Source: Flavobacterium hercynium (lineage in GTDB: Bacteria > Bacteroidota > Bacteroidia > Flavobacteriales > Flavobacteriaceae). Taken from it: a DNA stretch of 64,000 bases. The notes below the pieces were generated by a model. The model did no database searches. It was not told where the DNA came from and worked only from the letters and a program-made list of their open reading frames with translations. Position numbers and translations under genes: made by a program. Positions within the stretch are counted from its first letter, which is position 1, and each line of letters begins with the position of its first letter. Below, in pieces: positions 1 through 64,000 of the stretch. Location of the stretch: the NCBI RefSeq assembly GCF_002217285.1, contig NZ_MUGW01000016.1, forward strand, positions 1 through 64,000, given 5' to 3'.

Positions 1-48
1 CGCTATTTCAGGACAAGACAATCTGTGGATTAAAAAAAGCTCTTGTTG

Positions 49-459
49 TTATGCATCAGGGCAGATTTTTTTTTTGAGATAATCAAGCATTGTTTGGGTG
101 ATTGGTTTCGAAAGAAAATCTATGATAATAGGATATTTTTTAGCTTTCGCTAAATCGTCAGGATCAATAGTAGAAGATAGTACGATTACGTTGGCAGTAT
201 TAAATTCGGAGTAATCAGCAGAAACAAAATAATCCAAAAATTCCCAGCCACCCATTACTGGCATATTTAAATCCAGAAAAATTAATTCAGGCTTATTTGT
301 CTTGTTTTTATTGTATTTTAAAGTGTTGAAATAGTGCAAAGCCTCTTCACCATTTTGAGCTGTGATAATTTCTTTAGAAAATTCAGATTTTGAAATTACT
401 TTTTTAGATAGCATTAATGTTATTGGATCATCATCAACGCATAAAATTTGCTCAAGCAT
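49..459 (-). CDS. Single-domain response regulator (CheY/Rcp1-like)
   Basis: This 136-residue protein is a receiver domain with no output domain. The acidic pocket is D9-D10-D11, the phospho-acceptor is D63 in the strand ending IFLDLNMP, the switch region is S95-S96-T97, and the conserved lysine is K118 before P119. It lies 5 nt downstream of the PAS histidine kinase on the same strand, so the two are probably co-transcribed and the kinase is the likely phosphodonor. With no DNA-binding or enzymatic domain it should act by protein contact or as a phosphate relay; the target is not visible here. Nothing recognisable lies in bases 1-48. Confidence 0.93.
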   Translation of the reverse strand: MLEQILCVDDDPITLMLSKKVISKSEFSKEIITAQNGEEALHYFNTLKYNKNKTNKPELIFLDLNMPVMGGWEFLDYFVSADYSEFNTANVIVLSSTIDPDDLAKAKKYPIIIDFLSKPITQTMLDYLKKKICPDA

Positions 460-464
460 AAAAA

Positions 465-2177
465 TTAATTTTTAAATGTTATTGTAAAGGTAGTTCCTTT
501 ATTTACTTCGCTATCGATACTAATAGTTCCACCCATTGTTTCGACTTGCGATTTTACGAGATACAATCCCAGACCTTTGCTGTCAGGATAATTATGAAAT
601 CGTTGGTAAAGACCAAAAACTTTGTCCCGATTTCTTTCAAGATCGATTCCTATTCCATTGTCTTTAAAAGTTAAAATAGCTTTATGATCTATTTGTTCTG
701 CAGTAATGGATATTTTTAATTTTCTGTTTTCTGATTTGTATTTTATAGAATTGGTAAGCAAATTAAGCAAAATACTTTCTAAATAGGCTTTGTTGGTATT
801 TAATAGCGGAACACGGTCAAACTTAAGTTTAATGATCGGTTTGTGCAATTCTATTTGAAAAGCGAGCTGACTAAAAACATTTTCAAATACTTCTTTTAAC
901 GAAACTTCTTCTTTTTGCATAGAAGGGTTGTCTTTAATAATAATAACCTTGACAAGATCATTAATCGTTTCGTTCAATAAGTGAGTAGATTTATTAAAGC
1001 CAGCAAGAATTTCTTCAAGTTCCGGGTTTTTAATTGGAATGTCTTCTATAAGATTTAAAAGTCCGATTAAATTAGACAAAGGTGCTCTCAGATTATGTGA
1101 TGTAATGTATGAAAACTGTTTTAAATCTTTGTTGTTTTGTGTTAACTCTCTAATTAAATGTTCCTTTTCTGTTTCTAATTTTTTCTCATCCGTAATATCT
1201 CTTTGAATAGAAATCCAGTGCGAAATGACCCCTTCATTAGTAAAAATAGGAATCATGGAAAAACGAACCCAGTATTCTTCCTTCTTCTTGGTGTAGCTAA
1301 TTGTTTCGATAAGACATTCTTCCTCGTTTTTGATAGCTCTTAGAAGTTTTTTTAACTCATCAGAATCTGAATTAGGACCTTTATTGAAAATACTGGTTGA
1401 TCTGCCTATTATTTCTCCTGATTCGTAGCCCGACATTTGAGAAAACGCAGGATTTACATAAACTATTTTAGGAATTTTTCCACTGGCAGAATTTGCTTCA
1501 GTAATTAAAATAGAGTCTTTAGACTGTGTAATTACGGTTTCTAAAAGTTTTAGACGTTGTTCTTCTTCTTTTTGTTTGGTAATATCCTGAATGGCTCCAA
1601 TCATTCTTATGGCCCTTCCGTTTTCATCTTTCAATAAAAAACCTCGGTCTAATACATATTTATACGTCCCGTCTGCGCATCTGAAACGGTATTGATCCTG
1701 CCATTTTTCTGTTTTTTGTTCAATAAATGAATATAATTTGATAGACATTCTAATGCTGTCTTCGGGATGAATTTTATCGAACCACCATTTAGAAGTTTTA
1801 CCAACTTGCTCTTGTCTGTAACCAAAAACACTTTCTATTCCTTTATTCCAGCTAATGCTGTCTTCCTGAATTTTCCAGTCCCAAATGGTATCACTTGTTG
1901 CTTTTGCTACAATATCATACTTCTCATTAGATTCTTTAATATCTTCATTCGTTTTTTTGTTATTTTGGAAAAAAGCAATATTTTTGCTTTCGTTTTTTGA
2001 TAGTATATGTCTGAAAAACAGACCTGTAATAAGAATGAAAAGGGAGTCTTTTATAATGAAAAAATAAAAGTTTTCTTTTGAAGAAATAACGTTAACGAGT
2101 ACTTTGTGACAGATAAAAGCCACAAATAACGAAATAATAATATAAATTAGAGTAATTTGGAGAGTTTTACTTTTCAT
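465..2177 (-). CDS. PAS-domain membrane sensor histidine kinase
   Basis: 570 residues. Two hydrophobic segments at about 8-30 and 36-56 anchor a protein with almost no periplasmic loop. Two PAS/PAC modules follow, at about 85-205 (ending in the PAC-like MIGAIQDIT) and 210-332 (ending SIQRDIT). The dimerisation/phosphorylation helix has H361 in ITSHNLRAPL. The ATPase domain shows N476 in the N box, DNGIG at 507-511 and GLGL at 535-538. The sensed signal is unknown; the short extracytoplasmic part points to intracellular or membrane signals read by the PAS domains. It is divergent from typA. Its promoter -7 element lies almost against the start codon (see that entry). Confidence 0.93.
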   Translation of the reverse strand: MKSKTLQITLIYIIISLFVAFICHKVLVNVISSKENFYFFIIKDSLFILITGLFFRHILSKNESKNIAFFQNNKKTNEDIKESNEKYDIVAKATSDTIWDWKIQEDSISWNKGIESVFGYRQEQVGKTSKWWFDKIHPEDSIRMSIKLYSFIEQKTEKWQDQYRFRCADGTYKYVLDRGFLLKDENGRAIRMIGAIQDITKQKEEEQRLKLLETVITQSKDSILITEANSASGKIPKIVYVNPAFSQMSGYESGEIIGRSTSIFNKGPNSDSDELKKLLRAIKNEEECLIETISYTKKKEEYWVRFSMIPIFTNEGVISHWISIQRDITDEKKLETEKEHLIRELTQNNKDLKQFSYITSHNLRAPLSNLIGLLNLIEDIPIKNPELEEILAGFNKSTHLLNETINDLVKVIIIKDNPSMQKEEVSLKEVFENVFSQLAFQIELHKPIIKLKFDRVPLLNTNKAYLESILLNLLTNSIKYKSENRKLKISITAEQIDHKAILTFKDNGIGIDLERNRDKVFGLYQRFHNYPDSKGLGLYLVKSQVETMGGTISIDSEVNKGTTFTITFKN

Positions 2178-2181
2178 TACT

Positions 2182-2189
2182 CAAATATA
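2182..2189 (-). promoter_or_regulatory. Promoter -7 element (TATATTTG) of the histidine kinase
   Basis: An exact match to Bacteroidota TAnnTTTG on the minus strand, with a TTG about 21 nt upstream. Only four bases separate its last G from the ATG at 2177, so a start site at the usual distance would fall at or beside the start codon. Confidence 0.45.
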
Positions 2190-2317
2190 GTTAAATTAAC
2201 CATAACTAAACAACAATTATGTTCAATTTGAAACTTCTGTTTACATAGATTTAATGAACTAATTACTTGTATATACGCAAACTATCGCAGAAACGTTTTT
2301 TATATCAAAATAAAGTG

Positions 2318-2325
2318 TACCTTTG
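2318..2325 (+). promoter_or_regulatory. Promoter -7 element (TACCTTTG) of typA
   Basis: An exact TAnnTTTG match 19 bases before the typA ATG. No clean TTG -33 element is seen at the preferred spacing; the upstream half is A/T-rich. Confidence 0.55.
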
Positions 2326-2344
2326 CACCCATTAAAAATCTCAG

Positions 2345-4141
2345 ATGGAATCTATTAGAAACATTGCAATTATTGCCCACGTCGATCACGGTAAAACCAC
2401 TTTGGTTGATAAAATTATGTATCACTGTCAATTATTTCGTGATAACGAAAATACAGGTGATTTAATTCTTGATAATAACGATTTAGAGCGTGAGAGAGGT
2501 ATTACTATTACTTCTAAAAACGTTTCTGTTCAATATAAAGGAACAAAAATCAATATTATTGATACTCCTGGTCACGCCGATTTTGGAGGTGAAGTAGAAC
2601 GTGTATTAAACATGGCCGATGGTGTATGTTTGCTAGTTGATGCTTTTGAAGGTCCAATGCCACAAACGCGTTTTGTATTGCAAAAAGCGATTGACCTTGG
2701 TTTAAAGCCTTGCGTAGTTATCAATAAAGTAGATAAAGAAAACTGTACTCCTGAAGAAGTTCACGAGAAAGTTTTTGACTTAATGTTTGAATTAGGTGCT
2801 GAAGAATGGCAGTTGGATTTCCCAACAGTTTATGGTTCTGCTAAAAATAACTGGATGTCTGATCATTGGGAAAACGTAACTGATAATGTTGAAGCATTAT
2901 TGGATATGGTTGTACAAAATGTACCAGCTCCTAAAGTTTCTGAAGGAACACCACAAATGTTAATTACATCTTTAGATTTCTCAGCTTTTACAGGTCGTAT
3001 TGCTATTGGTCGTTTAGAAAGAGGTGTTCTTAAAGAAGGTATGCCAATCTCATTAGTAAAAAGAGATGGTACTGTATCTAAATCTCGTATCAAAGAACTT
3101 CATACTTTTGAAGGACTTGGTCGTAAAAAAGTACAAGAAGTTATTGCTGGAGATATTTGTGCAATCATTGGAGTTGAAGGTTTTGAAATTGGTGATACTA
3201 TTGCTGATTTTGAAAATCCTGAAGGTTTAAAAACGATTGATATCGATGAGCCTACAATGAGTATGTTGTTTACAATTAATGACTCTCCTTTCTTTGGTAA
3301 AGAGGGTAAATTTGTAACTTCTCGTCACATTAGAGAAAGATTAACAAAAGAATTAGAGAAAAACTTAGCAATGAAGTTAGGTGAAACTGATTCTGCTGAT
3401 AAATTCATGGTTTTTGGTCGTGGAGTACTTCACTTATCTGTTCTTATTGAAACAATGAGAAGAGAGGGTTATGAGTTACAAATCGGTCAGCCACAAGTTA
3501 TCATCAAAGAAATTGATGGTAAAAAATGTGAGCCAATCGAGGAATTAACAATCGATTTACCGGAATCACTTTCAGGTAGAGCGGTAGAGTTTGTTTCTTT
3601 CCGTAAAGGAGAAATGTTGAGTATGGAAACTAAAGGGGAACGTATGATCATTAAATTTAATATTCCATCTCGTGGAATTATTGGATTACGTAACCAATTG
3701 CTTACTGCAACAGCTGGTGAGGCTATTATGGCACACCGTTTTATTGGATATGAGCCTTACAAAGGAGAAATTGCTGGACGTAACAAAGGTTCATTGATTT
3801 CTATGGAAAAAGGAAAAGCTATTCCTTACTCTATCGATAAATTACAAGATCGTGGTAAGTTTTTTGTTGAACCAAATGCTGAAATTTACGAAGGTCAGGT
3901 TATTGGGGAAAACTCTCGTGGTGATGATATGTGTGTAAACGTAACTAAAGAGAAAAAACAATCTAACGTTCGTTCATCTGGAAATGATGAAAAAGCAAGG
4001 ATTATTCCTCCAATCATTTTCTCTCTTGAAGAAGCTTTAGAGTACATTCAAAAAGATGAATATGTAGAAGTTACACCAAAATCTATCCGTCTAAGAAAAA
4101 TTTATTTGACAGAAACTGATAGAAAAAGATTTAAAATCTAA
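2345..4141 (+). CDS. typA: Translational GTPase TypA/BipA
   Basis: 598 residues, the usual length for TypA/BipA, a ribosome-binding translation GTPase involved in 50S assembly and stress or cold adaptation. The GTPase motifs are AHVDHGKTT (11-19), the ERERGIT switch I segment (48-54), DTPGHADF (73-80) and NKVD (127-130). EF-G-like domains II, III and V follow, then the TypA-specific C-terminal domain with [15 protein letters not shown], which separates it from LepA and EF-G. It is a single-gene unit with its own -7 element upstream and an intrinsic terminator 20 bases after the stop. Identity is secure. Confidence 0.98.
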
Positions 4142-4160
4142 TTCTACTTATATAGAAGCT

Positions 4161-4190
4161 AAAAAAGCCATTCGAAAGAATGGCTTTTTT
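4161..4190 (+). terminator. Intrinsic terminator after typA
   Basis: A 12-bp perfect stem (4161-4172 with 4179-4190) with a 6-base loop. The A-run on one side and T-run on the other let it work in both directions. It separates typA from the opposing surface-protein gene. Confidence 0.85.
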
Positions 4191-4194
4191 TATT

Positions 4195-4271
4195 GTTGTT
4201 AGTTGTTAGTTGTTAGTTGTTAGTTGTTAGTTGTTAGTTGTTAGTTGTTGGTTGTTGGTTGTTGGTTGTTG
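4195..4271. repeat. Heptamer tandem repeat, 11 units
   Basis: Eleven uninterrupted 7-bp units: seven copies of GTTGTTA followed by four copies of GTTGTTG, exactly 77 bp with no indels. It lies in the convergent gap after the typA terminator and is non-coding. The block change from one variant to the other fits slippage or local expansion. Confidence 0.95.
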
Positions 4272-4300
4272 CCTTGCACTGAAGTTAAACTATATTCAAA

Positions 4301-4380
4301 GTCTACAATCTAAAATCTAAAATCTGCAATCTAAAATCTAAGGCAATCTAAAATCTACAATCAGCAATCTAAAATCTAAA
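4301..4380. repeat. Degenerate CAATCTAAAATCTA word repeat
   Basis: A run of about 80 bases built from variants of CAATCTAAAATCTA (with CTACAATC, CTGCAATC, CAGCAATC). It stops 3 bases before the stop codon of the surface-protein gene. It is not a clean tandem array: word order is shuffled. Similar word-like fillers, with different words, occur in other gaps of this window. Confidence 0.8.
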
Positions 4381-4383
4381 GGG

Positions 4384-6735
4384 TTATCTCTTCAAGCTAA
4401 AGTGTCCTTTTACAACTCTACCGTCTACAAAAGCAATGGTAAACCAATAATCATCAGCAGGTAAGGGTTGTCCGTTAAATCTTCCTGTCCAGCCGTTTGC
4501 ATTGGGATCCATTTCCTTTAAAAATTTCCCGTAACGATCAAAAATAGAAATAGTACATTTAGGAAGCTGATCCAGATTTTGTATAAACCATGTGTCGTTA
4601 TAGCCATCATCATTTGGTGTGAAATACCTAGGATAATCTATAACGTAGAATAAATACGAGTTAGAAAAACCACAACCATTTTTATCTCTTGCAATAGCGT
4701 TATAAATTCCTGGACTAACACGAGTAAAAAGCGGTTCGTCTTGAAAAAATGTACCGTCTAATGAAAACTCATAGTTTCCAATTCCGGTATATTCTACTGA
4801 AACTGTGTTTTCGTTAGCAGAAAAATCTTTTACTACCGTTCCTGTTATTGTTGCCGGTTCTGATGCTACTATTTTAAAGTTTTTTGTTTTTTCGCAACCA
4901 TTAACATCTTTTACAGTTATCGAATAATCGCCTGCTGTTGTAATTTTTATAGAATTTGAGGTATCACCTGTACTCCATAAATAACCATTAAAACCTGTAT
5001 TTACGGTTAGATTTATTTCATCTCCCTTGCACAGGTATTGTGTTTCGTTTTCAAAATTTGGCGGGTCAAAAGTATTTACAATAAGCGTTATTGGTGTAAT
5101 ACCGTAACAATCGGAACCGTTGATGGCTCTTGCGTATATGATTTGACTATAAGGTGTAGTGTTGCTGAAAATATTTGGTAAAGGATTAGTTTCCGTTACA
5201 GCCTCATTCGCAGTTAAAAAGTAATTAAGCGTTAAGCTTGGAGGAAGTCCTGAAAGTATCTGTGGCGATACTTCTGAGTTAAGGTCAAACTGATATAAGC
5301 CATCTTGATTTTCATCTCCATCACAAGTAGCGATTGGATTTTGAGCAGGAATAGAAGTGTTCGAAATCTGCAGTGTTACTTCTGCAACTTTAAAACAGCC
5401 AAAGGAATTTTCCACCCTTCCAAATACAATCTGATTAGCCGCTTTGTTCTTGTATTGTTCTGGATTGGAGATAGGATTTGTTTTTGATTGTGCATCAGTT
5501 AACGATTCGTAATATCCTGAGTTTACAAACTGTGATGCGTTATTCTTTATTATATTGTTTACTTTGTTTAAATTAAAAATGGTATATCCGTCCGCATCTT
5601 CATCACATTGAAATATAGCTGCATTGGAAACGGAGAAATCAGGAGCGTACTCAATTTTAAGCTCTCCCGTAGAAACACAGGTTGTTCCGTTAAGCATTAC
5701 TTCAACTTTGTAAGTTCCTTCATCTTGTGCCGAATAAGTAGAATTTGTTGCCGAAGGAATAAGTGTGTAATTGTTAGCGTTGTCCTTTTTAAACCACTTA
5801 AACGTATTGCTTGTATTGTTTAATTGGGTGTCAAGAAGTACACTTTCTCCGTAGCAAGCCGGATTTCCATTAGCGGCTGTTTTGTCTTCTCCAAACTTTA
5901 TTTTGGATAGAAAACTTCCTGCATCTATAAATACTGCTGAATTGTATTGGCCAGTTTTATCATCGGCTATAACTAGTTTTAAATGGTAGGTTACATTTGC
6001 TTCTACTTCAGTTTCAACGTTCATCACAACGGTTTGTCCTGCAAAATTTATAGGACTACTGATCGTATTATTTCCGTTGTAATAATTTACATTCAAAGGA
6101 TCGCATCCATCGTATGTTCTGTTGTTAACCGTAACTGATTCTATTTTTGGATGAACTGTTGTAGCAGAAACAGGTATTGTTGTACGAGGTAAAACGGCTA
6201 AGTTTTTATACTCTTCTGAAGTACCTGCTTTTTTTATTAAAAATGCAAAACCGTCAGAATAAATACAGGGAAAATAACTCTGATATTCATTTGAGGCAAA
6301 AATATAATCGAAACTAATGGTGTTGGTAAGTGGCACAAAATCAAATTCTAAAACAGTTGCCTGTTTGCTTTCGGCGATATTTAATGCTCTGTTTAGATCG
6401 TTATCACCTTGCCAGCTATCATTTTTTACACCTATCGATGTCGACTGTACAAACGGGCCTTCAGTATTTTTACTAGGTCCTGTACTTAAAACAATACCAC
6501 TTGGAAAAGGGAAATTGCTGGTTCCAGAGCTAAAATAAGCATAGCTCTGAGCACCAGTTTGCGGGTTTCCTGTGGCGCTAACGCTTTGTACATTAATGCA
6601 GGAGCTATTTATTAAAATATTAGTAACCAGTTCTTGTGCAGTTTTGCTGTCATCTACAATTATGCTTTGGGCATTCATTGTACTATAACATAAAACCATA
6701 CCTAATACCAATAAAAAAATCTTAAAATGCCTCAT
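4384..6735 (-). CDS. Choice-of-anchor-L surface protein with T9SS type B sorting domain
   Basis: 783 residues. Signal peptide at about 1-22 ending in NAQ. The N-terminal part (about 25-280) has the choice-of-anchor-L pattern: IVLSTGPS, EFDFVPLTNTISFDYIFASNEY, DGFAFLIKK. Ig-like and repeat modules follow. The last ~85 residues are a T9SS type B (gliding-motility-associated) C-terminal domain: YFTPNDDGYNDTW, ISIFDRYGKFL, NGWTGRFNGQPLPADDYWF. It should be exported by Sec, cross the outer membrane by the type IX system and be attached at or released from the cell surface. It starts 13 nt after the ABC permease gene, so may be in the same operon. An adhesin role is inferred from the domains. Confidence 0.92.
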   Translation of the reverse strand: MRHFKIFLLVLGMVLCYSTMNAQSIIVDDSKTAQELVTNILINSSCINVQSVSATGNPQTGAQSYAYFSSGTSNFPFPSGIVLSTGPSKNTEGPFVQSTSIGVKNDSWQGDNDLNRALNIAESKQATVLEFDFVPLTNTISFDYIFASNEYQSYFPCIYSDGFAFLIKKAGTSEEYKNLAVLPRTTIPVSATTVHPKIESVTVNNRTYDGCDPLNVNYYNGNNTISSPINFAGQTVVMNVETEVEANVTYHLKLVIADDKTGQYNSAVFIDAGSFLSKIKFGEDKTAANGNPACYGESVLLDTQLNNTSNTFKWFKKDNANNYTLIPSATNSTYSAQDEGTYKVEVMLNGTTCVSTGELKIEYAPDFSVSNAAIFQCDEDADGYTIFNLNKVNNIIKNNASQFVNSGYYESLTDAQSKTNPISNPEQYKNKAANQIVFGRVENSFGCFKVAEVTLQISNTSIPAQNPIATCDGDENQDGLYQFDLNSEVSPQILSGLPPSLTLNYFLTANEAVTETNPLPNIFSNTTPYSQIIYARAINGSDCYGITPITLIVNTFDPPNFENETQYLCKGDEINLTVNTGFNGYLWSTGDTSNSIKITTAGDYSITVKDVNGCEKTKNFKIVASEPATITGTVVKDFSANENTVSVEYTGIGNYEFSLDGTFFQDEPLFTRVSPGIYNAIARDKNGCGFSNSYLFYVIDYPRYFTPNDDGYNDTWFIQNLDQLPKCTISIFDRYGKFLKEMDPNANGWTGRFNGQPLPADDYWFTIAFVDGRVVKGHFSLKR

Positions 6736-6748
6736 GCGCGTAAATATA

Positions 6749-7585
6749 CTATAAATCTCTGTTTTTTAATAGTTTGTAAGAAAAATGTATAAAAAGATAC
6801 GTCCACGCTAAAACAATCAGAATAGCGAGATAATTCACGCCATATTCTTTTGTATTTTCAACTCCCATTTGGTTTCCAAGGTTTTTGATTACAGATAATC
6901 TTGAAAAAGGTTCAATAATTAAGTTGGATAAGGATTCCAAAGGAAAGAATTGAGTAATGTACTCATGTTTATTACTATCCGGAAAAATTTTAAAAGCCAA
7001 AATGCCTTTCAAGATTGCTTCAAAAATACTCCAAACTAAAAGAAAACCTAATGCAAATGCAGAACGTTTTACCAAAATTCCTAAAAACAAACATAGGGAA
7101 AAGAATCCAGTTAGCTTAACAAAAAACGCCAAAAGATAATCCAGATCAGTAAAAATAATTCCGAATTCGGTGTAAGATGAGAACGATAAACCCAGAAGAA
7201 GGCTCATTACAAAAACAAAAACAGTAGAACATAAGGCAAAAAGCACAACAGTTAAGAATTTTGAAAGGATAAATTCTTTTTTGCTTAAACCGTCGATTAG
7301 ATTTTGTTTTAATGTTCCGTAGCTATATTCATTTGACATCATCGAAACAATTACAATAGCTAAGAAAAATTTAAGTATCGCTGCCATATAGGTATTGAAA
7401 TGCCAGATAAACGGGAAGTTGAAAATTCCCATTTCAGCTACATGAAATTGAATAACGCCTAAATTAAATTTGATTGATGCGATTAAGGCAATAAAAGAAA
7501 GTAAAATGAAATACGTTAAGGTTAGAACTCGGCTGGCTTTATTTTTCCAGATTTTTTGTAATTCTATAGAGATAAGTCTGTTCAT
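6749..7585 (-). CDS. ABC-2 type transporter permease
   Basis: 278 residues with about six hydrophobic segments (roughly 20-40, 60-80, 100-130, 145-170, 175-200, 250-270), the layout of an ABC-2 family permease. The N-terminus MNRLISIELQKIWKNKASR is typical of the cytoplasmic start of such subunits. The gene begins 3 nt after the ATPase gene, so the two subunits are translated from one message. Substrate is unknown; relatives move lipids, antibiotics or peptides. A GldF role was considered because gliding bacteria use a GldA/GldF ABC pair, but no gldG follows and no diagnostic similarity is visible. Confidence 0.9.
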   Translation of the reverse strand: MNRLISIELQKIWKNKASRVLTLTYFILLSFIALIASIKFNLGVIQFHVAEMGIFNFPFIWHFNTYMAAILKFFLAIVIVSMMSNEYSYGTLKQNLIDGLSKKEFILSKFLTVVLFALCSTVFVFVMSLLLGLSFSSYTEFGIIFTDLDYLLAFFVKLTGFFSLCLFLGILVKRSAFALGFLLVWSIFEAILKGILAFKIFPDSNKHEYITQFFPLESLSNLIIEPFSRLSVIKNLGNQMGVENTKEYGVNYLAILIVLAWTYLFIHFSYKLLKNRDL

Positions 7586-7588
7586 GGT

Positions 7589-8500
7589 TTAGTTGTTTTT
7601 GGCAGTAGCGTTTTTGGTTAATTCTAAAAATTGAGCTTCTAAGCTGTTTTTGCGTTTTACTAAATGGCTTAATGCAACCCCTTTAGAAAATAAAAACTGA
7701 TTAAGAGAAGCAGCCGATAAATCAGCTTTCAGGTACACTAAAATTTTGCCTTCTTCCTCATTAATTCTGTCAATAGCAGGATGATCTTTTAAGTGGTGTT
7801 TTAGCGCGATGTTGTCATCTGCCATAACTTCAAAAAAGCCTTCGTTTGCCGACATTCCATCAACAGAACCAGAATATAAAATTTCTCCTTTTCTTAAAAC
7901 TATAACGTGCGAGCATACTTTTTCTACTTCATCTAATAAATGAGAAGCCAGTAAAATGGTAGTCCCCTGCGATGCAATTTTTCTAATAATATCTCTAATC
8001 TGATGAATTCCCTGAGGATCAAGACCATTTGTTGGTTCATCTAAAATTAAAATTTCAGGATCATTTAAAAGAGCTGAAGCAATTGCTAAACGTTGTTTCA
8101 TCCCTAAAGAGAACGTACTGAATTTGCTGTCTTTTCTTTCTGTTAAACCTACCAAATCCAGTTTTTCAGTGATTTTAGAGTAATCAATACTTTTTATTTT
8201 ACAAACCAGCTTCAGATTTTCTTCTGCCGTCATGTAAGGATAAAAGTTAGGTCTTTCTATAATGGCGCCTACTTTTTTTAAGGCTTCATGTGTCTGCATT
8301 TTACCGCCAAACCATTTGTAATCGCCGGATGTACGGTTTACAACATTTAAAACGATGCCAAGTGTAGTCGATTTTCCACTTCCGTTTGGGCCTAAAATGC
8401 CATAAACGCGACCTTTTTGTATTTCAAAAGATACATTTTTTAAGGCTTGAATTCGCCCGTATTTTTTGTGAAGATTTTCAATAGTAAGAATGGTTTCCAA
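7589..8500 (-). CDS. ABC transporter ATP-binding protein
   Basis: 303 residues. The nucleotide-binding domain has Walker A GPNGSGKST (37-45), the signature SLGMKQR (131-137, serine-leucine variant of LSGGQ), Walker B LILDEPTNGLD (151-161) and the switch histidine H187 in LASHLLDEVEK. The C-terminal ~90 residues form the small accessory domain common in drug- and lantibiotic-type ABC-2 exporters. It pairs with the permease 3 nt downstream. It drives export by ATP hydrolysis at the inner membrane; the cargo is not deducible. The short SLGMKQR signature is normal for the CcmA/DrrA-like subfamily. Confidence 0.95.
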   Translation of the reverse strand: METILTIENLHKKYGRIQALKNVSFEIQKGRVYGILGPNGSGKSTTLGIVLNVVNRTSGDYKWFGGKMQTHEALKKVGAIIERPNFYPYMTAEENLKLVCKIKSIDYSKITEKLDLVGLTERKDSKFSTFSLGMKQRLAIASALLNDPEILILDEPTNGLDPQGIHQIRDIIRKIASQGTTILLASHLLDEVEKVCSHVIVLRKGEILYSGSVDGMSANEGFFEVMADDNIALKHHLKDHPAIDRINEEEGKILVYLKADLSAASLNQFLFSKGVALSHLVKRKNSLEAQFLELTKNATAKNN

Positions 8501-8570
8501 ATTTATTTCGGTTTTAGTTTTAGGTATGACGATTCAGTAGGGAAATTGTTACGCTAAATTTTATTTAATG

Positions 8571-8578
8571 TAAATTTG
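8571..8578 (+). promoter_or_regulatory. Promoter -7 element (TAAATTTG) of the kinase-like gene
   Basis: Exact TAnnTTTG match 17 bases before the ATG at 8596, with a TTG 22 nt upstream. This implies a very short 5' leader. Confidence 0.5.
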
Positions 8579-8595
8579 TAATAAAGATATTCAAA

Positions 8596-9648
8596 ATGAG
8601 TGAACCTTTAATGGTTTTAAAAAAGCCATCTTATCCTTTAACACAATCTCTTTTAAGTTATTTAGAGCGATATGAGCGTATATCTAAAGTTTCTGTGTTC
8701 TATGATGATTTATTGCGTTTTTCGGGCTCTGTAAACGTTTACGACAAAAATGATTCCGATACGCTTTGGATCAGAGTGTATTATAGTGAATTCGAAAGAA
8801 CAGAAATCGATCTTAATCTAAAAAAAATATACTCGCTGTTACATTCTGATGGAAATAGCGAAATCATTCAGTTTTTAAATGTGGATGCGATCGACTATTG
8901 TACTTTTGGAAACTCAAAACCTTTTAGAATAAAAGTCCGAAATATTCTCAACGATAATTACGTTCATTTTTATATTAAAAAAGCGGATGCTTCACGTATA
9001 TATGGACTTGAACTAGAAGATATTCTTTCGCCTGATAAGATTAACTTTCTGGTTTATAAAGATACTTTGATAGAGGAACATATTATTGGAATTCCTGGAG
9101 ATGTTTTTATGGATACTTTATTAGAGAGTTGCAGTGAAACAGAAAAGGCACAGATTGCAAAAGAATTTGTAAAATTTAATGAGCGTTGTATGATACGTCT
9201 TTTAGGAGATATGCGTGCTTACAATTATGTTATTGTTCCCATTCACGATTTTGATCAGGTGGTGTACAAAATTCGCCCGATTGATTTTGATCAGCAATGT
9301 TACGAAGGAAACTTTAAGGTATATCGTCCACAGTTTTTTAAGGAAAATTATCCGATGATAAAACTAATCAAAGATAAATTAGAGGAACGTTCTATTATTC
9401 AATACAAAGACGAAGAAAGAGCTATTTTGGCAAAGCGGATTCACTCTGCAGAAAATAGAGTAAAAAAGTTATTAAATATTATGTGTCACGATACCATTTC
9501 GACAGAACAGCATCTGGATCAACTAAAAATGGAATTGTATCGTTATACTAATGATATGAAATTTAAAAATGCAAGATCAATGGGGCACATTATGTTTGCA
9601 GCTTTTGAATTTATTACACGTAATTTTAAAAACACCAATCTAATTTGA
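8596..9648 (+). CDS. Uncharacterised protein with protein-kinase-like motifs
   Basis: 350 residues, soluble, no signal peptide or membrane segment. I do not recognise a named family. The middle looks kinase-like: a candidate beta-3 lysine in VHFYIKK (K128/K129), glutamates E160-E161 in a following helix, then LLGDMRAYNYVIV (D205, N210), which resembles the aminoglycoside-phosphotransferase/HipA-type catalytic loop GDxxxxN, and 18 residues later IRPIDFDQ (D230, D232) resembling the DFG metal-binding strand. A helical tail follows (about 245-350). The kinase reading is an inference from motif order and spacing only. It is divergent from the ABC operon and followed by a lipoprotein gene 43 nt downstream. 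Confidence 0.75.
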   Translation: MSEPLMVLKKPSYPLTQSLLSYLERYERISKVSVFYDDLLRFSGSVNVYDKNDSDTLWIRVYYSEFERTEIDLNLKKIYSLLHSDGNSEIIQFLNVDAIDYCTFGNSKPFRIKVRNILNDNYVHFYIKKADASRIYGLELEDILSPDKINFLVYKDTLIEEHIIGIPGDVFMDTLLESCSETEKAQIAKEFVKFNERCMIRLLGDMRAYNYVIVPIHDFDQVVYKIRPIDFDQQCYEGNFKVYRPQFFKENYPMIKLIKDKLEERSIIQYKDEERAILAKRIHSAENRVKKLLNIMCHDTISTEQHLDQLKMELYRYTNDMKFKNARSMGHIMFAAFEFITRNFKNTNLI

Positions 9649-9691
9649 TTTACAAGAGTTCAAATTGAGCTTAATTTTTAAAAATAACATT

Positions 9692-10552
9692 ATGAAAAAG
9701 TTTTTTTTATTTAGCGTTTCTATTGTCTTATTGGCATGTCAGCAAAAGTCGCATAGTGATTTTACCACGCTTTATTCTCTTCCTAAGAAATTGAAAGAGG
9801 TTTCCGGAATTACTTATGTTCAGGATAAAAAAATAATTTATGCTATAGAAGATAGCGGAAATGCTAATAAAATTTACGCTGTAGATGCGGAAGGAAAATT
9901 AGATAAAACGATAGAAGTTACAAATGCAACCAATGTAGATTGGGAAGATATCACACAAGATAAAACAGGTAATGTATATATTGGTGATTTTGGAAATAAC
10001 GACAACAAACGTCAGGATTTATGTATTTACAAAGTAGCAAAAAACGAATTGAATAACGATCAGGCTAAAGCCGAGTACAAAGTATCTTTTTCGTATCCGG
10101 AACAAACAGCATTTCCACCAAAGAAAAAAGAACTGTTTTATGATGTAGAAGGTTTTTTCGAACACGAGAACTATTTCTATCTTTTTACAAAAAACAGGAG
10201 TAAAGGCTTTGATGGAACGGCTTTTATTTATAAAATTTTGAATGCACCGGGAACTCAAAAAGCAGAAAAAATAGGTGAAATAAAAACCTGTGACAATTAC
10301 AATCATTGTGTTTTGACAAGCGCAACCATTAGTCCTGATGGGAAAAAAGTAGTCTTGTTAAGTCATGATAAAATAGTTTTGCTAAAAGATTTCAAAGGAG
10401 ATTCATTTCACAAGGGAACCCAAACCGAAATTCTTTTAAATCATTTTTCACAAAAAGAAGCTATCGTATTTAAAGATAACAATACCTTACTTATTGCTGA
10501 TGAAAAAACAAATAAAACCGGTGGGAATGTTTATGAGTTTAAGCTTAGATAA
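9692..10552 (+). CDS. Lipoprotein, probable beta-propeller
   Basis: The ATG at 9692 is chosen over an upstream in-frame TTG at 9665 because it begins directly with a lipoprotein signal, MKKFFLFSVSIVLLAC, with lipobox LLAC. The mature protein (about 270 residues) has repeated strand-turn patterns such as SGITYVQDKKIIYAIEDSGN, DWEDITQDKTGNVYIGDFGNN and TSATISPDGKKVVLLSHDK. These suggest blades of a beta-propeller of the esterase-like phytase/NHL type. No catalytic residues can be assigned. It is probably tethered to the periplasmic face of a membrane or the cell surface. It follows the kinase-like gene by 43 nt and may be co-transcribed. Confidence 0.82.
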   Translation: MKKFFLFSVSIVLLACQQKSHSDFTTLYSLPKKLKEVSGITYVQDKKIIYAIEDSGNANKIYAVDAEGKLDKTIEVTNATNVDWEDITQDKTGNVYIGDFGNNDNKRQDLCIYKVAKNELNNDQAKAEYKVSFSYPEQTAFPPKKKELFYDVEGFFEHENYFYLFTKNRSKGFDGTAFIYKILNAPGTQKAEKIGEIKTCDNYNHCVLTSATISPDGKKVVLLSHDKIVLLKDFKGDSFHKGTQTEILLNHFSQKEAIVFKDNNTLLIADEKTNKTGGNVYEFKLR

Positions 10553-10620
10553 AGTTGCTAAGATACTAAGGTACTGAGGTGCTAAGCTGCTGAGATACTA
10601 AGTTTCTAAGAGTTTAAGTT
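10553..10620. repeat. Word-like repeat GCTAAGATACTAAGGTACTGAG
   Basis: About 68 bases of shuffled units such as GCTAAG, ATACTAAG, GTACTGAG and GCTGAG, directly after the lipoprotein stop. The opposite strand of the same words reappears at about 10720-10745 on the other side of the inverted repeat. Related words occur near 31641-31672 and 40295-40365. Confidence 0.75.
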
Positions 10621-10636
10621 TTATACTTAAAAAAAA

Positions 10637-10690
10637 CAGCCACGAATTCATGAATTATTTTGGAGTAAATAATTCGTGAATTCGTGGCTG
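10637..10690. terminator. Long inverted repeat, probable bidirectional terminator
   Basis: 24-base arms (10637-10660 and 10667-10690) around a 6-base loop, complementary except one G-T pair. It lies between convergent genes with A-rich and T-rich flanks, so it could end transcription from both sides. The arms contain the phrase GAATTCGTG, also seen in the gap near 39398-39410. Confidence 0.7.
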
Positions 10691-10757
10691 AAAATTTTTA
10701 TAAACGCTCAGTTTTAAGATTAACAACTTAGCAACTTAGTCCCTCAGAAGCTTAAAG

Positions 10758-13700
10758 CTAAAAACTAAAAGCCGCTGCAAAAATTACCCTTCCAATTTCA
10801 TCCGGTGATTTAAAATACTGAATTCTTGCAGTAAGTACATTAACAGCATTAAGCCAAAGTCCGCCACCATAATCCTGGTGCCATTTTGTAGAACTTTCAC
10901 CATCAAGCCAAATTCTTCCGTAATCAAATCCGCCTAGGATTCCATACGTTAACGGAGCAATGGTACGTTGAATTTTACCAATACTGTAACGGATATCACT
11001 GCTTTGTGTAAAATAAGAATCTCCTAAAAAGCGCTCGTTTCTGTAGCCACGAAGGTTCATGTCGCCACCCAGAGTAGCTCCCTGATAAAATTCGTAATTG
11101 TTGTTCAGAATCTTTTTTCCCTGAAGGATCGTAGCCAGAACTAATTTTCCGTTTTTGTCTATCCTATGTGCAAAACCTAATGAAGTTTCTAATGTTGGAA
11201 AGTTTTGTTTCGATTCTTCTAAATTAGTTGTCCAGCTTGCCGAAGCCATAAAAGCCATTCCTAAAGTTGGTTTCGATTTTAAATCAGCATTTTTAAAAGT
11301 ATATTTAAGTTTTGCTCCTCCGAAAATCTGACCATCAAAAATTGCCGGATTTACAGTATTAGACGCTTCAATAAATCGACCTGTAGTTTCCTCCACTTTC
11401 ATTTGTTCAAAGAAGGGCTGAACCGTAAATTCGCTTCCATAACGACCAACATGTCTCATGGCTGCTGATACTTTAAATTGCTGAATTCTAACACGATTGT
11501 AATCTAAATCGAATCTTTTCTGCTCATTTTGCGTTTCATTTCCAAAACCAAAATAATTTTTAGCAAAGTTTGGTGTAGTATATTGCGACTCAACATCAGC
11601 AATCCATCTACCTAATAATCCAGGAAAATGTGCTACATAATTTAATTCTGTACCGCCTGTTGCAAAGTAGTAAAAGGCATTGATCACATGTCTTTGCGTG
11701 TACGGATTTTGTTTGAAATTGTTTACCGTATAATTTAAATTAATACCTAGTTTTACACCATCGTCAGGATTAAAACCAATATTTGGAAGTCCTGAAATCA
11801 CATTGTATTTTGGTTTTTCGTAATTATACAAGTTTACATCATAATCATCTGTAAGCTGTGTTTGCGTTTTATTGTCGAGATTATAGGTGTTTTCTTTTGA
11901 CTTGAAATCGTACACAATCACCTTTCTTCCGTTTTCAATGTTATAAGTATCATTGTTCTGACCACCAATCAAACGTATTTTGATTCTTGATTTGTGATCG
12001 CCAACAACTTGAAAAATATCATTGTCATCTAAACCATAAATCCATAAATTTTTCGTTTTAGCATCGGTTACCGTTTTGGTATAAATTAGTTCCTCACCCT
12101 CTTTTTTAGTGCGGTATACTTTGATTTCAATGCTTTTTCTGGCAGTGTGATCAATAACAAATTTGTCTTTTTTATCCGTTCCGGCAATCATAACCGTTTT
12201 GCTTAACACGTCAGAATATGCAGAAGCATACTTTTGAAGTTCTTTCTTTCTGTTTTTTAATTTTCTTTTGATGTCTTCAATCGTTTCATCCTGTACTTCT
12301 TTTGGTAAATTTTTAAAAGCTTTATCAATAGCAGCGTCAGATAAATTTTCCTGAATGTATTTTGCCTGTGCGATCCAGTCTTGCTCGTTGGCAGTTTTTA
12401 AGAAAGCCAAATCCATAGGATAAGGTTCTCTGTTAAGCCATTTTACATTGTCTATCTTATTTCTAAAAGAACGCATGTGACGCAATGCCGGAATATTCAT
12501 TAGTATAGAAAGTAATGTTCCGTCGTATTTTGAAAAAGCCTGATCACGATCGCGTGGAATAGGTTTGTAAATTATTTTATCGCCTACTTTATATTCTGCC
12601 CAGCGCCATTGATCACTATGTCTGTCCCAATCGCCAATCAGCATGTCAAACAATCTGGCTTTAATGTATTCTTTTTCGTCTACAGCATACTTTTCATCCT
12701 TATGAAGATTTTTCAGCATGTCATCAGTACTAATGATATTTCTTGGGTTTCCAAAGTTTTTAGCATCTAAATGATTATCAGCAGGTCTTTCTTCAACCAT
12801 GTACAATTGATCTCCAAAGTTGGAGTTGAATTCTCTTAAGCCATTTTGTTTTGGAATATAGTATAAAATAGGATTGGTATGAGCGATACCTAAATTATCT
12901 GCCAAGTTGCCAATTACAAAAGGAGTGTAAGGATGAGAAGTCGTATAGAAATCTAATAAAAAATTCTCTGCGTACGTATCCTGAAAATCATTTACAACAT
13001 ATTGATCTTTAAAAGCAACGGATTGTAGAAATACGGTCGCGCTCTTTTTTAGAGCACGCATTACATATTCACGTCCTTTTGGATCCGACATACGTAACGA
13101 TACCGATTGGTGTCCGCCGCCTTCACGAATTGGTTTTAAACCTCCTTTTAAGGTGTCGATAGTTGCTACTTTAGCTTCAATAGGAAGGCTGTAATATTTT
13201 CTGTAATGATTTCCGAATAAGAATCTATGAAATCCATTTTTCTGCGTCATTTTATCAGAATAGATTGAAGTCGTAATGGTAGCCGGAAATTTATCAGATT
13301 CGTTTGCTGCCCAATTGATTTCTTTTGCTTTGATGATCTCACGTTCAAAAAGAAGTTTTTCACTGTTCTTTTCATTTCCAAAAAAGGCAACTTTAGCATC
13401 TCCGCTTCTAAACAGAGTTAGCGTTGCGTAACCATTTCCTCCGTATGAAAAGTCATTGGCTCCGACGGCTCTTGCTGCTTCCGATTTTGAACCTGCTCCA
13501 CTGATAATTTGCTTAATATTATCACCATTTATATATTGCAGATTATGATCATGACCAGAAACCACAATTACATTTTTTTGACCTTGTAATAAAGTTTTTA
13601 TCCTTTTCGCGTAAGCGGTGTATTGCTTGTTCTGAATATCTTGGGGACTAACACCTGATGTTTTTCGGAGTAAATTGATAAAAGAACCAATAATAGGAAG

Positions 13701-14492
13701 CGGGATTTTTTTCTCTAACGGAAATAATTGTTTTTCTAATGAAAATTGTCCACCGTGAGTTCCATTGCTTAATAGCGGGTGATGGATAGCAAGCACAACT
13801 GTTTTTTCCTGATTTTTATTCAGCAAGTTTTCCAGTTGATCAAAAAAGTCTTCACGGGTTTTAATATCACAATTATCATTTATCGTAGGATGATTGTCCC
13901 AGTCTTCCAGAAACCATTCGCTATCAATAGTTATAAGTGTGGCAGTACTGTCGATTTTTACATCTTCAATAGCACAGCTTTTCCTGGGAAGAAACGCTTT
14001 TTTATCATTCAGGTATTTATTTACAAAATCTGCCTGTAGTTCCAGACCTTTAATTCCGCTGTACCAATCGTGATTTCCGGGAATAACAATTGTTTTTCCT
14101 TTAAAACCTTTTGTTAGTTTCAATTGATTCGTAAGTTTTGTTTCAGCCAAAGCTTTTTCTGCTGCATTATCATCTGAAGGAAAACCTTTAGGATAAATGT
14201 TGTCTCCTAAAAATAATAATGTCGATTTTTTGCTTGCTTTTTTAAGCTTTTTATGCAGGAGTTCAAGCGTTTGCTGGGCTTGTTCTTCATCTGCATTTCC
14301 TGCATCCCCAACTAAATAAATAGTGTGTGCAATTTTTATGGTATCAGTTGCGTTCTCAGTTTCATTTGCGCTCACATTTTTTCCATACTGAGCTTTGTGT
14401 GTAGCGCAGGAAATAAAAAATAGCGTTGTTATAATTACTAAAGAGCAGCTTTTAATTTTAGTAATAAAATGATTATCCAAAAACAATTTCAT
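10758..14492 (-). CDS. Outer-membrane fusion: metallophosphoesterase, kinase-like domain, Omp85-like barrel
   Basis: 1244 residues. The N-terminus has a lipoprotein-type signal with lipobox FISC (C29). Residues 56-340 are a calcineurin-like phosphoesterase: GDAGN (D63), GDN (96-98), GNHDW (139-143), AIHHPL (H237-H238) and GHDH (313-316). Residues ~445-720 resemble an atypical kinase: EGGGHQSVSLRM (457-468, glycine-rich loop), RALKK (479-483), a hinge-like QLYMVEERP, LIGDWDRHSDQW (618-629) and PRDRDQAF (646-653). This recalls the Fam20C/HipA/CotH catalytic DRH and metal-binding D. Residues ~910-1244 form a surface-antigen/Omp85-like beta-barrel with LRGYRNERF, ending in phenylalanine. The phosphoesterase and barrel are confident; the kinase part is inference. 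It is divergent from the HD gene by 26 bp. Confidence 0.9.
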   Translation of the reverse strand: MKLFLDNHFITKIKSCSLVIITTLFFISCATHKAQYGKNVSANETENATDTIKIAHTIYLVGDAGNADEEQAQQTLELLHKKLKKASKKSTLLFLGDNIYPKGFPSDDNAAEKALAETKLTNQLKLTKGFKGKTIVIPGNHDWYSGIKGLELQADFVNKYLNDKKAFLPRKSCAIEDVKIDSTATLITIDSEWFLEDWDNHPTINDNCDIKTREDFFDQLENLLNKNQEKTVVLAIHHPLLSNGTHGGQFSLEKQLFPLEKKIPLPIIGSFINLLRKTSGVSPQDIQNKQYTAYAKRIKTLLQGQKNVIVVSGHDHNLQYINGDNIKQIISGAGSKSEAARAVGANDFSYGGNGYATLTLFRSGDAKVAFFGNEKNSEKLLFEREIIKAKEINWAANESDKFPATITTSIYSDKMTQKNGFHRFLFGNHYRKYYSLPIEAKVATIDTLKGGLKPIREGGGHQSVSLRMSDPKGREYVMRALKKSATVFLQSVAFKDQYVVNDFQDTYAENFLLDFYTTSHPYTPFVIGNLADNLGIAHTNPILYYIPKQNGLREFNSNFGDQLYMVEERPADNHLDAKNFGNPRNIISTDDMLKNLHKDEKYAVDEKEYIKARLFDMLIGDWDRHSDQWRWAEYKVGDKIIYKPIPRDRDQAFSKYDGTLLSILMNIPALRHMRSFRNKIDNVKWLNREPYPMDLAFLKTANEQDWIAQAKYIQENLSDAAIDKAFKNLPKEVQDETIEDIKRKLKNRKKELQKYASAYSDVLSKTVMIAGTDKKDKFVIDHTARKSIEIKVYRTKKEGEELIYTKTVTDAKTKNLWIYGLDDNDIFQVVGDHKSRIKIRLIGGQNNDTYNIENGRKVIVYDFKSKENTYNLDNKTQTQLTDDYDVNLYNYEKPKYNVISGLPNIGFNPDDGVKLGINLNYTVNNFKQNPYTQRHVINAFYYFATGGTELNYVAHFPGLLGRWIADVESQYTTPNFAKNYFGFGNETQNEQKRFDLDYNRVRIQQFKVSAAMRHVGRYGSEFTVQPFFEQMKVEETTGRFIEASNTVNPAIFDGQIFGGAKLKYTFKNADLKSKPTLGMAFMASASWTTNLEESKQNFPTLETSLGFAHRIDKNGKLVLATILQGKKILNNNYEFYQGATLGGDMNLRGYRNERFLGDSYFTQSSDIRYSIGKIQRTIAPLTYGILGGFDYGRIWLDGESSTKWHQDYGGGLWLNAVNVLTARIQYFKSPDEIGRVIFAAAFSF

Positions 14493-14518
14493 AATTTAGT
14501 GGTATAAAAATATTCTCC

Positions 14519-15703
14519 ATGAATTTAATAGAACAGTCCGAAGAATTCGTCAGTAATTTACTCAAAGATAATCTTTCTAATCTATATTCTTACCATAATT
14601 TTAACCATACTTTTTCGGTCGTAAATGCAGTAAAAGAACTCTGCAAAAAAGAAGATGTGGAAGGAGATGATAAAGAATTATTGTTGGTTGCGGCATGGTT
14701 TCATGACACAGGTTACACAAAAGGTTATGAGAACCATGAGCTGGAAAGCACAAAAATTGCAGCTGATTTTTTAAGAGAAAAAGGCAAGTCAGATGAGTTC
14801 ATTGCCAATGTCTCTAAACTGATTATGGTAACGGTAAAAGAATATATTCCGAAGACTCATTTAGAGAAAATCATGAAAGATGCCGATTATGCGCATCTTG
14901 TGGGGGTCGAATATGAAGTGACCTGCGAATTATTACGTCTTGAATTGAAGAACACGCATAATGTATTGTTTTCTAATGCAGAATGGGCAAAAGAAAACTT
15001 AAACTTTTTATTAAACAAACACCGTTTTTATACCGATCACGCTTTAAAAAAATGGCAGCCTTTAAAGGAGAAAAATTTAATTCTGGTACAGAAAAGAATT
15101 GATAAACAAGAAAAGAAAGCGGCTGAAAAAATGAAAGAAGAAAATGCAAAAAAAGATAAAGTAGAAAAACCGGATCGTGGTGTTGATACCTTATTTCGTG
15201 TTACACTTGGAAATCATACACGCTTAAGCGGAATTGCAGATAGTAAAGCCAATATTTTATTATCCGTAAATGCCATTATTATTTCGATTGCACTTTCGAC
15301 TATTATTCCAAAATTAGACAGCCCGAAAAATGCGCATTTGGTCATCCCAACATTTATCATGTTGATGTCGAGTGTTGTTACCATTATTTTCGCCATACTT
15401 TCGACAAGGCCAAAAGTCACTACGGGTGTTTTTACAAGAGAAGATATAGAAGCAAAGAAAATAAACTTACTGTTTTTTGGAAATTTCTACAAAATGCCTT
15501 TAGAAGAATACGATTGGGCAATGAATGAAATGATGAAAGACCGCGATTATCTGTATTCGACAATGATTAAAGATTTGTATTATTTGGGAATCGTTTTGCA
15601 ACGCAAATACAATTTACTGAGAATCGCCTACAACCTGTTTATGTTTGGGATAATTATAACCGTAATTTCTTTTATTATTGCTTTTAAAGGAGTAGGAGCC
15701 TAA
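14519..15703 (+). CDS. HD-domain protein with C-terminal Pycsar-effector-like (PycTM) membrane module
   Basis: 394 residues. The N-terminal HD phosphohydrolase (about 1-180) shows H30, H62-D63 in AAWFHDTGY and D121 in KDADYAHL, the metal ligands of the superfamily. A charged Lys/Glu linker spans about 185-220. The C-terminal half has FRVTLGNHTRLSGIADSKANILLSVNAIIIS followed by two membrane segments (about 246-263, 274-295) and a third at the end (371-390). This is the pattern of the DUF5706/PycTM family, whose members kill phage-infected cells in Pycsar defence on sensing cCMP or cUMP. No adenylate/guanylate-cyclase-type gene is adjacent. In this lineage the gene may be a housekeeping cyclic-nucleotide-responsive protein instead of a defence effector. 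Confidence 0.85.
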   Translation: MNLIEQSEEFVSNLLKDNLSNLYSYHNFNHTFSVVNAVKELCKKEDVEGDDKELLLVAAWFHDTGYTKGYENHELESTKIAADFLREKGKSDEFIANVSKLIMVTVKEYIPKTHLEKIMKDADYAHLVGVEYEVTCELLRLELKNTHNVLFSNAEWAKENLNFLLNKHRFYTDHALKKWQPLKEKNLILVQKRIDKQEKKAAEKMKEENAKKDKVEKPDRGVDTLFRVTLGNHTRLSGIADSKANILLSVNAIIISIALSTIIPKLDSPKNAHLVIPTFIMLMSSVVTIIFAILSTRPKVTTGVFTREDIEAKKINLLFFGNFYKMPLEEYDWAMNEMMKDRDYLYSTMIKDLYYLGIVLQRKYNLLRIAYNLFMFGIIITVISFIIAFKGVGA

Positions 15704-15735
15704 ACGAAACCATAAAATAGCAAATGAGCTCAATG

Positions 15736-18105
15736 TTAATTGAGCTCATCTAATAAATCCTGATAGGTAATTTTTTTTGTGGTTAAATTTTCGGTATTGT
15801 TAATCACTTTTACACGAATGGCTTTTAACCCTGAAACTCCCTGAAGATCTTCGACTTCAAATTGTTCGATAGAAGGTTCCAATATTTTTTTATGCTGTAA
15901 ATATTTGATGTATTTCAAATATTCCGTTTCCTCATTATTTTGAGAATATACAATCGTAATTTTCTCTTTTTCTGTAATTCTTTCTTTTGTTCCTTTAATG
16001 TTTGATTTATCGATACGTTTTTTAACTACTTCATATCTTGCATTATATGTTCCGTCAACATCAAAACGTTTTTCATCCATTCTAAAACGAATAGAAAGCG
16101 GAGCACTGAATACTAAGATTAAAGACGTTACATCCAATTCATAAGGTAAAGACGCTTTGAGCTGATGATGTTCTAACTCCATTTCGCATAACGTTTGCAA
16201 TTGCCATAAGCGCAGATTGTGCAAATACATAATGTCAAAAGGTTTTGTTGGCGTAATCGAAGATCCGATATACAAATTATGTTCTACACCATCTGTTTTA
16301 AATCGTTCGTAATAATGTGGATAAATTTGTTGCGCTTCCAATTGTTTTTTATCTAAAACCAAGGCAAGTCGTTTGTTGATAATAGACATTGCATTGTCAA
16401 ATTTCTTTCTTTCCTGATAAAACATTCCTGTTTTTTCATCAAGACTCTCAAAATAAGATTCTTCCAGTTTATGATCCTGACTTGTTCCTTTTGTATTCTT
16501 TAGCAGCGGATGAATTTCTTCTTCGATATAACGCTGAATCTGTTGTTCTGTATTTGCTTTTAGCGGACTGTTTAATTCATCACGCATCGATTGCAATTCG
16601 AATTTTCTTTGTTCTAAAAGTACCAAATTACTATTTGGCTTTTGATTTTCGAGAATTGTTAAAATGGTTGCCAGCTGATTTTGTAAATCTTTTTTAACCG
16701 TTTCATTTCGATGTTCAGATGAACCCTTAATATCAATTTGTCCGTAAAGCGGAAAAACATTTTTGAAAACAATTTCCTTGAAGATATAATCTTTAGTATG
16801 ATTAATGGTCTGAAAGTAATTTTGAGATTCTTTCTTGAATTTCCAGTATACACTTGGGTGAATCGTAGTGTATTCACGCTGAATGATAGCTTCAATCTGA
16901 TGTTGCATATCAGTATTGTAGCGGTCTATAGTATCAGTTAAGTACGGAAGAACCAAGTCGAGTTTAGTAGCATTTACGCTATTTAAATCTCTTGGTCTTT
17001 CAGAAACCAGTTCAATAACACCCAATAAGTTTCCGTCTTTAATAATAGGAGCAAATAGACAACTTCCAATATTTTGTTTTAGTAAATGTTGCCCCATTAG
17101 TTTGTTTGGACTTTCTTCTGTAAATTTTTTGACATTAGAAATTACAAAAGGCTCTTTTTTATCTAATAAATTTTCAAAAGAACATCCAAAAAAAGCATTT
17201 TTACAATCGATTTCCTGATCTTTAGACAACAAGAAACTATGAATTTGTTTGTCGTATTTAATAGGTCGTATGAATTTTTCTTCTTCCTGATTATAGATAA
17301 TGAAACCTACTCTTAAATCCGGAATATTAAAAATGGATTTAAAAATATTAGATATGATCTCGTCAGAAGTAACACTTTTTGCGTCTGGTTTTAGTAAGTT
17401 ACTTTTTAAATTGGAGATCGAACTTTCGGTCGTTGCATCAAATAAAGAAACAATTCCAAATCCTTTTAGAATCCAGCTTCCGGGAGGAAATTTCGATTTC
17501 CATAAATCGATGTCATTATAATTGTCAATCAATTGATCGATATCATCCTGCGTGAGCGCTACCGAATTTTCTGTTGGTGTAATTTCCATGAAATCCGCAT
17601 TGTACAAAATACGATAATGTTTCTCGATTCCATCTTCATCCGGAATATCGTAGAAAAAAGGTTTGTTGAAATCGATATGTTGCTTGTAATAATTACTTAG
17701 AATTAGACAGCAGTTATTTACGTAAAACTGATGACTGTCAAAATCACGGATTTCCATATAAAATTCATCTCCCGCATTGCGCAAAATTTTCTTGAAACGC
17801 TCTGTGTAATTGAATGATATATTTTGAAAAGGAATGGTAACCGCTTTTATTTCGTTTTGGGTTAAAGCGGTTGGAAATAAATCGGCTAATATATTTTTGA
17901 TTAAAGCTTCATTTTTTTTAATAATAGCATAATCGCGAATACCTGTTTTCAATTCAGGAATCAATGCTATTTGTTCCAGTATTGCTTTTGCATAGTTCGA
18001 TCGGTAATCGACTTCAGACAACGCAATTTCTTCGAAAGATTCAATTAATCTGTGAAAAGAGATAATAGTTTCGAAAGGGCTTTCGAGATGTAAAAGATTA
18101 TCCAT
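15736..18105 (-). CDS. GAF-domain protein
   Basis: 789 residues, soluble. A GAF-like domain is visible at about 245-395: IISNIFKSIFNIPDLRVGFIIYN, then IGSCLFAPIIKDGNLLGVIELVSERP, the typical last strand pair. The N-terminal 200 residues and the long C-terminal part (about 400-789, helical, charged, with YPHYYERFKTDGVEHNLYIGSSI) match no family I can name. There is no kinase, cyclase, phosphodiesterase or DNA-binding output. It is probably a cytosolic small-molecule sensor or scaffold. It is convergent with the HD-PycTM gene (32-bp gap), has its own -7 element, and is preceded by the terminator of the nucleoid-protein gene. Confidence 0.85.
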   Translation of the reverse strand: MDNLLHLESPFETIISFHRLIESFEEIALSEVDYRSNYAKAILEQIALIPELKTGIRDYAIIKKNEALIKNILADLFPTALTQNEIKAVTIPFQNISFNYTERFKKILRNAGDEFYMEIRDFDSHQFYVNNCCLILSNYYKQHIDFNKPFFYDIPDEDGIEKHYRILYNADFMEITPTENSVALTQDDIDQLIDNYNDIDLWKSKFPPGSWILKGFGIVSLFDATTESSISNLKSNLLKPDAKSVTSDEIISNIFKSIFNIPDLRVGFIIYNQEEEKFIRPIKYDKQIHSFLLSKDQEIDCKNAFFGCSFENLLDKKEPFVISNVKKFTEESPNKLMGQHLLKQNIGSCLFAPIIKDGNLLGVIELVSERPRDLNSVNATKLDLVLPYLTDTIDRYNTDMQHQIEAIIQREYTTIHPSVYWKFKKESQNYFQTINHTKDYIFKEIVFKNVFPLYGQIDIKGSSEHRNETVKKDLQNQLATILTILENQKPNSNLVLLEQRKFELQSMRDELNSPLKANTEQQIQRYIEEEIHPLLKNTKGTSQDHKLEESYFESLDEKTGMFYQERKKFDNAMSIINKRLALVLDKKQLEAQQIYPHYYERFKTDGVEHNLYIGSSITPTKPFDIMYLHNLRLWQLQTLCEMELEHHQLKASLPYELDVTSLILVFSAPLSIRFRMDEKRFDVDGTYNARYEVVKKRIDKSNIKGTKERITEKEKITIVYSQNNEETEYLKYIKYLQHKKILEPSIEQFEVEDLQGVSGLKAIRVKVINNTENLTTKKITYQDLLDELN

Positions 18106-18125
18106 CTGAATTTTAGTTTAGGATG

Positions 18126-18133
18126 CAAAATTA
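18126..18133 (-). promoter_or_regulatory. Promoter -7 element (TAATTTTG) of the GAF gene
   Basis: Exact TAnnTTTG match on the minus strand, 20 bases before the ATG at 18105. No clear -33 TTG. Confidence 0.5.
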
Positions 18134-18258
18134 AGCATTATTTGAGTATGTTATTCATTTTAATGATTTCTTTCGCTTATAATAGTATAGATTTTAATTG
18201 TTTATTGTAATAAGAGAAATGAAAGCTATGTCGTTGATTTACAATTTGGTTTTAATTA

Positions 18259-18294
18259 AAAAACGGCAATTACATAATGTAGTTGCCGTTTTTT
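18259..18294 (-). terminator. Intrinsic terminator after the nucleoid-protein gene
   Basis: An 11-bp stem (18259-18269 with 18283-18293) extended inside by TACA/TGTA pairing, with T-runs on both strands. It lies 33 bases past the stop of the minus-strand nucleoid-associated gene. Confidence 0.85.
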
Positions 18295-18326
18295 GTTTTA
18301 AGTAAGTAATAGAAAATGAATAACTT

Positions 18327-19385
18327 CTAGCTTTTTTCTTCTTTATTGAAATAAACCAGGTAGTAATACATTTGTTTTTCTTCATCCCAGCCTTTTTCAA
18401 CAAATTTTTCTGCACTTTCAGGATTGATAAAATCCATTTTGATCTGAATGTGAGTATCCAGGTTGATAACGTTTTTAATCGATTTTCTAGCGTCAGAAAC
18501 TGCTGCGTTGGCGATAGGGAATGAGGTTACATCTTCGATGCTGTATTTTTCTCCTTTATCAACTTTGTAGTTTTTGAATTCAGGAATTAAGTCAGGATTG
18601 TCTAATACTTCATTCAGGAAGTTTTGTTCTTCAAACTGATCGTTTTTTGCGAAATAATTCACAGATCTGTTCATAAACATTACTTCTTCTTTTTTGTCTT
18701 CTGCCGGTAAAACAACGTCTTTTGCGAAGTTTTGACAGAATTTCAAGTATTTTTTTGTAATGAAGTTTTCATCTTCAAAAGCATCAACAGATAAAAAATG
18801 CTCTAACCAGTAGCGTGCATCATAACGGTTGCTGTCTACAGTTAAAATTTTATATCCTTCGTCTTTTTTATAATTAAAAATCAAACACCCTTTATCTAGT
18901 TTACTCAAGTTAATTCCTTGTTGTAAAACCATTTCAAGATTGCTTTCTTTTTCTTCAAATTGTAAAAAATCAGCCTGTAACTCACTTTTAAAAATTCCAA
19001 TAGCATCAACAACATTATTGTCGATACTTAAATTGGTTAGGTACGTTACATAAACCTCTCCGTTTTTAATGTGCGGATGATTGGATTGTTCGTATAAATG
19101 CTTGGTTATGTTTTTTGAAACCTCATGCAATTTGCTTGGATTGTCAAAAATTTCACTTGCAAATTTAAACATGTCGTTATAGTCCAAATCGACTTCGTGT
19201 GCAAACTGAAAATAGTTTTCTTCTTTTTCTCTAAAAGGCTTAAAGAAGTACTCTTTTATTAAAGGCACAATTTCGTCATTTAAGTTAAATGCTTGTTCCG
19301 ATAAAAAAATCGCTTCGTTTCGGCTTTTGTTTCCTACGCGGTGTATCGCAAGCGTCTCGATGTGGGTGTTGAAAAGGTTGATCAT
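18327..19385 (-). CDS. Nucleoid-associated protein (NdpA/YejK family)
   Basis: 352 residues from the ATG at 19385. An in-frame start 26 codons upstream (19463) would overlap the neighbouring gene and add a non-conserved stretch, whereas MINLFNTHIETLAIHRVGNKSRNE is the usual family N-terminus. The pattern of the 37-kDa nucleoid-associated family is visible: VGNKSRNE near the start, YVTYLTNLSIDNNVVDAIGIFKSE in the middle, and conserved AVSDARKSIKNVINLDTHIQIKM towards the end. In E. coli YejK associates with the nucleoid; the molecular role in Bacteroidota is unknown. It is followed by a strong terminator and is probably transcribed with the upstream four-helix gene. Confidence 0.88.
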   Translation of the reverse strand: MINLFNTHIETLAIHRVGNKSRNEAIFLSEQAFNLNDEIVPLIKEYFFKPFREKEENYFQFAHEVDLDYNDMFKFASEIFDNPSKLHEVSKNITKHLYEQSNHPHIKNGEVYVTYLTNLSIDNNVVDAIGIFKSELQADFLQFEEKESNLEMVLQQGINLSKLDKGCLIFNYKKDEGYKILTVDSNRYDARYWLEHFLSVDAFEDENFITKKYLKFCQNFAKDVVLPAEDKKEEVMFMNRSVNYFAKNDQFEEQNFLNEVLDNPDLIPEFKNYKVDKGEKYSIEDVTSFPIANAAVSDARKSIKNVINLDTHIQIKMDFINPESAEKFVEKGWDEEKQMYYYLVYFNKEEKS

Positions 19386-19428
19386 ATTTTTTAGGTTCAG
19401 AGTGGCAAAGGTTCGAAGGAACAAAGGT

Positions 19429-19788
19429 TTAGTTTCGTTCTTTAATCTTTCGAATAAAAGCACTTAGCATGCGCTCTAATTCTCTGCTTTCTCCATTTAT
19501 TTTGTTAAATTGATTCTCGTTTAAAAATTTTAAATTGAATGAGATTTCAAGTTGGGTTTGCATCTCGAATAACGATGACATTGAAATGTTTAAAAATCTC
19601 AGGTAATCATTATTTCCGTCTCTGCCGTAACCTTCTGCAATATTGCTTGGTATTGATATTGAACATCTTCTGATTTGTGAAGATAGTCCATAAATTTCTT
19701 CTTTTGAAAATGAGTTTGTTAATTGGTAAATTTCAGTTACTATGTTCATTGATTTTTGCCAGATTAAAAGGTCTCGAAAAGTATTCAT
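19429..19788 (-). CDS. Four-helix-bundle protein (S23/TIGR02436 family)
   Basis: 119 residues with the family signatures FRDLLIWQKSMNIVTEIYQLTNSF, SSQIRRCSISIPSNIAEGYGR and YLRFLNISMSSLFEMQTQLEIS. These small all-helical proteins are encoded in intervening sequences of some 23S rRNA genes, but most Bacteroidota copies are free-standing like this one. Function is unknown. It ends 43 bases before the chosen start of the nucleoid-associated gene. A second family member sits inside the trp operon (51615-52007). Confidence 0.93.
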   Translation of the reverse strand: MNTFRDLLIWQKSMNIVTEIYQLTNSFSKEEIYGLSSQIRRCSISIPSNIAEGYGRDGNNDYLRFLNISMSSLFEMQTQLEISFNLKFLNENQFNKINGESRELERMLSAFIRKIKERN

Positions 19789-19860
19789 AATTCATGTATT
19801 TAAATAAAAAACACAAAAATAAGAATATTCATATTTCTAAGTTAGCGATTTTAAAGAAAA

Positions 19861-19896
19861 CCTCTGAACCTTTGCAACTCTGAACCTTTGAACCTA
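19861..19896. repeat. Word-like repeat CTCTGAACCTTTG
   Basis: About 36 bases made of near copies of CTCTGAACCTTTG and TTTGAACC, immediately downstream of the PRiA4-like gene. Related AAAGGTTCAAAG words, the reverse complement, occur at 40295-40320. Confidence 0.65.
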
Positions 19897-19907
19897 GAAA
19901 GAAAAAA

Positions 19908-20447
19908 CTAATTCCAATTTTCCTCAAATCCGTAATCTTCGAAACTGTCATCGTCTTCGAACATGTCAAGATCGTCTTCGTCAAGATCGTCTTCGAATTC
20001 GCCGTAAATGTCGTCGTGCATATCAGCTTCAAAGTTTTTTTCAATCGCTTCGTCAGGCATTTCTCCGTGTGAGAACAACGTTTCAGGGTATGGAGCTCCT
20101 GCGATTTGATCTTCGATAGCAGCCAGTTCCACTAAGAATGTCCACATGTTAATGAAGTCGTATACGTAAATGATTTTGGTGTTTTCTTTGTCTAAAATAG
20201 AAGATAACGGATAATCTCCCATAGTTCGTTGCTCACCAGGAACATCACCAGTATCAAAAAGCGGAATTTCGTCTTCCTGATTCCAGGTTTCATCACAAGT
20301 GTAAAACGAAGCTACTTCCATTCCGTCAAAACCAAATGCATTGAAGATAGCATTGTGTAAATCTTCAAGAGTATCATCTTCAAGAATTGCAATGTCTCTA
20401 AAAATATCTTCTTCGGCGTCTAGAATTACTCTAAATTTATAAACCAT
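19908..20447 (-). CDS. PRiA4 ORF3-like (IS1096 TnpR passenger family) protein
   Basis: 179 residues. The N-terminal ~120 residues match the plasmid pRiA4b ORF3-like family: YKFRVILDAEEDIFRDIAILEDDTLEDLHNAIFNAFGFDG, then SFYTCDETWNQEDEIPL, SSILDKENTKIIYVYDFINMW. Despite names linked to plasmids and IS1096, no transposase or mobile element is present here, and the gene looks chromosomal and stable. The last ~45 residues are an extremely acidic tail (DDLDEDDLDMFEDDDSFED). Function is unknown; the fold is thought to be small-molecule or nucleic-acid related, which I cannot verify. Confidence 0.9.
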   Translation of the reverse strand: MVYKFRVILDAEEDIFRDIAILEDDTLEDLHNAIFNAFGFDGMEVASFYTCDETWNQEDEIPLFDTGDVPGEQRTMGDYPLSSILDKENTKIIYVYDFINMWTFLVELAAIEDQIAGAPYPETLFSHGEMPDEAIEKNFEADMHDDIYGEFEDDLDEDDLDMFEDDDSFEDYGFEENWN

Positions 20448-20569
20448 AATCTTTGTTTTTATTGAAAGGTCAAAGGTAAAATATAATTAATGATTTACGA
20501 ATTGCGAATTACGATTTGTTGAAAAGATTTTAATTCGCTGTTTTTTAGTGATTTAATTTATTCAGCAAT

Positions 20570-20596
20570 CCTGTAAGGTTTTTAAAACCTTGTAGG
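20570..20596. repeat. Small intergenic hairpin
   Basis: 13-base arms (20570-20582 and 20584-20596) that pair fully when two G-U pairs are allowed. The T-run needed for a classical terminator is short. It lies downstream of the HPP gene on the minus strand and could be its transcription end or a dispersed repeat. The rest of the 20448-20651 gap is AT-rich with no visible gene. Confidence 0.5.
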
Positions 20597-20651
20597 TTTA
20601 ATGTTCATTTTTAAGGTATTAATCACAATCTTTTCAAAACCTGTAATTATA

Positions 20652-21251
20652 TTATTTGCGAATCAATCGTTTCCTGATCTTATGAATATGTTTATGATAC
20701 ATATTGTGACTCGGATATGACCTGCTTGGTGTCATATTGTTAAAGATTAAAGCGGTGAATAATAAAATCAAAACACCAACCAAAACCGGAGAAACCACGT
20801 ACATATATCCTAAATCTTTTATCTTATCTGAACCAATAACAGCAATAAGCGCTGTTGCGCCTCCAGGAGGATGCAATGTTTTGGTTATTTGCATTAAAAT
20901 AATAGCAAGTGAAACCGCGAGGGGAGCAGCAATCCAAATAATATCCGGAGCCAGTTTTTGAACCGTTACACCTATGAAAGCAGAAACCAAATGTCCGCCA
21001 ACTAAATTTCGGGGCTGTGAAAACGGACTTTGAATAATACCGTAAACTAAAACACTCGAAGCTCCAAAAGAACCAATTAAATAGACAGCATCATTTCCTG
21101 AAAAATGAATAGACTGAAAATAAGCTAATAATCCAATCCCGACAAAGGAACCCAGAAAAGACCAAAATTGTTCATTAAAATCAATAAGTGTTTCCTTGTA
21201 AAGAATATAACGAGTTTTACGATAGCCTCTTTTTATTTTTTTTACAGCCAT
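20652..21251 (-). CDS. HPP family integral membrane protein
   Basis: 199 residues. Four or five membrane segments carry the family signatures GSFGASSVLVYGIIQSPFSQPRNLVGGHL and LHPPGGATALIAVIG, the His-Pro-Pro motif that names the family. HPP proteins in cyanobacteria and chloroplasts transport nitrite; bacterial members are generally uncharacterised. The ATG is 4 nt past the stop of the ClC gene, so the two membrane proteins are translated together, suggesting linked anion handling. Nitrite or other anion transport is a family-based guess. Confidence 0.9.
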   Translation of the reverse strand: MAVKKIKRGYRKTRYILYKETLIDFNEQFWSFLGSFVGIGLLAYFQSIHFSGNDAVYLIGSFGASSVLVYGIIQSPFSQPRNLVGGHLVSAFIGVTVQKLAPDIIWIAAPLAVSLAIILMQITKTLHPPGGATALIAVIGSDKIKDLGYMYVVSPVLVGVLILLFTALIFNNMTPSRSYPSHNMYHKHIHKIRKRLIRK

Positions 21252-21255
21252 TTTT

Positions 21256-22536
21256 CTATTTTAAAATGCTTGGTGCATAAGAATAAACAGTGAACGGATA
21301 AATCAGTTTTGCCGTGTATTTAGAAATTAGACAAACCACTAAAATAGGCAGGAACAAAGTATAATCATTAGTTAAACCACATACTAAGAAAATAGCAGTA
21401 AAAGGCGCATGTATACTTGCACTTAGCACGGCTGCCATCCCGATGATCATAAAGTTAACCGGAATTACATGTACGTGAAAAAAGGTGTTTAGGAATGAAG
21501 CCAAAAGCAATCCTAAAAAAGCACCAATGAAAAGGCTAGGGGCAAAAACACCACCATCTCCTCCTGAAGCCAATGTAATTGAGGTTACAATTGGTTTTAA
21601 AATTAAAATTCCAATAAAGCTTAATGCCAAAGTTATGGTAAGCGGAATTTCTCTTGTGGTAGCAAATATTCCTTTTATAGCGTGATATCCTTCTCCGTAT
21701 AATTGAGGGAAGATGAATAAGGAGATACTTAATACAGCAGATCCTATTAAGATTTTATAATAATGCGTTCCAATTTTTCCAAATTGAGATTTGAAGAATA
21801 GCACACAACGAGTCAGGTAAACAGAATTAACTCCGGCCAAAATACCCAAAAGAATAAAATACGGAATCGCTTTTAAATGCCAGGTTGTTATAGAAACCGC
21901 AAAAAGTGGTTCTTCTTTTAATATTGTAATTAATCCGAATGCAATTGAAACGGCAATTAAATTTGAAATTAGAAAGGCTCGCGTTACTTTTCGTGAAATA
22001 ACTTCGAGGGCGAATAAAATTCCCGCGATTGGACTGCTAAACAAAGCCGTAACTCCGGCTGCCACTCCTGCACAAATCAATTCGGTTTTGTATTTTCTAA
22101 ACACATTTTCTTTTTCGTGTGCAACAGAACCAATTGTGGCTGTAGCAACTACCGTAGAAACTTCGATTCCTGTAGAACCTCCAAATACAACAGTCAATAA
22201 TCCGTTGATAAAGTGAGATGGAATTTTATAAGAAGGTAAGTTCTTAGATTTTGATTGTGTACTTTCAAAAACTTCTTTAATTCCTTTGTTTTCTTTTTTC
22301 TTGAATAAATATTGTCTCAGAAAATAAATGACAGACAATCCAAAGACAGGAAAAACGATATAAAAGATTGGATGTACCGAAACTTCGTGAAAGAAAATTT
22401 CTTCGTAATATTCGGTTATTTTTTTTAGTGTAATTCCTAAAAAGGCTGAAAGAAAGCCAATTAAAAGGGAAACGATAACTAATTTTTGAAGTACAATAAA
22501 TTGATGATTTTTTTTGATTTTCGCCGTTTTGTTCAT
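21256..22536 (-). CDS. ClC-family chloride channel/transporter
   Basis: 426 residues, about ten membrane segments. ClC landmarks are VVFGGSTGIEVSTVVATATIGS (the helix-F region), ICAGVAAGVTALFSSPIAGILFALEV and SGGDGGVFAPSLFIGAFLG. E125 in GIEVS sits where the gating glutamate of the canonical G(K/R)EGP motif is expected. The usual GSGIP filter motif near the N-terminus is not evident. Classification is secure; whether it is a channel or an H+/anion exchanger, and its anion preference, cannot be read directly. There is no C-terminal CBS domain. The HPP gene follows by 4 nt. Confidence 0.93.
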   Translation of the reverse strand: MNKTAKIKKNHQFIVLQKLVIVSLLIGFLSAFLGITLKKITEYYEEIFFHEVSVHPIFYIVFPVFGLSVIYFLRQYLFKKKENKGIKEVFESTQSKSKNLPSYKIPSHFINGLLTVVFGGSTGIEVSTVVATATIGSVAHEKENVFRKYKTELICAGVAAGVTALFSSPIAGILFALEVISRKVTRAFLISNLIAVSIAFGLITILKEEPLFAVSITTWHLKAIPYFILLGILAGVNSVYLTRCVLFFKSQFGKIGTHYYKILIGSAVLSISLFIFPQLYGEGYHAIKGIFATTREIPLTITLALSFIGILILKPIVTSITLASGGDGGVFAPSLFIGAFLGLLLASFLNTFFHVHVIPVNFMIIGMAAVLSASIHAPFTAIFLVCGLTNDYTLFLPILVVCLISKYTAKLIYPFTVYSYAPSILK

Positions 22537-22813
22537 CAGATGTGGTATTTGTAAACCGCTATTTTTTTTCGCGGATTACAAAATTAGGCAATCAATTCTG
22601 TTTTTTAATAGAAATACTTGAATATATTGTGTTAAAGTTACTAAAACAGGAAATTTCTTTCCGTTAGGAATGTTTTGCCGGAGGCACAAAGTGCGTTTAA
22701 AAAGATTGAGAAACGAATATAAAAAATCCGTATAAATCTGTGTTTTCGCATAGCAAATCCGCGTCATTAGCGTAACAAATAAGAAGATGTGATAAACATC
22801 TGCTACTACTTAA

Positions 22814-23203
22814 TTAGCGCTCATAAAACTCAATAGGCAAATCATCAGGATCAGCAATAAAAGTAAAACGCTTTTGAGTTGTTTCATCAATTCTGATAGG
22901 TTCTGATACAATTTTTTTAGAATTCAAAAAATCGATTGTTTCATCTAAATTAATTACTTCAAAAGCCAAATGACGCAAACCCGTAGCTTCCGGTCTTGAT
23001 GGTCTTTTTGGAGGATCCGGAAACGAAAATAATTCGATGACATAAATGCCATTCAAAGCAAGATCAAGTTTATATGACTGACGTTCTTCGCGATAAATTT
23101 CTCTGATGATCGTTAAACCTAAAATCTGAGTGTAAAAATCTTTTGACTTTTGATAGTCAGAACATAAAATGGCAATATGGTGAACTTTGTTTAGCGTAAG
23201 CAT
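22814..23203 (-). CDS. gloA2: VOC-family metalloprotein, GloA2/YaeR-like
   Basis: 129 residues, one vicinal-oxygen-chelate unit of two beta-alpha-beta-beta-beta modules. Likely metal ligands are H9 (KVHHIAI), E57 (YVIELFSF), H78 (GLRHLAFEV) and E125 (PIEFYER), as in the glyoxalase-I-like YaeR family; RPSRPEATGLRHLAFEV is a strong family signature. Substrate is unproven. The start codon overlaps the stop of the acetyltransferase gene by one base (TAATG), so translation is coupled. The 277-bp gap upstream of the ClC gene's far side (22537-22813) holds AT-rich filler and short word repeats, no gene. Confidence 0.9.
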   Translation of the reverse strand: MLTLNKVHHIAILCSDYQKSKDFYTQILGLTIIREIYREERQSYKLDLALNGIYVIELFSFPDPPKRPSRPEATGLRHLAFEVINLDETIDFLNSKKIVSEPIRIDETTQKRFTFIADPDDLPIEFYER

Positions 23204-23778
23204 TATTTTGTTGATTCAGTTTCTTGATTTAATTTTCTAATCACTTTTGCAGGATTTCCCACTGCCAGAGAATTGTCTGGAATATCTTTTGTTACCACAG
23301 ATCCTGCACCAACTACACATCCTCTTCCAATGGTTACTCCGGGACAAATAACAGAATTACCGCCAATCCAGCAATCGTCACCAATAGAAATTGGTAAAGC
23401 GTTTTCGAGTGTTTTTCTTAATTCGGCGTCAAGCGGATGTGTTGCTGTGTAAATTTGCACATTTGGAGCAAAAAACACATTGGAACCAATAGTTACCGGA
23501 GCACAATCCAGTACAACACAATTGACATTAAAATAAACGTTGTCTCCGCAAATAATATTATAGCCGTAATCACAATGAAATGGAGGTTCGATATAAAAAC
23601 CTTTTCCTGTATTTGGAATTAGCTCTGACAGGATTTCTTTGGCTTTTTTTGTTAAGCGATACTCCGTAACATTCAGACGATGAAGCAAATTTTTGGCTGC
23701 TCTGCGCTCTTTTATTAAAAGAGGATCTGTAGCAACGTAATATTCACCGGCAATCATTTTTTCTTTTTCTGTACTCAT
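23203..23778 (-). CDS. Sugar O-acetyltransferase (maltose/galactoside type)
   Basis: 191 residues. The N-terminal maltose-acetyltransferase cap (KEKMIAGEYYVATDPLLIKERRAAKNLLHRLN) is followed by a left-handed parallel beta-helix of hexapeptide repeats (VTIGSNVFFAPNVQIYTATH, GDDCWIGGNSVICPGVTIGRGCVVGAGSVVTKDIP). H114 in YTATHPLDAE is the expected catalytic base. It should transfer acetyl from acetyl-CoA to a sugar hydroxyl in the cytoplasm, often seen as detoxification of non-metabolised sugars. It is the middle gene of a DinB-like/acetyltransferase/VOC operon with 6-nt and overlapping junctions. Confidence 0.94.
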   Translation of the reverse strand: MSTEKEKMIAGEYYVATDPLLIKERRAAKNLLHRLNVTEYRLTKKAKEILSELIPNTGKGFYIEPPFHCDYGYNIICGDNVYFNVNCVVLDCAPVTIGSNVFFAPNVQIYTATHPLDAELRKTLENALPISIGDDCWIGGNSVICPGVTIGRGCVVGAGSVVTKDIPDNSLAVGNPAKVIRKLNQETESTK

Positions 23779-23784
23779 GTGCGT

Positions 23785-24249
23785 TTAAGATAGTTTTTTC
23801 AGAATCACGATTTGCCCTAAATGGTAAACATCATGCTGAATAATTCCCTGTATATGTTCGTAGAACGTGTGATTGTTTGCGGCGTATATTTTTTGAAGAT
23901 CTTCATCATTAAAATCAGTAAAAAAATCATTCCATGATTCCTGAGATTTCGCCAGACTTTGAAGTGATTGTTCCCACGCAGCTTCAGACGAATCCAAAAC
24001 AGGAACAAAGTAATTGTGATCCGGTGTCGTGATAACTTCACCCTGAAGACGTTTTAAAATATTTCGTCTCCATTGAATGAGATGATTTACAATCTCCCAA
24101 ATTGTGTTTAAATTAGGATTCACTTTCGTGTAGGCCTGAGCTGCTGTTACTTCATCTAAAGTATCAGTTAAGTTAACTTCCAGCCATGGATTTCCATTAT
24201 AAATGGATTGATACAAATTCGAAATTCTTTTACTTTCTGTCATAAGCAC
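23785..24249 (-). CDS. DinB-like four-helix metal-binding protein
   Basis: 154 residues, predicted four-helix bundle. Three histidines in the DinB/YfiT arrangement are visible: H56 (IVNHLIQW), H139 and H143 (QHDVYHLGQI). The ending HDVYHLGQIVILKKL is characteristic of the superfamily, which includes DNA-damage-inducible proteins and thiol-dependent S-transferases. Specific activity is unknown. It is the first gene of a three-gene operon and starts divergently from the TonB-dependent receptor. An alternative start two codons in (M3) is equally plausible. Confidence 0.85.
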   Translation of the reverse strand: MLMTESKRISNLYQSIYNGNPWLEVNLTDTLDEVTAAQAYTKVNPNLNTIWEIVNHLIQWRRNILKRLQGEVITTPDHNYFVPVLDSSEAAWEQSLQSLAKSQESWNDFFTDFNDEDLQKIYAANNHTFYEHIQGIIQHDVYHLGQIVILKKLS

Positions 24250-24384
24250 TGTTTTTTAAAACACAGAAGCTAAGATACAAAAATAACTTACTTACAGCTC
24301 ATCCTTGAATTTCAACAATTGGGTTATTTATAATTTTTACTCTGTATGGCTAGAGATACATTTGTCTCATCAAAACCAAATGAT

Positions 24385-26544
24385 ATGAAAACCACCATTA
24401 CCTTTATTTTATTAATTTTTACCTCTTTTATTTTTGCTCAAAACACCATTTCGGGAAAAGTGGTAGATGAAAAAGGAAAACCAGTTCCGGGAGCCAATGT
24501 TTATTTAGACGGAACTTATGACGGCGCTACAAGTTCTGAAACAGGAGAATTTTCTTTTGAGACAACAGAAACCGGAAATAAATTTTTGATTGTGACTTAT
24601 CTAATTTATGATACGTTCAAACAAGAAATAGATGTTGCCAATTTCAAACAGCAAACGATCAAATTGCGCGAAAATGTAAACTCACTTGATGCTGTCGTTA
24701 TTACAGCCGGAACTTTAGAATCGGGAGATAAAGCAAGAGTTTCTGTTTTGAAACCTCTGGATATTGTTACAACAGCCGGTTCAGCCGGTAATATTATTGC
24801 TGCTTTGCAAACATTACCGGGAACACAAACAGTGGGCGAAGATGGCCGATTGTTTGTTCGTGGAGGAGAAGCCAGCGAAACGCAAACCTTTGTAGACGGA
24901 CTTCGTGTAGCACAGCCTTACGGCGCTACAACGAATAATTTACCAACCAGAAGCCGATTTTCGCCTTTTTTGTTTAACGGAATCGCCTTATCTACCGGAG
25001 GATATTCAGCAGAATACGGAGAAGCTTTGTCTAGCGTTTTACTTTTGAATACACAAGATGAACCAGATCAAAACAAAACTGAGATTGCATTAATGACAGT
25101 AGGTTTAGGCGTTGGAAATACGCAAAAATGGAAAAAAAGCTCTTTTAGTATTAATACAAATTACATTAATCTGGCACCTTATCAGGCTGTTATTCCTCAA
25201 AATGTAGATTGGAATAATCCATATCAGTCCTTAGGTGGTGAAGCAGTTTACAGATATCATACTGAACGTGGAATATTTAAATTATACGCTGCTTTTGATG
25301 CAGAGAAATTCGACTTAAACCAAAAGAATGTAAATTTTGAAAATCCCGTTAGAACAGATTTAAACAATAACAATGTTTATGTGAATGGTTCTTATAAAGG
25401 CGATTTTGGAACGGGCTGGCAATTGACTACGGGAATTAGTTACGGATACAGCAAGAACAAAATTAAATATGATATCAACAATATTGATAACGACGAAAAC
25501 GCAGCACAATTGAAATTGAAGTTGAGAAAAAACTTTTCAAGACATTTTAAATTGTCTTTTGGAACAGATTATTTTATTACCAAATTCAATGAAAATGTAG
25601 CTGATAATGCAACCTTCAATGTTACAAATGGTTACGACTCTAATATTGCGGCTTTTTATACAGAAGGAGATATTTTAATTTCGAAAAACTTTGCAGTAAA
25701 AGTAGGAGCACGATTTTCAAACAATAGTTTGCTATCTGAAACCAATCTGGCGCCAAGAGCATCTTTTGCATACAAAGTATCTAAGAAAAGTCAGTTTTCA
25801 TTTGCATACGGAGATTTTTCTCAGACTCCTGTTGTTGATTACATTAAGTATTCAAAATACCATCAGTTTGAAAGCGAAAAATCAAGTCATTATATTTTAA
25901 ACTATCAATTTACACGACCAGGTCAAACGCTTATTGCCGAGGCTTATTACAAAGATTACAGCAACTTGGTTCAATATGATACAAGAGATATTCAGTACAA
26001 TTCTATATTTAATAATAAGGGATCGGGTTATGCTAAAGGATTAGATTTATTTTGGAGAGATAATACTTTGGTTAAAAATTTACAATATTGGGTATCCTAT
26101 TCTTATATCGATTCAGAAAGACAATATAAAAATTTCCCAACAGTGGCAACACCAAGTTTTGTAGCGAATCATACGTTGTCTTTGGTAACAAAATATTTTA
26201 TCACCGATTGGAAATCGCAAATAGGTTTCACCAATAGTTATAGTTCAGGACGTCCGTACAATGATCCAAATCAAACGCAATTCATGAACGGAAAAACAAA
26301 AGCATATAATAGTTTAAGTTTTAACTGGGCATATTTATTAACAACGCAAAAAATTATCTACTTCTCAGTTTCCAATATTTTAGGAACACAAAATGTTTTT
26401 GGCTATGATTATGCAAGAAATCCAAATGCAAACGGAGTTTATAACAGACAAGCTGTTGTACCTACTGCAGATCGCTTTTTCTTCGTTGGTTTCTTTTGGA
26501 CAATTAGCCAGAATAAAAACGATAATCAGTTAAAGAATCTTTAA
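24385..26544 (+). CDS. TonB-dependent outer-membrane receptor
   Basis: 719 residues from the ATG at 24385, preferred to the in-frame ATG at 24346 because it begins at the signal peptide MKTTITFILLIFTSFIFAQ. A carboxypeptidase-regulatory-like domain follows (NTISGKVVDEKGKPVPGANVYLDG), then a plug domain (SAGNIIAALQTLPGTQTVGEDGRLFVRGGEASETQTFVDG) and a ~500-residue beta-barrel. It should import a substrate across the outer membrane using TonB energy. No SusD-like partner is next to it and it is shorter than SusC proteins, so it is more like siderophore/cobalamin-type receptors. Substrate is not deducible. Confidence 0.93.
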   Translation: MKTTITFILLIFTSFIFAQNTISGKVVDEKGKPVPGANVYLDGTYDGATSSETGEFSFETTETGNKFLIVTYLIYDTFKQEIDVANFKQQTIKLRENVNSLDAVVITAGTLESGDKARVSVLKPLDIVTTAGSAGNIIAALQTLPGTQTVGEDGRLFVRGGEASETQTFVDGLRVAQPYGATTNNLPTRSRFSPFLFNGIALSTGGYSAEYGEALSSVLLLNTQDEPDQNKTEIALMTVGLGVGNTQKWKKSSFSINTNYINLAPYQAVIPQNVDWNNPYQSLGGEAVYRYHTERGIFKLYAAFDAEKFDLNQKNVNFENPVRTDLNNNNVYVNGSYKGDFGTGWQLTTGISYGYSKNKIKYDINNIDNDENAAQLKLKLRKNFSRHFKLSFGTDYFITKFNENVADNATFNVTNGYDSNIAAFYTEGDILISKNFAVKVGARFSNNSLLSETNLAPRASFAYKVSKKSQFSFAYGDFSQTPVVDYIKYSKYHQFESEKSSHYILNYQFTRPGQTLIAEAYYKDYSNLVQYDTRDIQYNSIFNNKGSGYAKGLDLFWRDNTLVKNLQYWVSYSYIDSERQYKNFPTVATPSFVANHTLSLVTKYFITDWKSQIGFTNSYSSGRPYNDPNQTQFMNGKTKAYNSLSFNWAYLLTTQKIIYFSVSNILGTQNVFGYDYARNPNANGVYNRQAVVPTADRFFFVGFFWTISQNKNDNQLKNL

Positions 26545-26680
26545 TCCTTAGATTTATTAAAATACAGAATTTCTTCAAAATTGAGATAGAACTTCGTCTT
26601 ATGATAAGTGATTAAAGAATAAAAACGTGTTATTGTTTTTTAGCCACAAGCATGAGTATTAATTTCTAAATCTATTTAAA

Positions 26681-27403
26681 ATGTCAAAAATGTTCTTGTT
26701 TTTTATTTTTGGTACAAGTTTAATTTACGGGCAAAACACAGTAAATGATACCATTATTGTGCAGGATACTTTATCTAATTTAAAATTTAATTACAAGCAA
26801 TTGATCATTCCAGGAGTTCTTGTGAGTTATGGTGTTATAGGTTTAGAAAGTGACCAGCTGAAGGGGTATAACTCAGATATTAAGAAAGAGGTAAATGAAG
26901 ATATTGATCATAAAATTTCTATTGATGATTTCTCCCAATGGGCTCCGGCAGTTTCTGTTTATAGTCTAAATGCTTTTGGTGTAAAAGGAAAACACAATTT
27001 AAAAGACCGATCTATTATTTTGGCCAGTTCGTATTTAATGATGAGTGCTACAGTGTTTGCACTAAAAGGTATTACTAAAGTAGAAAGACCAGACGGATCT
27101 TCTAATAATTCTTTTCCGTCAGGACATACAGCGACAGCTTTTGCAGGTGCTGAATTTATGTATCAGGAATATAAAGATCAATCTATTTGGTATGGAATTG
27201 CAGGATATGCGGTAGCAACTGGAACAGGACTTTTTAGAATGTATAATGACAGGCATTGGCTTACAGATGTTGTTGCGGGCGCGGGTATTGGAATTTTAAG
27301 CACCAAAGCCGCTTATTGGATGTATCCTTTTTTACAGCATAAAGTATTTAAATCATCTATAGAAAACAAAACTACATCGATGATTATGCCTTTCTATAAC
27401 TGA
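26681..27403 (+). CDS. PAP2-family phosphatase, exported
   Basis: 240 residues. An N-terminal signal-like segment ends near YGQ. The three phosphatase motifs are KGITKVERP (129-137), PSGH (146-149) and R186-x5-H192-x3-D196 in RMYNDRHWLTD. H149 and H192 are the expected charge-relay and nucleophile histidines. Family members dephosphorylate lipid phosphates such as undecaprenyl pyrophosphate, phosphatidic acid or lipid A, with the active site outside the cytoplasm. It is convergent with the LTA-synthase-like gene, which also acts on phospho-headgroups, but the two are on opposite strands. Confidence 0.92.
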   Translation: MSKMFLFFIFGTSLIYGQNTVNDTIIVQDTLSNLKFNYKQLIIPGVLVSYGVIGLESDQLKGYNSDIKKEVNEDIDHKISIDDFSQWAPAVSVYSLNAFGVKGKHNLKDRSIILASSYLMMSATVFALKGITKVERPDGSSNNSFPSGHTATAFAGAEFMYQEYKDQSIWYGIAGYAVATGTGLFRMYNDRHWLTDVVAGAGIGILSTKAAYWMYPFLQHKVFKSSIENKTTSMIMPFYN

Positions 27404-27455
27404 AAAGAACTTGGATGCAGTTTTGTTCGACGATTTTAAATATTTGAATAAATCA

Positions 27456-29414
27456 TTATTTCAGCAGTTTTTTTGTAAAAAGAAAATCTGCTGTTTGATA
27501 CCATGAAATTGTCTCTTCTAAAAAAGAATGATTTATTGGAATTGATTTTAAACTATTATTATTTTTGTTCCAGGAATAAAAGGCTTGTTTTTTCTGATCT
27601 GATAAAATCATAACTTTTTCCTTTTTCATCAAGACTAATTTGCGATAAGTACCCATTAAGGCTCTTTGTTCAAAACTGTTATCTAAAACATTTTTTCCAA
27701 AAAAATCAGAATCATAACTCCAGTGAAATAAAGAAAAAAGAGTAGGCCATAAGTCAATTTGGGAACATTGTTTTGCTATTTTCTGATTTTGACTTTCAGG
27801 TAAATTCACAATGAAGGCCGGAATATGGTAATTCACTACATCAATTTCGTCTTTTCCGGCACTGCTGGCGCAATGATCTGCAATGATTACAAAAACGGTA
27901 TTTTTAAACCAAGGTTTGGTCTTGGCTTTATTAAATAATTCTTTTAAAGCAAAGTCGGTGTATTTTACTGCACCTTGACGGCTTGTTCCTGATGGAATAT
28001 CAATTTTTCCTGAAGGATAAGTAAAAGGCCTGTGATTAGACGTTGTCATTACAAAATTGAAAAATGGCTTTTGGTTTTTGTATTGCAAGTCAGCAACTTT
28101 TAGCATTTTATTAAAAATGTCTTCATCACAAATTCCCCACGCATTTTCAAAAGTTACTTCTTCGTCAATAATGTTATTTCGGGTAGTTTTGATAGCATCG
28201 CTTAAAACACTGCCACGTCCGCGGTCGTAAATATTAAATCCGTTTCCTCCAAAATAAGCATTCATATTATCAAAATAACCGTCTCCACCATAGAAAAAAT
28301 TACAATCGTATTTTCTGGATTTGAAAATACTGCAAATGGTATAAAGATTTTGATTATCGGGTCTTTTTACAATACTTTGTCCCGGTGTAGGCGGAATACA
28401 TAAAGTTACAGCCTCCATACCTCTAACTGTTCTGGTTCCGGTAGCGTACAAATCTTCAAAGAAGATACTTTTTTGAGCAAGACTGTCCAGAAACGGAGTG
28501 ATATTTTCTTTATTTCCAAATTCTTTAAGAAAACTGCCGCTTAAGCTTTCTACCAAAATAAAAACGACGTTTTTGTTTTCAAGAGACGGAACGCTATCGA
28601 TAATTTTTCTGTGAATAGCATAATTATTTGTAGAATAAACGGAATTACGATCTGCTAATTTGTTTTTAATAATCTTAAAGGCTTTATCATTATTAATCGA
28701 TGTGTAGAAATCAACATATTCCATTTGGTTGTTTCTAAAAGCAGCAAAAAAGGAATAAATTCCCGATTTTGAAATTTCTGAATTGTATCGATTCGAAGAC
28801 CATTCTGCTTGATTATTGGTAATGAAAAAGCCAAAAAACAAACCAATAACAATTGTAGTTGTTAAAACTTCGAGCCTTGTTTTTAAATTAACTTTAGAAG
28901 AAAAGGTCGTTTGAAAGGCTTGTTTTTTAGAAAAAATAAATAGAAATAGTAATGTAAGCAGCAATACTCCTCCAATTAAAACAGGTAGGGGATATGATTG
29001 TTTAATGTTGGCTACAACTTCATGGGTGTAAATCAGATAATCGACGGCTATGAAGTTAAATCTGGTTTTGAATTCATCCCAAAATGTCAATTCGGCGAAA
29101 AAAGTAAAAACAAGAATAAAAACAGTTAATGATGTAAAAAAGTAAATCAGTGCTTTGTCTAAAAAAGAACCAATCCATTTATTTGGCACAATAGTATAAT
29201 AGAAAACGCTGCTCATTGCGATGAAAGCAACCGTTCCTAAATCATAAAATAAACCTGTTAGCAATGTTCTTAAAAAATCAATCACATTCCAGGAGACTTC
29301 ATCAGATTGCCATATAAAAAAAACAATTCTTAAAAATTGAGAGAGAACTAAAAACCATATTGTAAAATATGTCAATAACGCATATCTGCCGTAACTTGAA
29401 GACAATTTATTCAT
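27456..29414 (-). CDS. LTA-synthase-family sulfatase-fold transferase
   Basis: 652 residues. Five membrane segments (about 14-34, 52-74, 88-110, 145-161, 186-200) are followed by an extracytoplasmic alkaline-phosphatase/sulfatase-fold domain from about residue 280. Catalytic features are E289 in FILVESLSG, T329 in TGTRTVRG as nucleophile, and the later IIADHCAS metal-binding strand. Gram-positive relatives polymerise glycerol phosphate; Gram-negative relatives transfer phosphoglycerol or phosphoethanolamine to glycans or lipids. In this organism a headgroup transferase is more likely than lipoteichoic acid synthesis. It lies 63 nt downstream of a two-component pair on the same strand, suggesting envelope-stress control. 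Confidence 0.92.
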   Translation of the reverse strand: MNKLSSSYGRYALLTYFTIWFLVLSQFLRIVFFIWQSDEVSWNVIDFLRTLLTGLFYDLGTVAFIAMSSVFYYTIVPNKWIGSFLDKALIYFFTSLTVFILVFTFFAELTFWDEFKTRFNFIAVDYLIYTHEVVANIKQSYPLPVLIGGVLLLTLLFLFIFSKKQAFQTTFSSKVNLKTRLEVLTTTIVIGLFFGFFITNNQAEWSSNRYNSEISKSGIYSFFAAFRNNQMEYVDFYTSINNDKAFKIIKNKLADRNSVYSTNNYAIHRKIIDSVPSLENKNVVFILVESLSGSFLKEFGNKENITPFLDSLAQKSIFFEDLYATGTRTVRGMEAVTLCIPPTPGQSIVKRPDNQNLYTICSIFKSRKYDCNFFYGGDGYFDNMNAYFGGNGFNIYDRGRGSVLSDAIKTTRNNIIDEEVTFENAWGICDEDIFNKMLKVADLQYKNQKPFFNFVMTTSNHRPFTYPSGKIDIPSGTSRQGAVKYTDFALKELFNKAKTKPWFKNTVFVIIADHCASSAGKDEIDVVNYHIPAFIVNLPESQNQKIAKQCSQIDLWPTLFSLFHWSYDSDFFGKNVLDNSFEQRALMGTYRKLVLMKKEKVMILSDQKKQAFYSWNKNNNSLKSIPINHSFLEETISWYQTADFLFTKKLLK

Positions 29415-29477
29415 CTACTTATTTTTTAATTTTTTAGGTACAAATCTTATAACTCAATTCTGAATTAATTTTGAATT

Positions 29478-30743
29478 TTAGAACGTGATTTCGAAAATAT
29501 GAAGATTGTTATTAAAAATGTAGCGGATATTCCAATGACTGATGTTACATATTTTTTTAATGATAGCCAATCCAAGCCCGTTTCCTTGTGAAGAAGGATT
29601 TACTTTAGAAAAACGGTTAAAAATATTTTGTTCGGTCAGTGGTATTTCGGAACCTGTGTTTGTAAATTTCAGTGTATTGTTTTCTAATATAATATTGATT
29701 AATCCATCTTTTATATTATGACGTATTGCATTTAAAAACAGGTTGTTAATGAGTACTTCTGTTAAGGTGCTATTTCCTTTTACGATTAAATTTTCTTTGA
29801 AGTCTATATTAATTTTTAAATTCCTGGATTTTGCTTGTTCTGTAAAGAAATCAAGGTGTTTTTCAATGTATTTATTTAAAACAAAGCTATCCTGCTCCAC
29901 ATAAATTTCATTATCAATTTTAGATAGTAGTAAAAGATTTTTATTAAGCCTGTTAAGTCTGTATACGTCTTTATTTAACGACCCTACTAATAGCGATTGT
30001 TCTTTATCTAAATCTAATTGCTGAAGTGTATCGAGTTTTGTCTGAAACAAAGCTATAGGTGTTTGAAGTTCGTGAGCAGCATTTTCTATAAATTCTCTTT
30101 GACTTTTATATATAGCCGTATTTTTTTCGATTAAGCGTTCTAAACTTTTATTAAGACGTTCAAATTCGTCTATACCTGTAGGAATAAAGCTCAGTGGATT
30201 ATTTTTATCAATTTCAAAGTTCTCTATTTGGTTTAGCGTGTTGTAGAAAGGTTTCCATATTTTGGAAGCTGTTTTTTTTGAAATCCAGATAATACCTGTC
30301 AATAAAATAATAATTATAATTAAAAACATAGCTGCGATACTAAAAACCATTCCCTCCATTTCTACGAGATTGCGCTTTTCTACATAAGTATATCTTTTCC
30401 CGTTTATATCAATCGGAGCATATAAAATCCTGAAGGGCTCTTTATCATTGGCTACAGCTTCTAGTAGCATTTCACCAACGATAGAATCATTATTTAAACC
30501 CATATCAGGACCTATAGAAATATTGGGATTGTATTTGTTCCATGCAGCAATATCTGCAGCTGAATAATTTTTGTGGCTTTCTTTGATAAATGCGCCTTTG
30601 TGAAAAAGTAAAACTTCATCTGTTTCGTAAACATACAACCATTGACATATATAGTAAAAGACTGGCGCAGCTATCAGCAGTACCATAACAGCATAAACAA
30701 GAAAGCTGTTTGTTGTTTTAAGAAGCAGTTTTTTATTACTCAT
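29478..30743 (-). CDS. Two-component sensor histidine kinase
   Basis: 421 residues. Membrane segments at about 13-36 and 133-154 enclose a ~95-residue periplasmic sensor. A linker and the dimerisation domain follow, with H224 in FIENAAHELQTPI, then the ATPase domain with N box NNLFLNAIRHN, a short G1-like segment and GNGLGLAIIKKI. The ATP-lid part is compact and the C-terminus short, as in many Bacteroidota kinases. The start overlaps the end of the OmpR-type regulator gene by 8 bases, so the two are translationally coupled and almost certainly partners. Signal unknown; the LTA-synthase-like gene downstream is a likely target. Confidence 0.95.
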   Translation of the reverse strand: MSNKKLLLKTTNSFLVYAVMVLLIAAPVFYYICQWLYVYETDEVLLFHKGAFIKESHKNYSAADIAAWNKYNPNISIGPDMGLNNDSIVGEMLLEAVANDKEPFRILYAPIDINGKRYTYVEKRNLVEMEGMVFSIAAMFLIIIIILLTGIIWISKKTASKIWKPFYNTLNQIENFEIDKNNPLSFIPTGIDEFERLNKSLERLIEKNTAIYKSQREFIENAAHELQTPIALFQTKLDTLQQLDLDKEQSLLVGSLNKDVYRLNRLNKNLLLLSKIDNEIYVEQDSFVLNKYIEKHLDFFTEQAKSRNLKINIDFKENLIVKGNSTLTEVLINNLFLNAIRHNIKDGLINIILENNTLKFTNTGSEIPLTEQNIFNRFSKVNPSSQGNGLGLAIIKKICNISHWNIRYIFNNNLHIFEITF

Positions 30744-31413
30744 TTTCCCATTTATAACCTAACCCATATACCGTTTTGATGTAATCTGCGCCACCTGCCA
30801 AAGCAAGTTTCTTTTTTAAATTTTTAATATGTGCATATATAAAATCATGGTTGTCCAGCATATCTGCCATATCACCAGAAAGATGTTCTGCAATTGCTGA
30901 TTTAGACAGCACCTTATTTTCGTTACCAATCAAAAATAGCAATAAGTCCAGTTCTTTTTTAGTGATATCAAGTTTTATGTCATTAACCGACACTGTTTTT
31001 GAGAAAATATCGATTACAATTTCATTAAATATAATACTGTTGCTTCCTTTAAAATTTTTGCGTCGAATTAAGGCACGCATTCGTACCAAAAGTTCAGCAA
31101 GATGAAAAGGTTTCGTTAAATAATCATCTGCGCCAAGATTAAATCCTTCCAGCCGTGTTTCGAGATTTTCTTTAGCTGAAATTATAATAACTCCTTCTGT
31201 TTTATTTTTAGCTTTTAACTCTTTTAAAATATCAAATCCATCACCACCAGGCAGCATTAGATCTAAAAGGATACAATCGTAATCATAGTTGTTAATTTTA
31301 GTTAGTGCCAAATCGTAGTTTTCGGCCGTTTCACATTGAATGCCATTTGTTTTGAAGTATTCCTTGATACTTTGCGCAATTTCTCGCTCGTCTTCTACAA
31401 TTAGAATTTTCAT
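30736..31413 (-). CDS. OmpR-family response regulator
   Basis: 225 residues. Receiver domain with E7-D8, phospho-acceptor D51 (CILLDLMLPGGDG) and lysine in YLTKPFHLAELLVR. The winged-helix domain (about 128-225) includes LTKKELDLLLFLIGNENKVLSKSAIAEHL and the final hairpin KTVYGLGYKWE. It activates or represses transcription when phosphorylated by the overlapping kinase. First gene of an RR-HK-transferase operon. Confidence 0.96.
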   Translation of the reverse strand: MKILIVEDEREIAQSIKEYFKTNGIQCETAENYDLALTKINNYDYDCILLDLMLPGGDGFDILKELKAKNKTEGVIIISAKENLETRLEGFNLGADDYLTKPFHLAELLVRMRALIRRKNFKGSNSIIFNEIVIDIFSKTVSVNDIKLDITKKELDLLLFLIGNENKVLSKSAIAEHLSGDMADMLDNHDFIYAHIKNLKKKLALAGGADYIKTVYGLGYKWENE

Positions 31414-31745
31414 GCTGCAATTTACAAATGAATCCTGAAGAAATTTTGAATATTTATTATTTGATTCATAATTAATTTCAAGTTGCTAATTTATTTTATT
31501 GTTTAAATTTTAGACATAAACAATGCTTGTTTTATTAAAGACTACTAAAAAAAACAATTCAGTCATGAAATTCAACAACTCAGTACCATTAAATTTTTAA
31601 ACCGTAAAAACCAATCTACTTTTGAAGTATAAATAATGACCTACTAAGCGGCTAAGCTTTGAGAGGCTGAGAAAAAAGGTAGAAAGTTTGTTATAAAGAG
31701 TTTCATTCATCAAAACAAAATATTAATTTTTAAAACCAGGAAATC
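31414..31745. other. 332-bp divergent intergenic region
   Basis: Separates the OmpR-type operon from the LytS/LytTR operon. It holds a -7 match at 31617-31624 for the rightward operon and a short word-like repeat (CTACTAAGCGGCTAAG) at 31641-31672. No credible ORF, RNA gene or terminator hairpin was seen; the rest is plain AT-rich sequence. Confidence 0.7.
31617..31624 (+). promoter_or_regulatory. Possible -7 element (TACTTTTG) of the LytS/LytTR operon
   Basis: Exact TAnnTTTG match, but with no TTG -33 element at the right distance and a ~120-base leader that includes a word-like repeat. Moderate support only. Confidence 0.35.
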
Positions 31746-32366
31746 ATGACCAAGATTATTACAGTTATCACGTTATTTATTTGCAGTTTATTATCTGCTC
31801 AGACACAATTCGAACAAGGAATGGCAAAAGCTTTCGGGCTTTGGAAAGAAGGAAAAAGTACAGAAGCATCTGCTATGTTCGAAAGAATTGCAGCAGCTGA
31901 AAAAACAAGCTGGTTACCCAATTATTATGTTGCTTTTGTAAATACGACTTCGGCATTTTCTGAAAAAGATCCTGTGAAATTAGAATTGTTACTAACAAAA
32001 GCGCAAGATGCACTTGATGTCGAATTGATTAAAGATCAAAACAACTCAGAGTTATATGTTGTTCAGGCTCTTATTTATACTGCTTATGTAGTGGCTGATC
32101 CTATGACAAATGCACCAAAATATTCTGGTAAAATCATGGAAGCATACGGAAAAGCAAAAGCATTAAATCCAAATAATCCGCGTGCTGTATTTGGCGAAGC
32201 CGATTATCAATTGGGAGGAGCAAAATGGACAGGCGTTGATACAAAACCATTGTGCGCACAGGTTAACAAAGCTATCGAACTTTTTGCTACTTTTAAACCG
32301 GAAACGCCTTTCTCTCCAAAATGGGGTATTGAACGAGCTCTTGAAATTCAGAAAACTTGTAAATGA
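31746..32366 (+). CDS. Exported TPR-like protein
   Basis: 206 residues. Signal peptide MTKIITVITLFICSLLSAQ. The mature part is helical with tetratricopeptide-like pairs (GMAKAFGLWKEGKSTEASAMFERIAAAEK; IMEAYGKAKALNPNNPRAVFGEADYQLG). Probably periplasmic. It is the first gene of a five-gene operon with a LytS-type kinase, two 2TM-domain proteins and a LytTR regulator, and its end overlaps the kinase ORF start (ATGA at 32363). It may be the sensory or binding partner of the kinase; this is contextual. Confidence 0.85.
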   Translation: MTKIITVITLFICSLLSAQTQFEQGMAKAFGLWKEGKSTEASAMFERIAAAEKTSWLPNYYVAFVNTTSAFSEKDPVKLELLLTKAQDALDVELIKDQNNSELYVVQALIYTAYVVADPMTNAPKYSGKIMEAYGKAKALNPNNPRAVFGEADYQLGGAKWTGVDTKPLCAQVNKAIELFATFKPETPFSPKWGIERALEIQKTCK

Positions 32367-33724
32367 TTTACTTAAAAAATAAAATAATGACTTTAAAACC
32401 AAATTTATTAAAAGCATTTCTTGTTGGCGGAGTGGTGTTTATGTTCTCTTTTCTGATTCGTTTTGCATCGCTTGGGATTGAAGTTTTTAACAACGATCTG
32501 TATTTTTTCTTCTTGTATTGCATGCTATACAGCGTGGTATTATACATAGTCAATGCTAGTTTGTTTGAATATCTGGATAAAGTTTTTAAAACAGACAGAT
32601 TCACTCCAAAGCGAATACTGATTGGGTTTATAAGTTCATTTTTTATTTCATTGTTTGTCATTCTTTTGCTTCGCATTTTTACGCAGGTAATTATTGAAAA
32701 AAGACCCATAGTTAGTTTTTTGGCTAATGAAAGAATAGGCAATTACATAGAATCATCAGTAATTACTTTTATCGTTTTATTGATTTTTCATTCCTTACAT
32801 TTTTATAAACTGTATCAGGAAAACAAAGTTACGCAGCAAAAAATCATTGCCGGAACAGCAAATGCAAAGTTTGAAAGTTTAAAGAATCAGATTGATCCGC
32901 ATTTTCTTTTTAATAGTTTAAATGTATTAAGCTCTTTAATCGAAGAGAATCCGGATAATGCACAGCGTTTTACCACTTCTTTATCTAAAATTTATCGCTA
33001 CGTTCTGGAGCAAAAAGATAAAGAATTGGTTTCTGTTGAAGACGAATTATCCTTTGCAAAAACTTATATGAATTTGCTGAAAATGCGTTTCGAAAATAGT
33101 TTGTTTTACGAAATCCCAACAACCAATATTGATTCTGAAGCAAAGGTTGTCCCGCTATCATTGCAGCTTTTACTCGAAAATACGGTAAAACATAATGTAG
33201 TCAGCGAGCAGAAACCACTACATATTAGGATTTTTATAGACGGAGATTATCTGGCTATTCAAAATGATTTTCAAAAGAAAGAAGTTTTACAAGACAGGCA
33301 AGGTGTTGGCTTACAAAACATAGTAAATCGATACGGTTTGATAACAAACAGAAAGGTCTCGATTGAAGAAAACAAAGAAACTTTTACCGTTAGAATTCCG
33401 ATTTTAACCAAACAAATTACAGTTATGGATGCAAGTTTAGAGTATAATGACGAAAATAAAGCGTATTTCAGAGCTAAAAAAAGAGTAGAGGAATTAAAAG
33501 GATTCTACGGAAACATAATTTCATATTGTTGCGTAGTACCTTTCTTAATTTTTATAAATTTGAAATATTCTCCAGATTTTCAATGGTTTTGGTTTTCGGC
33601 TTTGGGTTGGGGTTTTGGTGTTACCATGCATGCCTTTAAGGTGTTTGGCTACAGCTCAGACTGGGAAGAACGAAAAATACGTGAGATTCTGGAAAAACAA
33701 AATAATCAAAAAACATGGAAATAG
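32363..33724 (+). CDS. LytS-type sensor histidine kinase fused to a 2TM domain
   Basis: 453 residues from the ATG overlapping the previous stop; an ATG at 32387 (M9) is an equally good start. Four membrane segments (about 15-35, 45-66, 85-110, 132-150) precede the HisKA_LytS domain with H180 in LKNQIDPHFLFNSLN, N273 in LLENTVKHNV and GVGL (314-317). The C-terminus (about 365-450) is a 2TM domain: YFRAKKRVEELKGFYGN, two membrane segments, then SSDWEERKIREILEK. A 2TM domain behind the ATPase is unusual: it returns the protein to the membrane. The next two genes encode the same domain alone. The partner is the LytTR regulator three genes downstream. Confidence 0.94.
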   Translation: MIYLKNKIMTLKPNLLKAFLVGGVVFMFSFLIRFASLGIEVFNNDLYFFFLYCMLYSVVLYIVNASLFEYLDKVFKTDRFTPKRILIGFISSFFISLFVILLLRIFTQVIIEKRPIVSFLANERIGNYIESSVITFIVLLIFHSLHFYKLYQENKVTQQKIIAGTANAKFESLKNQIDPHFLFNSLNVLSSLIEENPDNAQRFTTSLSKIYRYVLEQKDKELVSVEDELSFAKTYMNLLKMRFENSLFYEIPTTNIDSEAKVVPLSLQLLLENTVKHNVVSEQKPLHIRIFIDGDYLAIQNDFQKKEVLQDRQGVGLQNIVNRYGLITNRKVSIEENKETFTVRIPILTKQITVMDASLEYNDENKAYFRAKKRVEELKGFYGNIISYCCVVPFLIFINLKYSPDFQWFWFSALGWGFGVTMHAFKVFGYSSDWEERKIREILEKQNNQKTWK

Positions 33725-34032
33725 TTATGGAACCAAATTATAGTGAAGACGATAAATATTATCTCGCAAAAAAGAAAGTACAAAGTATTAAAGGATTTTA
33801 TGGAAATTTGACTTCATATATAGGAGTAAATATAATCTTGATTTTTATTAATCTGTTTACAACACCAAAGCATTTATGGTTTTACTGGCCTTTATTCTGG
33901 TGGGGCATAGGTGTTGTTATTCATGGCTTAAAAGTTTTTGAAGTTATTCCGGTTTTTGGAAAAGACTGGGAACAACGAAAGATTAAAGAATTGATGGAGA
34001 AAGAAAACAGAAATAAAGAAAAGTGGCAATAA
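33715..34032 (+). CDS. Stand-alone 2TM-domain protein
   Basis: 105 residues, overlapping the kinase gene by 10 bases (an alternative ATG at 33727 removes the overlap). It has the same layout as the kinase tail: YYLAKKKVQSIKGFYGNLTSY, two membrane segments with WWGIGVVIHGLKVF, and a charged tail DWEQRKIKELMEKE. Likely assembles with the kinase tail in the inner membrane. Confidence 0.88.
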   Translation: MEIVMEPNYSEDDKYYLAKKKVQSIKGFYGNLTSYIGVNIILIFINLFTTPKHLWFYWPLFWWGIGVVIHGLKVFEVIPVFGKDWEQRKIKELMEKENRNKEKWQ

Positions 34033-34050
34033 TTTTAAATTTAAAATAAA

Positions 34051-34416
34051 ATGGGACAATTTAGAAGAAGAATGTACAATGAATATTCTCAAGAGTTTAG
34101 CAATGATGAAAATTTTAATATTGCGTACCAAAAAGTAAGACGCATTCGTAAATTTTACTCACATTTAAGAATATACCTAATCGTTAATTTCATTATCATT
34201 ATTGCGAATTTAAATAAAGATTTTTTTGGGCACGGAATTCAGGAAAGTGGTCTGCTAAATTGGGAAACCTATTCTACAGCCTTATTTTGGGGTATTGGTC
34301 TTTTGGCTCACGCTTTATCTGTATTTGGAAGAGATATTTTGTTTAGTGATGAATGGGAAAAGAAGAAAATTCAGGAATACATGAGTAAAGAATCAGCCAA
34401 TAACAAATGGGAGTAA
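34051..34416 (+). CDS. Second stand-alone 2TM-domain protein
   Basis: 121 residues. A slightly more diverged copy of the module: IAYQKVRRIRKFYSHLRIYLIVNFIIIIANL, then FWGIGLLAHALSVFGRD and EWEKKKIQEYMSKE. With the preceding gene and the kinase tail this makes three tandem copies of the domain, consistent with duplication within the operon. Confidence 0.88.
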   Translation: MGQFRRRMYNEYSQEFSNDENFNIAYQKVRRIRKFYSHLRIYLIVNFIIIIANLNKDFFGHGIQESGLLNWETYSTALFWGIGLLAHALSVFGRDILFSDEWEKKKIQEYMSKESANNKWE

Positions 34417-34444
34417 TTTTATAATTAATATTTCATTTTACTAA

Positions 34445-35212
34445 ATGACCACACTAATAATAGAAGACGAGAAACCAGCCGCAAGATTATTGCAGCGAAA
34501 ATTAGAAAAACTAAATATCACAGTACAGACCATGCTGCATTCTGTAGAAGAATCGATAGCGTGGTTTACTAACAACGATCACCCTGATTTGATTTTTTTA
34601 GATATTCAGTTATCTGATGGTTTGTCGTTTGAGATTTTTGAAAAAATAGAAATCAAAAGCGCCATCATTTTTACAACAGCTTATGATGAATACGCGCTGA
34701 AAGCCTTTAAACTAAATAGTGTCGATTATCTTTTAAAACCTATCGACGAAGATGATCTTGAGGTTGCTGTTGCAAAATTTAAAGAACGTTTACCAAAGAT
34801 AAGCGCTGAGCCTAAGAACCTTCAGCTGGATTTTGAGCAAATACGCCAAATGCTATCCAATCCTTTTGAAAAAAGCTTTAAAAAACGCTTTACAGTTAAA
34901 ATAGGGCAACATTTAAAAGTGATTACGACAGAGGAAATAGAATGTTTTTTTAGTGAAAACAAAGGAACTTATATTCACACCTTCGACAATCGAAATTATC
35001 TGATCGATTCTACTTTAGAAATTCTGGAGCAGGAATTAGACATGAAGAATTTCTTTCGCGTAAGCAGAAAATTCATCATTCCACTACCTGCCATAAAAGA
35101 AATTCAGGTGTACACCAATTCGCGCCTTAAAGTAATTTTGCCTTCTTATAAGGAAGATGAGGTTATCGTAAGCCGTGAAAAAGTCCAGGACTTTAAAACC
35201 TGGCTGGGTTAA
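34445..35212 (+). CDS. LytTR-family response regulator
   Basis: 255 residues. Receiver domain with E7-D8-E9 and D53 (IFLDIQLSDG), and conserved lysine in SVDYLLKPIDEDDL. The C-terminal LytTR DNA-binding domain (about 145-255) has RFTVKIGQHLKVITTEEIECFFSENKGTYIHT and FFRVSRKFIIPLPAIKEIQ. Last gene of the operon and the obvious partner of the LytS-type kinase. Targets are not visible, but autoregulation is common in such operons. Confidence 0.95.
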   Translation: MTTLIIEDEKPAARLLQRKLEKLNITVQTMLHSVEESIAWFTNNDHPDLIFLDIQLSDGLSFEIFEKIEIKSAIIFTTAYDEYALKAFKLNSVDYLLKPIDEDDLEVAVAKFKERLPKISAEPKNLQLDFEQIRQMLSNPFEKSFKKRFTVKIGQHLKVITTEEIECFFSENKGTYIHTFDNRNYLIDSTLEILEQELDMKNFFRVSRKFIIPLPAIKEIQVYTNSRLKVILPSYKEDEVIVSREKVQDFKTWLG

Positions 35213-35261
35213 AAACTATTTTTTAGTATTATCAAAAAACGGAATTAAAAGAATTAGAATA

Positions 35262-35945
35262 TTAGTAACCTAGTTTTTTTAATTCTGCTTTTACATCAGC
35301 TGCGGTTTTAAAATCTGCTTTCGATGGTCCGTCTTCACGTTGTCCTTCGAAACCACCATAAATAGAAGCGCTTATGTCGCTTAAGTAAGTCATTTCTTTA
35401 GGGATTTTGTTCATGTCGAAGTTGTCAAATACATAGTTGTAATATTCGGTTCCGTCGTAAAGTAATTCTAATCTATGGCTGCAGGTCGTTAGAATAATAA
35501 GTTCTCTTTCAGAATCTTTATCTGCATTAGCAAAGAAAACGGACTGTATAATAGTTTCTACATTGTCGTCTTCGAATTTATAAATCAGTACTTTTTTATA
35601 GTTTTTAGCGCCGTCCGGAATTAAAAAATAACCTTCGACATACTGACGTTCAAATGGTATTGTAGTACTTTGATCATCAATATACCGGCTTGCATAAAAA
35701 ACGATAATAACATCTTTCTTTCCCCAAACTTTTGTCTGTATCACTTCGTGAACAATCTCAGCATCTTTTGGTTTAAAACGTTCAGCAACTTCTTTTGCAA
35801 TTTGTTTAGCAGTTTCTTTAGTTTGCTCTTCAACTTTTGGTACTTCAGTTTCCAAAGAAGTAATTTTAGTTTGATCTGTATTGTCTTTACAATTTACAGT
35901 CAAAAGGCAACCTAAAAAGAGAACAAATATTTTTAAAGACTTCAT
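35262..35945 (-). CDS. Lipoprotein of unknown function
   Basis: 227 residues. Lipoprotein signal MKSLKIFVLFLGCLLTVNC. A Lys/Glu-rich helix (about 25-60, EVPKVEEQTKETAKQIAKEVAERF) is followed by a mixed domain with KVLIYKFEDDNVETIIQSVFFANADKDSERELIILTTCSHR. I do not recognise the family. It lies 6 nt downstream of another lipoprotein gene and converges on the LytTR gene (49-bp gap). Confidence 0.8.
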   Translation of the reverse strand: MKSLKIFVLFLGCLLTVNCKDNTDQTKITSLETEVPKVEEQTKETAKQIAKEVAERFKPKDAEIVHEVIQTKVWGKKDVIIVFYASRYIDDQSTTIPFERQYVEGYFLIPDGAKNYKKVLIYKFEDDNVETIIQSVFFANADKDSERELIILTTCSHRLELLYDGTEYYNYVFDNFDMNKIPKEMTYLSDISASIYGGFEGQREDGPSKADFKTAADVKAELKKLGY

Positions 35946-35951
35946 AAAGTA

Positions 35952-36755
35952 TTATTTAAGTTCATTATAAGTGCTTTCTTCTTCAAATCTTTTTACATCT
36001 GCAATTTCAGATTTAGTAAAATTGTCTTTAAGAGCTGTTTTTAGAAAGTAAGAACCATAACCTTCCTGATATCCTATTTTAATTCCCATAACTAAAGTGT
36101 CGTTTACCACTTTTGCATTATAAATTTCTTCAGATGAACCATCGTCATGTACAAGATTGGCAAATTTTGTCTTTGATTTATATTCTTGATTGTCAGGAAT
36201 AGCAAGGGTTTTGTATTTATTGTCTTTGTGATTCAAAATTATTAATAAACTAAAATCATCACAACCAGTTAATCCGACATCGTCAGAAGCACCCATTTGA
36301 AAATTGGTCATAGAAAAAACAGAGAAAGCTTCATTTTTTTCAGATTTGAAATCAAACTTCTCCTTCTCGTTTATTTCGTAGATGTTACTTCCAAAAACGA
36401 TAAGTTCTTTTTCTTTATAATTGATTTTGATAAAGTTGGACTTTAAACAATAATCAGTGCTTTTAGCGAGATTGTACATTGCAATGCTTTTTGCCAAAAT
36501 CTCAACTTCTGTGATTTCTTTGATATCAATCGTCTCTATTACATTTAGATCTTTGTCAAATACTTGTATTAATTCTTTCAAAAGAATTCCTTTTCGAAGA
36601 TACTTCTTAAATTCCGGTTTAGATTCTTTTTCGGTAACGGCGACATTTGCTGGTAACTCCTTTTCTTCTGTATCAGTTTGAGTAGGCTTTGACTGCTCTT
36701 TGTTGCCACAGCTTACCATTAAATACAAAGCAGAAAGAACAATTAATTTCTTCAT
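35952..36755 (-). CDS. Lipoprotein of unknown function
   Basis: 267 residues from the ATG at 36755, chosen over 36779 because it begins the lipoprotein signal MKKLIVLSALYLMVSC. No named domain. The mature part has a stretch on calcium- or heme-free beta-rich fold appearance (FIKINYKEKELIVFGSNIYEINEKE; GCDDFSLLIILNHKDNKYKTLAI) but no motif. It lies 28 nt after ctaA and may be co-transcribed with it and the following lipoprotein. Confidence 0.78.
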   Translation of the reverse strand: MKKLIVLSALYLMVSCGNKEQSKPTQTDTEEKELPANVAVTEKESKPEFKKYLRKGILLKELIQVFDKDLNVIETIDIKEITEVEILAKSIAMYNLAKSTDYCLKSNFIKINYKEKELIVFGSNIYEINEKEKFDFKSEKNEAFSVFSMTNFQMGASDDVGLTGCDDFSLLIILNHKDNKYKTLAIPDNQEYKSKTKFANLVHDDGSSEEIYNAKVVNDTLVMGIKIGYQEGYGSYFLKTALKDNFTKSEIADVKRFEEESTYNELK

Positions 36756-36783
36756 ATTAGACATTTGATCTGTAATCAATTAA

Positions 36784-37806
36784 TTATTTTGATAATCGGT
36801 GTAAAGTAAATGTCATAGCGCTTAATAAGAAGAATGCCATAATTTGATGAATTAGTCCTAAAGCAAGCGGAACGCTGTATAAAAGTGTAAAAACACCCAA
36901 TGCAAATTGTATAAGGACAAAGATTACCAACGTATTGATTCCGTTTTTTTGAGTTCTGCTCAATGAAAATTTAGTGCTTTTGTAGTATAAAAAGGCTATG
37001 AATGCAACGACAACATAAGCAAAAGTTCTGTGCACAAACTGAACGCCGCTTTTACCTTCGATTAAATTTTTTACTAAAGATGATTGCTCAATAAATACCG
37101 AATCATGAACAAATTGTCCGTCGCTCATTAAAGGCCAGTGATTGTGTATTAAACCTGCATTTAAACCTGCAACAAATCCACCGTAAATAATCTGAATCAA
37201 TAAAACGACCAAAGCATAACGCGCGATATTACGAAGCGGAATTACTTTAAAGTTTCTTTCAGGATAAATTAAGTCTAGTGCAACCCATAACGTATAGGCG
37301 AAAGTTATAAATGCAAAAGTAAGGTGTAATGAAAGTCTGAAATGGCTAACGTCCGGATTGTCAATTAATCCGCTGCGAACCATAAACCAGCCTAAAAATC
37401 CCTGAAAACCTCCCATTGCCAAAAGAACAATACATTTTTTGATGGTAGAACGATCCAGTTTTTTTCTGATAAGGAAATAAACAAAAGGAACAAAAAACAC
37501 CAATCCGATGATGCGTCCTATGAAACGGTGAAACCATTCCCAGAAGTAAATAAATTTATAATCTGAAAGTTGAAAATCGTTGTGAATATTGATTTTTTGA
37601 TACTCAGGAAATTTCTTGTATTGCTCAAAAGCGACATTCCATTTTTCGTCTGTCAAAGGAGGGAATGTGTCCGTTACCAAATGCCAGTCGGTCATGGATA
37701 AACCTGAATTTGTCAGACGTGTAATTCCGCCCACAACAACCATTATAAACAATAAAACACAACCAGATAGTAACCAAATAATTACTGATTTATTTTCTTT
37801 TTTCAT
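36784..37806 (-). CDS. ctaA: Heme A synthase, COX15/CtaA family
   Basis: 340 residues, eight membrane segments. It oxidises the C8 methyl of heme O to the formyl of heme A for cytochrome oxidase. The four heme-ligand histidines are visible in two repeated halves: H93 (EWFHRFIGR), H161 (LSLHLTFAF), H259 (VQFVHRTFAY) and H320 (LGLIHQIMAF). GGITRLTNSGLSMTDW near the start is a COX15 hallmark. It lacks the paired cysteines seen in Bacillus CtaA loops, matching the alphaproteobacterial/mitochondrial type. It lies 21 nt downstream of cca on the same strand. Confidence 0.97.
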   Translation of the reverse strand: MKKENKSVIIWLLSGCVLLFIMVVVGGITRLTNSGLSMTDWHLVTDTFPPLTDEKWNVAFEQYKKFPEYQKINIHNDFQLSDYKFIYFWEWFHRFIGRIIGLVFFVPFVYFLIRKKLDRSTIKKCIVLLAMGGFQGFLGWFMVRSGLIDNPDVSHFRLSLHLTFAFITFAYTLWVALDLIYPERNFKVIPLRNIARYALVVLLIQIIYGGFVAGLNAGLIHNHWPLMSDGQFVHDSVFIEQSSLVKNLIEGKSGVQFVHRTFAYVVVAFIAFLYYKSTKFSLSRTQKNGINTLVIFVLIQFALGVFTLLYSVPLALGLIHQIMAFFLLSAMTFTLHRLSK

Positions 37807-37827
37807 TTTGCTTTGTACTTCTTATTT

Positions 37828-39255
37828 CTATACTTTTTTTAATCCCATTTTTTCAGCTCTTTTGATTACAAAATCATAAGCTGCCTGATATTCGTTTGGA
37901 ATATCTCCTTCTAAAATGGCTTCTTTAACTGCTTCTTTTAAAACGCCAATCTCTCGTGAAGGTTTTAAATCAAACATCTCCATAATTTCTTCTCCCGAAA
38001 TTGGAGGCTGAAAATTACGTACATGATCGCGTTCTTCTACTTCAACAATTTTTTGGCGAACGATTTCGAAGTTCTTATGGTATTTTTTAAACTTAGACGG
38101 ATTTTTAGTCGTGATGTCAGCTTCGCATAAAGTCATAAGATTTTCTACATCTTCGCCAGCATCAAAGACCAAACGACGCACTGCGCTATCCGTCACGACA
38201 TCTTGTGCCAGTACAATAGGACGCGAGCTCATAATAACCATTTTTTGCACAAATTTCATTTTGTGATTAAGTGGCATGTGCAAACGTTCAAATATTTTCT
38301 TAGCCATCTTTCCACCCAAAAATTCGTGTCCGTGAAAAGTCCAGCCTTGTTTTTTATTGAAACGTTTGGTTGGTGCTTTCCCGATATCATGCAATAAAGC
38401 CGACCAGCGTAACCAGACATCATCAGTGTTTGGACAAATATTATCGACTACTTCAAGCGTGTGATAAAAGTTGTTTTTATGTGTATGACCTTCAATTTCT
38501 TCAACCTGATTTAAAGCGGTTAATTCAGGCAGAATAATATCTAAAAGTCCTGTTTGGTATAAAAGTAAAAATCCGATGGAAGGTTTTGGTGTCGAAAGAA
38601 TTTTGTTTAATTCGTCAACAATGCGTTCCCCGGAAATAATATTTATTCGGTCTGCATTTTTGGTAATGGCATCAAGAGAATTTTTCTCGATTTCAAAACC
38701 CAATTGAGTAGCAAAACGAATAGCACGCAACATACGCAAAGGATCATCAGAATAGGTGATACTTGGATCTAAAGGTGTTTTGATCGTTTTGTTTTCAAGA
38801 TCAGCCAATCCGTTAAAGGGATCAGAAAGATCTCCAAAGTTTTTTTCGTTTAAGGATAAAGCCAATGCATTGATTGTGAAATCACGACGATTCTGATCAT
38901 CTTCTAAAGTTCCGTTTTCAACAAGCGGATTGCGGCTGTCAAAATTATAAGATTCTTTTCGGGCTCCAACAAATTCAATATCAGTGTCTTCAAAACGTAA
39001 CATTGCTGTTCCGTACGTTTTGAAAACTTGTACTTTTGGTTTTTTTGGAAGTAGTTCAGAAACTTTAAGAGCCAATTCGATTCCGCTGCCCACAGCAACC
39101 ACATCAATGTCTTTTTTAGTTCCGCGATTTAAAAGCAAATCCCTCACAAATCCACCAATAACGTATGCGTCGACGTTTAGTTCCTGAGATGCTTTCGAAA
39201 TAATATCGAAGATTTTATGTTGTAAAGCTGTTTTATAGTTTGTTTGTATAGCCAC
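37828..39255 (-). CDS. cca: tRNA nucleotidyltransferase (CCA-adding type) with HD domain
   Basis: 475 residues. Class II polymerase-beta-like head: GGFVRD (34-39), metal-binding D49 and D51 in KKDIDVV, RRDFTINA (123-130) and DPLRMLRAIRFATQLGF (171-187). A C-terminal HD domain has H289-D290 (LLHDIGKAPT) plus the earlier HTHKNNFYHTLEVV. Adds or repairs the 3' CCA end of tRNA using CTP and ATP; the HD part suggests extra phosphatase/phosphodiesterase activity as in E. coli Cca. An A-only or C-only specialist cannot be ruled out from motifs. Confidence 0.95.
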   Translation of the reverse strand: MAIQTNYKTALQHKIFDIISKASQELNVDAYVIGGFVRDLLLNRGTKKDIDVVAVGSGIELALKVSELLPKKPKVQVFKTYGTAMLRFEDTDIEFVGARKESYNFDSRNPLVENGTLEDDQNRRDFTINALALSLNEKNFGDLSDPFNGLADLENKTIKTPLDPSITYSDDPLRMLRAIRFATQLGFEIEKNSLDAITKNADRINIISGERIVDELNKILSTPKPSIGFLLLYQTGLLDIILPELTALNQVEEIEGHTHKNNFYHTLEVVDNICPNTDDVWLRWSALLHDIGKAPTKRFNKKQGWTFHGHEFLGGKMAKKIFERLHMPLNHKMKFVQKMVIMSSRPIVLAQDVVTDSAVRRLVFDAGEDVENLMTLCEADITTKNPSKFKKYHKNFEIVRQKIVEVEERDHVRNFQPPISGEEIMEMFDLKPSREIGVLKEAVKEAILEGDIPNEYQAAYDFVIKRAEKMGLKKV

Positions 39256-39493
39256 GAATTTACTAGTTTTATTACCATTTCGTCAATATAACTTTCAGCT
39301 TGAGATTTGAAAAGTTATTTTGGAATTTTATAGGTGCAAATTTACAACATAGAAAACGCCTATTATAATCAAACGTCTACTTTTTTGAGCATATTCGTGA
39401 ATTCGTGTTCAATTTTTTATGGAATGTTAAGATTACCCTATAATACTATTGAACAAATCAATCCGTAGAAGTTATTTTTAAGAATTCAATTTG

Positions 39494-39501
39494 TATTTTT
39501 G
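39494..39501 (+). promoter_or_regulatory. Promoter -7 element (TATTTTTG) of yaaA
   Basis: Exact TAnnTTTG match 20 bases before the ATG at 39522. The upstream -33 half is only T-rich. The rest of the 39256-39521 gap shows no gene; GAATTCGTG words near 39398-39410 match the arms of the inverted repeat at 10637-10690. Confidence 0.5.
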
Positions 39502-39521
39502 AATCATACAAAAGCGTACAA

Positions 39522-40280
39522 ATGAAAATTGTTATATCACCCGCGAAATCACTTAATTTCGAAAAAGAATTACCAACAAATACATACACTGAATCTTCCT
39601 TTTTGAAAGAAGCACGTCAGGTTCATAAAGTTTTAAAAGATAAAAAACCGGCAGAATTGGCAGAACTAATGTCGATATCTGATAAGTTAGCGGATCTAAA
39701 CTGGAAAAGAAATCAGGATTGGAAAACACCGTTTACGCCTGAAAACGCACGTCCTGCTGTTTATACTTTTGATGGCGATGTTTATACAGGATTAGATGCT
39801 TATACTATTCCAACAGAAAAATTAGAAGTTCTTCAAGATAAGCTTAGAATTTTATCAGGTCTTTATGGTGTTCTTAAACCTCTTGATTTAATGCAGGCTT
39901 ATCGTCTTGAAATGGGAACGAAACTGCCTGTTGGTGATTACAAGAATCTACATGAATTCTGGAAACCAACTGTTACAAAAGCTTTGAATAAAGAATTAGC
40001 AAAAGGCGAGTTGTTTGTGAATTTAGCCAGTACTGAATATTTCTCTGCTGTTGATGTAAAAGAATTAAAAGTTCCTGTAATTACACCTGATTTTAAAGAT
40101 TACAAAGATGGAAAACTAAAAATAATAAGCTTTTTTGCCAAGAAGGCAAGGGGAATGATGGTGCGTTATATTATTGATACCAATGCAGAAACAATTGATG
40201 ATCTAAAAGGTTTTAATTACGATGGATATCAATTTGACGCCAATCTTTCAAAAGACAATCATTTGGTTTTTACGAGATAG
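39522..40280 (+). CDS. yaaA: Peroxide-stress protein YaaA (DUF328/UPF0246)
   Basis: 252 residues, full length for the family. Signatures: MKIVISPAKSLNFEKELP at the start, YTGLDAYTIP, LSGLYGVLKPLDLMQAYRLEMGTKLP, and FFAKKARGMMVRYIIDTNAETIDDLKGFNYDGYQF near the end. In E. coli YaaA lowers free iron during hydrogen peroxide stress and has a DNA-binding fold. It is a single-gene unit with its own -7 element and an intrinsic terminator ~125 bases downstream. Confidence 0.96.
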   Translation: MKIVISPAKSLNFEKELPTNTYTESSFLKEARQVHKVLKDKKPAELAELMSISDKLADLNWKRNQDWKTPFTPENARPAVYTFDGDVYTGLDAYTIPTEKLEVLQDKLRILSGLYGVLKPLDLMQAYRLEMGTKLPVGDYKNLHEFWKPTVTKALNKELAKGELFVNLASTEYFSAVDVKELKVPVITPDFKDYKDGKLKIISFFAKKARGMMVRYIIDTNAETIDDLKGFNYDGYQFDANLSKDNHLVFTR

Positions 40281-40294
40281 ATCTTTTTAAGTTA

Positions 40295-40365
40295 CAAAGG
40301 TTCAAAGTTACAAAGGTACTGAGGTTTTTTTAGTCACTTCTAAGAATCTAAGTTGCTGGGACTAA
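40295..40365. repeat. Word-like repeat GTTACAAAGGTTCAAAG / CTAAGTTGCT
   Basis: Shuffled short words (AAGTTACAAAGG, TTCAAAG, TACTGAGG, TCTAAGAATCTAAG) between yaaA and its terminator. Same vocabulary as the fillers at 10553-10620 and, in reverse complement, 19861-19896. Confidence 0.65.
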
Positions 40366-40404
40366 GGTTTTCTTGATATGCTTTGATCTCTTTAAACAAT
40401 AAAT

Positions 40405-40437
40405 AAAAATGCCGGACTTAGTAAGCCCGGCATTTTT
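40405..40437. terminator. Bidirectional terminator between yaaA and the efflux operon
   Basis: Stem ATGCCGG/CCGGCAT (40409-40415 with 40427-40433) extended by CTTA/TAAG across one mismatch, with A-run and T-run flanks. It sits between convergent genes. Confidence 0.85.
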
Positions 40438-40458
40438 GTATATATAAATCAATTATTA

Positions 40459-42045
40459 TTAATGCATTGCATCAGCAGGATTAATTTTGTTTTTTCCTTT
40501 TTTGATAAAGAAAATAATTGGGATACAGAATAAGAACATAATTCCTAAATACATGAAAATATCCATGTATGACATTACTGTACTTTGTTTTAGAATACTA
40601 TAATCTATTGCCTGATATGCTTTTTTAAGCGCAACGTCGGCACTGTAACCTTTTGCTTCAAATGCTTTTTGCATTCCCATGATACGTTGCTGTACCTGAT
40701 AGTTTGCAGGATCTAAATTCGTTAGTAAATTAACGCGGTGTTCCTGGCTCAAACGTGTGATAAAAGTGGTAATAATTGCAATACCAAATGAACCACCCAA
40801 TTGTCTCATCATTCCGGTAAAAGCAGCTCCTTCACCGATATGTTTTCCTTTTAAAGTTGAAAGTGAAAGTGTGGTAATAGGTACAAAAAGTAATCCTAGT
40901 CCAATTCCTCTTAAAATTAAAGGCCAAAACATATGCTCTACTCCAGTATCTGGTGTAATGCGGTTACGCATCATAAAGGTAAAGAAGAAGAAAATTAAAA
41001 ATCCAACTCCCACCATATAACCCTGCGGAACTCCTTTTTGAATCATGTTTCCAACAAATGGCATCATGATCGCTGTTGTAATCGAACCTGGAATCAATAA
41101 TAATCCGGCATCAGTTGCAGTCCATCCTAAAATAGATTGCGTGTAAATTGGGATAATCAATGTTGATCCGTATAATCCAAAACCAAGAATAAAACACATT
41201 ATAGTTCCTATTCTTAAATTTCCATCTTTTAAAACACTTAAGTTTACAATCGGATGTTTGTAGGTAAGCTCTCGCCATACAAATAAAACCAATCCCAAAA
41301 CAGTAACAACACTTAGTGTTACAATGGTAGAATCGTTAAACCAGTCGTCTTGTTGTCCGTGCTCTAAAACGAATTGTAGCGATCCGATAAAAGAAGCTAA
41401 CAATATAATTCCCCACCAGTCGACCTGATTGGCTTTTAGTTTTTCTCCGTATTTTGGACTTCTAACAAAAGTGATCGCCAAAAGAGTAGCAATAATTCCT
41501 AATGGAATATTGATATAAAAAATATAAGGCCAGGAATAATTATCTACTAAGTAACCTCCTAAAGGCGGACCTAAAGTTGGACCTACAATTACACCCATTC
41601 CGTAAATCGCTTGCGCCATTCCGCGTTTTGCGACAGGATAACTTTCTGTTATAATCGTTTGAGCAGTTACAAGTAGGGCACCACCACCCATACCTTGCAC
41701 GAACCTAAAGGCTACTAACTCCCAAATATTACTGGCATTACCACAAAGAAAGGAACAGACGGTAAAAATTATGATCGAAGCCACAAAGTAATTACGTCGT
41801 CCAAATTGTTGCGATAGCCAGCTCGTCATCGGAATTACGATAACATTTGCAATTGCATATGCCGTAATTACCCAAGCCACATCAGTCAAGGTTGCACCAA
41901 GGCTACCTCGCATGTCTGTTAGCGCTACGTTTACAATGGTCGTATCAACAATTTCCAGCAGCGCACAAAGTACTGCTGTAATTGTAATAATGACACGTCT
42001 GTAACCGTATTCTACTAAATCGTCTTCTGATTGTACTGCTGTCAT
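40459..42045 (-). CDS. DHA2-family MFS efflux pump (EmrB/QacA type)
   Basis: 528 residues, 14 membrane segments. The TM1 acid is D34 in EIVDTTIVNVAL, motif A is WLSQQFGRRNYF (76-87), and the antiporter motif C is GVIVGPTLGPPLGG (151-164). Drug/H+ antiport across the inner membrane, joined to the periplasmic adaptor and TolC-like channel encoded just upstream. It is last in the TetR-TolC-HlyD-MFS operon, 1 nt after the adaptor gene. Substrates unknown. Confidence 0.95.
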   Translation of the reverse strand: MTAVQSEDDLVEYGYRRVIITITAVLCALLEIVDTTIVNVALTDMRGSLGATLTDVAWVITAYAIANVIVIPMTSWLSQQFGRRNYFVASIIIFTVCSFLCGNASNIWELVAFRFVQGMGGGALLVTAQTIITESYPVAKRGMAQAIYGMGVIVGPTLGPPLGGYLVDNYSWPYIFYINIPLGIIATLLAITFVRSPKYGEKLKANQVDWWGIILLASFIGSLQFVLEHGQQDDWFNDSTIVTLSVVTVLGLVLFVWRELTYKHPIVNLSVLKDGNLRIGTIMCFILGFGLYGSTLIIPIYTQSILGWTATDAGLLLIPGSITTAIMMPFVGNMIQKGVPQGYMVGVGFLIFFFFTFMMRNRITPDTGVEHMFWPLILRGIGLGLLFVPITTLSLSTLKGKHIGEGAAFTGMMRQLGGSFGIAIITTFITRLSQEHRVNLLTNLDPANYQVQQRIMGMQKAFEAKGYSADVALKKAYQAIDYSILKQSTVMSYMDIFMYLGIMFLFCIPIIFFIKKGKNKINPADAMH

Positions 42046-42046
42046 T

Positions 42047-43126
42047 TTATTTTAAATGTACGTCTACATCCACATTCATACCCGGACGTAATAATTTTAC
42101 TTTTTCAGGATCGTTTGATTCGTCTAAACTAATTTTTACCGGTAATCTTTGAATTGTTTTTACGAAGTTACCAGTTGCATTATCAGGAGGTAATAATGAG
42201 AAACGAGATCCTGTTGCTGGTGAAAATGAAGTTACGATTCCTTTGAATTCATAGTTAGGATATGCATCTACTTTTAAACTTACTTTTTGTCCCACAACCA
42301 TTTTGTTTAATTGTGTTTCTTTAAAGTTCGCTACAACCCAAGCTTCATTGTTGTTAATGATATAAAACAATGATTGTCCTGGCTGAACTAATTGTCCAGG
42401 TTGAATATCAACTTTAGAAACTTGTCCGTCAATAGCGGCAGTTACAACAGTATAAGTAAGGTTCAATTTCGCAACATCAAGCATTGTTTTAGCTCTTTTG
42501 ATGTTAGCAGCCGCTACTTCTGTTTGTTTGTCTGAAGCTTTAGATTTAGATTGAATTACCGATTTTTGGTAAGAACTCGCTCTTTGTTGTTGCTCTAAAA
42601 CACGAACCTGATTCTCTGCTTCGTCTTTTGCAGCTAAAGCCTGCTCATATTGCTGTTTGGTAATCGTATGCGTTTTGTATAAATTATTGTAACGGTTGTA
42701 ATCGTTTGTAATTTGTCTTAATCTGATTTTTGCACTTTCGATAGAACCAGTTGCAGATCTCATATTAGCATCAGAAACAGAAATGCTTGCGTTTGCACTT
42801 CCAATATCAGCTTTTGCAGCTTCGTATTGTCCTTCAGCACCTAATAAAGAAGCATTAGCTTCGTCAATTTTTAATTGGTAATCTCTTTTGTCAATTGTAA
42901 ATAAAGTATCTCCTTTTTTTACATAATCATTATCTTTTACATAAACTTTGCTAATGTATCCTGATACTCTTGGAATAATTGGATTCATTTTTTTCTCAAT
43001 TTGCGCGTCATCTGTTTCTTCGTGAGCCAATGAGTGCATGTATTTTGTTATTCCGTAAGTTCCGCCCACTAAAACCAAAACGGTTAGTATAATGATGAAT
43101 TTAGTATTTGTTTTTTTCTTTTCCAT
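42047..43126 (-). CDS. HlyD/EmrA-type membrane fusion protein
   Basis: 359 residues. An N-terminal membrane anchor (about 9-27) is followed by a split biotinyl-lipoyl domain (VSGYISKVYVKDNDYVKKGDTLFTID; AAIDGQVSKVDIQPGQLVQPGQSLFYI), a long alpha-helical hairpin (about 75-210, Ala/Gln/Lys-rich coiled coil) and a beta-barrel domain. It bridges the MFS pump and the outer-membrane factor. It lies 12 nt from the TolC-like gene and 1 nt from the MFS gene. Confidence 0.96.
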   Translation of the reverse strand: MEKKKTNTKFIIILTVLVLVGGTYGITKYMHSLAHEETDDAQIEKKMNPIIPRVSGYISKVYVKDNDYVKKGDTLFTIDKRDYQLKIDEANASLLGAEGQYEAAKADIGSANASISVSDANMRSATGSIESAKIRLRQITNDYNRYNNLYKTHTITKQQYEQALAAKDEAENQVRVLEQQQRASSYQKSVIQSKSKASDKQTEVAAANIKRAKTMLDVAKLNLTYTVVTAAIDGQVSKVDIQPGQLVQPGQSLFYIINNNEAWVVANFKETQLNKMVVGQKVSLKVDAYPNYEFKGIVTSFSPATGSRFSLLPPDNATGNFVKTIQRLPVKISLDESNDPEKVKLLRPGMNVDVDVHLK

Positions 43127-43138
43127 GAGAGCTATCGA

Positions 43139-44467
43139 TTATATTTTAGAAAGATTGAATGATTGTGATAATTGTCCTGATACTGAAAGCAGTTCGTAAT
43201 ATTTTTGAATAATGGTTGCTTTAGACACCGCTGTATTTATTTTAGCACCTAACTGCTCAACGTCAGCTTCAACTAAATCATTTGTGTCTGCTAAACCATT
43301 ATCAAATTTATCTTTTACAAGTCTGTAGTTTTCAGTTGCTTGTTGAAGGGCTTCATCATAAACTACACTTTGATTGATCGCTAAGTCGTAATCTTCAATA
43401 GATTTTTGAACTTCGACTTTAATACGATCCGTCATCACTGCTTCTGTATTTTTAACCTCTAATGCTCTGCTTTCTGCAGCTCTAACTGAGGCACTATTTT
43501 TTATAATTCCGGATAAATCATACGTTAATCCAACTCCAAAATTCATTGCATAGCGCACCGTAATAATATCTTTAAGATCAAATGCGGTATAACCTCCCAG
43601 TAAAGCTAAGGTAGGATAATATCCTGATCTGGCAATTTTGATATTTGCCTCACTTGCTTTTTGTTGAAAACGAATTGCTTCTAAATCTTTTCTGTTTTCA
43701 AGTGCTACAGCATCAGATGTTGGCGCGTTGCTTGTTTTTAAATTAAAGAAATCACTTTCATTAACTTCAAGTTTTACATTTGGCTCTAATTTTAATAAAG
43801 TCGTCAGGTAAAAATTAATGTTGTTGAAATTGTTATTTGCTTCATCAATAGATAATTGTGTCTTTGAAACTAATAACTGTGCTTTCAATAAATCATTTCT
43901 CGGTATGATTCCGTTTTTTTCTAATTCTATAAAATCAGTAACACGTTGTTTTGCCTGTTTCTGATTTTCGTTTAGTAAATCTAATGTTTTTTGCGCTTTG
44001 TATAAAGCAGCATAATAGTTTACCACACGCAAAGTAACATCTTCTTTAGTTTTGGCAGCATAAGCACTTTCTGCCTCATATAAATTATCAGATGCTTTAA
44101 TGCTGTTCTGAATTTTAAATCCAGAGAAGATTGGTAACGTAAGATTTGCCATTCCAAACATAGCACGTTCCGGAGACGGCATTGGTTCAGTACTTGCCTG
44201 ATCACCACTATTGTGCATGTCTATTGATGCTTTTGTTAATCTTTGGTACTGTCCAGAGATTTTTAAATCCGGATATTGGTGATTTCTCGCCTCTTGAGAT
44301 TCGTATTTTTTCGAGTTTACCTTAGTGTTGGCAAGCGTAACTTCGTTACTTTTTTCCCAAGCCATTTTAACGGCTTCATCTAAGGTTAAACTTGTTTTTT
44401 CTTGCGCTTCTATTGATGAAATTCCAATAAAGAAAACACCAAAGAGCATTAGTTGATTAATTTTCAT
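43139..44467 (-). CDS. TolC-family outer-membrane efflux protein
   Basis: 442 residues from the ATG at 44467 (an ATG two codons earlier at 44473 is possible). Signal peptide MKINQLMLFGVFFIGISSIEAQ. Two OEP repeats with long amphipathic helices: TLDEAVKMAWEKSNEVTLANTKV, LRVVNYYAALYKAQKTLDLLNENQKQAK, and DLEAIRFQQKASEANIKIARSGYYPTLALLGGY. It forms the trimeric exit duct. The start lies inside the end of the TetR gene (about 11-base overlap), so repressor and pump are on one message. Confidence 0.95.
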   Translation of the reverse strand: MKINQLMLFGVFFIGISSIEAQEKTSLTLDEAVKMAWEKSNEVTLANTKVNSKKYESQEARNHQYPDLKISGQYQRLTKASIDMHNSGDQASTEPMPSPERAMFGMANLTLPIFSGFKIQNSIKASDNLYEAESAYAAKTKEDVTLRVVNYYAALYKAQKTLDLLNENQKQAKQRVTDFIELEKNGIIPRNDLLKAQLLVSKTQLSIDEANNNFNNINFYLTTLLKLEPNVKLEVNESDFFNLKTSNAPTSDAVALENRKDLEAIRFQQKASEANIKIARSGYYPTLALLGGYTAFDLKDIITVRYAMNFGVGLTYDLSGIIKNSASVRAAESRALEVKNTEAVMTDRIKVEVQKSIEDYDLAINQSVVYDEALQQATENYRLVKDKFDNGLADTNDLVEADVEQLGAKINTAVSKATIIQKYYELLSVSGQLSQSFNLSKI

Positions 44468-45086
44468 AAACAAGTAGAGCTTTTATAGTTTGTTGAATGT
44501 GCTTTGTTAGATACGTTTTAATATACTCGTCGTACATTTCCTCTGTTTTTAGATGTAATAACTCTTCAAAAAAAGGTTTATTCATGTGAAAGTGAAAGAA
44601 GGTTCCAATAATAGTAGGCGTGATAAGTGGGATAATGATATCTTTTCTAAAAACACCTTTAGATTGTCCTTGCTGAATAATACTTTCTACAGATTTTAAA
44701 TTTCCTTTTTTGAGTTCTGTAAAGGCATTGAGGCTTTTCTCTCTTTTCTTAGAATTAAGTTCGAAATGCAAAACCCTAAAAATCCCTTTGTTGCAACTAA
44801 TTCGGTTAAGATAAATTTCAATTAATTTATTAACTTTATCAAGAGGCTCCAGATTTTCCTGTAGTAGGTTTTCGAGCTGTAATTTAAGATCAGAAGTTTT
44901 GTAGATGATTAAAGATTCCAGCAGTCTGTCTTTAGAGCCAAAGTAATAAGAGACCATGGCAATGTTGATTTTTGCTTCTTTCGAAATATCACGTATCGAT
45001 GTACCTTCAAACCCTTTTTCTGAGAATAACTTTTCAGCTACTTCCAGAATCTGAATTTTTTTATCGTTTAATTCGATTTTCGACAT
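44457..45086 (-). CDS. TetR/AcrR-family repressor of the efflux operon
   Basis: 209 residues. The N-terminal helix-turn-helix is KIQILEVAEKLFSEKGFEGTSIRDISKEAKINIAMVSYYFGSKDRLLESL, a textbook TetR domain. The C-terminal ligand domain is unclassified. First gene of the operon. A 31-bp palindrome lies 30 bases upstream of its start and overlaps a -7 element, so it most likely represses its own promoter and the pump until a ligand binds. Confidence 0.96.
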   Translation of the reverse strand: MSKIELNDKKIQILEVAEKLFSEKGFEGTSIRDISKEAKINIAMVSYYFGSKDRLLESLIIYKTSDLKLQLENLLQENLEPLDKVNKLIEIYLNRISCNKGIFRVLHFELNSKKREKSLNAFTELKKGNLKSVESIIQQGQSKGVFRKDIIIPLITPTIIGTFFHFHMNKPFFEELLHLKTEEMYDEYIKTYLTKHIQQTIKALLVYEN

Positions 45087-45109
45087 TTTAGTTTTTTTCT
45101 AATCCGATG

Positions 45110-45117
45110 CAAAATTA
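45110..45117 (-). promoter_or_regulatory. Promoter -7 element (TAATTTTG) of the efflux operon
   Basis: Exact TAnnTTTG on the minus strand, ~24 bases before the TetR start, touching the operator palindrome. No exact -33 TTG; the palindrome fills the spacer and -33 region. Confidence 0.6.
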
Positions 45118-45146
45118 AACAAGCGTTTAAATTAAACGCTTGTTTA
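45116..45146. promoter_or_regulatory. Palindromic TetR operator
   Basis: A perfect inverted repeat: 15-bp arms TAAACAAGCGTTTAA and its complement around a single central base (45131). Half-site core is ACAAGCGTTT. Position over the promoter spacer of a tetR-led operon makes it the probable binding site of the encoded repressor. Confidence 0.85.
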
Positions 45147-45222
45147 GTTTTTGTTTAACAAAATATTAACAGAAAACCGTGTAGTTATTTGAGGGTGTTT
45201 TTTACGTCTAAAATGGAGTTAA

Positions 45223-46902
45223 TTATTCAATTTCTTTAACAGTAATATAAAAGTTTAGATCTGTTTTTAAAGGTACTGTAGTAGATAATTGTTCTATGGG
45301 TAATGATTGCCAGGTTGTTGTGGGATGAATCCAATTATCCTTTGTCCAGTTAGTTTTAATAGGCATTGCAAAATTTTTATTGCAATTGGCGTAGCGATAA
45401 TGCAGTTCGTTGTTTTTTAGTTCATACTCGAAAACAGGAACTTCTTTTGTACGCAGGTATTGATCGAATAAATAATTAAACTCAATTCCGGATGCGGAAC
45501 TTATATAAGTTTCAATTTGTTTTGTAGTAACGACTTTATGATAATATTCGGTGTTTAAACCTTGCAGTATTTTTTTGAATTTGTCATCATCATCGATGAG
45601 CATTTTAATCATGTGCAAAATTGCCCAGCCTTTTACGTAATTATCCTGACTACCGTCTTCGTTTATTCCGTATCGCGCAATAACAGGTTTGTCATTATTT
45701 ATAGTTCTAAATCGGCCAGCCATAAACTCATTTCCTGCTTGTTTACCACTAATATCGGCAATAACAAGCTCTTCTGCCAAACCGGCAAAACCTTCCTGAA
45801 TCCATCTGTCAGCAATATCAATCGCCGTAATATTGTTGCCAAACCATTCGTGCGCCATTTCATGTACAATTATTTTATCAGTTTTTTTACCCCAGCCTGT
45901 ATTCGAAATATCGCCGCCTATTTTATTCGTTCCTTTTTTATACGAGCTTCCGTAAGCAATAGCACTCTGATGTTCCATCCCAATGTAAGGAGCATCTACC
46001 ATTTTAAATCCATCTTCATAAAAGGGATACGGACCAAACCAATTTTCCAGTGACTTCATCGTAATATTAACTTCCGGAATCATGTGTCTTTCCGCCTTTT
46101 TTTTGTTGTAGTCCAGAATCCAGTAATCCATTGTTAGGTTTCCTTTTGTTCCTTTGTACGTCTGAGAGATATTTTCATATTGCCCAACATAAAATGATAT
46201 TGCATAATGACTAATTGGGTTTTTAACGCCCCAAGTGTACGTTAGTGTACGATCGTTATTTTTGGTTTTGCGCAGTAAACGTCCATTTGCAATAGCGACC
46301 AATGTATCTGCAACGATGACCGAAATAGTAGCGCCTTTATCGGGTTCATCGTACATTGTGTTTTTGCAAGGATACCATAAACTGGCTCCTTTATATTGAC
46401 AAGCGACTGATATCCAAGGTCGGTTTAAGGAATCTTTCGCCCAGACCAATCCGCCATCCCAGGGAGGTTTTATAGATTCTGTTGGTTTTCCGGAATAGAA
46501 GATTTCGATTTTATTTTTAGTCGTACTTTGATTTTTAGGTAATTTCAGGTACCAAATATTTTGATTTTGTGAATATTCAATTTTTTTACCTTTCTGAAAT
46601 ACGCTGTCAATCTTAAGCGGACTTACCAAGTCAATTTGCATTAGGTCTGAATGCTTTTTACCTGAAACATTATATTCAATAACATTTTTTCCTGTTATTG
46701 TTCTGTTGGTATAATCCGGTTTTATGGTTAGATCATAATGCTGAATATCCCACCAAATTCTTTCTGGAGTAATAGAACCGTTTAAAGTATCTTGTTTTGT
46801 TGGAGTTCTTAGAACTTCTGTTTGTGCCTGCAAAGAGCAAAATACAAGATTTAGCAACACGAGAAAAAACAGCTTTTTGGACATTATTACTTGTTGCTTC
46901 AT
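45223..46902 (-). CDS. M1-family metallopeptidase
   Basis: 559 residues (an in-frame ATG at M7, 46884, begins the signal peptide MSKKLFFLVLLNLVFCSLQAQ and may be the true start). Zinc site H347-E348-x-x-H351 in VHEMAHEWFGN with E370 in WIQEGFAGL; the exopeptidase motif is IGMEHQSAIAYG (307-318) instead of GAMEN. Exported, so likely a periplasmic or outer-membrane-linked aminopeptidase. It is shorter than classic M1 enzymes and lacks the large C-terminal helical domain. Not obviously in an operon. Confidence 0.94.
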   Translation of the reverse strand: MKQQVIMSKKLFFLVLLNLVFCSLQAQTEVLRTPTKQDTLNGSITPERIWWDIQHYDLTIKPDYTNRTITGKNVIEYNVSGKKHSDLMQIDLVSPLKIDSVFQKGKKIEYSQNQNIWYLKLPKNQSTTKNKIEIFYSGKPTESIKPPWDGGLVWAKDSLNRPWISVACQYKGASLWYPCKNTMYDEPDKGATISVIVADTLVAIANGRLLRKTKNNDRTLTYTWGVKNPISHYAISFYVGQYENISQTYKGTKGNLTMDYWILDYNKKKAERHMIPEVNITMKSLENWFGPYPFYEDGFKMVDAPYIGMEHQSAIAYGSSYKKGTNKIGGDISNTGWGKKTDKIIVHEMAHEWFGNNITAIDIADRWIQEGFAGLAEELVIADISGKQAGNEFMAGRFRTINNDKPVIARYGINEDGSQDNYVKGWAILHMIKMLIDDDDKFKKILQGLNTEYYHKVVTTKQIETYISSASGIEFNYLFDQYLRTKEVPVFEYELKNNELHYRYANCNKNFAMPIKTNWTKDNWIHPTTTWQSLPIEQLSTTVPLKTDLNFYITVKEIE

Positions 46903-46938
46903 ACTTTAGTAATTTGATTTAATGCAATAGTATGTTCT

Positions 46939-47430
46939 TTATATAAACCAAGGTATTTGGTCTTCTGAAAAGTACTCTTCCAGATAATCGAAATCTCCAC
47001 TGCTTTTGCATATTTCAATATATTCTAGAGCCTTTTTTGATATGTCGTCTGTTTGATTTTTTAAGAAATTGATAGTTTCTTCTACACCTGCAAAAACTGT
47101 TAGTTGAATGTCAAGACCACAATAAGTATCAAAATCAATTGTTTTTGCTTCCCAAATTTTTAAACAATCTTCAACATTTTTATGCAAACCTAAGATGTAA
47201 CTTGCCAGCATTAAAGAATTGGCACTTACTTCACATTCATTTGAGTAAGGTTGAGTTCTAATTGCGGTTAAATTTTGTATAAATTGAAGCGCAAGTGCTC
47301 TGTTGGGATTGTTTTTAAAATGGACTACTAACTTTTTTCCAATCTCTTCATCGTCTTCTATAAAATCTATAGTAGCAATGCTTAAAGGTTTATTATTTTG
47401 AAGTTCTTCTAAAAAGCTTTCTACAGTCAT
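46939..47430 (-). CDS. Uncharacterised soluble protein
   Basis: 163 residues, helical, acidic, no signal peptide. Segments such as SLMLASYILGLHKNVEDCLKIWEAKTIDFDTYCGLDIQLTVFAGVEETINFL resemble helical-repeat proteins of unknown role. I do not recognise it. It lies between the trp operon terminator and the M1 peptidase gene, on the same strand as both. Confidence 0.75.
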   Translation of the reverse strand: MTVESFLEELQNNKPLSIATIDFIEDDEEIGKKLVVHFKNNPNRALALQFIQNLTAIRTQPYSNECEVSANSLMLASYILGLHKNVEDCLKIWEAKTIDFDTYCGLDIQLTVFAGVEETINFLKNQTDDISKKALEYIEICKSSGDFDYLEEYFSEDQIPWFI

Positions 47431-47493
47431 GATTTATTTTCGATTGAAATGGATTTTTAAGATATACTAATGTAAGTATAAAACGTAAAAACA

Positions 47494-47534
47494 AAAAAAA
47501 ACAGCCACTAAAAGTTTTTAATGGCTGTTTTTTA
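47494..47534. terminator. Intrinsic terminator of the trp operon
   Basis: Stem AAAACAGCCA/TGGCTGTTTT (about 47498-47507 with 47522-47531), flanked by long A- and T-runs, ~20 bases after the trpA stop. Confidence 0.88.
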
Positions 47535-47553
47535 ATTTTTAATAATGTGTGAT

Positions 47554-48315
47554 CTATCGAATTTCGCTAACAAATTTTTCAATTTTTCCTGATCCGTTTT
47601 CGCTTAAATGTTTGATAAAAGCACTTCCGATAATAGCGCCTTTTGCGAATTTTGTTGCCTGATTAAAGGTTTCTTTGTTGGAGATTCCGAAACCTATGAT
47701 TTGCGGATTCTTAAGATTCATCGTTGAAATTCTTTCGAAATAGCTTTCCTGTGTATCGCCAAAACCAGATTGAGAACCTGTAACGCTTGCAGAACTTACC
47801 ATATAGATAAATCCGTTAGAAACGCTGTCGATAAAACGAATACGTTCGTCTGATGTTTGTGGTGTAATGAGGAATACATTAATTAATCCGTATTTTTCAA
47901 AAATAGCTTTGTACTCTTCTGCGTAAACATCAACAGGAAGATCCGGAATAATTAATCCATCAATTCCAATTTCTGCACATTTTTGACAGAAAGCTTCAAC
48001 GCCATATTGTAGCATCGGATTAAAATACCCCATAATAATCAACGGAATTTTTACGCTTTCGCGGATGTTCTTCAGCTGGTCAAAAAGGATTTGGGTTGTC
48101 ATTCCGTTATGAAGCGCCTGCGTCGAACTTGCCTGAATGGTAGGTCCATCTGCTAAAGGATCGCTGAATGGTAAACCAATTTCGATTAAATCGACACCAT
48201 TTTTTTCTAAATCCTGAATGATTTGAACGGTATCATTTAAGTTGGGATATCCCGCCGAAAAGTAAATCGATAGGATCTTTTTATCTTCTTGTAATTTTTG
48301 AGTTATTCTGTTCAT
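47554..48315 (-). CDS. trpA: Tryptophan synthase alpha chain
   Basis: 253 residues from the ATG at 48315; an upstream in-frame ATG (48366) adds a non-conserved stretch. TIM barrel converting indole-3-glycerol phosphate to indole plus glyceraldehyde-3-phosphate. The active-site acids are E45 (IEIGLPFSDP) and D56 (PLADGPTIQ). Other signatures are IIMGYFNPMLQYG, GLIIPDLP and YMVSSASVTG. Last gene of the trp operon, separated from trpB by a small GGCT-like gene. Confidence 0.98.
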   Translation of the reverse strand: MNRITQKLQEDKKILSIYFSAGYPNLNDTVQIIQDLEKNGVDLIEIGLPFSDPLADGPTIQASSTQALHNGMTTQILFDQLKNIRESVKIPLIIMGYFNPMLQYGVEAFCQKCAEIGIDGLIIPDLPVDVYAEEYKAIFEKYGLINVFLITPQTSDERIRFIDSVSNGFIYMVSSASVTGSQSGFGDTQESYFERISTMNLKNPQIIGFGISNKETFNQATKFAKGAIIGSAFIKHLSENGSGKIEKFVSEIR

Positions 48316-48381
48316 TATTTTATTTTTTATACTGATAGATTTTCGAAAATCTATCAGGAGTTTCATTTTGCCTTTAAATTA

Positions 48382-48699
48382 TTAACTCTCCATATACACC
48401 CAGGCAGTAATTCCCGAATTCAATTTTACGGAAACTCTTCTGTAGGCGTTGGATTCGAAAAGATCTACTTTTGCCAAATCTTCAGTGGTAACATTAAAGA
48501 CAACTCCGTGTATTGTATCTTCATGATTGTCGCTTGGGACTACCACAACATAATCTGCCATTCCAAATTCTTCTTCTATTTTAAGGCTCTTTAGTTTGTA
48601 GCCCAAAAGCTGATCTGGTGTGCTGGTTAATGTTTTATTGAAAAGACGCATTTGAACTTCTTTTGATCTTAATGTTCCGTAAGAGAATAACTGTTCCAT
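48382..48699 (-). CDS. Gamma-glutamylcyclotransferase-like (GGCT/AIG2) protein
   Basis: 105 residues from the ATG at 48699. The longer ORF extends upstream to 48771 but only by reading through the GC-rich hairpin repeat. YGTLR (7-11) and the acid E82 (DLFESNAYRR) are the fold's catalytic signatures. Acts on gamma-glutamylamines or glutathione-like substrates in relatives; substrate unknown here. It sits between trpB and trpA on the same strand and is transcribed with them, though no link to tryptophan is known. Confidence 0.88.
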   Translation of the reverse strand: MEQLFSYGTLRSKEVQMRLFNKTLTSTPDQLLGYKLKSLKIEEEFGMADYVVVVPSDNHEDTIHGVVFNVTTEDLAKVDLFESNAYRRVSVKLNSGITAWVYMES

Positions 48700-48725
48700 A
48701 ATATTATTTTTCTCGTTTTTTGTTT

Positions 48726-48805
48726 GCGTTAGGGGTAGAGGCGATATCCTTTTGCCGGCGAAGCAAGGCAAAAGATAAAGCCGAAAACCCGACCGAAGGG
48801 AACGC
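48726..48805. repeat. GC-rich palindromic intergenic element
   Basis: About 80 bases, clearly richer in G+C than the surroundings. Outer complementary ends GCGTT/AACGC (48726-48730, 48801-48805) and an inner stem ATCCTTTTGCC/GGCAAAAGAT (48746-48756 with 48767-48776) around a 10-base loop. Looks like a REP-type dispersed palindrome lying in the trpB-GGCT gap. Confidence 0.7.
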
Positions 48806-48820
48806 CCAAATTATTTATTG

Positions 48821-50002
48821 TTATAGTTTAAAATAGTCGATGTAATTGTCTAAATCTTTATCACCACGTCCTGAAAGACTAATTACAACAACATCTGTTG
48901 GTTTAAATTTCTTTTGATCTAAAACGGCAAAGGCATGCGCACTTTCGATTGCTGGTATAATACCTTCCAGTTTAGTAAGTTGTAAGCCGGCGTTCATGGC
49001 ATCATCATCTGTTACGGAGAAAAACTCGCCTCGACCTGTTTGCGCCAAATGTGCGTGCATTGGACCAACTCCGGGATAATCTAATCCTGCTGAAATTGAA
49101 TAAGGCTCGGTAATTTGTCCGTCCGGAGTTTGCATTAAAAGTGTTTTGCAACCGTGAATAATTCCAACTTTTCCCAGTTTACTTGTAGCTGCGCTATGCC
49201 CGCTGTCAATACCTTTTCCGGCTGCCTCAACGGCTATGATTCCAACTTCAGGTTCGTGTAAAAAGTGGTAAAAAGTTCCTGCGGCATTGCTTCCGCCGCC
49301 AATACAAGCTACAACATAATCAGGGTTTTCACGTCCTTCTTTTTCTTTTAACTGGTATTTTATTTCTTCTGAAATAACACTTTGAAAACGGGTTACCATA
49401 TCGGGATAAGGATGTGGTCCAATCGCAGATCCGATGATATAATGGGTGTCAACAGGATTATTGATCCAATCGCGGATTGCTTCGTTTGTGGCGTCTTTTA
49501 AGGTTCTTGAACCTGAAAGTGCTGGACGAACTTCGGCTCCTAACATTTTCATACGGGCTACGTTTGGTGCCTGGCGCGCAATGTCGATTTCGCCCATGTA
49601 CACAATGCATTCCATACCCATTAGCGCGCAAACTGTTGCGGTAGCAACACCATGCTGACCTGCTCCGGTTTCTGCAATGATTCGTTTTTTACCTAAACGT
49701 CTCGCTACTAATATTTGTCCAATCGTATTGTTGACTTTGTGCGCTCCTGTGTGATTAAGATCTTCTCTTTTTAGATAAATCTTGGTGTTGTATTTTTCAG
49801 ATAGACGTTTTGCAAAGTAAAGTGGACTCGGACGTCCAACATAATCTTTAAGTAATTGATCGAACGCTGCTTTGAAATCCGGTTCGCTGGTAATTTTTAA
49901 ATAATTCTGACGTAATTCTTCTACATTCGGATATAGCATTTCTGGAATGTAAGCTCCTCCAAATTCTCCGTAATATCCCTTTTCATTGACATTAAAATTC
50001 AT
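48821..50002 (-). CDS. trpB: Tryptophan synthase beta chain
   Basis: 393 residues, standard TrpB1 length. The PLP lysine is K89 in HTGAHKVNN. Other signatures are AETGAGQHGVATATVCALMG and the phosphate-binding CIGGGSNAAGTFYHF. Joins indole, channelled from TrpA, with serine to give tryptophan. It follows trpF by 8 nt. Confidence 0.99.
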   Translation of the reverse strand: MNFNVNEKGYYGEFGGAYIPEMLYPNVEELRQNYLKITSEPDFKAAFDQLLKDYVGRPSPLYFAKRLSEKYNTKIYLKREDLNHTGAHKVNNTIGQILVARRLGKKRIIAETGAGQHGVATATVCALMGMECIVYMGEIDIARQAPNVARMKMLGAEVRPALSGSRTLKDATNEAIRDWINNPVDTHYIIGSAIGPHPYPDMVTRFQSVISEEIKYQLKEKEGRENPDYVVACIGGGSNAAGTFYHFLHEPEVGIIAVEAAGKGIDSGHSAATSKLGKVGIIHGCKTLLMQTPDGQITEPYSISAGLDYPGVGPMHAHLAQTGRGEFFSVTDDDAMNAGLQLTKLEGIIPAIESAHAFAVLDQKKFKPTDVVVISLSGRGDKDLDNYIDYFKL

Positions 50003-50010
50003 TTTGCTGA

Positions 50011-50637
50011 TTATTTTAGGTTAACAATTTCAAGTTGTCGTTTGAAATTGCTTAATAAGTTTTTATTTTTTAGTCCGGGCTCGATTTCAAATTTACTATT
50101 TACATCGATAGCATATACTGGTAAATTTAGATTTTTTATCGCCGCTATTTCTTCAATTCCTATTCCGCCACTTAAAAAAAATGGTTTTTTGGATTTGTAT
50201 TTTTTTAATATTTCCCAATCGAAAGTAGTTCCATTTCCGCCGGGTAATTTTCCTTTGGTGTCAAAAAGAAAATAATCACAAAGATTTTCAAAAGGCTCTA
50301 AAACATTAAAATCAAAATCGTCTCCAACTGAAAATACTTTTATGATTTCGATTTTTTTACTGATGTTGTTTTTTAATTCTTCACAAAATTCCACAGATTC
50401 CTGTCCGTGTAACTGAATAGCTTGCAGGTTGTGTTTACTTATTTTTTCGATGATATTTTCAACTGATTCGTTGACAAATACACCTACTTTTTTAATCGTT
50501 TGTATAAGCTCCGGAATTGTTCCGTCGCAATATCGAGCGGATTTCTCCCAGAAAATAAATCCCATATAATCGGGTAGGAGTGCGCCTACGTTAATTATAT
50601 TCTCGGGATATTTCATACCGCATATTTTGAGTTTCAT
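50011..50637 (-). CDS. trpF: Phosphoribosylanthranilate isomerase
   Basis: 208 residues, TIM barrel. The catalytic cysteine is C6 in KLKICGMKYPENI, and the aspartate lies in YFLFDTKGKLPGGNGTTFDW. The terminal GGIGIEEI and AIDVNSKFEIEPGLKN phosphate-binding loops are standard. Converts PRA to CdRP. Stand-alone, not fused to TrpC as in enterobacteria. Confidence 0.98.
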   Translation of the reverse strand: MKLKICGMKYPENIINVGALLPDYMGFIFWEKSARYCDGTIPELIQTIKKVGVFVNESVENIIEKISKHNLQAIQLHGQESVEFCEELKNNISKKIEIIKVFSVGDDFDFNVLEPFENLCDYFLFDTKGKLPGGNGTTFDWEILKKYKSKKPFFLSGGIGIEEIAAIKNLNLPVYAIDVNSKFEIEPGLKNKNLLSNFKRQLEIVNLK

Positions 50638-50644
50638 TTCTTTA

Positions 50645-50810
50645 TGTGCTTTAGGCTTTAAGCAATATGCTTTAGGCTTTTTTTTAATTCTTTAAGCTTT
50701 AGGCTTTAAGCTTTTTACTTTGTATTTTTTTAATGCTCTAAGCTTTAGGCTTTATGCTTTATGCTTTTTTACTTTGTGCTGAATGCCTATAGCCTACAGC
50801 CTAAAGCTTA
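50645..50810. repeat. Word-like repeat GCTTTAGGCTTTAAGC between trpF and trpC
   Basis: About 165 bases of shuffled GCTTTAGGCTTTA, GCTTTAAGC and GCTTTATGC words, with the complement GCCTAAAGCTTA at the end, running into the stop codon of trpC (50808-50810). Spacer inside an operon; no ORF. Confidence 0.8.
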
Positions 50811-51587
50811 CAGCCGCGATATAAATTCAATAGCAGCTTTTCCGGCGTTATCAGTTTTCATGAAGTTTTCTCCAATTAAAAAACCGTTGTAACCATAAGG
50901 TCTCAATTCGTTGATGGCTTCGATGGATGAAATGCCGCTTTCTGAAACTTTTACAAAATCATTCGGAATCTGAGCCGCTAATTCTTTGCTAAAGTCTAAG
51001 CTTACTTCGAATGTTTTTAGGTTTCGGTTATTGACACCAATCATATCTAAACTTGGCATGATCGATTTCTCTAATTCTTCCTGGTTGTGAACTTCTAGTA
51101 AAACTTCTAAACCTAATTTCTTTGCAAATTCTGATAATGATTTGATTTCGTCACGGGTTAAAACTGCTGCGATCAACAGAATTAAATCTGCTCCAAAAGC
51201 TTTTGCTTCTAAAATTTGATATTCGTCTACGATAAATTCTTTTCTCAAAAGTGGAATATTTACACTTGCTCGTGCTAAAAGTAAATCGTCTAGAGATCCG
51301 CCAAAGTATTTTCCATCAGTTAAAACAGAGATTCCACTTGCTCCCGCAGTTTCATATCCTTTAACCACTTCTTCTACTGTAAAACTATGATTGATGACTG
51401 ATTTAGAAGGTGATCTTCGTTTGTGTTCTGCTATAATTCCTGTAGCACTTGCTTTTAGTTTTTGACTTAATGAAATGGTTTGTCTTTCAAAAAAAACAGA
51501 ATTCTCTAATTGAGCAACCGGAATAATCGATTTTTTAAGAATGACTTCTCTTTTTTTGTCAAGTATTATTTTATCTAGGATGTTCAT
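50808..51587 (-). CDS. trpC: Indole-3-glycerol phosphate synthase
   Basis: 259 residues. Active-site E54 and K56 in IIAEHKRRSPSK, then FGGSLDDLLLARASVNIPLLRKEFIVDEYQI, LIAAVLTRDE, and the phosphate-binding SESGISS and GFLIGENFM. Closes the pyrrole ring of CdRP to give indole-glycerol phosphate. Its stop codon lies within a word-like repeat. Confidence 0.98.
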   Translation of the reverse strand: MNILDKIILDKKREVILKKSIIPVAQLENSVFFERQTISLSQKLKASATGIIAEHKRRSPSKSVINHSFTVEEVVKGYETAGASGISVLTDGKYFGGSLDDLLLARASVNIPLLRKEFIVDEYQILEAKAFGADLILLIAAVLTRDEIKSLSEFAKKLGLEVLLEVHNQEELEKSIMPSLDMIGVNNRNLKTFEVSLDFSKELAAQIPNDFVKVSESGISSIEAINELRPYGYNGFLIGENFMKTDNAGKAAIEFISRL

Positions 51588-51614
51588 TTTACTATTATTT
51601 AATGATTGAAAGAT

Positions 51615-52007
51615 TTAAGAATTTAAAAATGCTTTTTTATTGCATTCAATTTTGCCATTTAAGTATTTAATGAAATTTGATAAGTTTTGGGATATTTCAA
51701 TACTTAAATCATAACTTTTTTGAATCTCTGATTGATTACAAAACTTTAATTCTCTTGACAGTATTAGCATGCTCCTAACTTCTGCACAACTTCCTTTTGA
51801 TATTTTTAAATATCTGATTAATTGTTTGTTGTTATTGTATTCTGATCTTTCGGCAATATTATTTGTTACTGAAACAACAGCTCTTTTTATTTGATCTTTG
51901 AATCCAAATTCTCTTTGAAAAGCTTGGTTCTCCATTATTTTAAAAATTAATTGAGCTAACAAAATTCCTTTTTTATAAACTTCGAATTCTTCAAAAGATT
52001 TTGTCAT
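51615..52007 (-). CDS. Four-helix-bundle protein inside the trp operon
   Basis: 130 residues of the S23/TIGR02436 type: FEEFEVYKKGILLAQLIFKIM, DQIKRAVVSVTNNIAERSEY, IRYLKISKGSCAEVRSMLILSRELKFC. Lies between trpD and trpC in the same direction with small gaps, so it is co-transcribed. No role in tryptophan synthesis is known. Diverged from the copy at 19429-19788. Confidence 0.92.
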   Translation of the reverse strand: MTKSFEEFEVYKKGILLAQLIFKIMENQAFQREFGFKDQIKRAVVSVTNNIAERSEYNNNKQLIRYLKISKGSCAEVRSMLILSRELKFCNQSEIQKSYDLSIEISQNLSNFIKYLNGKIECNKKAFLNS

Positions 52008-52020
52008 AATTTTTCAATTA

Positions 52021-53013
52021 TTAAATCATTAAATTTTTTAATTTATTTAATGCCTCTAACCCTTTACCAGAAAACAAACTTTCTCTTGCTTGCTCGAATC
52101 CTTCTAGTGGAGTACATTTTGTTACAGTCGAAATTGCCATTGCTGCGTTGGCGCAAACTACATTGTTCTGAGCTTCGTTTCCTTTTCCGGATAAAATATT
52201 GATGAACATATCTGCAGATTCTTCGATGGTTTTTCCACCTTCGATATCACTTTGCGCTAAAAGCGAAACGCCAAAGTCTTCCGGTTTTAGCATGCCTTCC
52301 ATATTGCTTGTGATAATTTTCGTTGGACTTGTTAATGAAATTTCATCATATCCGTCAAGCGAATGTAAAATCGTGAAGTTGATATCTGTATTTTGATACA
52401 AGTAGGCATACATTCTGGCTAGTTCTAAATTGAAAACGCCAACCAATTGATTTTGTGGGAAAGACGGATTTACCATTGGTCCCAACATATTAAAGAATGT
52501 TTTTATCACTAACTCTTTTCTAATCGCACCTACGTTTTTCATCGCAGGATGGAATAAAGGTGCGTGTAAAATACAGATTCCAGCCTTATCAATACATTTT
52601 TCTAAAAATGAATTATCATTACTGAATTTAATACCCATTTTTTCCATGACATTGCTGGATCCTGAAATAGAGGAAACACCGTAATTTCCGTGTTTAGCAA
52701 CTTTTATTCCAGCACCCGCTGAGATAAAAGAAGCTAAGGTTGAAATATTGAAAGTATCTTTTCCGTCACCACCTGTTCCACATAAATCGATGGTATTGTA
52801 CGCTGATAAATCAACACGAATACACATTTCCAGTAGAGCTTCACGAAATCCGGAAAGTTCATCGATTGTAATGCTTCGCATCATAAATACGGTCAAAAAT
52901 GCTGAAATCTGACTTGGATTATAACTTCCGATCGAAATGTTTATCAATACGTCTTTCGCTTCTTCTTTTGAAAGTACTTCGTGATTGATTAATTTATTTA
53001 ATATATTTTTCAT
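52021..53013 (-). CDS. trpD: Anthranilate phosphoribosyltransferase
   Basis: 330 residues. The PRPP-binding loop is LCGTGGDGKDTFNIST, followed by the conserved AKHGNYGVSSISGSSNVMEKMG and FHPAMKNVGAIRKELVIKTFFNMLGPMVNP. Transfers phosphoribosyl from PRPP to anthranilate. Not fused to TrpG. Confidence 0.98.
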   Translation of the reverse strand: MKNILNKLINHEVLSKEEAKDVLINISIGSYNPSQISAFLTVFMMRSITIDELSGFREALLEMCIRVDLSAYNTIDLCGTGGDGKDTFNISTLASFISAGAGIKVAKHGNYGVSSISGSSNVMEKMGIKFSNDNSFLEKCIDKAGICILHAPLFHPAMKNVGAIRKELVIKTFFNMLGPMVNPSFPQNQLVGVFNLELARMYAYLYQNTDINFTILHSLDGYDEISLTSPTKIITSNMEGMLKPEDFGVSLLAQSDIEGGKTIEESADMFINILSGKGNEAQNNVVCANAAMAISTVTKCTPLEGFEQARESLFSGKGLEALNKLKNLMI

Positions 53014-53023
53014 TCTCTTGTAT

Positions 53024-53177
53024 TAGTCTTAAAGTCATAAAGTCGAAAGTCTTCTTGTTTGTGACGTTATTTATTTTTCAATCTTATTTTTTTAGTTTTA
53101 AAAGTGATAGTGATATTTGCTAAAGTCTTTTCTACGAATTTCACTTTATGACTTTCGACATTTGACTTTATGACTTA
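53024..53177. repeat. Inverted word repeat AAGTCATAAAGTCGAAAGTC between trpG and trpD
   Basis: About 28 bases at 53024-53051 (TAAAGTCATAAAGTCGAAAGTC) reappear as the complement at 53151-53177 (GACTTTCGACATTTGACTTTATGACTTA), 100 bases apart. An ~28-bp stem with a large loop could form in the mRNA. No ORF in the gap. Confidence 0.7.
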
Positions 53178-53181
53178 ACTA

Positions 53182-53748
53182 CTAACTCTTAACCCAATTC
53201 TCTAAAATTCTTTTCCCTTTTGGTGTTAAAACACTTTCCGGGTGAAACTGAACGCCTCGAACATCAAAAGTTTTGTGTCTTAGCGACATAATTTGTCCGT
53301 TTTCATCTATTGAAGTAGCTTCAAGAACGTCAGGTAAATTGCTGTCCACAACCCAAGAGTGGTATCTTCCTACTTCGAATTCGTTTCCTAAGCCTTCAAA
53401 TAAAATTTCGTCTGAAACTACCGTTTTTACATTGGTGGCAACACCATGATACACTTTGTCAAGATTCGAAAGTGTTCCTCCAAAAACTTCTCCGATTGCT
53501 TGTTGTCCTAAGCAAACACCTAAGATGCTTTTTGTTGGAGCATATTTTGCGATTACTGCTTTAAGTAAACCCGCTTCGTCAGGAATTCCAGGGCCTGGCG
53601 AAAGTAATATTTTATCGAAAGAAGCGATTTCATCAATTTCGAACTCATCGTTTCTGTAGACTGTTACCTCACAATTTAAATCTTCTAGGTAGTGAACTAA
53701 ATTGTAAGTGAAACTATCGTAATTGTCTATAACTAATATTTTTTTCAT
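53182..53748 (-). CDS. trpG: Anthranilate synthase glutamine amidotransferase subunit
   Basis: 188 residues. Class I amidotransferase triad: C79 (GVCLGQQAIGE), H169 and E171 (VQFHPESVLTP). Oxyanion-loop LLSPGPGIP. Supplies ammonia to TrpE; may also serve PabB, as one TrpG/PabA is often shared. Position in the trp operon favours trpG. Confidence 0.97.
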   Translation of the reverse strand: MKKILVIDNYDSFTYNLVHYLEDLNCEVTVYRNDEFEIDEIASFDKILLSPGPGIPDEAGLLKAVIAKYAPTKSILGVCLGQQAIGEVFGGTLSNLDKVYHGVATNVKTVVSDEILFEGLGNEFEVGRYHSWVVDSNLPDVLEATSIDENGQIMSLRHKTFDVRGVQFHPESVLTPKGKRILENWVKS

Positions 53749-53827
53749 TTTTTATTTTATTGAAAAATTGAATGATTTAATAATTGAAAGATTTGACTGA
53801 TTTTTAAATCTTTCCATCTTTTAATTT

Positions 53828-55228
53828 TTAAATTTTCTCTGCCATTTCCAGTGCTGTGTTCAATGCTCTAAGTTTGTTGTATACTTCCTGCATTTCGCTT
53901 TCTTCATCAGAGCTTGCTACAATTCCGGCTCCTGCCTGGCAGTGTAATTGGTGATTTTTACTAAGGAAAGTTCGAATCATAATTGCATGGTTAAAGTTAC
54001 CTTCAAAATCCATAAAACCAATGGCGCCTCCGTAGAAATTACGATTTGTTTTTTCGTAATCTTCAATTAGTTGCATAGCTCTGTGTTTTGGAGCTCCGCT
54101 TAAGGTTCCGGCTGGAAAAGTATCTGCAACTACCTGCATTGTTGTGGCTTTTTCATGCAAATGTCCTGTTACTTTAGAAACCAGGTGAATCACGTGCGAA
54201 AAGAACTGAACTTCTCTGTATTTTTCTACCTGAACATCATGACCATTTCTACTTAAATCATTTCTAGCCAAATCGACTAACATGACATGTTCACTGTTTT
54301 CTTTTTTATCTTCAGAAAGTTCTTTGGCTAAAAGAGCATCTTGTTCATCATTTCCGGTTCTTTTGAATGTTCCTGCAATAGGATGAATTTCGGCTTTTCT
54401 GTTTTTTACAATAATTTGAGCTTCTGGTGAAGAACCAAAAATTTTGAAATCTCCATAATCGAAAAAGAATAGGTAAGGAGAGGGGTTGATACTGCGTAAA
54501 GCACGGTAAACATTAAATTCATCACCTTTGAAACCTTGTGTAAAACGACGTGATAATACCAATTGAAATACATCACCACGGAAACAATTCTTTTTTGCCA
54601 ATGCGACATTATGTTTGAATTCTTCGTCGGTTAGATTCGAGAAGCCTTCTCCTTCTTTACTGAATTTATAAGAAGCAATATTTCTGGATTGCAATAATTG
54701 TTCGATTTCTGCAATATTGTTTCTTCCGTCTACGCTATGGCAAAAAATGTAAGCTTCATTTTTGAAGTGATTGATAGCAATGATGTTTTGATACACAGCA
54801 TAAAATACATCGGGAATAGAAGTTGCATCGTCTTTTTTTGCAATAGAAACTTTCTCGAAATAACGAACGGCATCGTAAGAAATGTAACCGAACAAACCAT
54901 TGTTTATAAACTTAAAATCGTTTTTCTCAGACTTAAACTGATTCGAAAATTCCTGAATTACTTCTGGAATATTAGTTGAAGCGCTGATTGCAATTTGCTC
55001 TGCTGATCCGTCAGGAAACGTTTTCGAAATGGTTTCATTTTCGATCTTGATCGTTGCAATTGGATTACAGCAGATGTAAGAGAAACTGTTGTCATTTCCA
55101 TGATAATCACTACTTTCTAATAATAAACTATTCGGAAATTTATCTCTGATTTTAAAATAGATACTTACCGGTGTAATCGTATCGGCAAGAATTTGTTTGT
55201 AATGTGTGTTGAGTATAAAAGGTTTCAA
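53828..55228 (-). CDS. trpE: Anthranilate synthase component I
   Basis: 466 residues. The tryptophan feedback-binding motif LLESS (36-40) is intact, so allosteric inhibition is expected. The catalytic half shows GDVFQLVLSRRF, IHPIAGTFKRTGN, ELSEDKKENSEHVMLVDLARNDL, FPAGTLSGAPKHRAMQLI and GGAIGFMDF. Converts chorismate and ammonia to anthranilate. First structural gene of the operon, preceded by the leader attenuator. Confidence 0.98.
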   Translation of the reverse strand: MKPFILNTHYKQILADTITPVSIYFKIRDKFPNSLLLESSDYHGNDNSFSYICCNPIATIKIENETISKTFPDGSAEQIAISASTNIPEVIQEFSNQFKSEKNDFKFINNGLFGYISYDAVRYFEKVSIAKKDDATSIPDVFYAVYQNIIAINHFKNEAYIFCHSVDGRNNIAEIEQLLQSRNIASYKFSKEGEGFSNLTDEEFKHNVALAKKNCFRGDVFQLVLSRRFTQGFKGDEFNVYRALRSINPSPYLFFFDYGDFKIFGSSPEAQIIVKNRKAEIHPIAGTFKRTGNDEQDALLAKELSEDKKENSEHVMLVDLARNDLSRNGHDVQVEKYREVQFFSHVIHLVSKVTGHLHEKATTMQVVADTFPAGTLSGAPKHRAMQLIEDYEKTNRNFYGGAIGFMDFEGNFNHAIMIRTFLSKNHQLHCQAGAGIVASSDEESEMQEVYNKLRALNTALEMAEKI

Positions 55229-55276
55229 AATATTCGTTTTTTAATTTTTAATATATTTTTTGCTTAAGTTTTGACC

Positions 55277-55310
55277 AAAAAAAAAGGCTTGTCGTGATGA
55301 CAAGCCTTTT
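55277..55310 (-). terminator. Attenuator terminator in the trp leader
   Basis: On the minus strand a perfect 12-bp stem (55299-55310 with 55282-55293, 5-base loop 55294-55298) is followed by nine T residues to 55277. It lies between the leader peptide and trpE. Confidence 0.92.
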
Positions 55311-55353
55311 ATATTTATAGTTTTACAATACCATAGGAAGCTTTGTTCACGAC
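55291..55353 (-). promoter_or_regulatory. trp antiterminator pairing
   Basis: On the minus strand GTCGTGA (55353-55347, including the leader stop codon) is the perfect complement of TCACGAC (55297-55291) in the terminator loop and right arm. Pairing continues with 55346-55343 to 55300-55303 and 55341-55338 to 55304-55307 (one G-U, small bulges), about 15 pairs. It is mutually exclusive with the terminator stem. Confidence 0.8.
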
Positions 55354-55403
55354 GTTTGACGTAAATTCTTCCACCACCAGATATTGTTTAATAATGTTTT
55401 CAT
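55347..55403 (-). CDS. trpL: trp operon leader peptide
   Basis: 18 codons: MKTLLNNIWWWKNLRQTS, stop TGA at 55347-55349. Three consecutive TGG codons at positions 9-11. It starts ~18 bases after a -7 element and ends where the antiterminator strand begins. When charged tRNA-Trp is scarce the ribosome stalls on the TGG run, leaving 55338-55353 free to pair and open the terminator; when tryptophan is plentiful the ribosome reaches the TGA, masks this strand and transcription stops. Too short for standard gene finders. The reading is seen directly; regulation is inferred from the classical model. Confidence 0.9.
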   Translation of the reverse strand: MKTLLNNIWWWKNLRQTS

Positions 55404-55420
55404 ATTGTATTTTGATTTCA

Positions 55421-55428
55421 CAAATATA
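55421..55428 (-). promoter_or_regulatory. Promoter -7 element (TATATTTG) of the trp operon
   Basis: Exact TAnnTTTG match, 17 bases before the leader ATG. No exact -33 TTG; the upstream region is A/T-rich. Confidence 0.65.
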
Positions 55429-55525
55429 TAAATGTAATTTGAATAAAAGGATATAAAAAATAAAAAAAAACGTTTCGAAAAAGAGAAATTTGTTAAATTT
55501 TAAAATTAAAACGGCTGTCAAGCCC

Positions 55526-56803
55526 TTAGTTTCCAATAGCAATTGTATTGTTTACATTCATTCTAAAATCTGGATTCGTTTTAATGTTTGGTAATGCAAA
55601 CAATTCTGTGTTTTTGTATTTTGTATATTCTATATTATTTCCATTGTTAAAATAATTCTGAATTGTAGTATTCATGCTTGATGATTCGCTTGTGATTCCG
55701 TCACTACAATTATTTACGATTAAATTTTTAAAAGTAAATTTTGATAAGTTGGCATCATTTACTTCAATATTTCCTTCGATTATAACAAATGGACTAAAGC
55801 CTGACACAACACTATTTGTTAAGCTAAAGAATGTATTTTCTCTAACATGTACTGATTCTCTAACAAGACCTTGATTATTTTCTTCCAAATTAACTAATGC
55901 AATGTTACTTGCTGTTATATTGGTCATTTTTTTAGTCATATCTGTGTTTTGAATTTTATCATAAGAATCAACTTCAAAGCATCTTGATCCTGAAACATCT
56001 GATGAAAAAGGATGACGAATAGCAATACTATTGCTTATGTTGATTTGTGCTCCCTGTGTGAAGTCAAAATCATCATCTGTGGTTCTAAATGAAATTAGGT
56101 TACTCAAATTCAAATCCCCTCCATAACACTCAAAAGAGTCATCATTTGAAAAACTAACTTGAATATTACTCAGAATTGTTTTTCTTCCAACAGCAGCAAG
56201 CGACAAACCGTTAAGTTCTTTTGCAGCACTTAATTTTCTACCTGCAAATTCGATACGTACATATTTTAAAATTCCGGAATTATCTTCGGCATCCTGACCA
56301 CCATAATGATTTAGTAGTGGATCAAAATCAAAAGGTAAAATTTGAACACCGCCAAGTGCATTTATAGGCGCTTTTCCAAGAACAACAATTCCTCCCCAGT
56401 CTCCCGGTTTTCTGTTTAAGATATCTTTATTTGATGTAAAAACAATAGGATCTGTTTCTAATCCTTCTGCCATTATTTTTGAGCCATTTGTTATTACTAA
56501 TGTTCCGCAGGTTTTGTCGTCTCCACGAATTACAGTTCCCGGTTCTATAGTTAAAGTGGCATTATTTGTTACATATACAACTCCAACCAATTGGTAAACA
56601 AAGCGTTTGTATAATTTAGTGTCTTTGTTAATTGTTCCTGCAATTATATTGGTTGCTTCGCTATATTCTATGTTGGCAGGCTTAAAATTGGTCCAGTTGT
56701 TCAGCCAGTTGTTAGTGCCGGTAATTCCTTTTTTTGGGGGTTGTGCGTGAAGTAAAAATGAGCTTAAAAGACAAAGAAGTGCAATACGTAAATTTGTTTT
56801 CAT
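55526..56803 (-). CDS. Exported parallel beta-helix protein
   Basis: 425 residues. Signal peptide MKTNLRIALLCLLSSFLLHAQ. The rest shows right-handed beta-helix coils: YVTNNATLTIEPGTVIRGDDKTCGTLVITNGSKIMAEG, GDWGGIVVLGKAP, GILKYVRIEFAGR, DDSFECYGGDLNLSNLISFRTTDDDFDF. No T9SS C-terminal domain and no lyase active site is evident. Probably periplasmic or surface; polysaccharide binding is a guess. It has its own -7 element. It runs into the trp leader region with no separate terminator before the trp promoter. Confidence 0.85.
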   Translation of the reverse strand: MKTNLRIALLCLLSSFLLHAQPPKKGITGTNNWLNNWTNFKPANIEYSEATNIIAGTINKDTKLYKRFVYQLVGVVYVTNNATLTIEPGTVIRGDDKTCGTLVITNGSKIMAEGLETDPIVFTSNKDILNRKPGDWGGIVVLGKAPINALGGVQILPFDFDPLLNHYGGQDAEDNSGILKYVRIEFAGRKLSAAKELNGLSLAAVGRKTILSNIQVSFSNDDSFECYGGDLNLSNLISFRTTDDDFDFTQGAQINISNSIAIRHPFSSDVSGSRCFEVDSYDKIQNTDMTKKMTNITASNIALVNLEENNQGLVRESVHVRENTFFSLTNSVVSGFSPFVIIEGNIEVNDANLSKFTFKNLIVNNCSDGITSESSSMNTTIQNYFNNGNNIEYTKYKNTELFALPNIKTNPDFRMNVNNTIAIGN

Positions 56804-56844
56804 AACTATAATTTTGATTTCTAGTTTTTGATTTTTTTATGCTC

Positions 56845-56852
56845 CAAAATTA
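56845..56852 (-). promoter_or_regulatory. Promoter -7 element (TAATTTTG) of the beta-helix gene
   Basis: Exact TAnnTTTG, with TTTG 16 bases upstream: close to the Bacteroidota -33/-7 spacing. Confidence 0.6.
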
Positions 56853-56948
56853 GAAGCACAATGTTAACCAAAGTCCGGAATGTTGTTACGAAAGTGTTAT
56901 CTGAATGTTATGTATGTTATCTTTATGAGAATTAAATAAAAAAAAATA

Positions 56949-56979
56949 AAACCCCAACAGCACTGGTCTGTTGGGGTTT
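56949..56979 (-). terminator. Terminator of the MarR/nitroreductase/YceI operon
   Basis: Perfect 12-bp GC-rich stem (56949-56960 with 56968-56979), 7-base loop; on the minus strand a T-rich tract follows. Lies 30 bases past the yceI stop. Confidence 0.9.
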
Positions 56980-57009
56980 CTCTATTAAGAATTAGTAAGT
57001 CTTAAAGAA

Positions 57010-57576
57010 TTAGAATTTTAAAGCTACAGCTAATTCAAATTCATCATTGATAGTTTTGTCTCCTAAGTTTTCGAAGAAGTTACCAGAGTTGTATTTGATA
57101 TCGTATTTAGTTCTGTCAACTTTGAAAGCAGTTGTAGCAGTGTTTCCAGCTACAGTGATATCAAAAGTTACTGGTTTAGTGATTCCTTTGATAGTTAAAT
57201 CAGCAGTTACAGTATATACGTCAGTTGCTTTAGCACCAATAGTTTTGAAAACTAATTTTGCAGTTGGGAATTTATCAGTTCCAAAGAAATCGTCAGCTTT
57301 TAAGTGACCATTCAATTTTCCTTGGTATTCTCCAGTTAAATCAGTAGCAGTTAATGAAGTCATATCAACAGTGAAGCTACCACCAGTTAATTTTTTTCCT
57401 TTGAAAACTAATGCTCCGTCTTTGAAGTTTACAGTTCCTGAGTGCTCACCAGTTACTTTTTTTCCTACCCATTTGATAGTACTTGTTTTAACGTCGATTT
57501 TTTTAGTTTGTGCGTTTACTGAAATTCCAGCTACTGCTACGAATAATGCTATTGCAATTGTTTTTAAATTTTTCAT
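57010..57576 (-). CDS. YceI-family periplasmic lipid-binding protein
   Basis: 188 residues. Signal peptide ending NAQ (about 1-23). Lipocalin-like YceI barrel: STIKWVGKKVTGEHSGTVNFKDGALVF, LNGHLKADDFFGTDKFPTAKLVF, LTIKGITKPVTFDITV and a final FELAVALKF. Relatives bind isoprenoids such as polyprenyl quinones in the periplasm. It is third in the MarR-nitroreductase-YceI operon (32-nt gap), suggesting a redox or quinone theme. Confidence 0.95.
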   Translation of the reverse strand: MKNLKTIAIALFVAVAGISVNAQTKKIDVKTSTIKWVGKKVTGEHSGTVNFKDGALVFKGKKLTGGSFTVDMTSLTATDLTGEYQGKLNGHLKADDFFGTDKFPTAKLVFKTIGAKATDVYTVTADLTIKGITKPVTFDITVAGNTATTAFKVDRTKYDIKYNSGNFFENLGDKTINDEFELAVALKF

Positions 57577-57608
57577 GTTGTAAAATTGATTTTAAAATTA
57601 ATATTTAG

Positions 57609-58241
57609 TTATAGTGTGATAAATAATTCTTCTTGAGATTTTCTAACTTTTTTGTAATGCTGAGAGTCATCTGCATCATGTCTGTATCCAACAGCTGCAA
57701 TAACAGCTGCGCTTAATCCTAATTTGTCAAAACCTAAGATTTCGTTGAAAGCAGCAGCATTAAAACCTTCCATAGGAGTTGCGTCGATTTTTAATTCAGC
57801 AGCAGCACTTAATAAGTTACCTAATGCAATGTAAGTTTGTTTTGCAGACCATGTATTTTTTGCGTCAGCAGTTAAGTTTGTAACTACATTTTTCATCATA
57901 TCGCTAAATCCTGCAAGTGCATCAGTTGGTACACCTCTTGTTTCGCTAATGTTGGTAATGTATTGATCTACAGATTCTGTTCCAAGATTTGCATCAGCTG
58001 CAAAAACAAATAGGTGAGAAGCATCTGTGATTTGAGTTTGCCCGTAACCAACAGCTTTTAATTGCTCTCTTAATTCCGGATTTTCAACAATAACAACTTT
58101 ATAAGGTTGTAATCCATAAGATGAAGCGCTCAATCTAATAGCTTCTTTTAATGTTTGTAAATCATTTTCAGAGATTTTTTTTGATGCATCATATTGTTTT
58201 GTTGCATATCTCCAATTTAGATTATTTAGTAATGTGCTCAT
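57609..58241 (-). CDS. NAD(P)H-dependent nitroreductase-family oxidoreductase
   Basis: 210 residues of the NfsB/nitroreductase type, FMN-binding: NWRYATKQYDASKKISENDLQTLKEAIRLSASSYGLQPYKVVIV at the start, AKQTYIALGNLLSAAAELKIDATPMEGF and AVIAAVGYRHDADDSQHYKKVRKS at the end. Reduces quinones or nitro compounds. It lies 3 nt downstream of the MarR gene, so both are controlled by the promoter with two palindromic operators. Confidence 0.95.
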   Translation of the reverse strand: MSTLLNNLNWRYATKQYDASKKISENDLQTLKEAIRLSASSYGLQPYKVVIVENPELREQLKAVGYGQTQITDASHLFVFAADANLGTESVDQYITNISETRGVPTDALAGFSDMMKNVVTNLTADAKNTWSAKQTYIALGNLLSAAAELKIDATPMEGFNAAAFNEILGFDKLGLSAAVIAAVGYRHDADDSQHYKKVRKSQEELFITL

Positions 58242-58244
58242 TTT

Positions 58245-58709
58245 TTAATTTTGTTTTGTGGTTCTATATTTTTCTAATAGTGTATTTAGTAATTCTAATT
58301 CTTGCGAACTTATATTTTTAGCAAATAAACGCTCATGCTCATCTACTTTAGGATCCAGTTCTTTTAGCAGGTCTAATCCTTTTTGAGTAATTAGAACCTC
58401 TATTTTACGTCGATTATCCGGACAGACATTCCTTGTAACAAATTCTTTCAGTAAAAGTTTATCTACTAATCGTGTAGTGTTACTCGTTTTTGCCAACATA
58501 CGTTCCTGAATAACGCACATGTTAGCAGGTTTGCCTTTTTGTCCTCTTAAAATACGCAGTACATTATATTGCTCTCCGGATAAATCATGAGGTTTCATAA
58601 CTTCATTGAAATTTTCCTGAATTACATTCTGTGTGTACATGATGTTCAGAATAACCTTTTTCTCATTATCCATCTTAACTGTACTTTTAATAACCTCTTC
58701 AATTGTCAT
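58245..58709 (-). CDS. MarR-family transcriptional regulator
   Basis: 154 residues. Winged-helix domain: LSGEQYNVLRILRGQKGKPANMCVIQERMLAKTSNTTRLVDKLLLKEFVTRNVCPDNRRKIEVLITQKGLDLL. C54-type cysteines (MCVIQE, NVCPDNR) could make it redox- or electrophile-responsive, as in OhrR/quinone-sensing MarR proteins. First gene of the operon. Two palindromes in its promoter are the likely operators. Confidence 0.95.
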   Translation of the reverse strand: MTIEEVIKSTVKMDNEKKVILNIMYTQNVIQENFNEVMKPHDLSGEQYNVLRILRGQKGKPANMCVIQERMLAKTSNTTRLVDKLLLKEFVTRNVCPDNRRKIEVLITQKGLDLLKELDPKVDEHERLFAKNISSQELELLNTLLEKYRTTKQN

Positions 58710-58724
58710 AGTAGTAAGTGTATA

Positions 58725-58740
58725 ATTTGTATATACAAAT
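58725..58740. promoter_or_regulatory. MarR operator palindrome 1
   Basis: Perfect 16-bp palindrome ATTTGTATATACAAAT, 16 bases upstream of the regulator start. It overlaps the -7 element and the expected transcription start. Confidence 0.8.
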
Positions 58741-58743
58741 GTA
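58736..58743 (-). promoter_or_regulatory. Promoter -7 element (TACATTTG) of the MarR operon
   Basis: Exact TAnnTTTG overlapping operator palindrome 1, consistent with direct repression. Confidence 0.6.
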
Positions 58744-58756
58744 TATCATTTAATAG

Positions 58757-58768
58757 TTGTATATACAA
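58757..58768. promoter_or_regulatory. MarR operator palindrome 2
   Basis: Perfect 12-bp palindrome TTGTATATACAA, the same core as palindrome 1, centred 30 bases further upstream (about three helical turns), near the -33 region. Confidence 0.75.
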
Positions 58769-58885
58769 ATGTCATGTTAAAAATTTGTTAATTAGATCTG
58801 TTTTATGTTTAAGTTGTTGGTTTTTAGGTTTTTAATGATGGTAAAGGTAAGGTTTATTCTTTTCTGTAAAAAAAAAATATAATAA

Positions 58886-58919
58886 AAAAAGCCCTCTTTA
58901 CCTTGAAAGAGAGCTTTTT
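58886..58919 (-). terminator. Terminator of the glycerol operon
   Basis: Stem AAAAAGC-CTCTTT/AAAGAG-GCTTTTT with one C/A mismatch, A- and T-run flanks, 29 bases past the last gene. Confidence 0.8.
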
Positions 58920-58947
58920 ATGTAAGATGTAAAATTGTATTCCTGGC

Positions 58948-59718
58948 TTAAAATAATGAAACTCCTACTTGTAAGCGAGTGTGTTTTTCAGCCGGATTAA
59001 ACATTAAACCTGCAAAAACAGGTAATTTGTGGTTTAAAACTGTGACATTTTTAGTAGCCTTAATTCCTGCATTTACAACATTGAAGTTTTTAGTTGGATC
59101 TTGGCTGTATAGATTTGATTTTCCATTAAGAGAGAAACCAGCACCTACGTAAGCATCTAATACAATTTGATTATTGCTAATCATCGGATAGCTTAACTCA
59201 ACATAAGTTGAATATCTGCTTTTTTTAGTTAAATCAGCTTGTAATTCGCGGTCATTACCATAAAGAATCACATCTGCTTCAACACGCAAAGGAAATGCTT
59301 CAGGAAATCTATAAGAAGTTCTTAAGTCAATAAGATGCGTTGTTGTGTTCTTACCGTAATTAAAAACTTGTGGTTTTGCAACATTCGTACTGTTGAATAA
59401 ATCCCAAAGACCAATAGTAAGTCCTTTGTGTTTGTATTGAATGTAGTAATCAACCTCTTTGTATTTACCATCCAATCCGTTACCGCCCCAAACACCAATT
59501 GTGAAATTTTGTTTTTTGTCAAGAGCATAGTGAATATCAGCTGTTGCTGTTGCACTAGGGCTAATAATTAAGCCTCTCCATAGATGGCTCGTTGCTAGAC
59601 CAACATTGAAATCCAGTCGGTTTGGTTCATCATTCATCATGCCGTCAGACGATAAATCTTGAGCATAAGAAGCCAGTCCTATGATTGTCATCATAGAAGA
59701 AATAAGAAACTTTTTCAT
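58948..59718 (-). CDS. Outer-membrane beta-barrel protein of the glycerol operon
   Basis: 256 residues. Signal peptide MKKFLISSMMTIIGLASYAQ. The mature part alternates short amphipathic strands (LDFNVGLATSHLWRGLII, FTIGVWGGNGLDG, YYIQYKHKGLTIGLWDLF, RLQVGVSLF) and ends in phenylalanine, as expected of an outer-membrane barrel. No family name recognised. It follows glpF by 21 nt and precedes the operon terminator, so it may be an outer-membrane pore for glycerol or glycerol phosphodiesters. That role is inferred from position. Confidence 0.82.
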   Translation of the reverse strand: MKKFLISSMMTIIGLASYAQDLSSDGMMNDEPNRLDFNVGLATSHLWRGLIISPSATATADIHYALDKKQNFTIGVWGGNGLDGKYKEVDYYIQYKHKGLTIGLWDLFNSTNVAKPQVFNYGKNTTTHLIDLRTSYRFPEAFPLRVEADVILYGNDRELQADLTKKSRYSTYVELSYPMISNNQIVLDAYVGAGFSLNGKSNLYSQDPTKNFNVVNAGIKATKNVTVLNHKLPVFAGLMFNPAEKHTRLQVGVSLF

Positions 59719-59739
59719 AAAATTTGGGTTAAGTATTAA

Positions 59740-60471
59740 TTACTGAAGTGCGAGGAATAAAGCCGCCGCTAAGCAGGTTCCTATTACTGGTCCAACGATT
59801 GGGATCCAAGCATAAGTCCAGTTACTGCTTCCTTTGATAGGTAAAAGTGAGTGCATGATTCTTGGTCCTAAATCTCGTGCAGGATTTATGGCATATCCGG
59901 TTGTACCTCCTAAAGATAAACCTATTGCCCAGACTACTAATGTAACAGGAAGTGCTCCAATAGTTCCCAGACCAATTGCTGCTGTAGTATCGCTTGCAAT
60001 TTTTAATTCCGGACCTGCAATGTAAAAGATTGCAAAAATCAAGACAAATGAAGCAACTGCTTCGCTTATAATGTTCGAAACATTATTTTTGATTGCCGGA
60101 CCTGTTGAAAAACAAGCCAGTTTAGCACCTTCATCTTCCGTTGCTGCAAAATGATCTTTATGTGACAGCCATACTAAAAAGGCTCCAAGCATTGCTCCAA
60201 TCATTTGAGCGATAATATAGGTAGGAACCAAGCTCCAGCTAAATTTTCCGATCAATGCTAAACCAAGTGTAACGATTGGGTTTAAATGTGCCCCGCTAAT
60301 TGGTCCTGCAATAATTACGCCTACAAAAACAGCAAATGCCCACGCAGTTGTAATCACTATCCATCCTGAGTTATTACCATTTGTACCTTTAAGCGCTACA
60401 TTTGCAACAACACCATTTCCTAATAAAATAAGTACCATAGTACCTAAAATTTCTGCTATAAAGGGAGTCAT
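59740..60471 (-). CDS. glpF: Glycerol uptake facilitator (aquaglyceroporin)
   Basis: 243 residues, six membrane segments of the MIP family. The two half-helix motifs are AHLNPIVTLGLAL (NPI instead of the usual NPA) and YAINPARDLGPRI (NPA; the following D-L-G-P-R is typical of glycerol facilitators). The insert around SHKDHFAATEDEG is also glycerol-type. Passive glycerol entry across the inner membrane. Lies between glpK and the barrel gene. Confidence 0.95.
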   Translation of the reverse strand: MTPFIAEILGTMVLILLGNGVVANVALKGTNGNNSGWIVITTAWAFAVFVGVIIAGPISGAHLNPIVTLGLALIGKFSWSLVPTYIIAQMIGAMLGAFLVWLSHKDHFAATEDEGAKLACFSTGPAIKNNVSNIISEAVASFVLIFAIFYIAGPELKIASDTTAAIGLGTIGALPVTLVVWAIGLSLGGTTGYAINPARDLGPRIMHSLLPIKGSSNWTYAWIPIVGPVIGTCLAAALFLALQ

Positions 60472-60498
60472 AATCTTATATATTTGTTAATAATTCAT

Positions 60499-61992
60499 TT
60501 ACTCGATCCAGTTCGAAGTGCGCCCAACGGCTTTGTCCCAGTTTTTTACCAGTTCATTTACATCTTTTTTTTTCATTTGTGGAGCAAACACTTTATCTAC
60601 AGACCATTGTTCTTTTAGATCATCCATGTTTTTCCAGTAGCCTATTGCTAATCCTGCTAAGTATGCAGCTCCTAATGCTGTTGTTTCTAGCGTTTTTGGT
60701 CGGGAAACTGTAGATCCAAAAATATCAGATTGAAACTGCATCAATAAATTATTAGCAGCAGCACCTCCGTCAACTCTTAATTCTTTTCCTTTTTCTCCAA
60801 AATCAGCTTCCATTGCTTTTAGTAAATCATTTACCTGATAAGCAATACCTTCCAGTGTTGCTCTTGCAATATGTGCATTTGTAGTACCTCTTGTGATTCC
60901 AAAAATCGCTCCTCTTGCATATTGATCCCAGTATGGAGCTCCTAGTCCAGTTAATGCAGGTACAAAGTATACACCACCATTATCTGTAACGCTAGAGGCT
61001 AAAGTCTCAACTTCTTCTGATTTGCAAATCATTTTGGCGCCATCTCGTAACCATTGTACTGCTGCACCTCCAACGAAAACACTACCTTCTAAAGCGTATG
61101 ACGTTTTTCCGTTAATTTTCCATGCAACCGTTGTCAATAAATTGTTTTTTGAGATAATAGGTTTATCACCAGTATTCATTAGCATAAAACAACCTGTTCC
61201 GTAAGTGTTTTTTACCATTCCTGAAGTAGTACATAGCTGACCAAAAAGAGCAGCTTGCTGATCTCCGGCAACACCGGCAATTGGAATTTTTGAGGCAAAA
61301 AGGGTAGTACATGTTTCTCCGTAAATGGTGCTGCTTTCTTTTACTTCCGGCAGCATAGCTCTTGGAATATCGAACAACTCTAGCAATTCATTATCCCATT
61401 CCATTGTGTTAATGTTGAATAATAAAGTTCTGCTTGCGTTAGAAACGTCTGTCATAAATAATTTACTACGTGTAAGTTTCCATATTAGCCAGGTATCAAC
61501 GGTTCCGAAACAAAGTTTTCCTTCTTCTGCTTTTTTGCGTGCTCCGGGCACATTGTCTAAAATCCATTTTACTTTTGTTCCTGAGAAGTAAGCATCCAGA
61601 ATAAGACCTGTTTTTTGCTGAATCATTTCAGTATGCCCCTTTGCTTTTAATTCGTCGCAATATTTAGCAGTTCTTCGATCTTGCCAGACAATTGCGTTGT
61701 AAATTGGTTCGCTTGTTTCTCTGTCCCAAACAATTGTAGTTTCGCGTTGATTTGTAATTCCAATCGCTGCAATTTCTCTGCCTGAGATTCCCACTTTCGC
61801 AATTACTTCAGCTGCTACACTTACTTGCGATGACCAGATTTCGTTTGGGTCATGTTCTACCCATCCTGGTTTAGGAAAAATTTGTTCAAATGGTTTTTGG
61901 GAAACACTTACGATTTCTCCGCCATGATTAAATACAATTGCTCTGGAGGAAGTTGTTCCCTGGTCAAGAGCTAGAATTAATTTGTTTTCCAT
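60499..61992 (-). CDS. glpK: Glycerol kinase
   Basis: 497 residues, full FGGY kinase length. [22 protein letters not shown] at the start, [54 protein letters not shown] and [15 protein letters not shown] are GlpK hallmarks. Phosphorylates glycerol, trapping it as glycerol-3-phosphate. 30 nt downstream of glpD. Confidence 0.99.
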
Positions 61993-62022
61993 GGTAATGA
62001 ATATTTTAAATTAATAAAGTTT

Positions 62023-63600
62023 TTATTGGAATTCCGGTAAAAGGAATCCTTTTGAAATTTCTCTAAAATTTGAAATTTCTCTTGTTACCCAAGCCTCGTC
62101 ATGTCCAAGTTCTTTCGCGATCAAGCGCGCTACTTTTTCAGAAGATTGAATTGCGGCTCTGGCATCTAGAAACAATAAACGAACACGTCTTGCTAAAACA
62201 TCGTCGACAGTTCTTGCCATTTCATGTCGTATTGCCCAAGCCACTTCGGCCATTGTAAATTCGTGGTCCGGGTGTACTTTTTCTCTTAATTCTGGTTCAC
62301 TTAGTTGTAGTGCTACTATTTTAGGAATATCGGAACCGTATATGTATAAGTGATTTTCTCTGTCTAATGTATTCGTAACCTGGTTTCCGTGAATAGGAAG
62401 GTGTTCTGTCACACATGTTCTTTTAGCTAATTTGCCTACACTAATTGCTTTGTCTATAATGTCTTCGGAAATTTTTCTATAAGTTGTCCATTTTCCTCCT
62501 GTAATAGTGATTAGACCTGTTTCTGAAACTATAATTTTATGACTTCTTGAAACCTCTTTAGTGCTTTTTCCTTCTTCTTCAGGAGCAGCCAAAGGACGTA
62601 AGCCTGCAAATACAGAAAGAACATCGGCTCTGGTTGGTTTTTTTGCTAAAAAGCGTTGTGCTGTTTCCAATACAAATTCTATTTCACTTTCTAATGCAAT
62701 AGGTTCTAAGCTTTGTTTCTTGATTAAAGTATCTGTTGTTCCTACTACAATTCTGTTATGCCACGGCACAGCAAACAAAACTCTTCCATCGCTTGTTTTA
62801 GGAATCATTAAAGCGTGATCACTTGGTAAAAATGATCGGTCAAACACAAGGTGAATTCCTTGGCTTGGAACAATATATTTTTTATAAACTTTATCGTTTA
62901 GTTTCATGATGGCATTGGTAAAAACTCCCGTAGCATTAATGATCGCTGAACCCTTTATTTCGTGTAGTTCGCCAGTTTCCTGATCCAATACCTGCACACC
63001 AATAACCTGGTTTTTGTCGTCTTTTAATAAATTGACAACTTTTGCATAGTTCAAAAGACAAGCGCCTTTTTCTACTGCTGTTTGAGCAATATTTATAGCC
63101 AAACGAGAATCATCAAACTGACCGTCATGGTAAATAACACCACTTACTAATCCTTTTTCTTCAACGGTAGGAAGCATTTCAATCGTTTTCTTTTTTGAGA
63201 TGTATTTTGAACGCCCTAGACTTAAACGTCCTGCAAGCCAATCGTAAATAGTTAATCCGATAGTGTAAAAGGAACCTCCCCACCAATTATAGTTTGGGAT
63301 TACAAAAGATTGGTTTTTAACTAAATGTCCTGCATTTTGCGCCATTAAACCTCTTTCTTTCAATGCCTCTCTTACTAAATGTACATCTCCTTGTTCAAGG
63401 TATCGAACACCGCCGTGTACTAATTTGGTACTTCTGCTTGAAGTTCCTTTAGCAAAATCAACCGCCTCAATAAGAATCGTTTTGTAACCTCGGCTGGCAG
63501 CATCAAGAGCAGTTCCAAGACCGCTTGCTCCACCACCAATTACAATCACATCCCATTTAGGAGTATTTTTTAGTTTCGATAATTGTTCTGAATGTTTCAT
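62023..63600 (-). CDS. glpD: Glycerol-3-phosphate dehydrogenase, FAD-dependent
   Basis: 525 residues. The FAD-binding motif is VIVIGGGASGLGTALDAASRG, followed by GTSSRSTKLVHGGVRYLEQGD, GIHLVFDR, WHNRIVVGTTDT and ITGGKWTTYRKISEDI. The C-terminal DAO domain includes VAWAIRHEMARTVDDVLARR. Oxidises glycerol-3-phosphate to DHAP and feeds electrons to the quinone pool at the inner membrane. First gene of the operon, with a well-formed promoter upstream. An oxidase (GlpO) version is possible but the respiratory enzyme is more likely. Confidence 0.98.
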   Translation of the reverse strand: MKHSEQLSKLKNTPKWDVIVIGGGASGLGTALDAASRGYKTILIEAVDFAKGTSSRSTKLVHGGVRYLEQGDVHLVREALKERGLMAQNAGHLVKNQSFVIPNYNWWGGSFYTIGLTIYDWLAGRLSLGRSKYISKKKTIEMLPTVEEKGLVSGVIYHDGQFDDSRLAINIAQTAVEKGACLLNYAKVVNLLKDDKNQVIGVQVLDQETGELHEIKGSAIINATGVFTNAIMKLNDKVYKKYIVPSQGIHLVFDRSFLPSDHALMIPKTSDGRVLFAVPWHNRIVVGTTDTLIKKQSLEPIALESEIEFVLETAQRFLAKKPTRADVLSVFAGLRPLAAPEEEGKSTKEVSRSHKIIVSETGLITITGGKWTTYRKISEDIIDKAISVGKLAKRTCVTEHLPIHGNQVTNTLDRENHLYIYGSDIPKIVALQLSEPELREKVHPDHEFTMAEVAWAIRHEMARTVDDVLARRVRLLFLDARAAIQSSEKVARLIAKELGHDEAWVTREISNFREISKGFLLPEFQ

Positions 63601-63647
63601 ATTGTTTCGTTTTGTAGATATTTTTGTAAGTATTCATATTTGTTTTA

Positions 63648-63677
63648 CAAAGATAGCGTAACATAACACAATCAAAA
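63648..63677 (-). promoter_or_regulatory. Promoter of the glpD operon (TTTTG-N17-TATCTTTG)
   Basis: On the minus strand the -33 TTTTG (63673-63677) and exact -7 TATCTTTG (63648-63655) are 17 bases apart, the best Bacteroidota-type promoter in the window. Confidence 0.75.
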
Positions 63678-63695
63678 TAACAGATTAGGACATAA

Positions 63696-63724
63696 TTGCA
63701 TTTGCCTTATTTGTCATATCTTTA
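63696..63724 (+). promoter_or_regulatory. Possible promoter of the DeoR-type regulator
   Basis: TTG (63696-63698), 18-base spacer, TATCTTTA (63717-63724), one base off TAnnTTTG. It is divergent from, and about 40 bases away from, the glpD promoter, so one regulator could control both. Confidence 0.4.
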
Positions 63725-63755
63725 CAATTCGAACTGAGTTAAATATGTAGATAAG

Positions 63756-64000
63756 ATGGTGATTATTAATAAAAGACAAAAAGATATACTTAAAGAAATT
63801 GAAGAAAATGGGTTTGTTACTGTTGCAGATTTATGTGAAATGCATAATGTTTCAACCGTAACAATACGAAAGGATTTAAATTTTTTAGAAAATGAAAAAC
63901 TTTTGCACCGTACTCATGGAGGAGCTAGTAAAAAGCCGATTTATGCTTTCGAAAGAAATGTAAATGATAAGGAAGGGCTGCAGGTTGAACAAAAGAAACA
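63756..64000 (+). CDS. DeoR-family transcriptional regulator, partial (GlpR-like)
   Basis: The reading frame is open from the ATG at 63756 to the window edge, giving 81 N-terminal codons and no stop. It begins MVIINKRQKDILKEIEENG, followed by VTVADLCEMHNVSTVTIRKDL, NFLENEKLLHRTHGGA: the DeoR winged-helix domain, with VSTVTIRKDL as recognition helix and HRTHGGA as the family hallmark. The effector-binding sugar-phosphate domain lies beyond the window. Divergent position next to glpD suggests repression of the glycerol operon in response to glycerol-3-phosphate, as GlpR does in E. coli. Confidence 0.93.
   Translation, partial: MVIINKRQKDILKEIEENGFVTVADLCEMHNVSTVTIRKDLNFLENEKLLHRTHGGASKKPIYAFERNVNDKEGLQVEQKK

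Follow-up and report, generated by a model that had tools for sequence, protein, structure and literature searches.

Is the sequence directly in front of trpE of Flavobacterium hercynium a tryptophan attenuator, and if so, how could it switch? The window, by which we mean the whole analyzed stretch of 64,000 nucleotides, belongs to contig NZ_MUGW01000016.1 of a 5.26 Mb genome (98.8% complete, 101 contigs), and its minus strand carries a trp cluster whose genes we named on the basis of Pfam domains and gene order. Directly 5' of trpE, the original prediction had placed a -7 element, an 18-codon ORF with three consecutive TGG codons, a strand at 55338–55353, a 12-bp terminator, and a run of nine T, and all of these elements were indeed present on the minus strand where it had positioned them. 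In the direction of transcription, the features are:

55421–55428, minus strand: -7 promoter element TAnnTTTG (TATATTTG), which ends 17 nt 5' of the leader ATG.
55299–55423, minus strand: match to the Rfam family RF01692, model positions 1–131 of 131.
55347–55403, minus strand: leader ORF of 18 codons plus TGA (MKTLLNNIWWWKNLRQTS) with its ATG at 55403, conserved in relatives.
55368–55387, minus strand: strand 1, the 5' arm of the 1:2 protector hairpin, composed of ACAATATC (55387–55380) and GGAAG (55372–55368).
55371–55379, minus strand: TGG TGG TGG, a conserved Trp run and the predicted stall site.
55338–55353, minus strand: strand 2, the antiterminator, which reads GTCGTGA, ACAA, one A, GCTT; its core GTCGTGA (55353–55347) overlaps the leader stop and is extended to 55338.
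55325–55340, minus strand: 3' arm of the 1:2 hairpin, composed of CTTCC (55340–55336) and GGTATTGT (55332–55325).
55282–55310, minus strand: terminator hairpin 3:4 of 12 bp, AAAAGGCTTGTC(atcac)GACAAGCCTTTT, with the loop ATCAC at 55298–55294.
55291–55297, minus strand: TCACGAC, extending from the terminator loop into the beginning of the right arm; target of the antiterminator.
55277–55285, minus strand: nine-T run of the terminator, as read in the sequence.
53828–55228, minus strand: trpE (PF04715, PF00425; listed start TTG), the first gene after the attenuator.
47554–53748, minus strand: remainder of the trp cluster, namely trpG, trpD, an ORF of the 23S_rRNA_IVP family, trpC, trpF, trpB, an ORF of the GGACT family, and trpA.

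The leader stop is separated from the trpE start by 118 nt. The terminator hairpin is also listed by a terminator scan, with 12 pairs, five of them G-C, and a loop of 5 nt. The minimum free energy (MFE) of the 152-nt region is -35.7 kcal/mol (z = -4.17), which none of 200 dinucleotide shuffles equaled, and much of this stability is supplied by the terminator. A better argument against chance than this folding energy is the conservation in relatives described below. Strand 2 had been described as complementary to the left arm, the loop, and the right arm of the terminator, and this holds in the sequence, in which the seven perfect pairs of GUCGUGA with UCACGAC and about eight more pairs with bulges can be read directly.

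As regards the genes themselves, the nearest relatives of the window TrpE within Flavobacterium are 97% identical and come from several species, including F. hibernum (among the best 80 listed). The apparent TTG start of trpE (55226–55228) recurs in close relatives, whose aligned first residue is encoded by TTG in 75 of 81 cases and by ATG in six (matches listed plus the window). The two additional ORFs embedded within the trp cluster are located at 51615–52007 (23S_rRNA_IVP family) and 48382–48771 (GGACT family).

The element belongs to a catalogued family. RF01692 (Bacteroid-trp, "tryptophan peptide leader RNA") matched 55423–55299 over the whole model with a score of 69.4 bits at a gathering threshold of 49; 12 marks in this alignment indicate positions with non-standard pairs. 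It was the sole Rfam match in the whole genome at E ≤ 0.001, and its location 5' of trpE and the trp cluster fits the family. Table 1 of Weinberg et al. (2010; PMC2864571) includes the Bacteroid-trp motif, and a passage in a 2019 study in AEM (PMC6414381) states that the motif is conserved in front of the trp operon of F. psychrophilum and likens it to the E. coli attenuation. Part of a 2021 transcriptome study of F. psychrophilum also mentions clues to leader-peptide attenuation upstream of amino-acid operons (PMC9723704). On the basis of the RF01692 match and these published listings, the window attenuator is an instance of an already described element, orthologous to the catalogued leader RNA. 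In a separate search of the whole genome, runs of five His codons occurred at seven places (two of them overlapping), and by reading we recognized no comparable leader and terminator at any of them.

RF01692 matched 178 of 249 genomes of the family, 156 of them above the cut-off under strict filters. TrpE was found in 230 of the 249, and a comparison of the lists by reading placed the RF01692 matches in 178 of the 230 genomes with TrpE and in none of the 19 without. At the class level, RF01692 was present in seven of 149 genomes, four of which belong to the family of the window. A leader with a TGG run followed by a terminator, whose conservation upstream of trpE the original prediction had proposed to check, was found in 81 of 81 close relatives (80 loci among the matches listed, nearly all titled Flavobacterium, plus the window), at 139 of 146 family-wide upstream loci (a set with one genome of the same genus and one second copy truncated at a contig end), and, in other families within the order, at 30 of 38 loci. 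All 81 close relatives among the matches listed plus the window have WWW, and the 139 family-wide attenuators comprise 120 with WWW and 19 with WW. In 49 of the 52 genomes that have TrpE without an RF01692 match, the upstream region was readable (50 loci), and 45 of these 50 loci still had the leader and terminator, which means that the Rfam model with strict filters overlooks many true members.

From a total of 295 upstream regions, 19 were dropped as being without leader and terminator according to the rule used. Among these are L002 (a second TrpE-like gene), L232 (contig end), L208 (one Trp codon), L073 and L077 (RF01692 match more than 400 nt from trpE and beyond the 450-nt cut), L206 and L285 (leader visible by eye, terminator stem imperfect), and L263, L264, and L266 (leader not in front of trpE). 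The set of 240 distinct attenuators used below excludes L001 and L004, which are copies of the window. Some deviating loci deserve mention in their own right. L208, by eye, has one Trp codon in its leader, yet it retains UCGUGA and the UCACGA terminator. The class-level loci L263, L264, and L266 have an RF01692 match and, directly 5' of trpE, an apparent trpB end, so that the leader must precede another gene of the operon. Two TGG TGG TGG leaders precede a single trpE in L258 and L268 (order-level family f2), which are apparently tandem Trp attenuators; a clear terminator follows leader 1 and an imperfect one follows leader 2, and it was the first leader that we tested. In family f16 with genomes of about 0.6 Mb, L292, L293, L297, and L298 have, before trpE, either a GGCUUGUC-like hairpin followed by a T run or a decayed version of such a hairpin, and in these four genomes we found no Trp-run leader before trpE. 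The hairpins are possibly attenuator relics in reduced genomes.

The sequence TAnnTTTG, which we take to be the Bacteroidetes-type -7 promoter consensus, was located within 60 nt 5' of the leader start in 227 of the 240 distinct attenuators, compared to 109 of 1200 shuffles. Inspection by eye of the attenuator promoter in the window revealed no TTG at the customary -33 spacing. As a side aspect, the distance from TAnnTTTG to the ATG is bimodal and amounts to 4 or 5 nt in 61 of the 227 cases, which would place the transcription start there at or next to the ATG and make the leader-peptide mRNA nearly leaderless.

The central question is which part of the leader could oppose the terminator. UCACGA is found in the terminator of 184 of the 240 distinct attenuators, and 175 of these also contain UCGUGA in the stretch that separates the Trp codons from the terminator. 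These 175 are hereafter termed canonical. UCGUGA pairs with UCACGA in the loop and right arm of the terminator, and it begins 27 or 28 nt from the first TGG in 167 of the 175 canonical attenuators, with a total range of 24–29 nt. In 120 of them, the UGA of this motif is the leader stop codon. The other 55 have UCGUGA within the leader, past its stop, or out of frame, with 27, 24, and 4 cases in frames 0, 1, and 2, respectively. As the spacing to the Trp codons is held in these 55 cases as well, it is the RNA motif, and not a stop codon, that is preserved.

In divergent lineages with an altered terminator loop, reading of the sequences revealed a correspondingly altered strand at an equal distance from the Trp codons. 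The rewritten pairs are GCGAUGA/UCAUCGC (L204), CGUAAUC/GAUUACG (L224), GGAUUCAG/CUGAAUCC (L221), GAUUCAG/CUGAAUC (L223), ACCGGAU/AUCCGGU (L230, L231), GCGAG/CUCGC (L226, L227), UCGCGA/UCGCGA (L209), and GAGAAGC/GCUUCUC (L287). A scan for the longest perfect complement was rejected as a test of the 2:3 pairing, since it returned chance 4- or 5-mers at some loci, and we therefore adopted duplex energies with partner swaps. Over 40 mutually related representatives, one per distinct terminator core, the mean 2:3 energy was -13.76 kcal/mol for the own partners and -10.13 kcal/mol for swapped partners, and 0 of 10000 permutations, which ignore the tree, reached this difference (p = 1e-4). With 24 lineages picked by hand, the respective values were -13.70 and -9.97 kcal/mol (p = 5e-5, permutations again ignoring the tree). 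In divergent lineages, both sides of 2:3 thus tend to change jointly, in line with the compensatory changes that the original prediction had proposed to look for.

The signal is not uniform among loci. When single lineages were tested against shuffles of strand 2, 10 of the 24 were at or below 0.05 and 14 were not significant, and in seven of the 40 representatives (L209, L224, L225, L226, L229, L254, L295), at least 19 of the 39 swapped partners paired better than the own one. The best duplex of L255 differs from the CCGUGA/UCACGG pair spotted by eye, and in the close relatives L186, L187, L190, and L191, a loop change breaks one of the seven core pairs while strand 2 is unaltered. Several representatives of family f5 (L256, L259, L261, L269, L271, L279) rely on the left arm.

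Tentatively, we suggest that the Bacteroidetes trp attenuators may represent a loop-directed variant, a generalization about which we remain somewhat doubtful. The conserved core would be directed against the loop of the terminator and the initial bases of its right arm and would block the nucleation of the hairpin just before it can take place, whereas in the textbook case of E. coli, the left arm is the main target. According to this proposal, the core is fixed at 24–29 nt from the first Trp codon independently of the stop, its sequence has been replaced repeatedly by joint changes on both sides, and at least one family of the order, f5, may have moved the target to the left arm.

The second pairing, the putative 1:2 protector hairpin, has a duplex energy of -13.2 kcal/mol in the window and is present in the MFE structure of the window as well as in the Rfam consensus structure. 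RNAalifold, applied to a MAFFT alignment of 172 canonical sequences, returned the terminator only and no 1:2 hairpin, and for this reason we used the swap test also here, pairing the Trp-codon region with the stretch after UCGUGA. Own combinations averaged -11.33 versus -9.81 for swapped ones (n = 169, p = 2e-4), and the 111 family-wide attenuators among them gave -11.21 versus -9.71 (p = 2e-4). The two mutually exclusive pairings, 1:2 and 2:3, thus both do better in their own than in species-swapped combinations.

These data bear on the simplest alternative, according to which the hairpin simply serves as an intergenic terminator for the gene preceding trpE and the short ORF has arisen by chance. 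A terminator between the 55526–56803 ORF and trpE would require no leader, and many terminators exist in the neighborhood. This explanation has nevertheless almost no probability, as conservation across the family and order extends to the leader, its WWW run, the spacing, and strand 2, both pairings covary, and a second, separate terminator is present further upstream at many loci.

The attenuator would operate as follows. Transcription would begin just past the -7 box, and a ribosome would translate the 18-codon leader. When charged tRNA-Trp is scarce, the ribosome would stall at WWW (55379–55371), covering strand 1 and leaving strand 2 (55353–55338) free to pair with the terminator loop, the start of the right arm, and part of the left arm before the right arm is completed; RNA polymerase could then read through into trpE. 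With plentiful tryptophan, the ribosome would reach the stop codon (55349–55347) and cover strand 2, the terminator (55310–55282) would form, and transcription would stop at the T run. If no ribosome is present, the 1:2 hairpin would help the terminator to win. Leader translation, stalling, read-through, and the response to tryptophan are steps that we infer.

The geometry of the canonical attenuators agrees with this scheme. If the ribosome is assumed to cover 13 nt beyond the A site, stalling with the third Trp codon in the A site leaves UCGUGA free in 175 of 175 cases, and with 17 nt behind and 13 nt ahead assumed for the stop position, a ribosome at the leader stop touches UCGUGA in 175 of 175 and fully covers it in 171. 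We also calculated the folding of the growing transcript. For the window sequence and a ribosome positioned at the third Trp codon, the probability of 2:3 was initially 0.86, remained at 0.97–0.99 until the right arm lacked 4 nt, and then fell to 0.69 with 3 nt missing, 0.31 with 2 nt missing, and 0.02 at full length. With the ribosome placed at the stop, the terminator probability was 0.96–1.00 once no more than 6 nt were missing. When no ribosome was included, 2:3 was ahead until 7 nt remained, both structures were even at 6 nt, and the terminator reached 0.99 at 5 nt. As 2:3 leads without a ribosome until about 6 nt remain, the effect of the protector on the switch point is limited to about 3 nt. 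Across the 175 attenuators, half exposure of the right arm gave mean probabilities of 0.90 for 2:3 and 0.05 for 3:4, with 2:3 exceeding 3:4 in 96.6%; at full length, these values were 0.03, 0.92, and 2.3%, respectively. The equilibrium at full length thus favors the terminator even with a stalled ribosome, and the switch must therefore be kinetic. Kinetic control is accepted for E. coli trp attenuation.

A short ORF with Trp codons before Trp genes could alternatively encode a TnaC-like arrest peptide, on which free tryptophan stalls the ribosome via the nascent leader. We regard this as very unlikely. The residues flanking the Trp run differ widely among species, the leader ends anywhere from 12 to 54 nt past the first TGG, and, because the genes are biosynthetic, a stall at high tryptophan that leads to read-through would regulate them in the wrong direction. 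Similarly improbable is control by a protein (TRAP-like attenuation or the Trp repressor) or by a T-box with an incidental leader ORF. Such systems govern trp genes elsewhere; in the window's genome (98.8% complete, 101 contigs), there were no matches to PF02081 (TRAP, mtrB) or PF01371 (TrpR), for which the respective B. subtilis and E. coli controls were positive, and T-boxes were absent among the Rfam matches up to E = 10 in 55100–55600. Moreover, the features that are conserved are the Trp codons and their spacing to strand 2.

Ribosome-mediated attenuation, as originally predicted, thus remains the best reading of the leader ORF, the terminator, the own-versus-swapped pairings, and the ribosome-position geometry. 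Tandem Trp codons in a leader, an intrinsic terminator before trpE, and an antiterminator that excludes the terminator depending on the ribosome position were all found by analysis of sequence, covariation, and folding, and the element very probably belongs to RF01692 and controls the trp operon by ribosome-mediated transcription attenuation. Its parts, their conservation, both covariations, the spacing, and the order of folding are computational observations.

In comparison to known systems, the agreement with RF01692 extends over the full model (1–131) and the trp gene context. The difference is that the Rfam model stops at GGCUUGUC, the left arm of the terminator, and the right arm and the 2:3 antiterminator lie outside of it. 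The Bacteroid-trp of F. psychrophilum is alike in element, genus, and operon and differs in species, and the passage that describes it (PMC6414381) does not include the antiterminator. In the literature searched, to which the supplement of the 2010 paper did not belong, we found no description of a covarying, stop-independent, mostly loop-directed antiterminator. This antiterminator supplies the on-state that is missing from the published covariance model, which covers the protector hairpin and reaches into the left arm of the terminator, and it does so with covariation across a bacterial family. The E. coli trp attenuator shares the leader peptide with tandem Trp codons and the 1:2, 2:3, and 3:4 pairings with equal logic; the comparison concerns this logic only, and we do not claim sequence homology. 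Strand 3 of the E. coli attenuator consists of the left arm and its 5' flank, whereas the F. hercynium leader has three Trp codons, and the canonical 2:3 core is directed at the loop of the terminator and the initial part of its right arm. The family itself is known, and it is this covarying, stop-independent, mostly loop-directed antiterminator that is new with respect to the literature searched.
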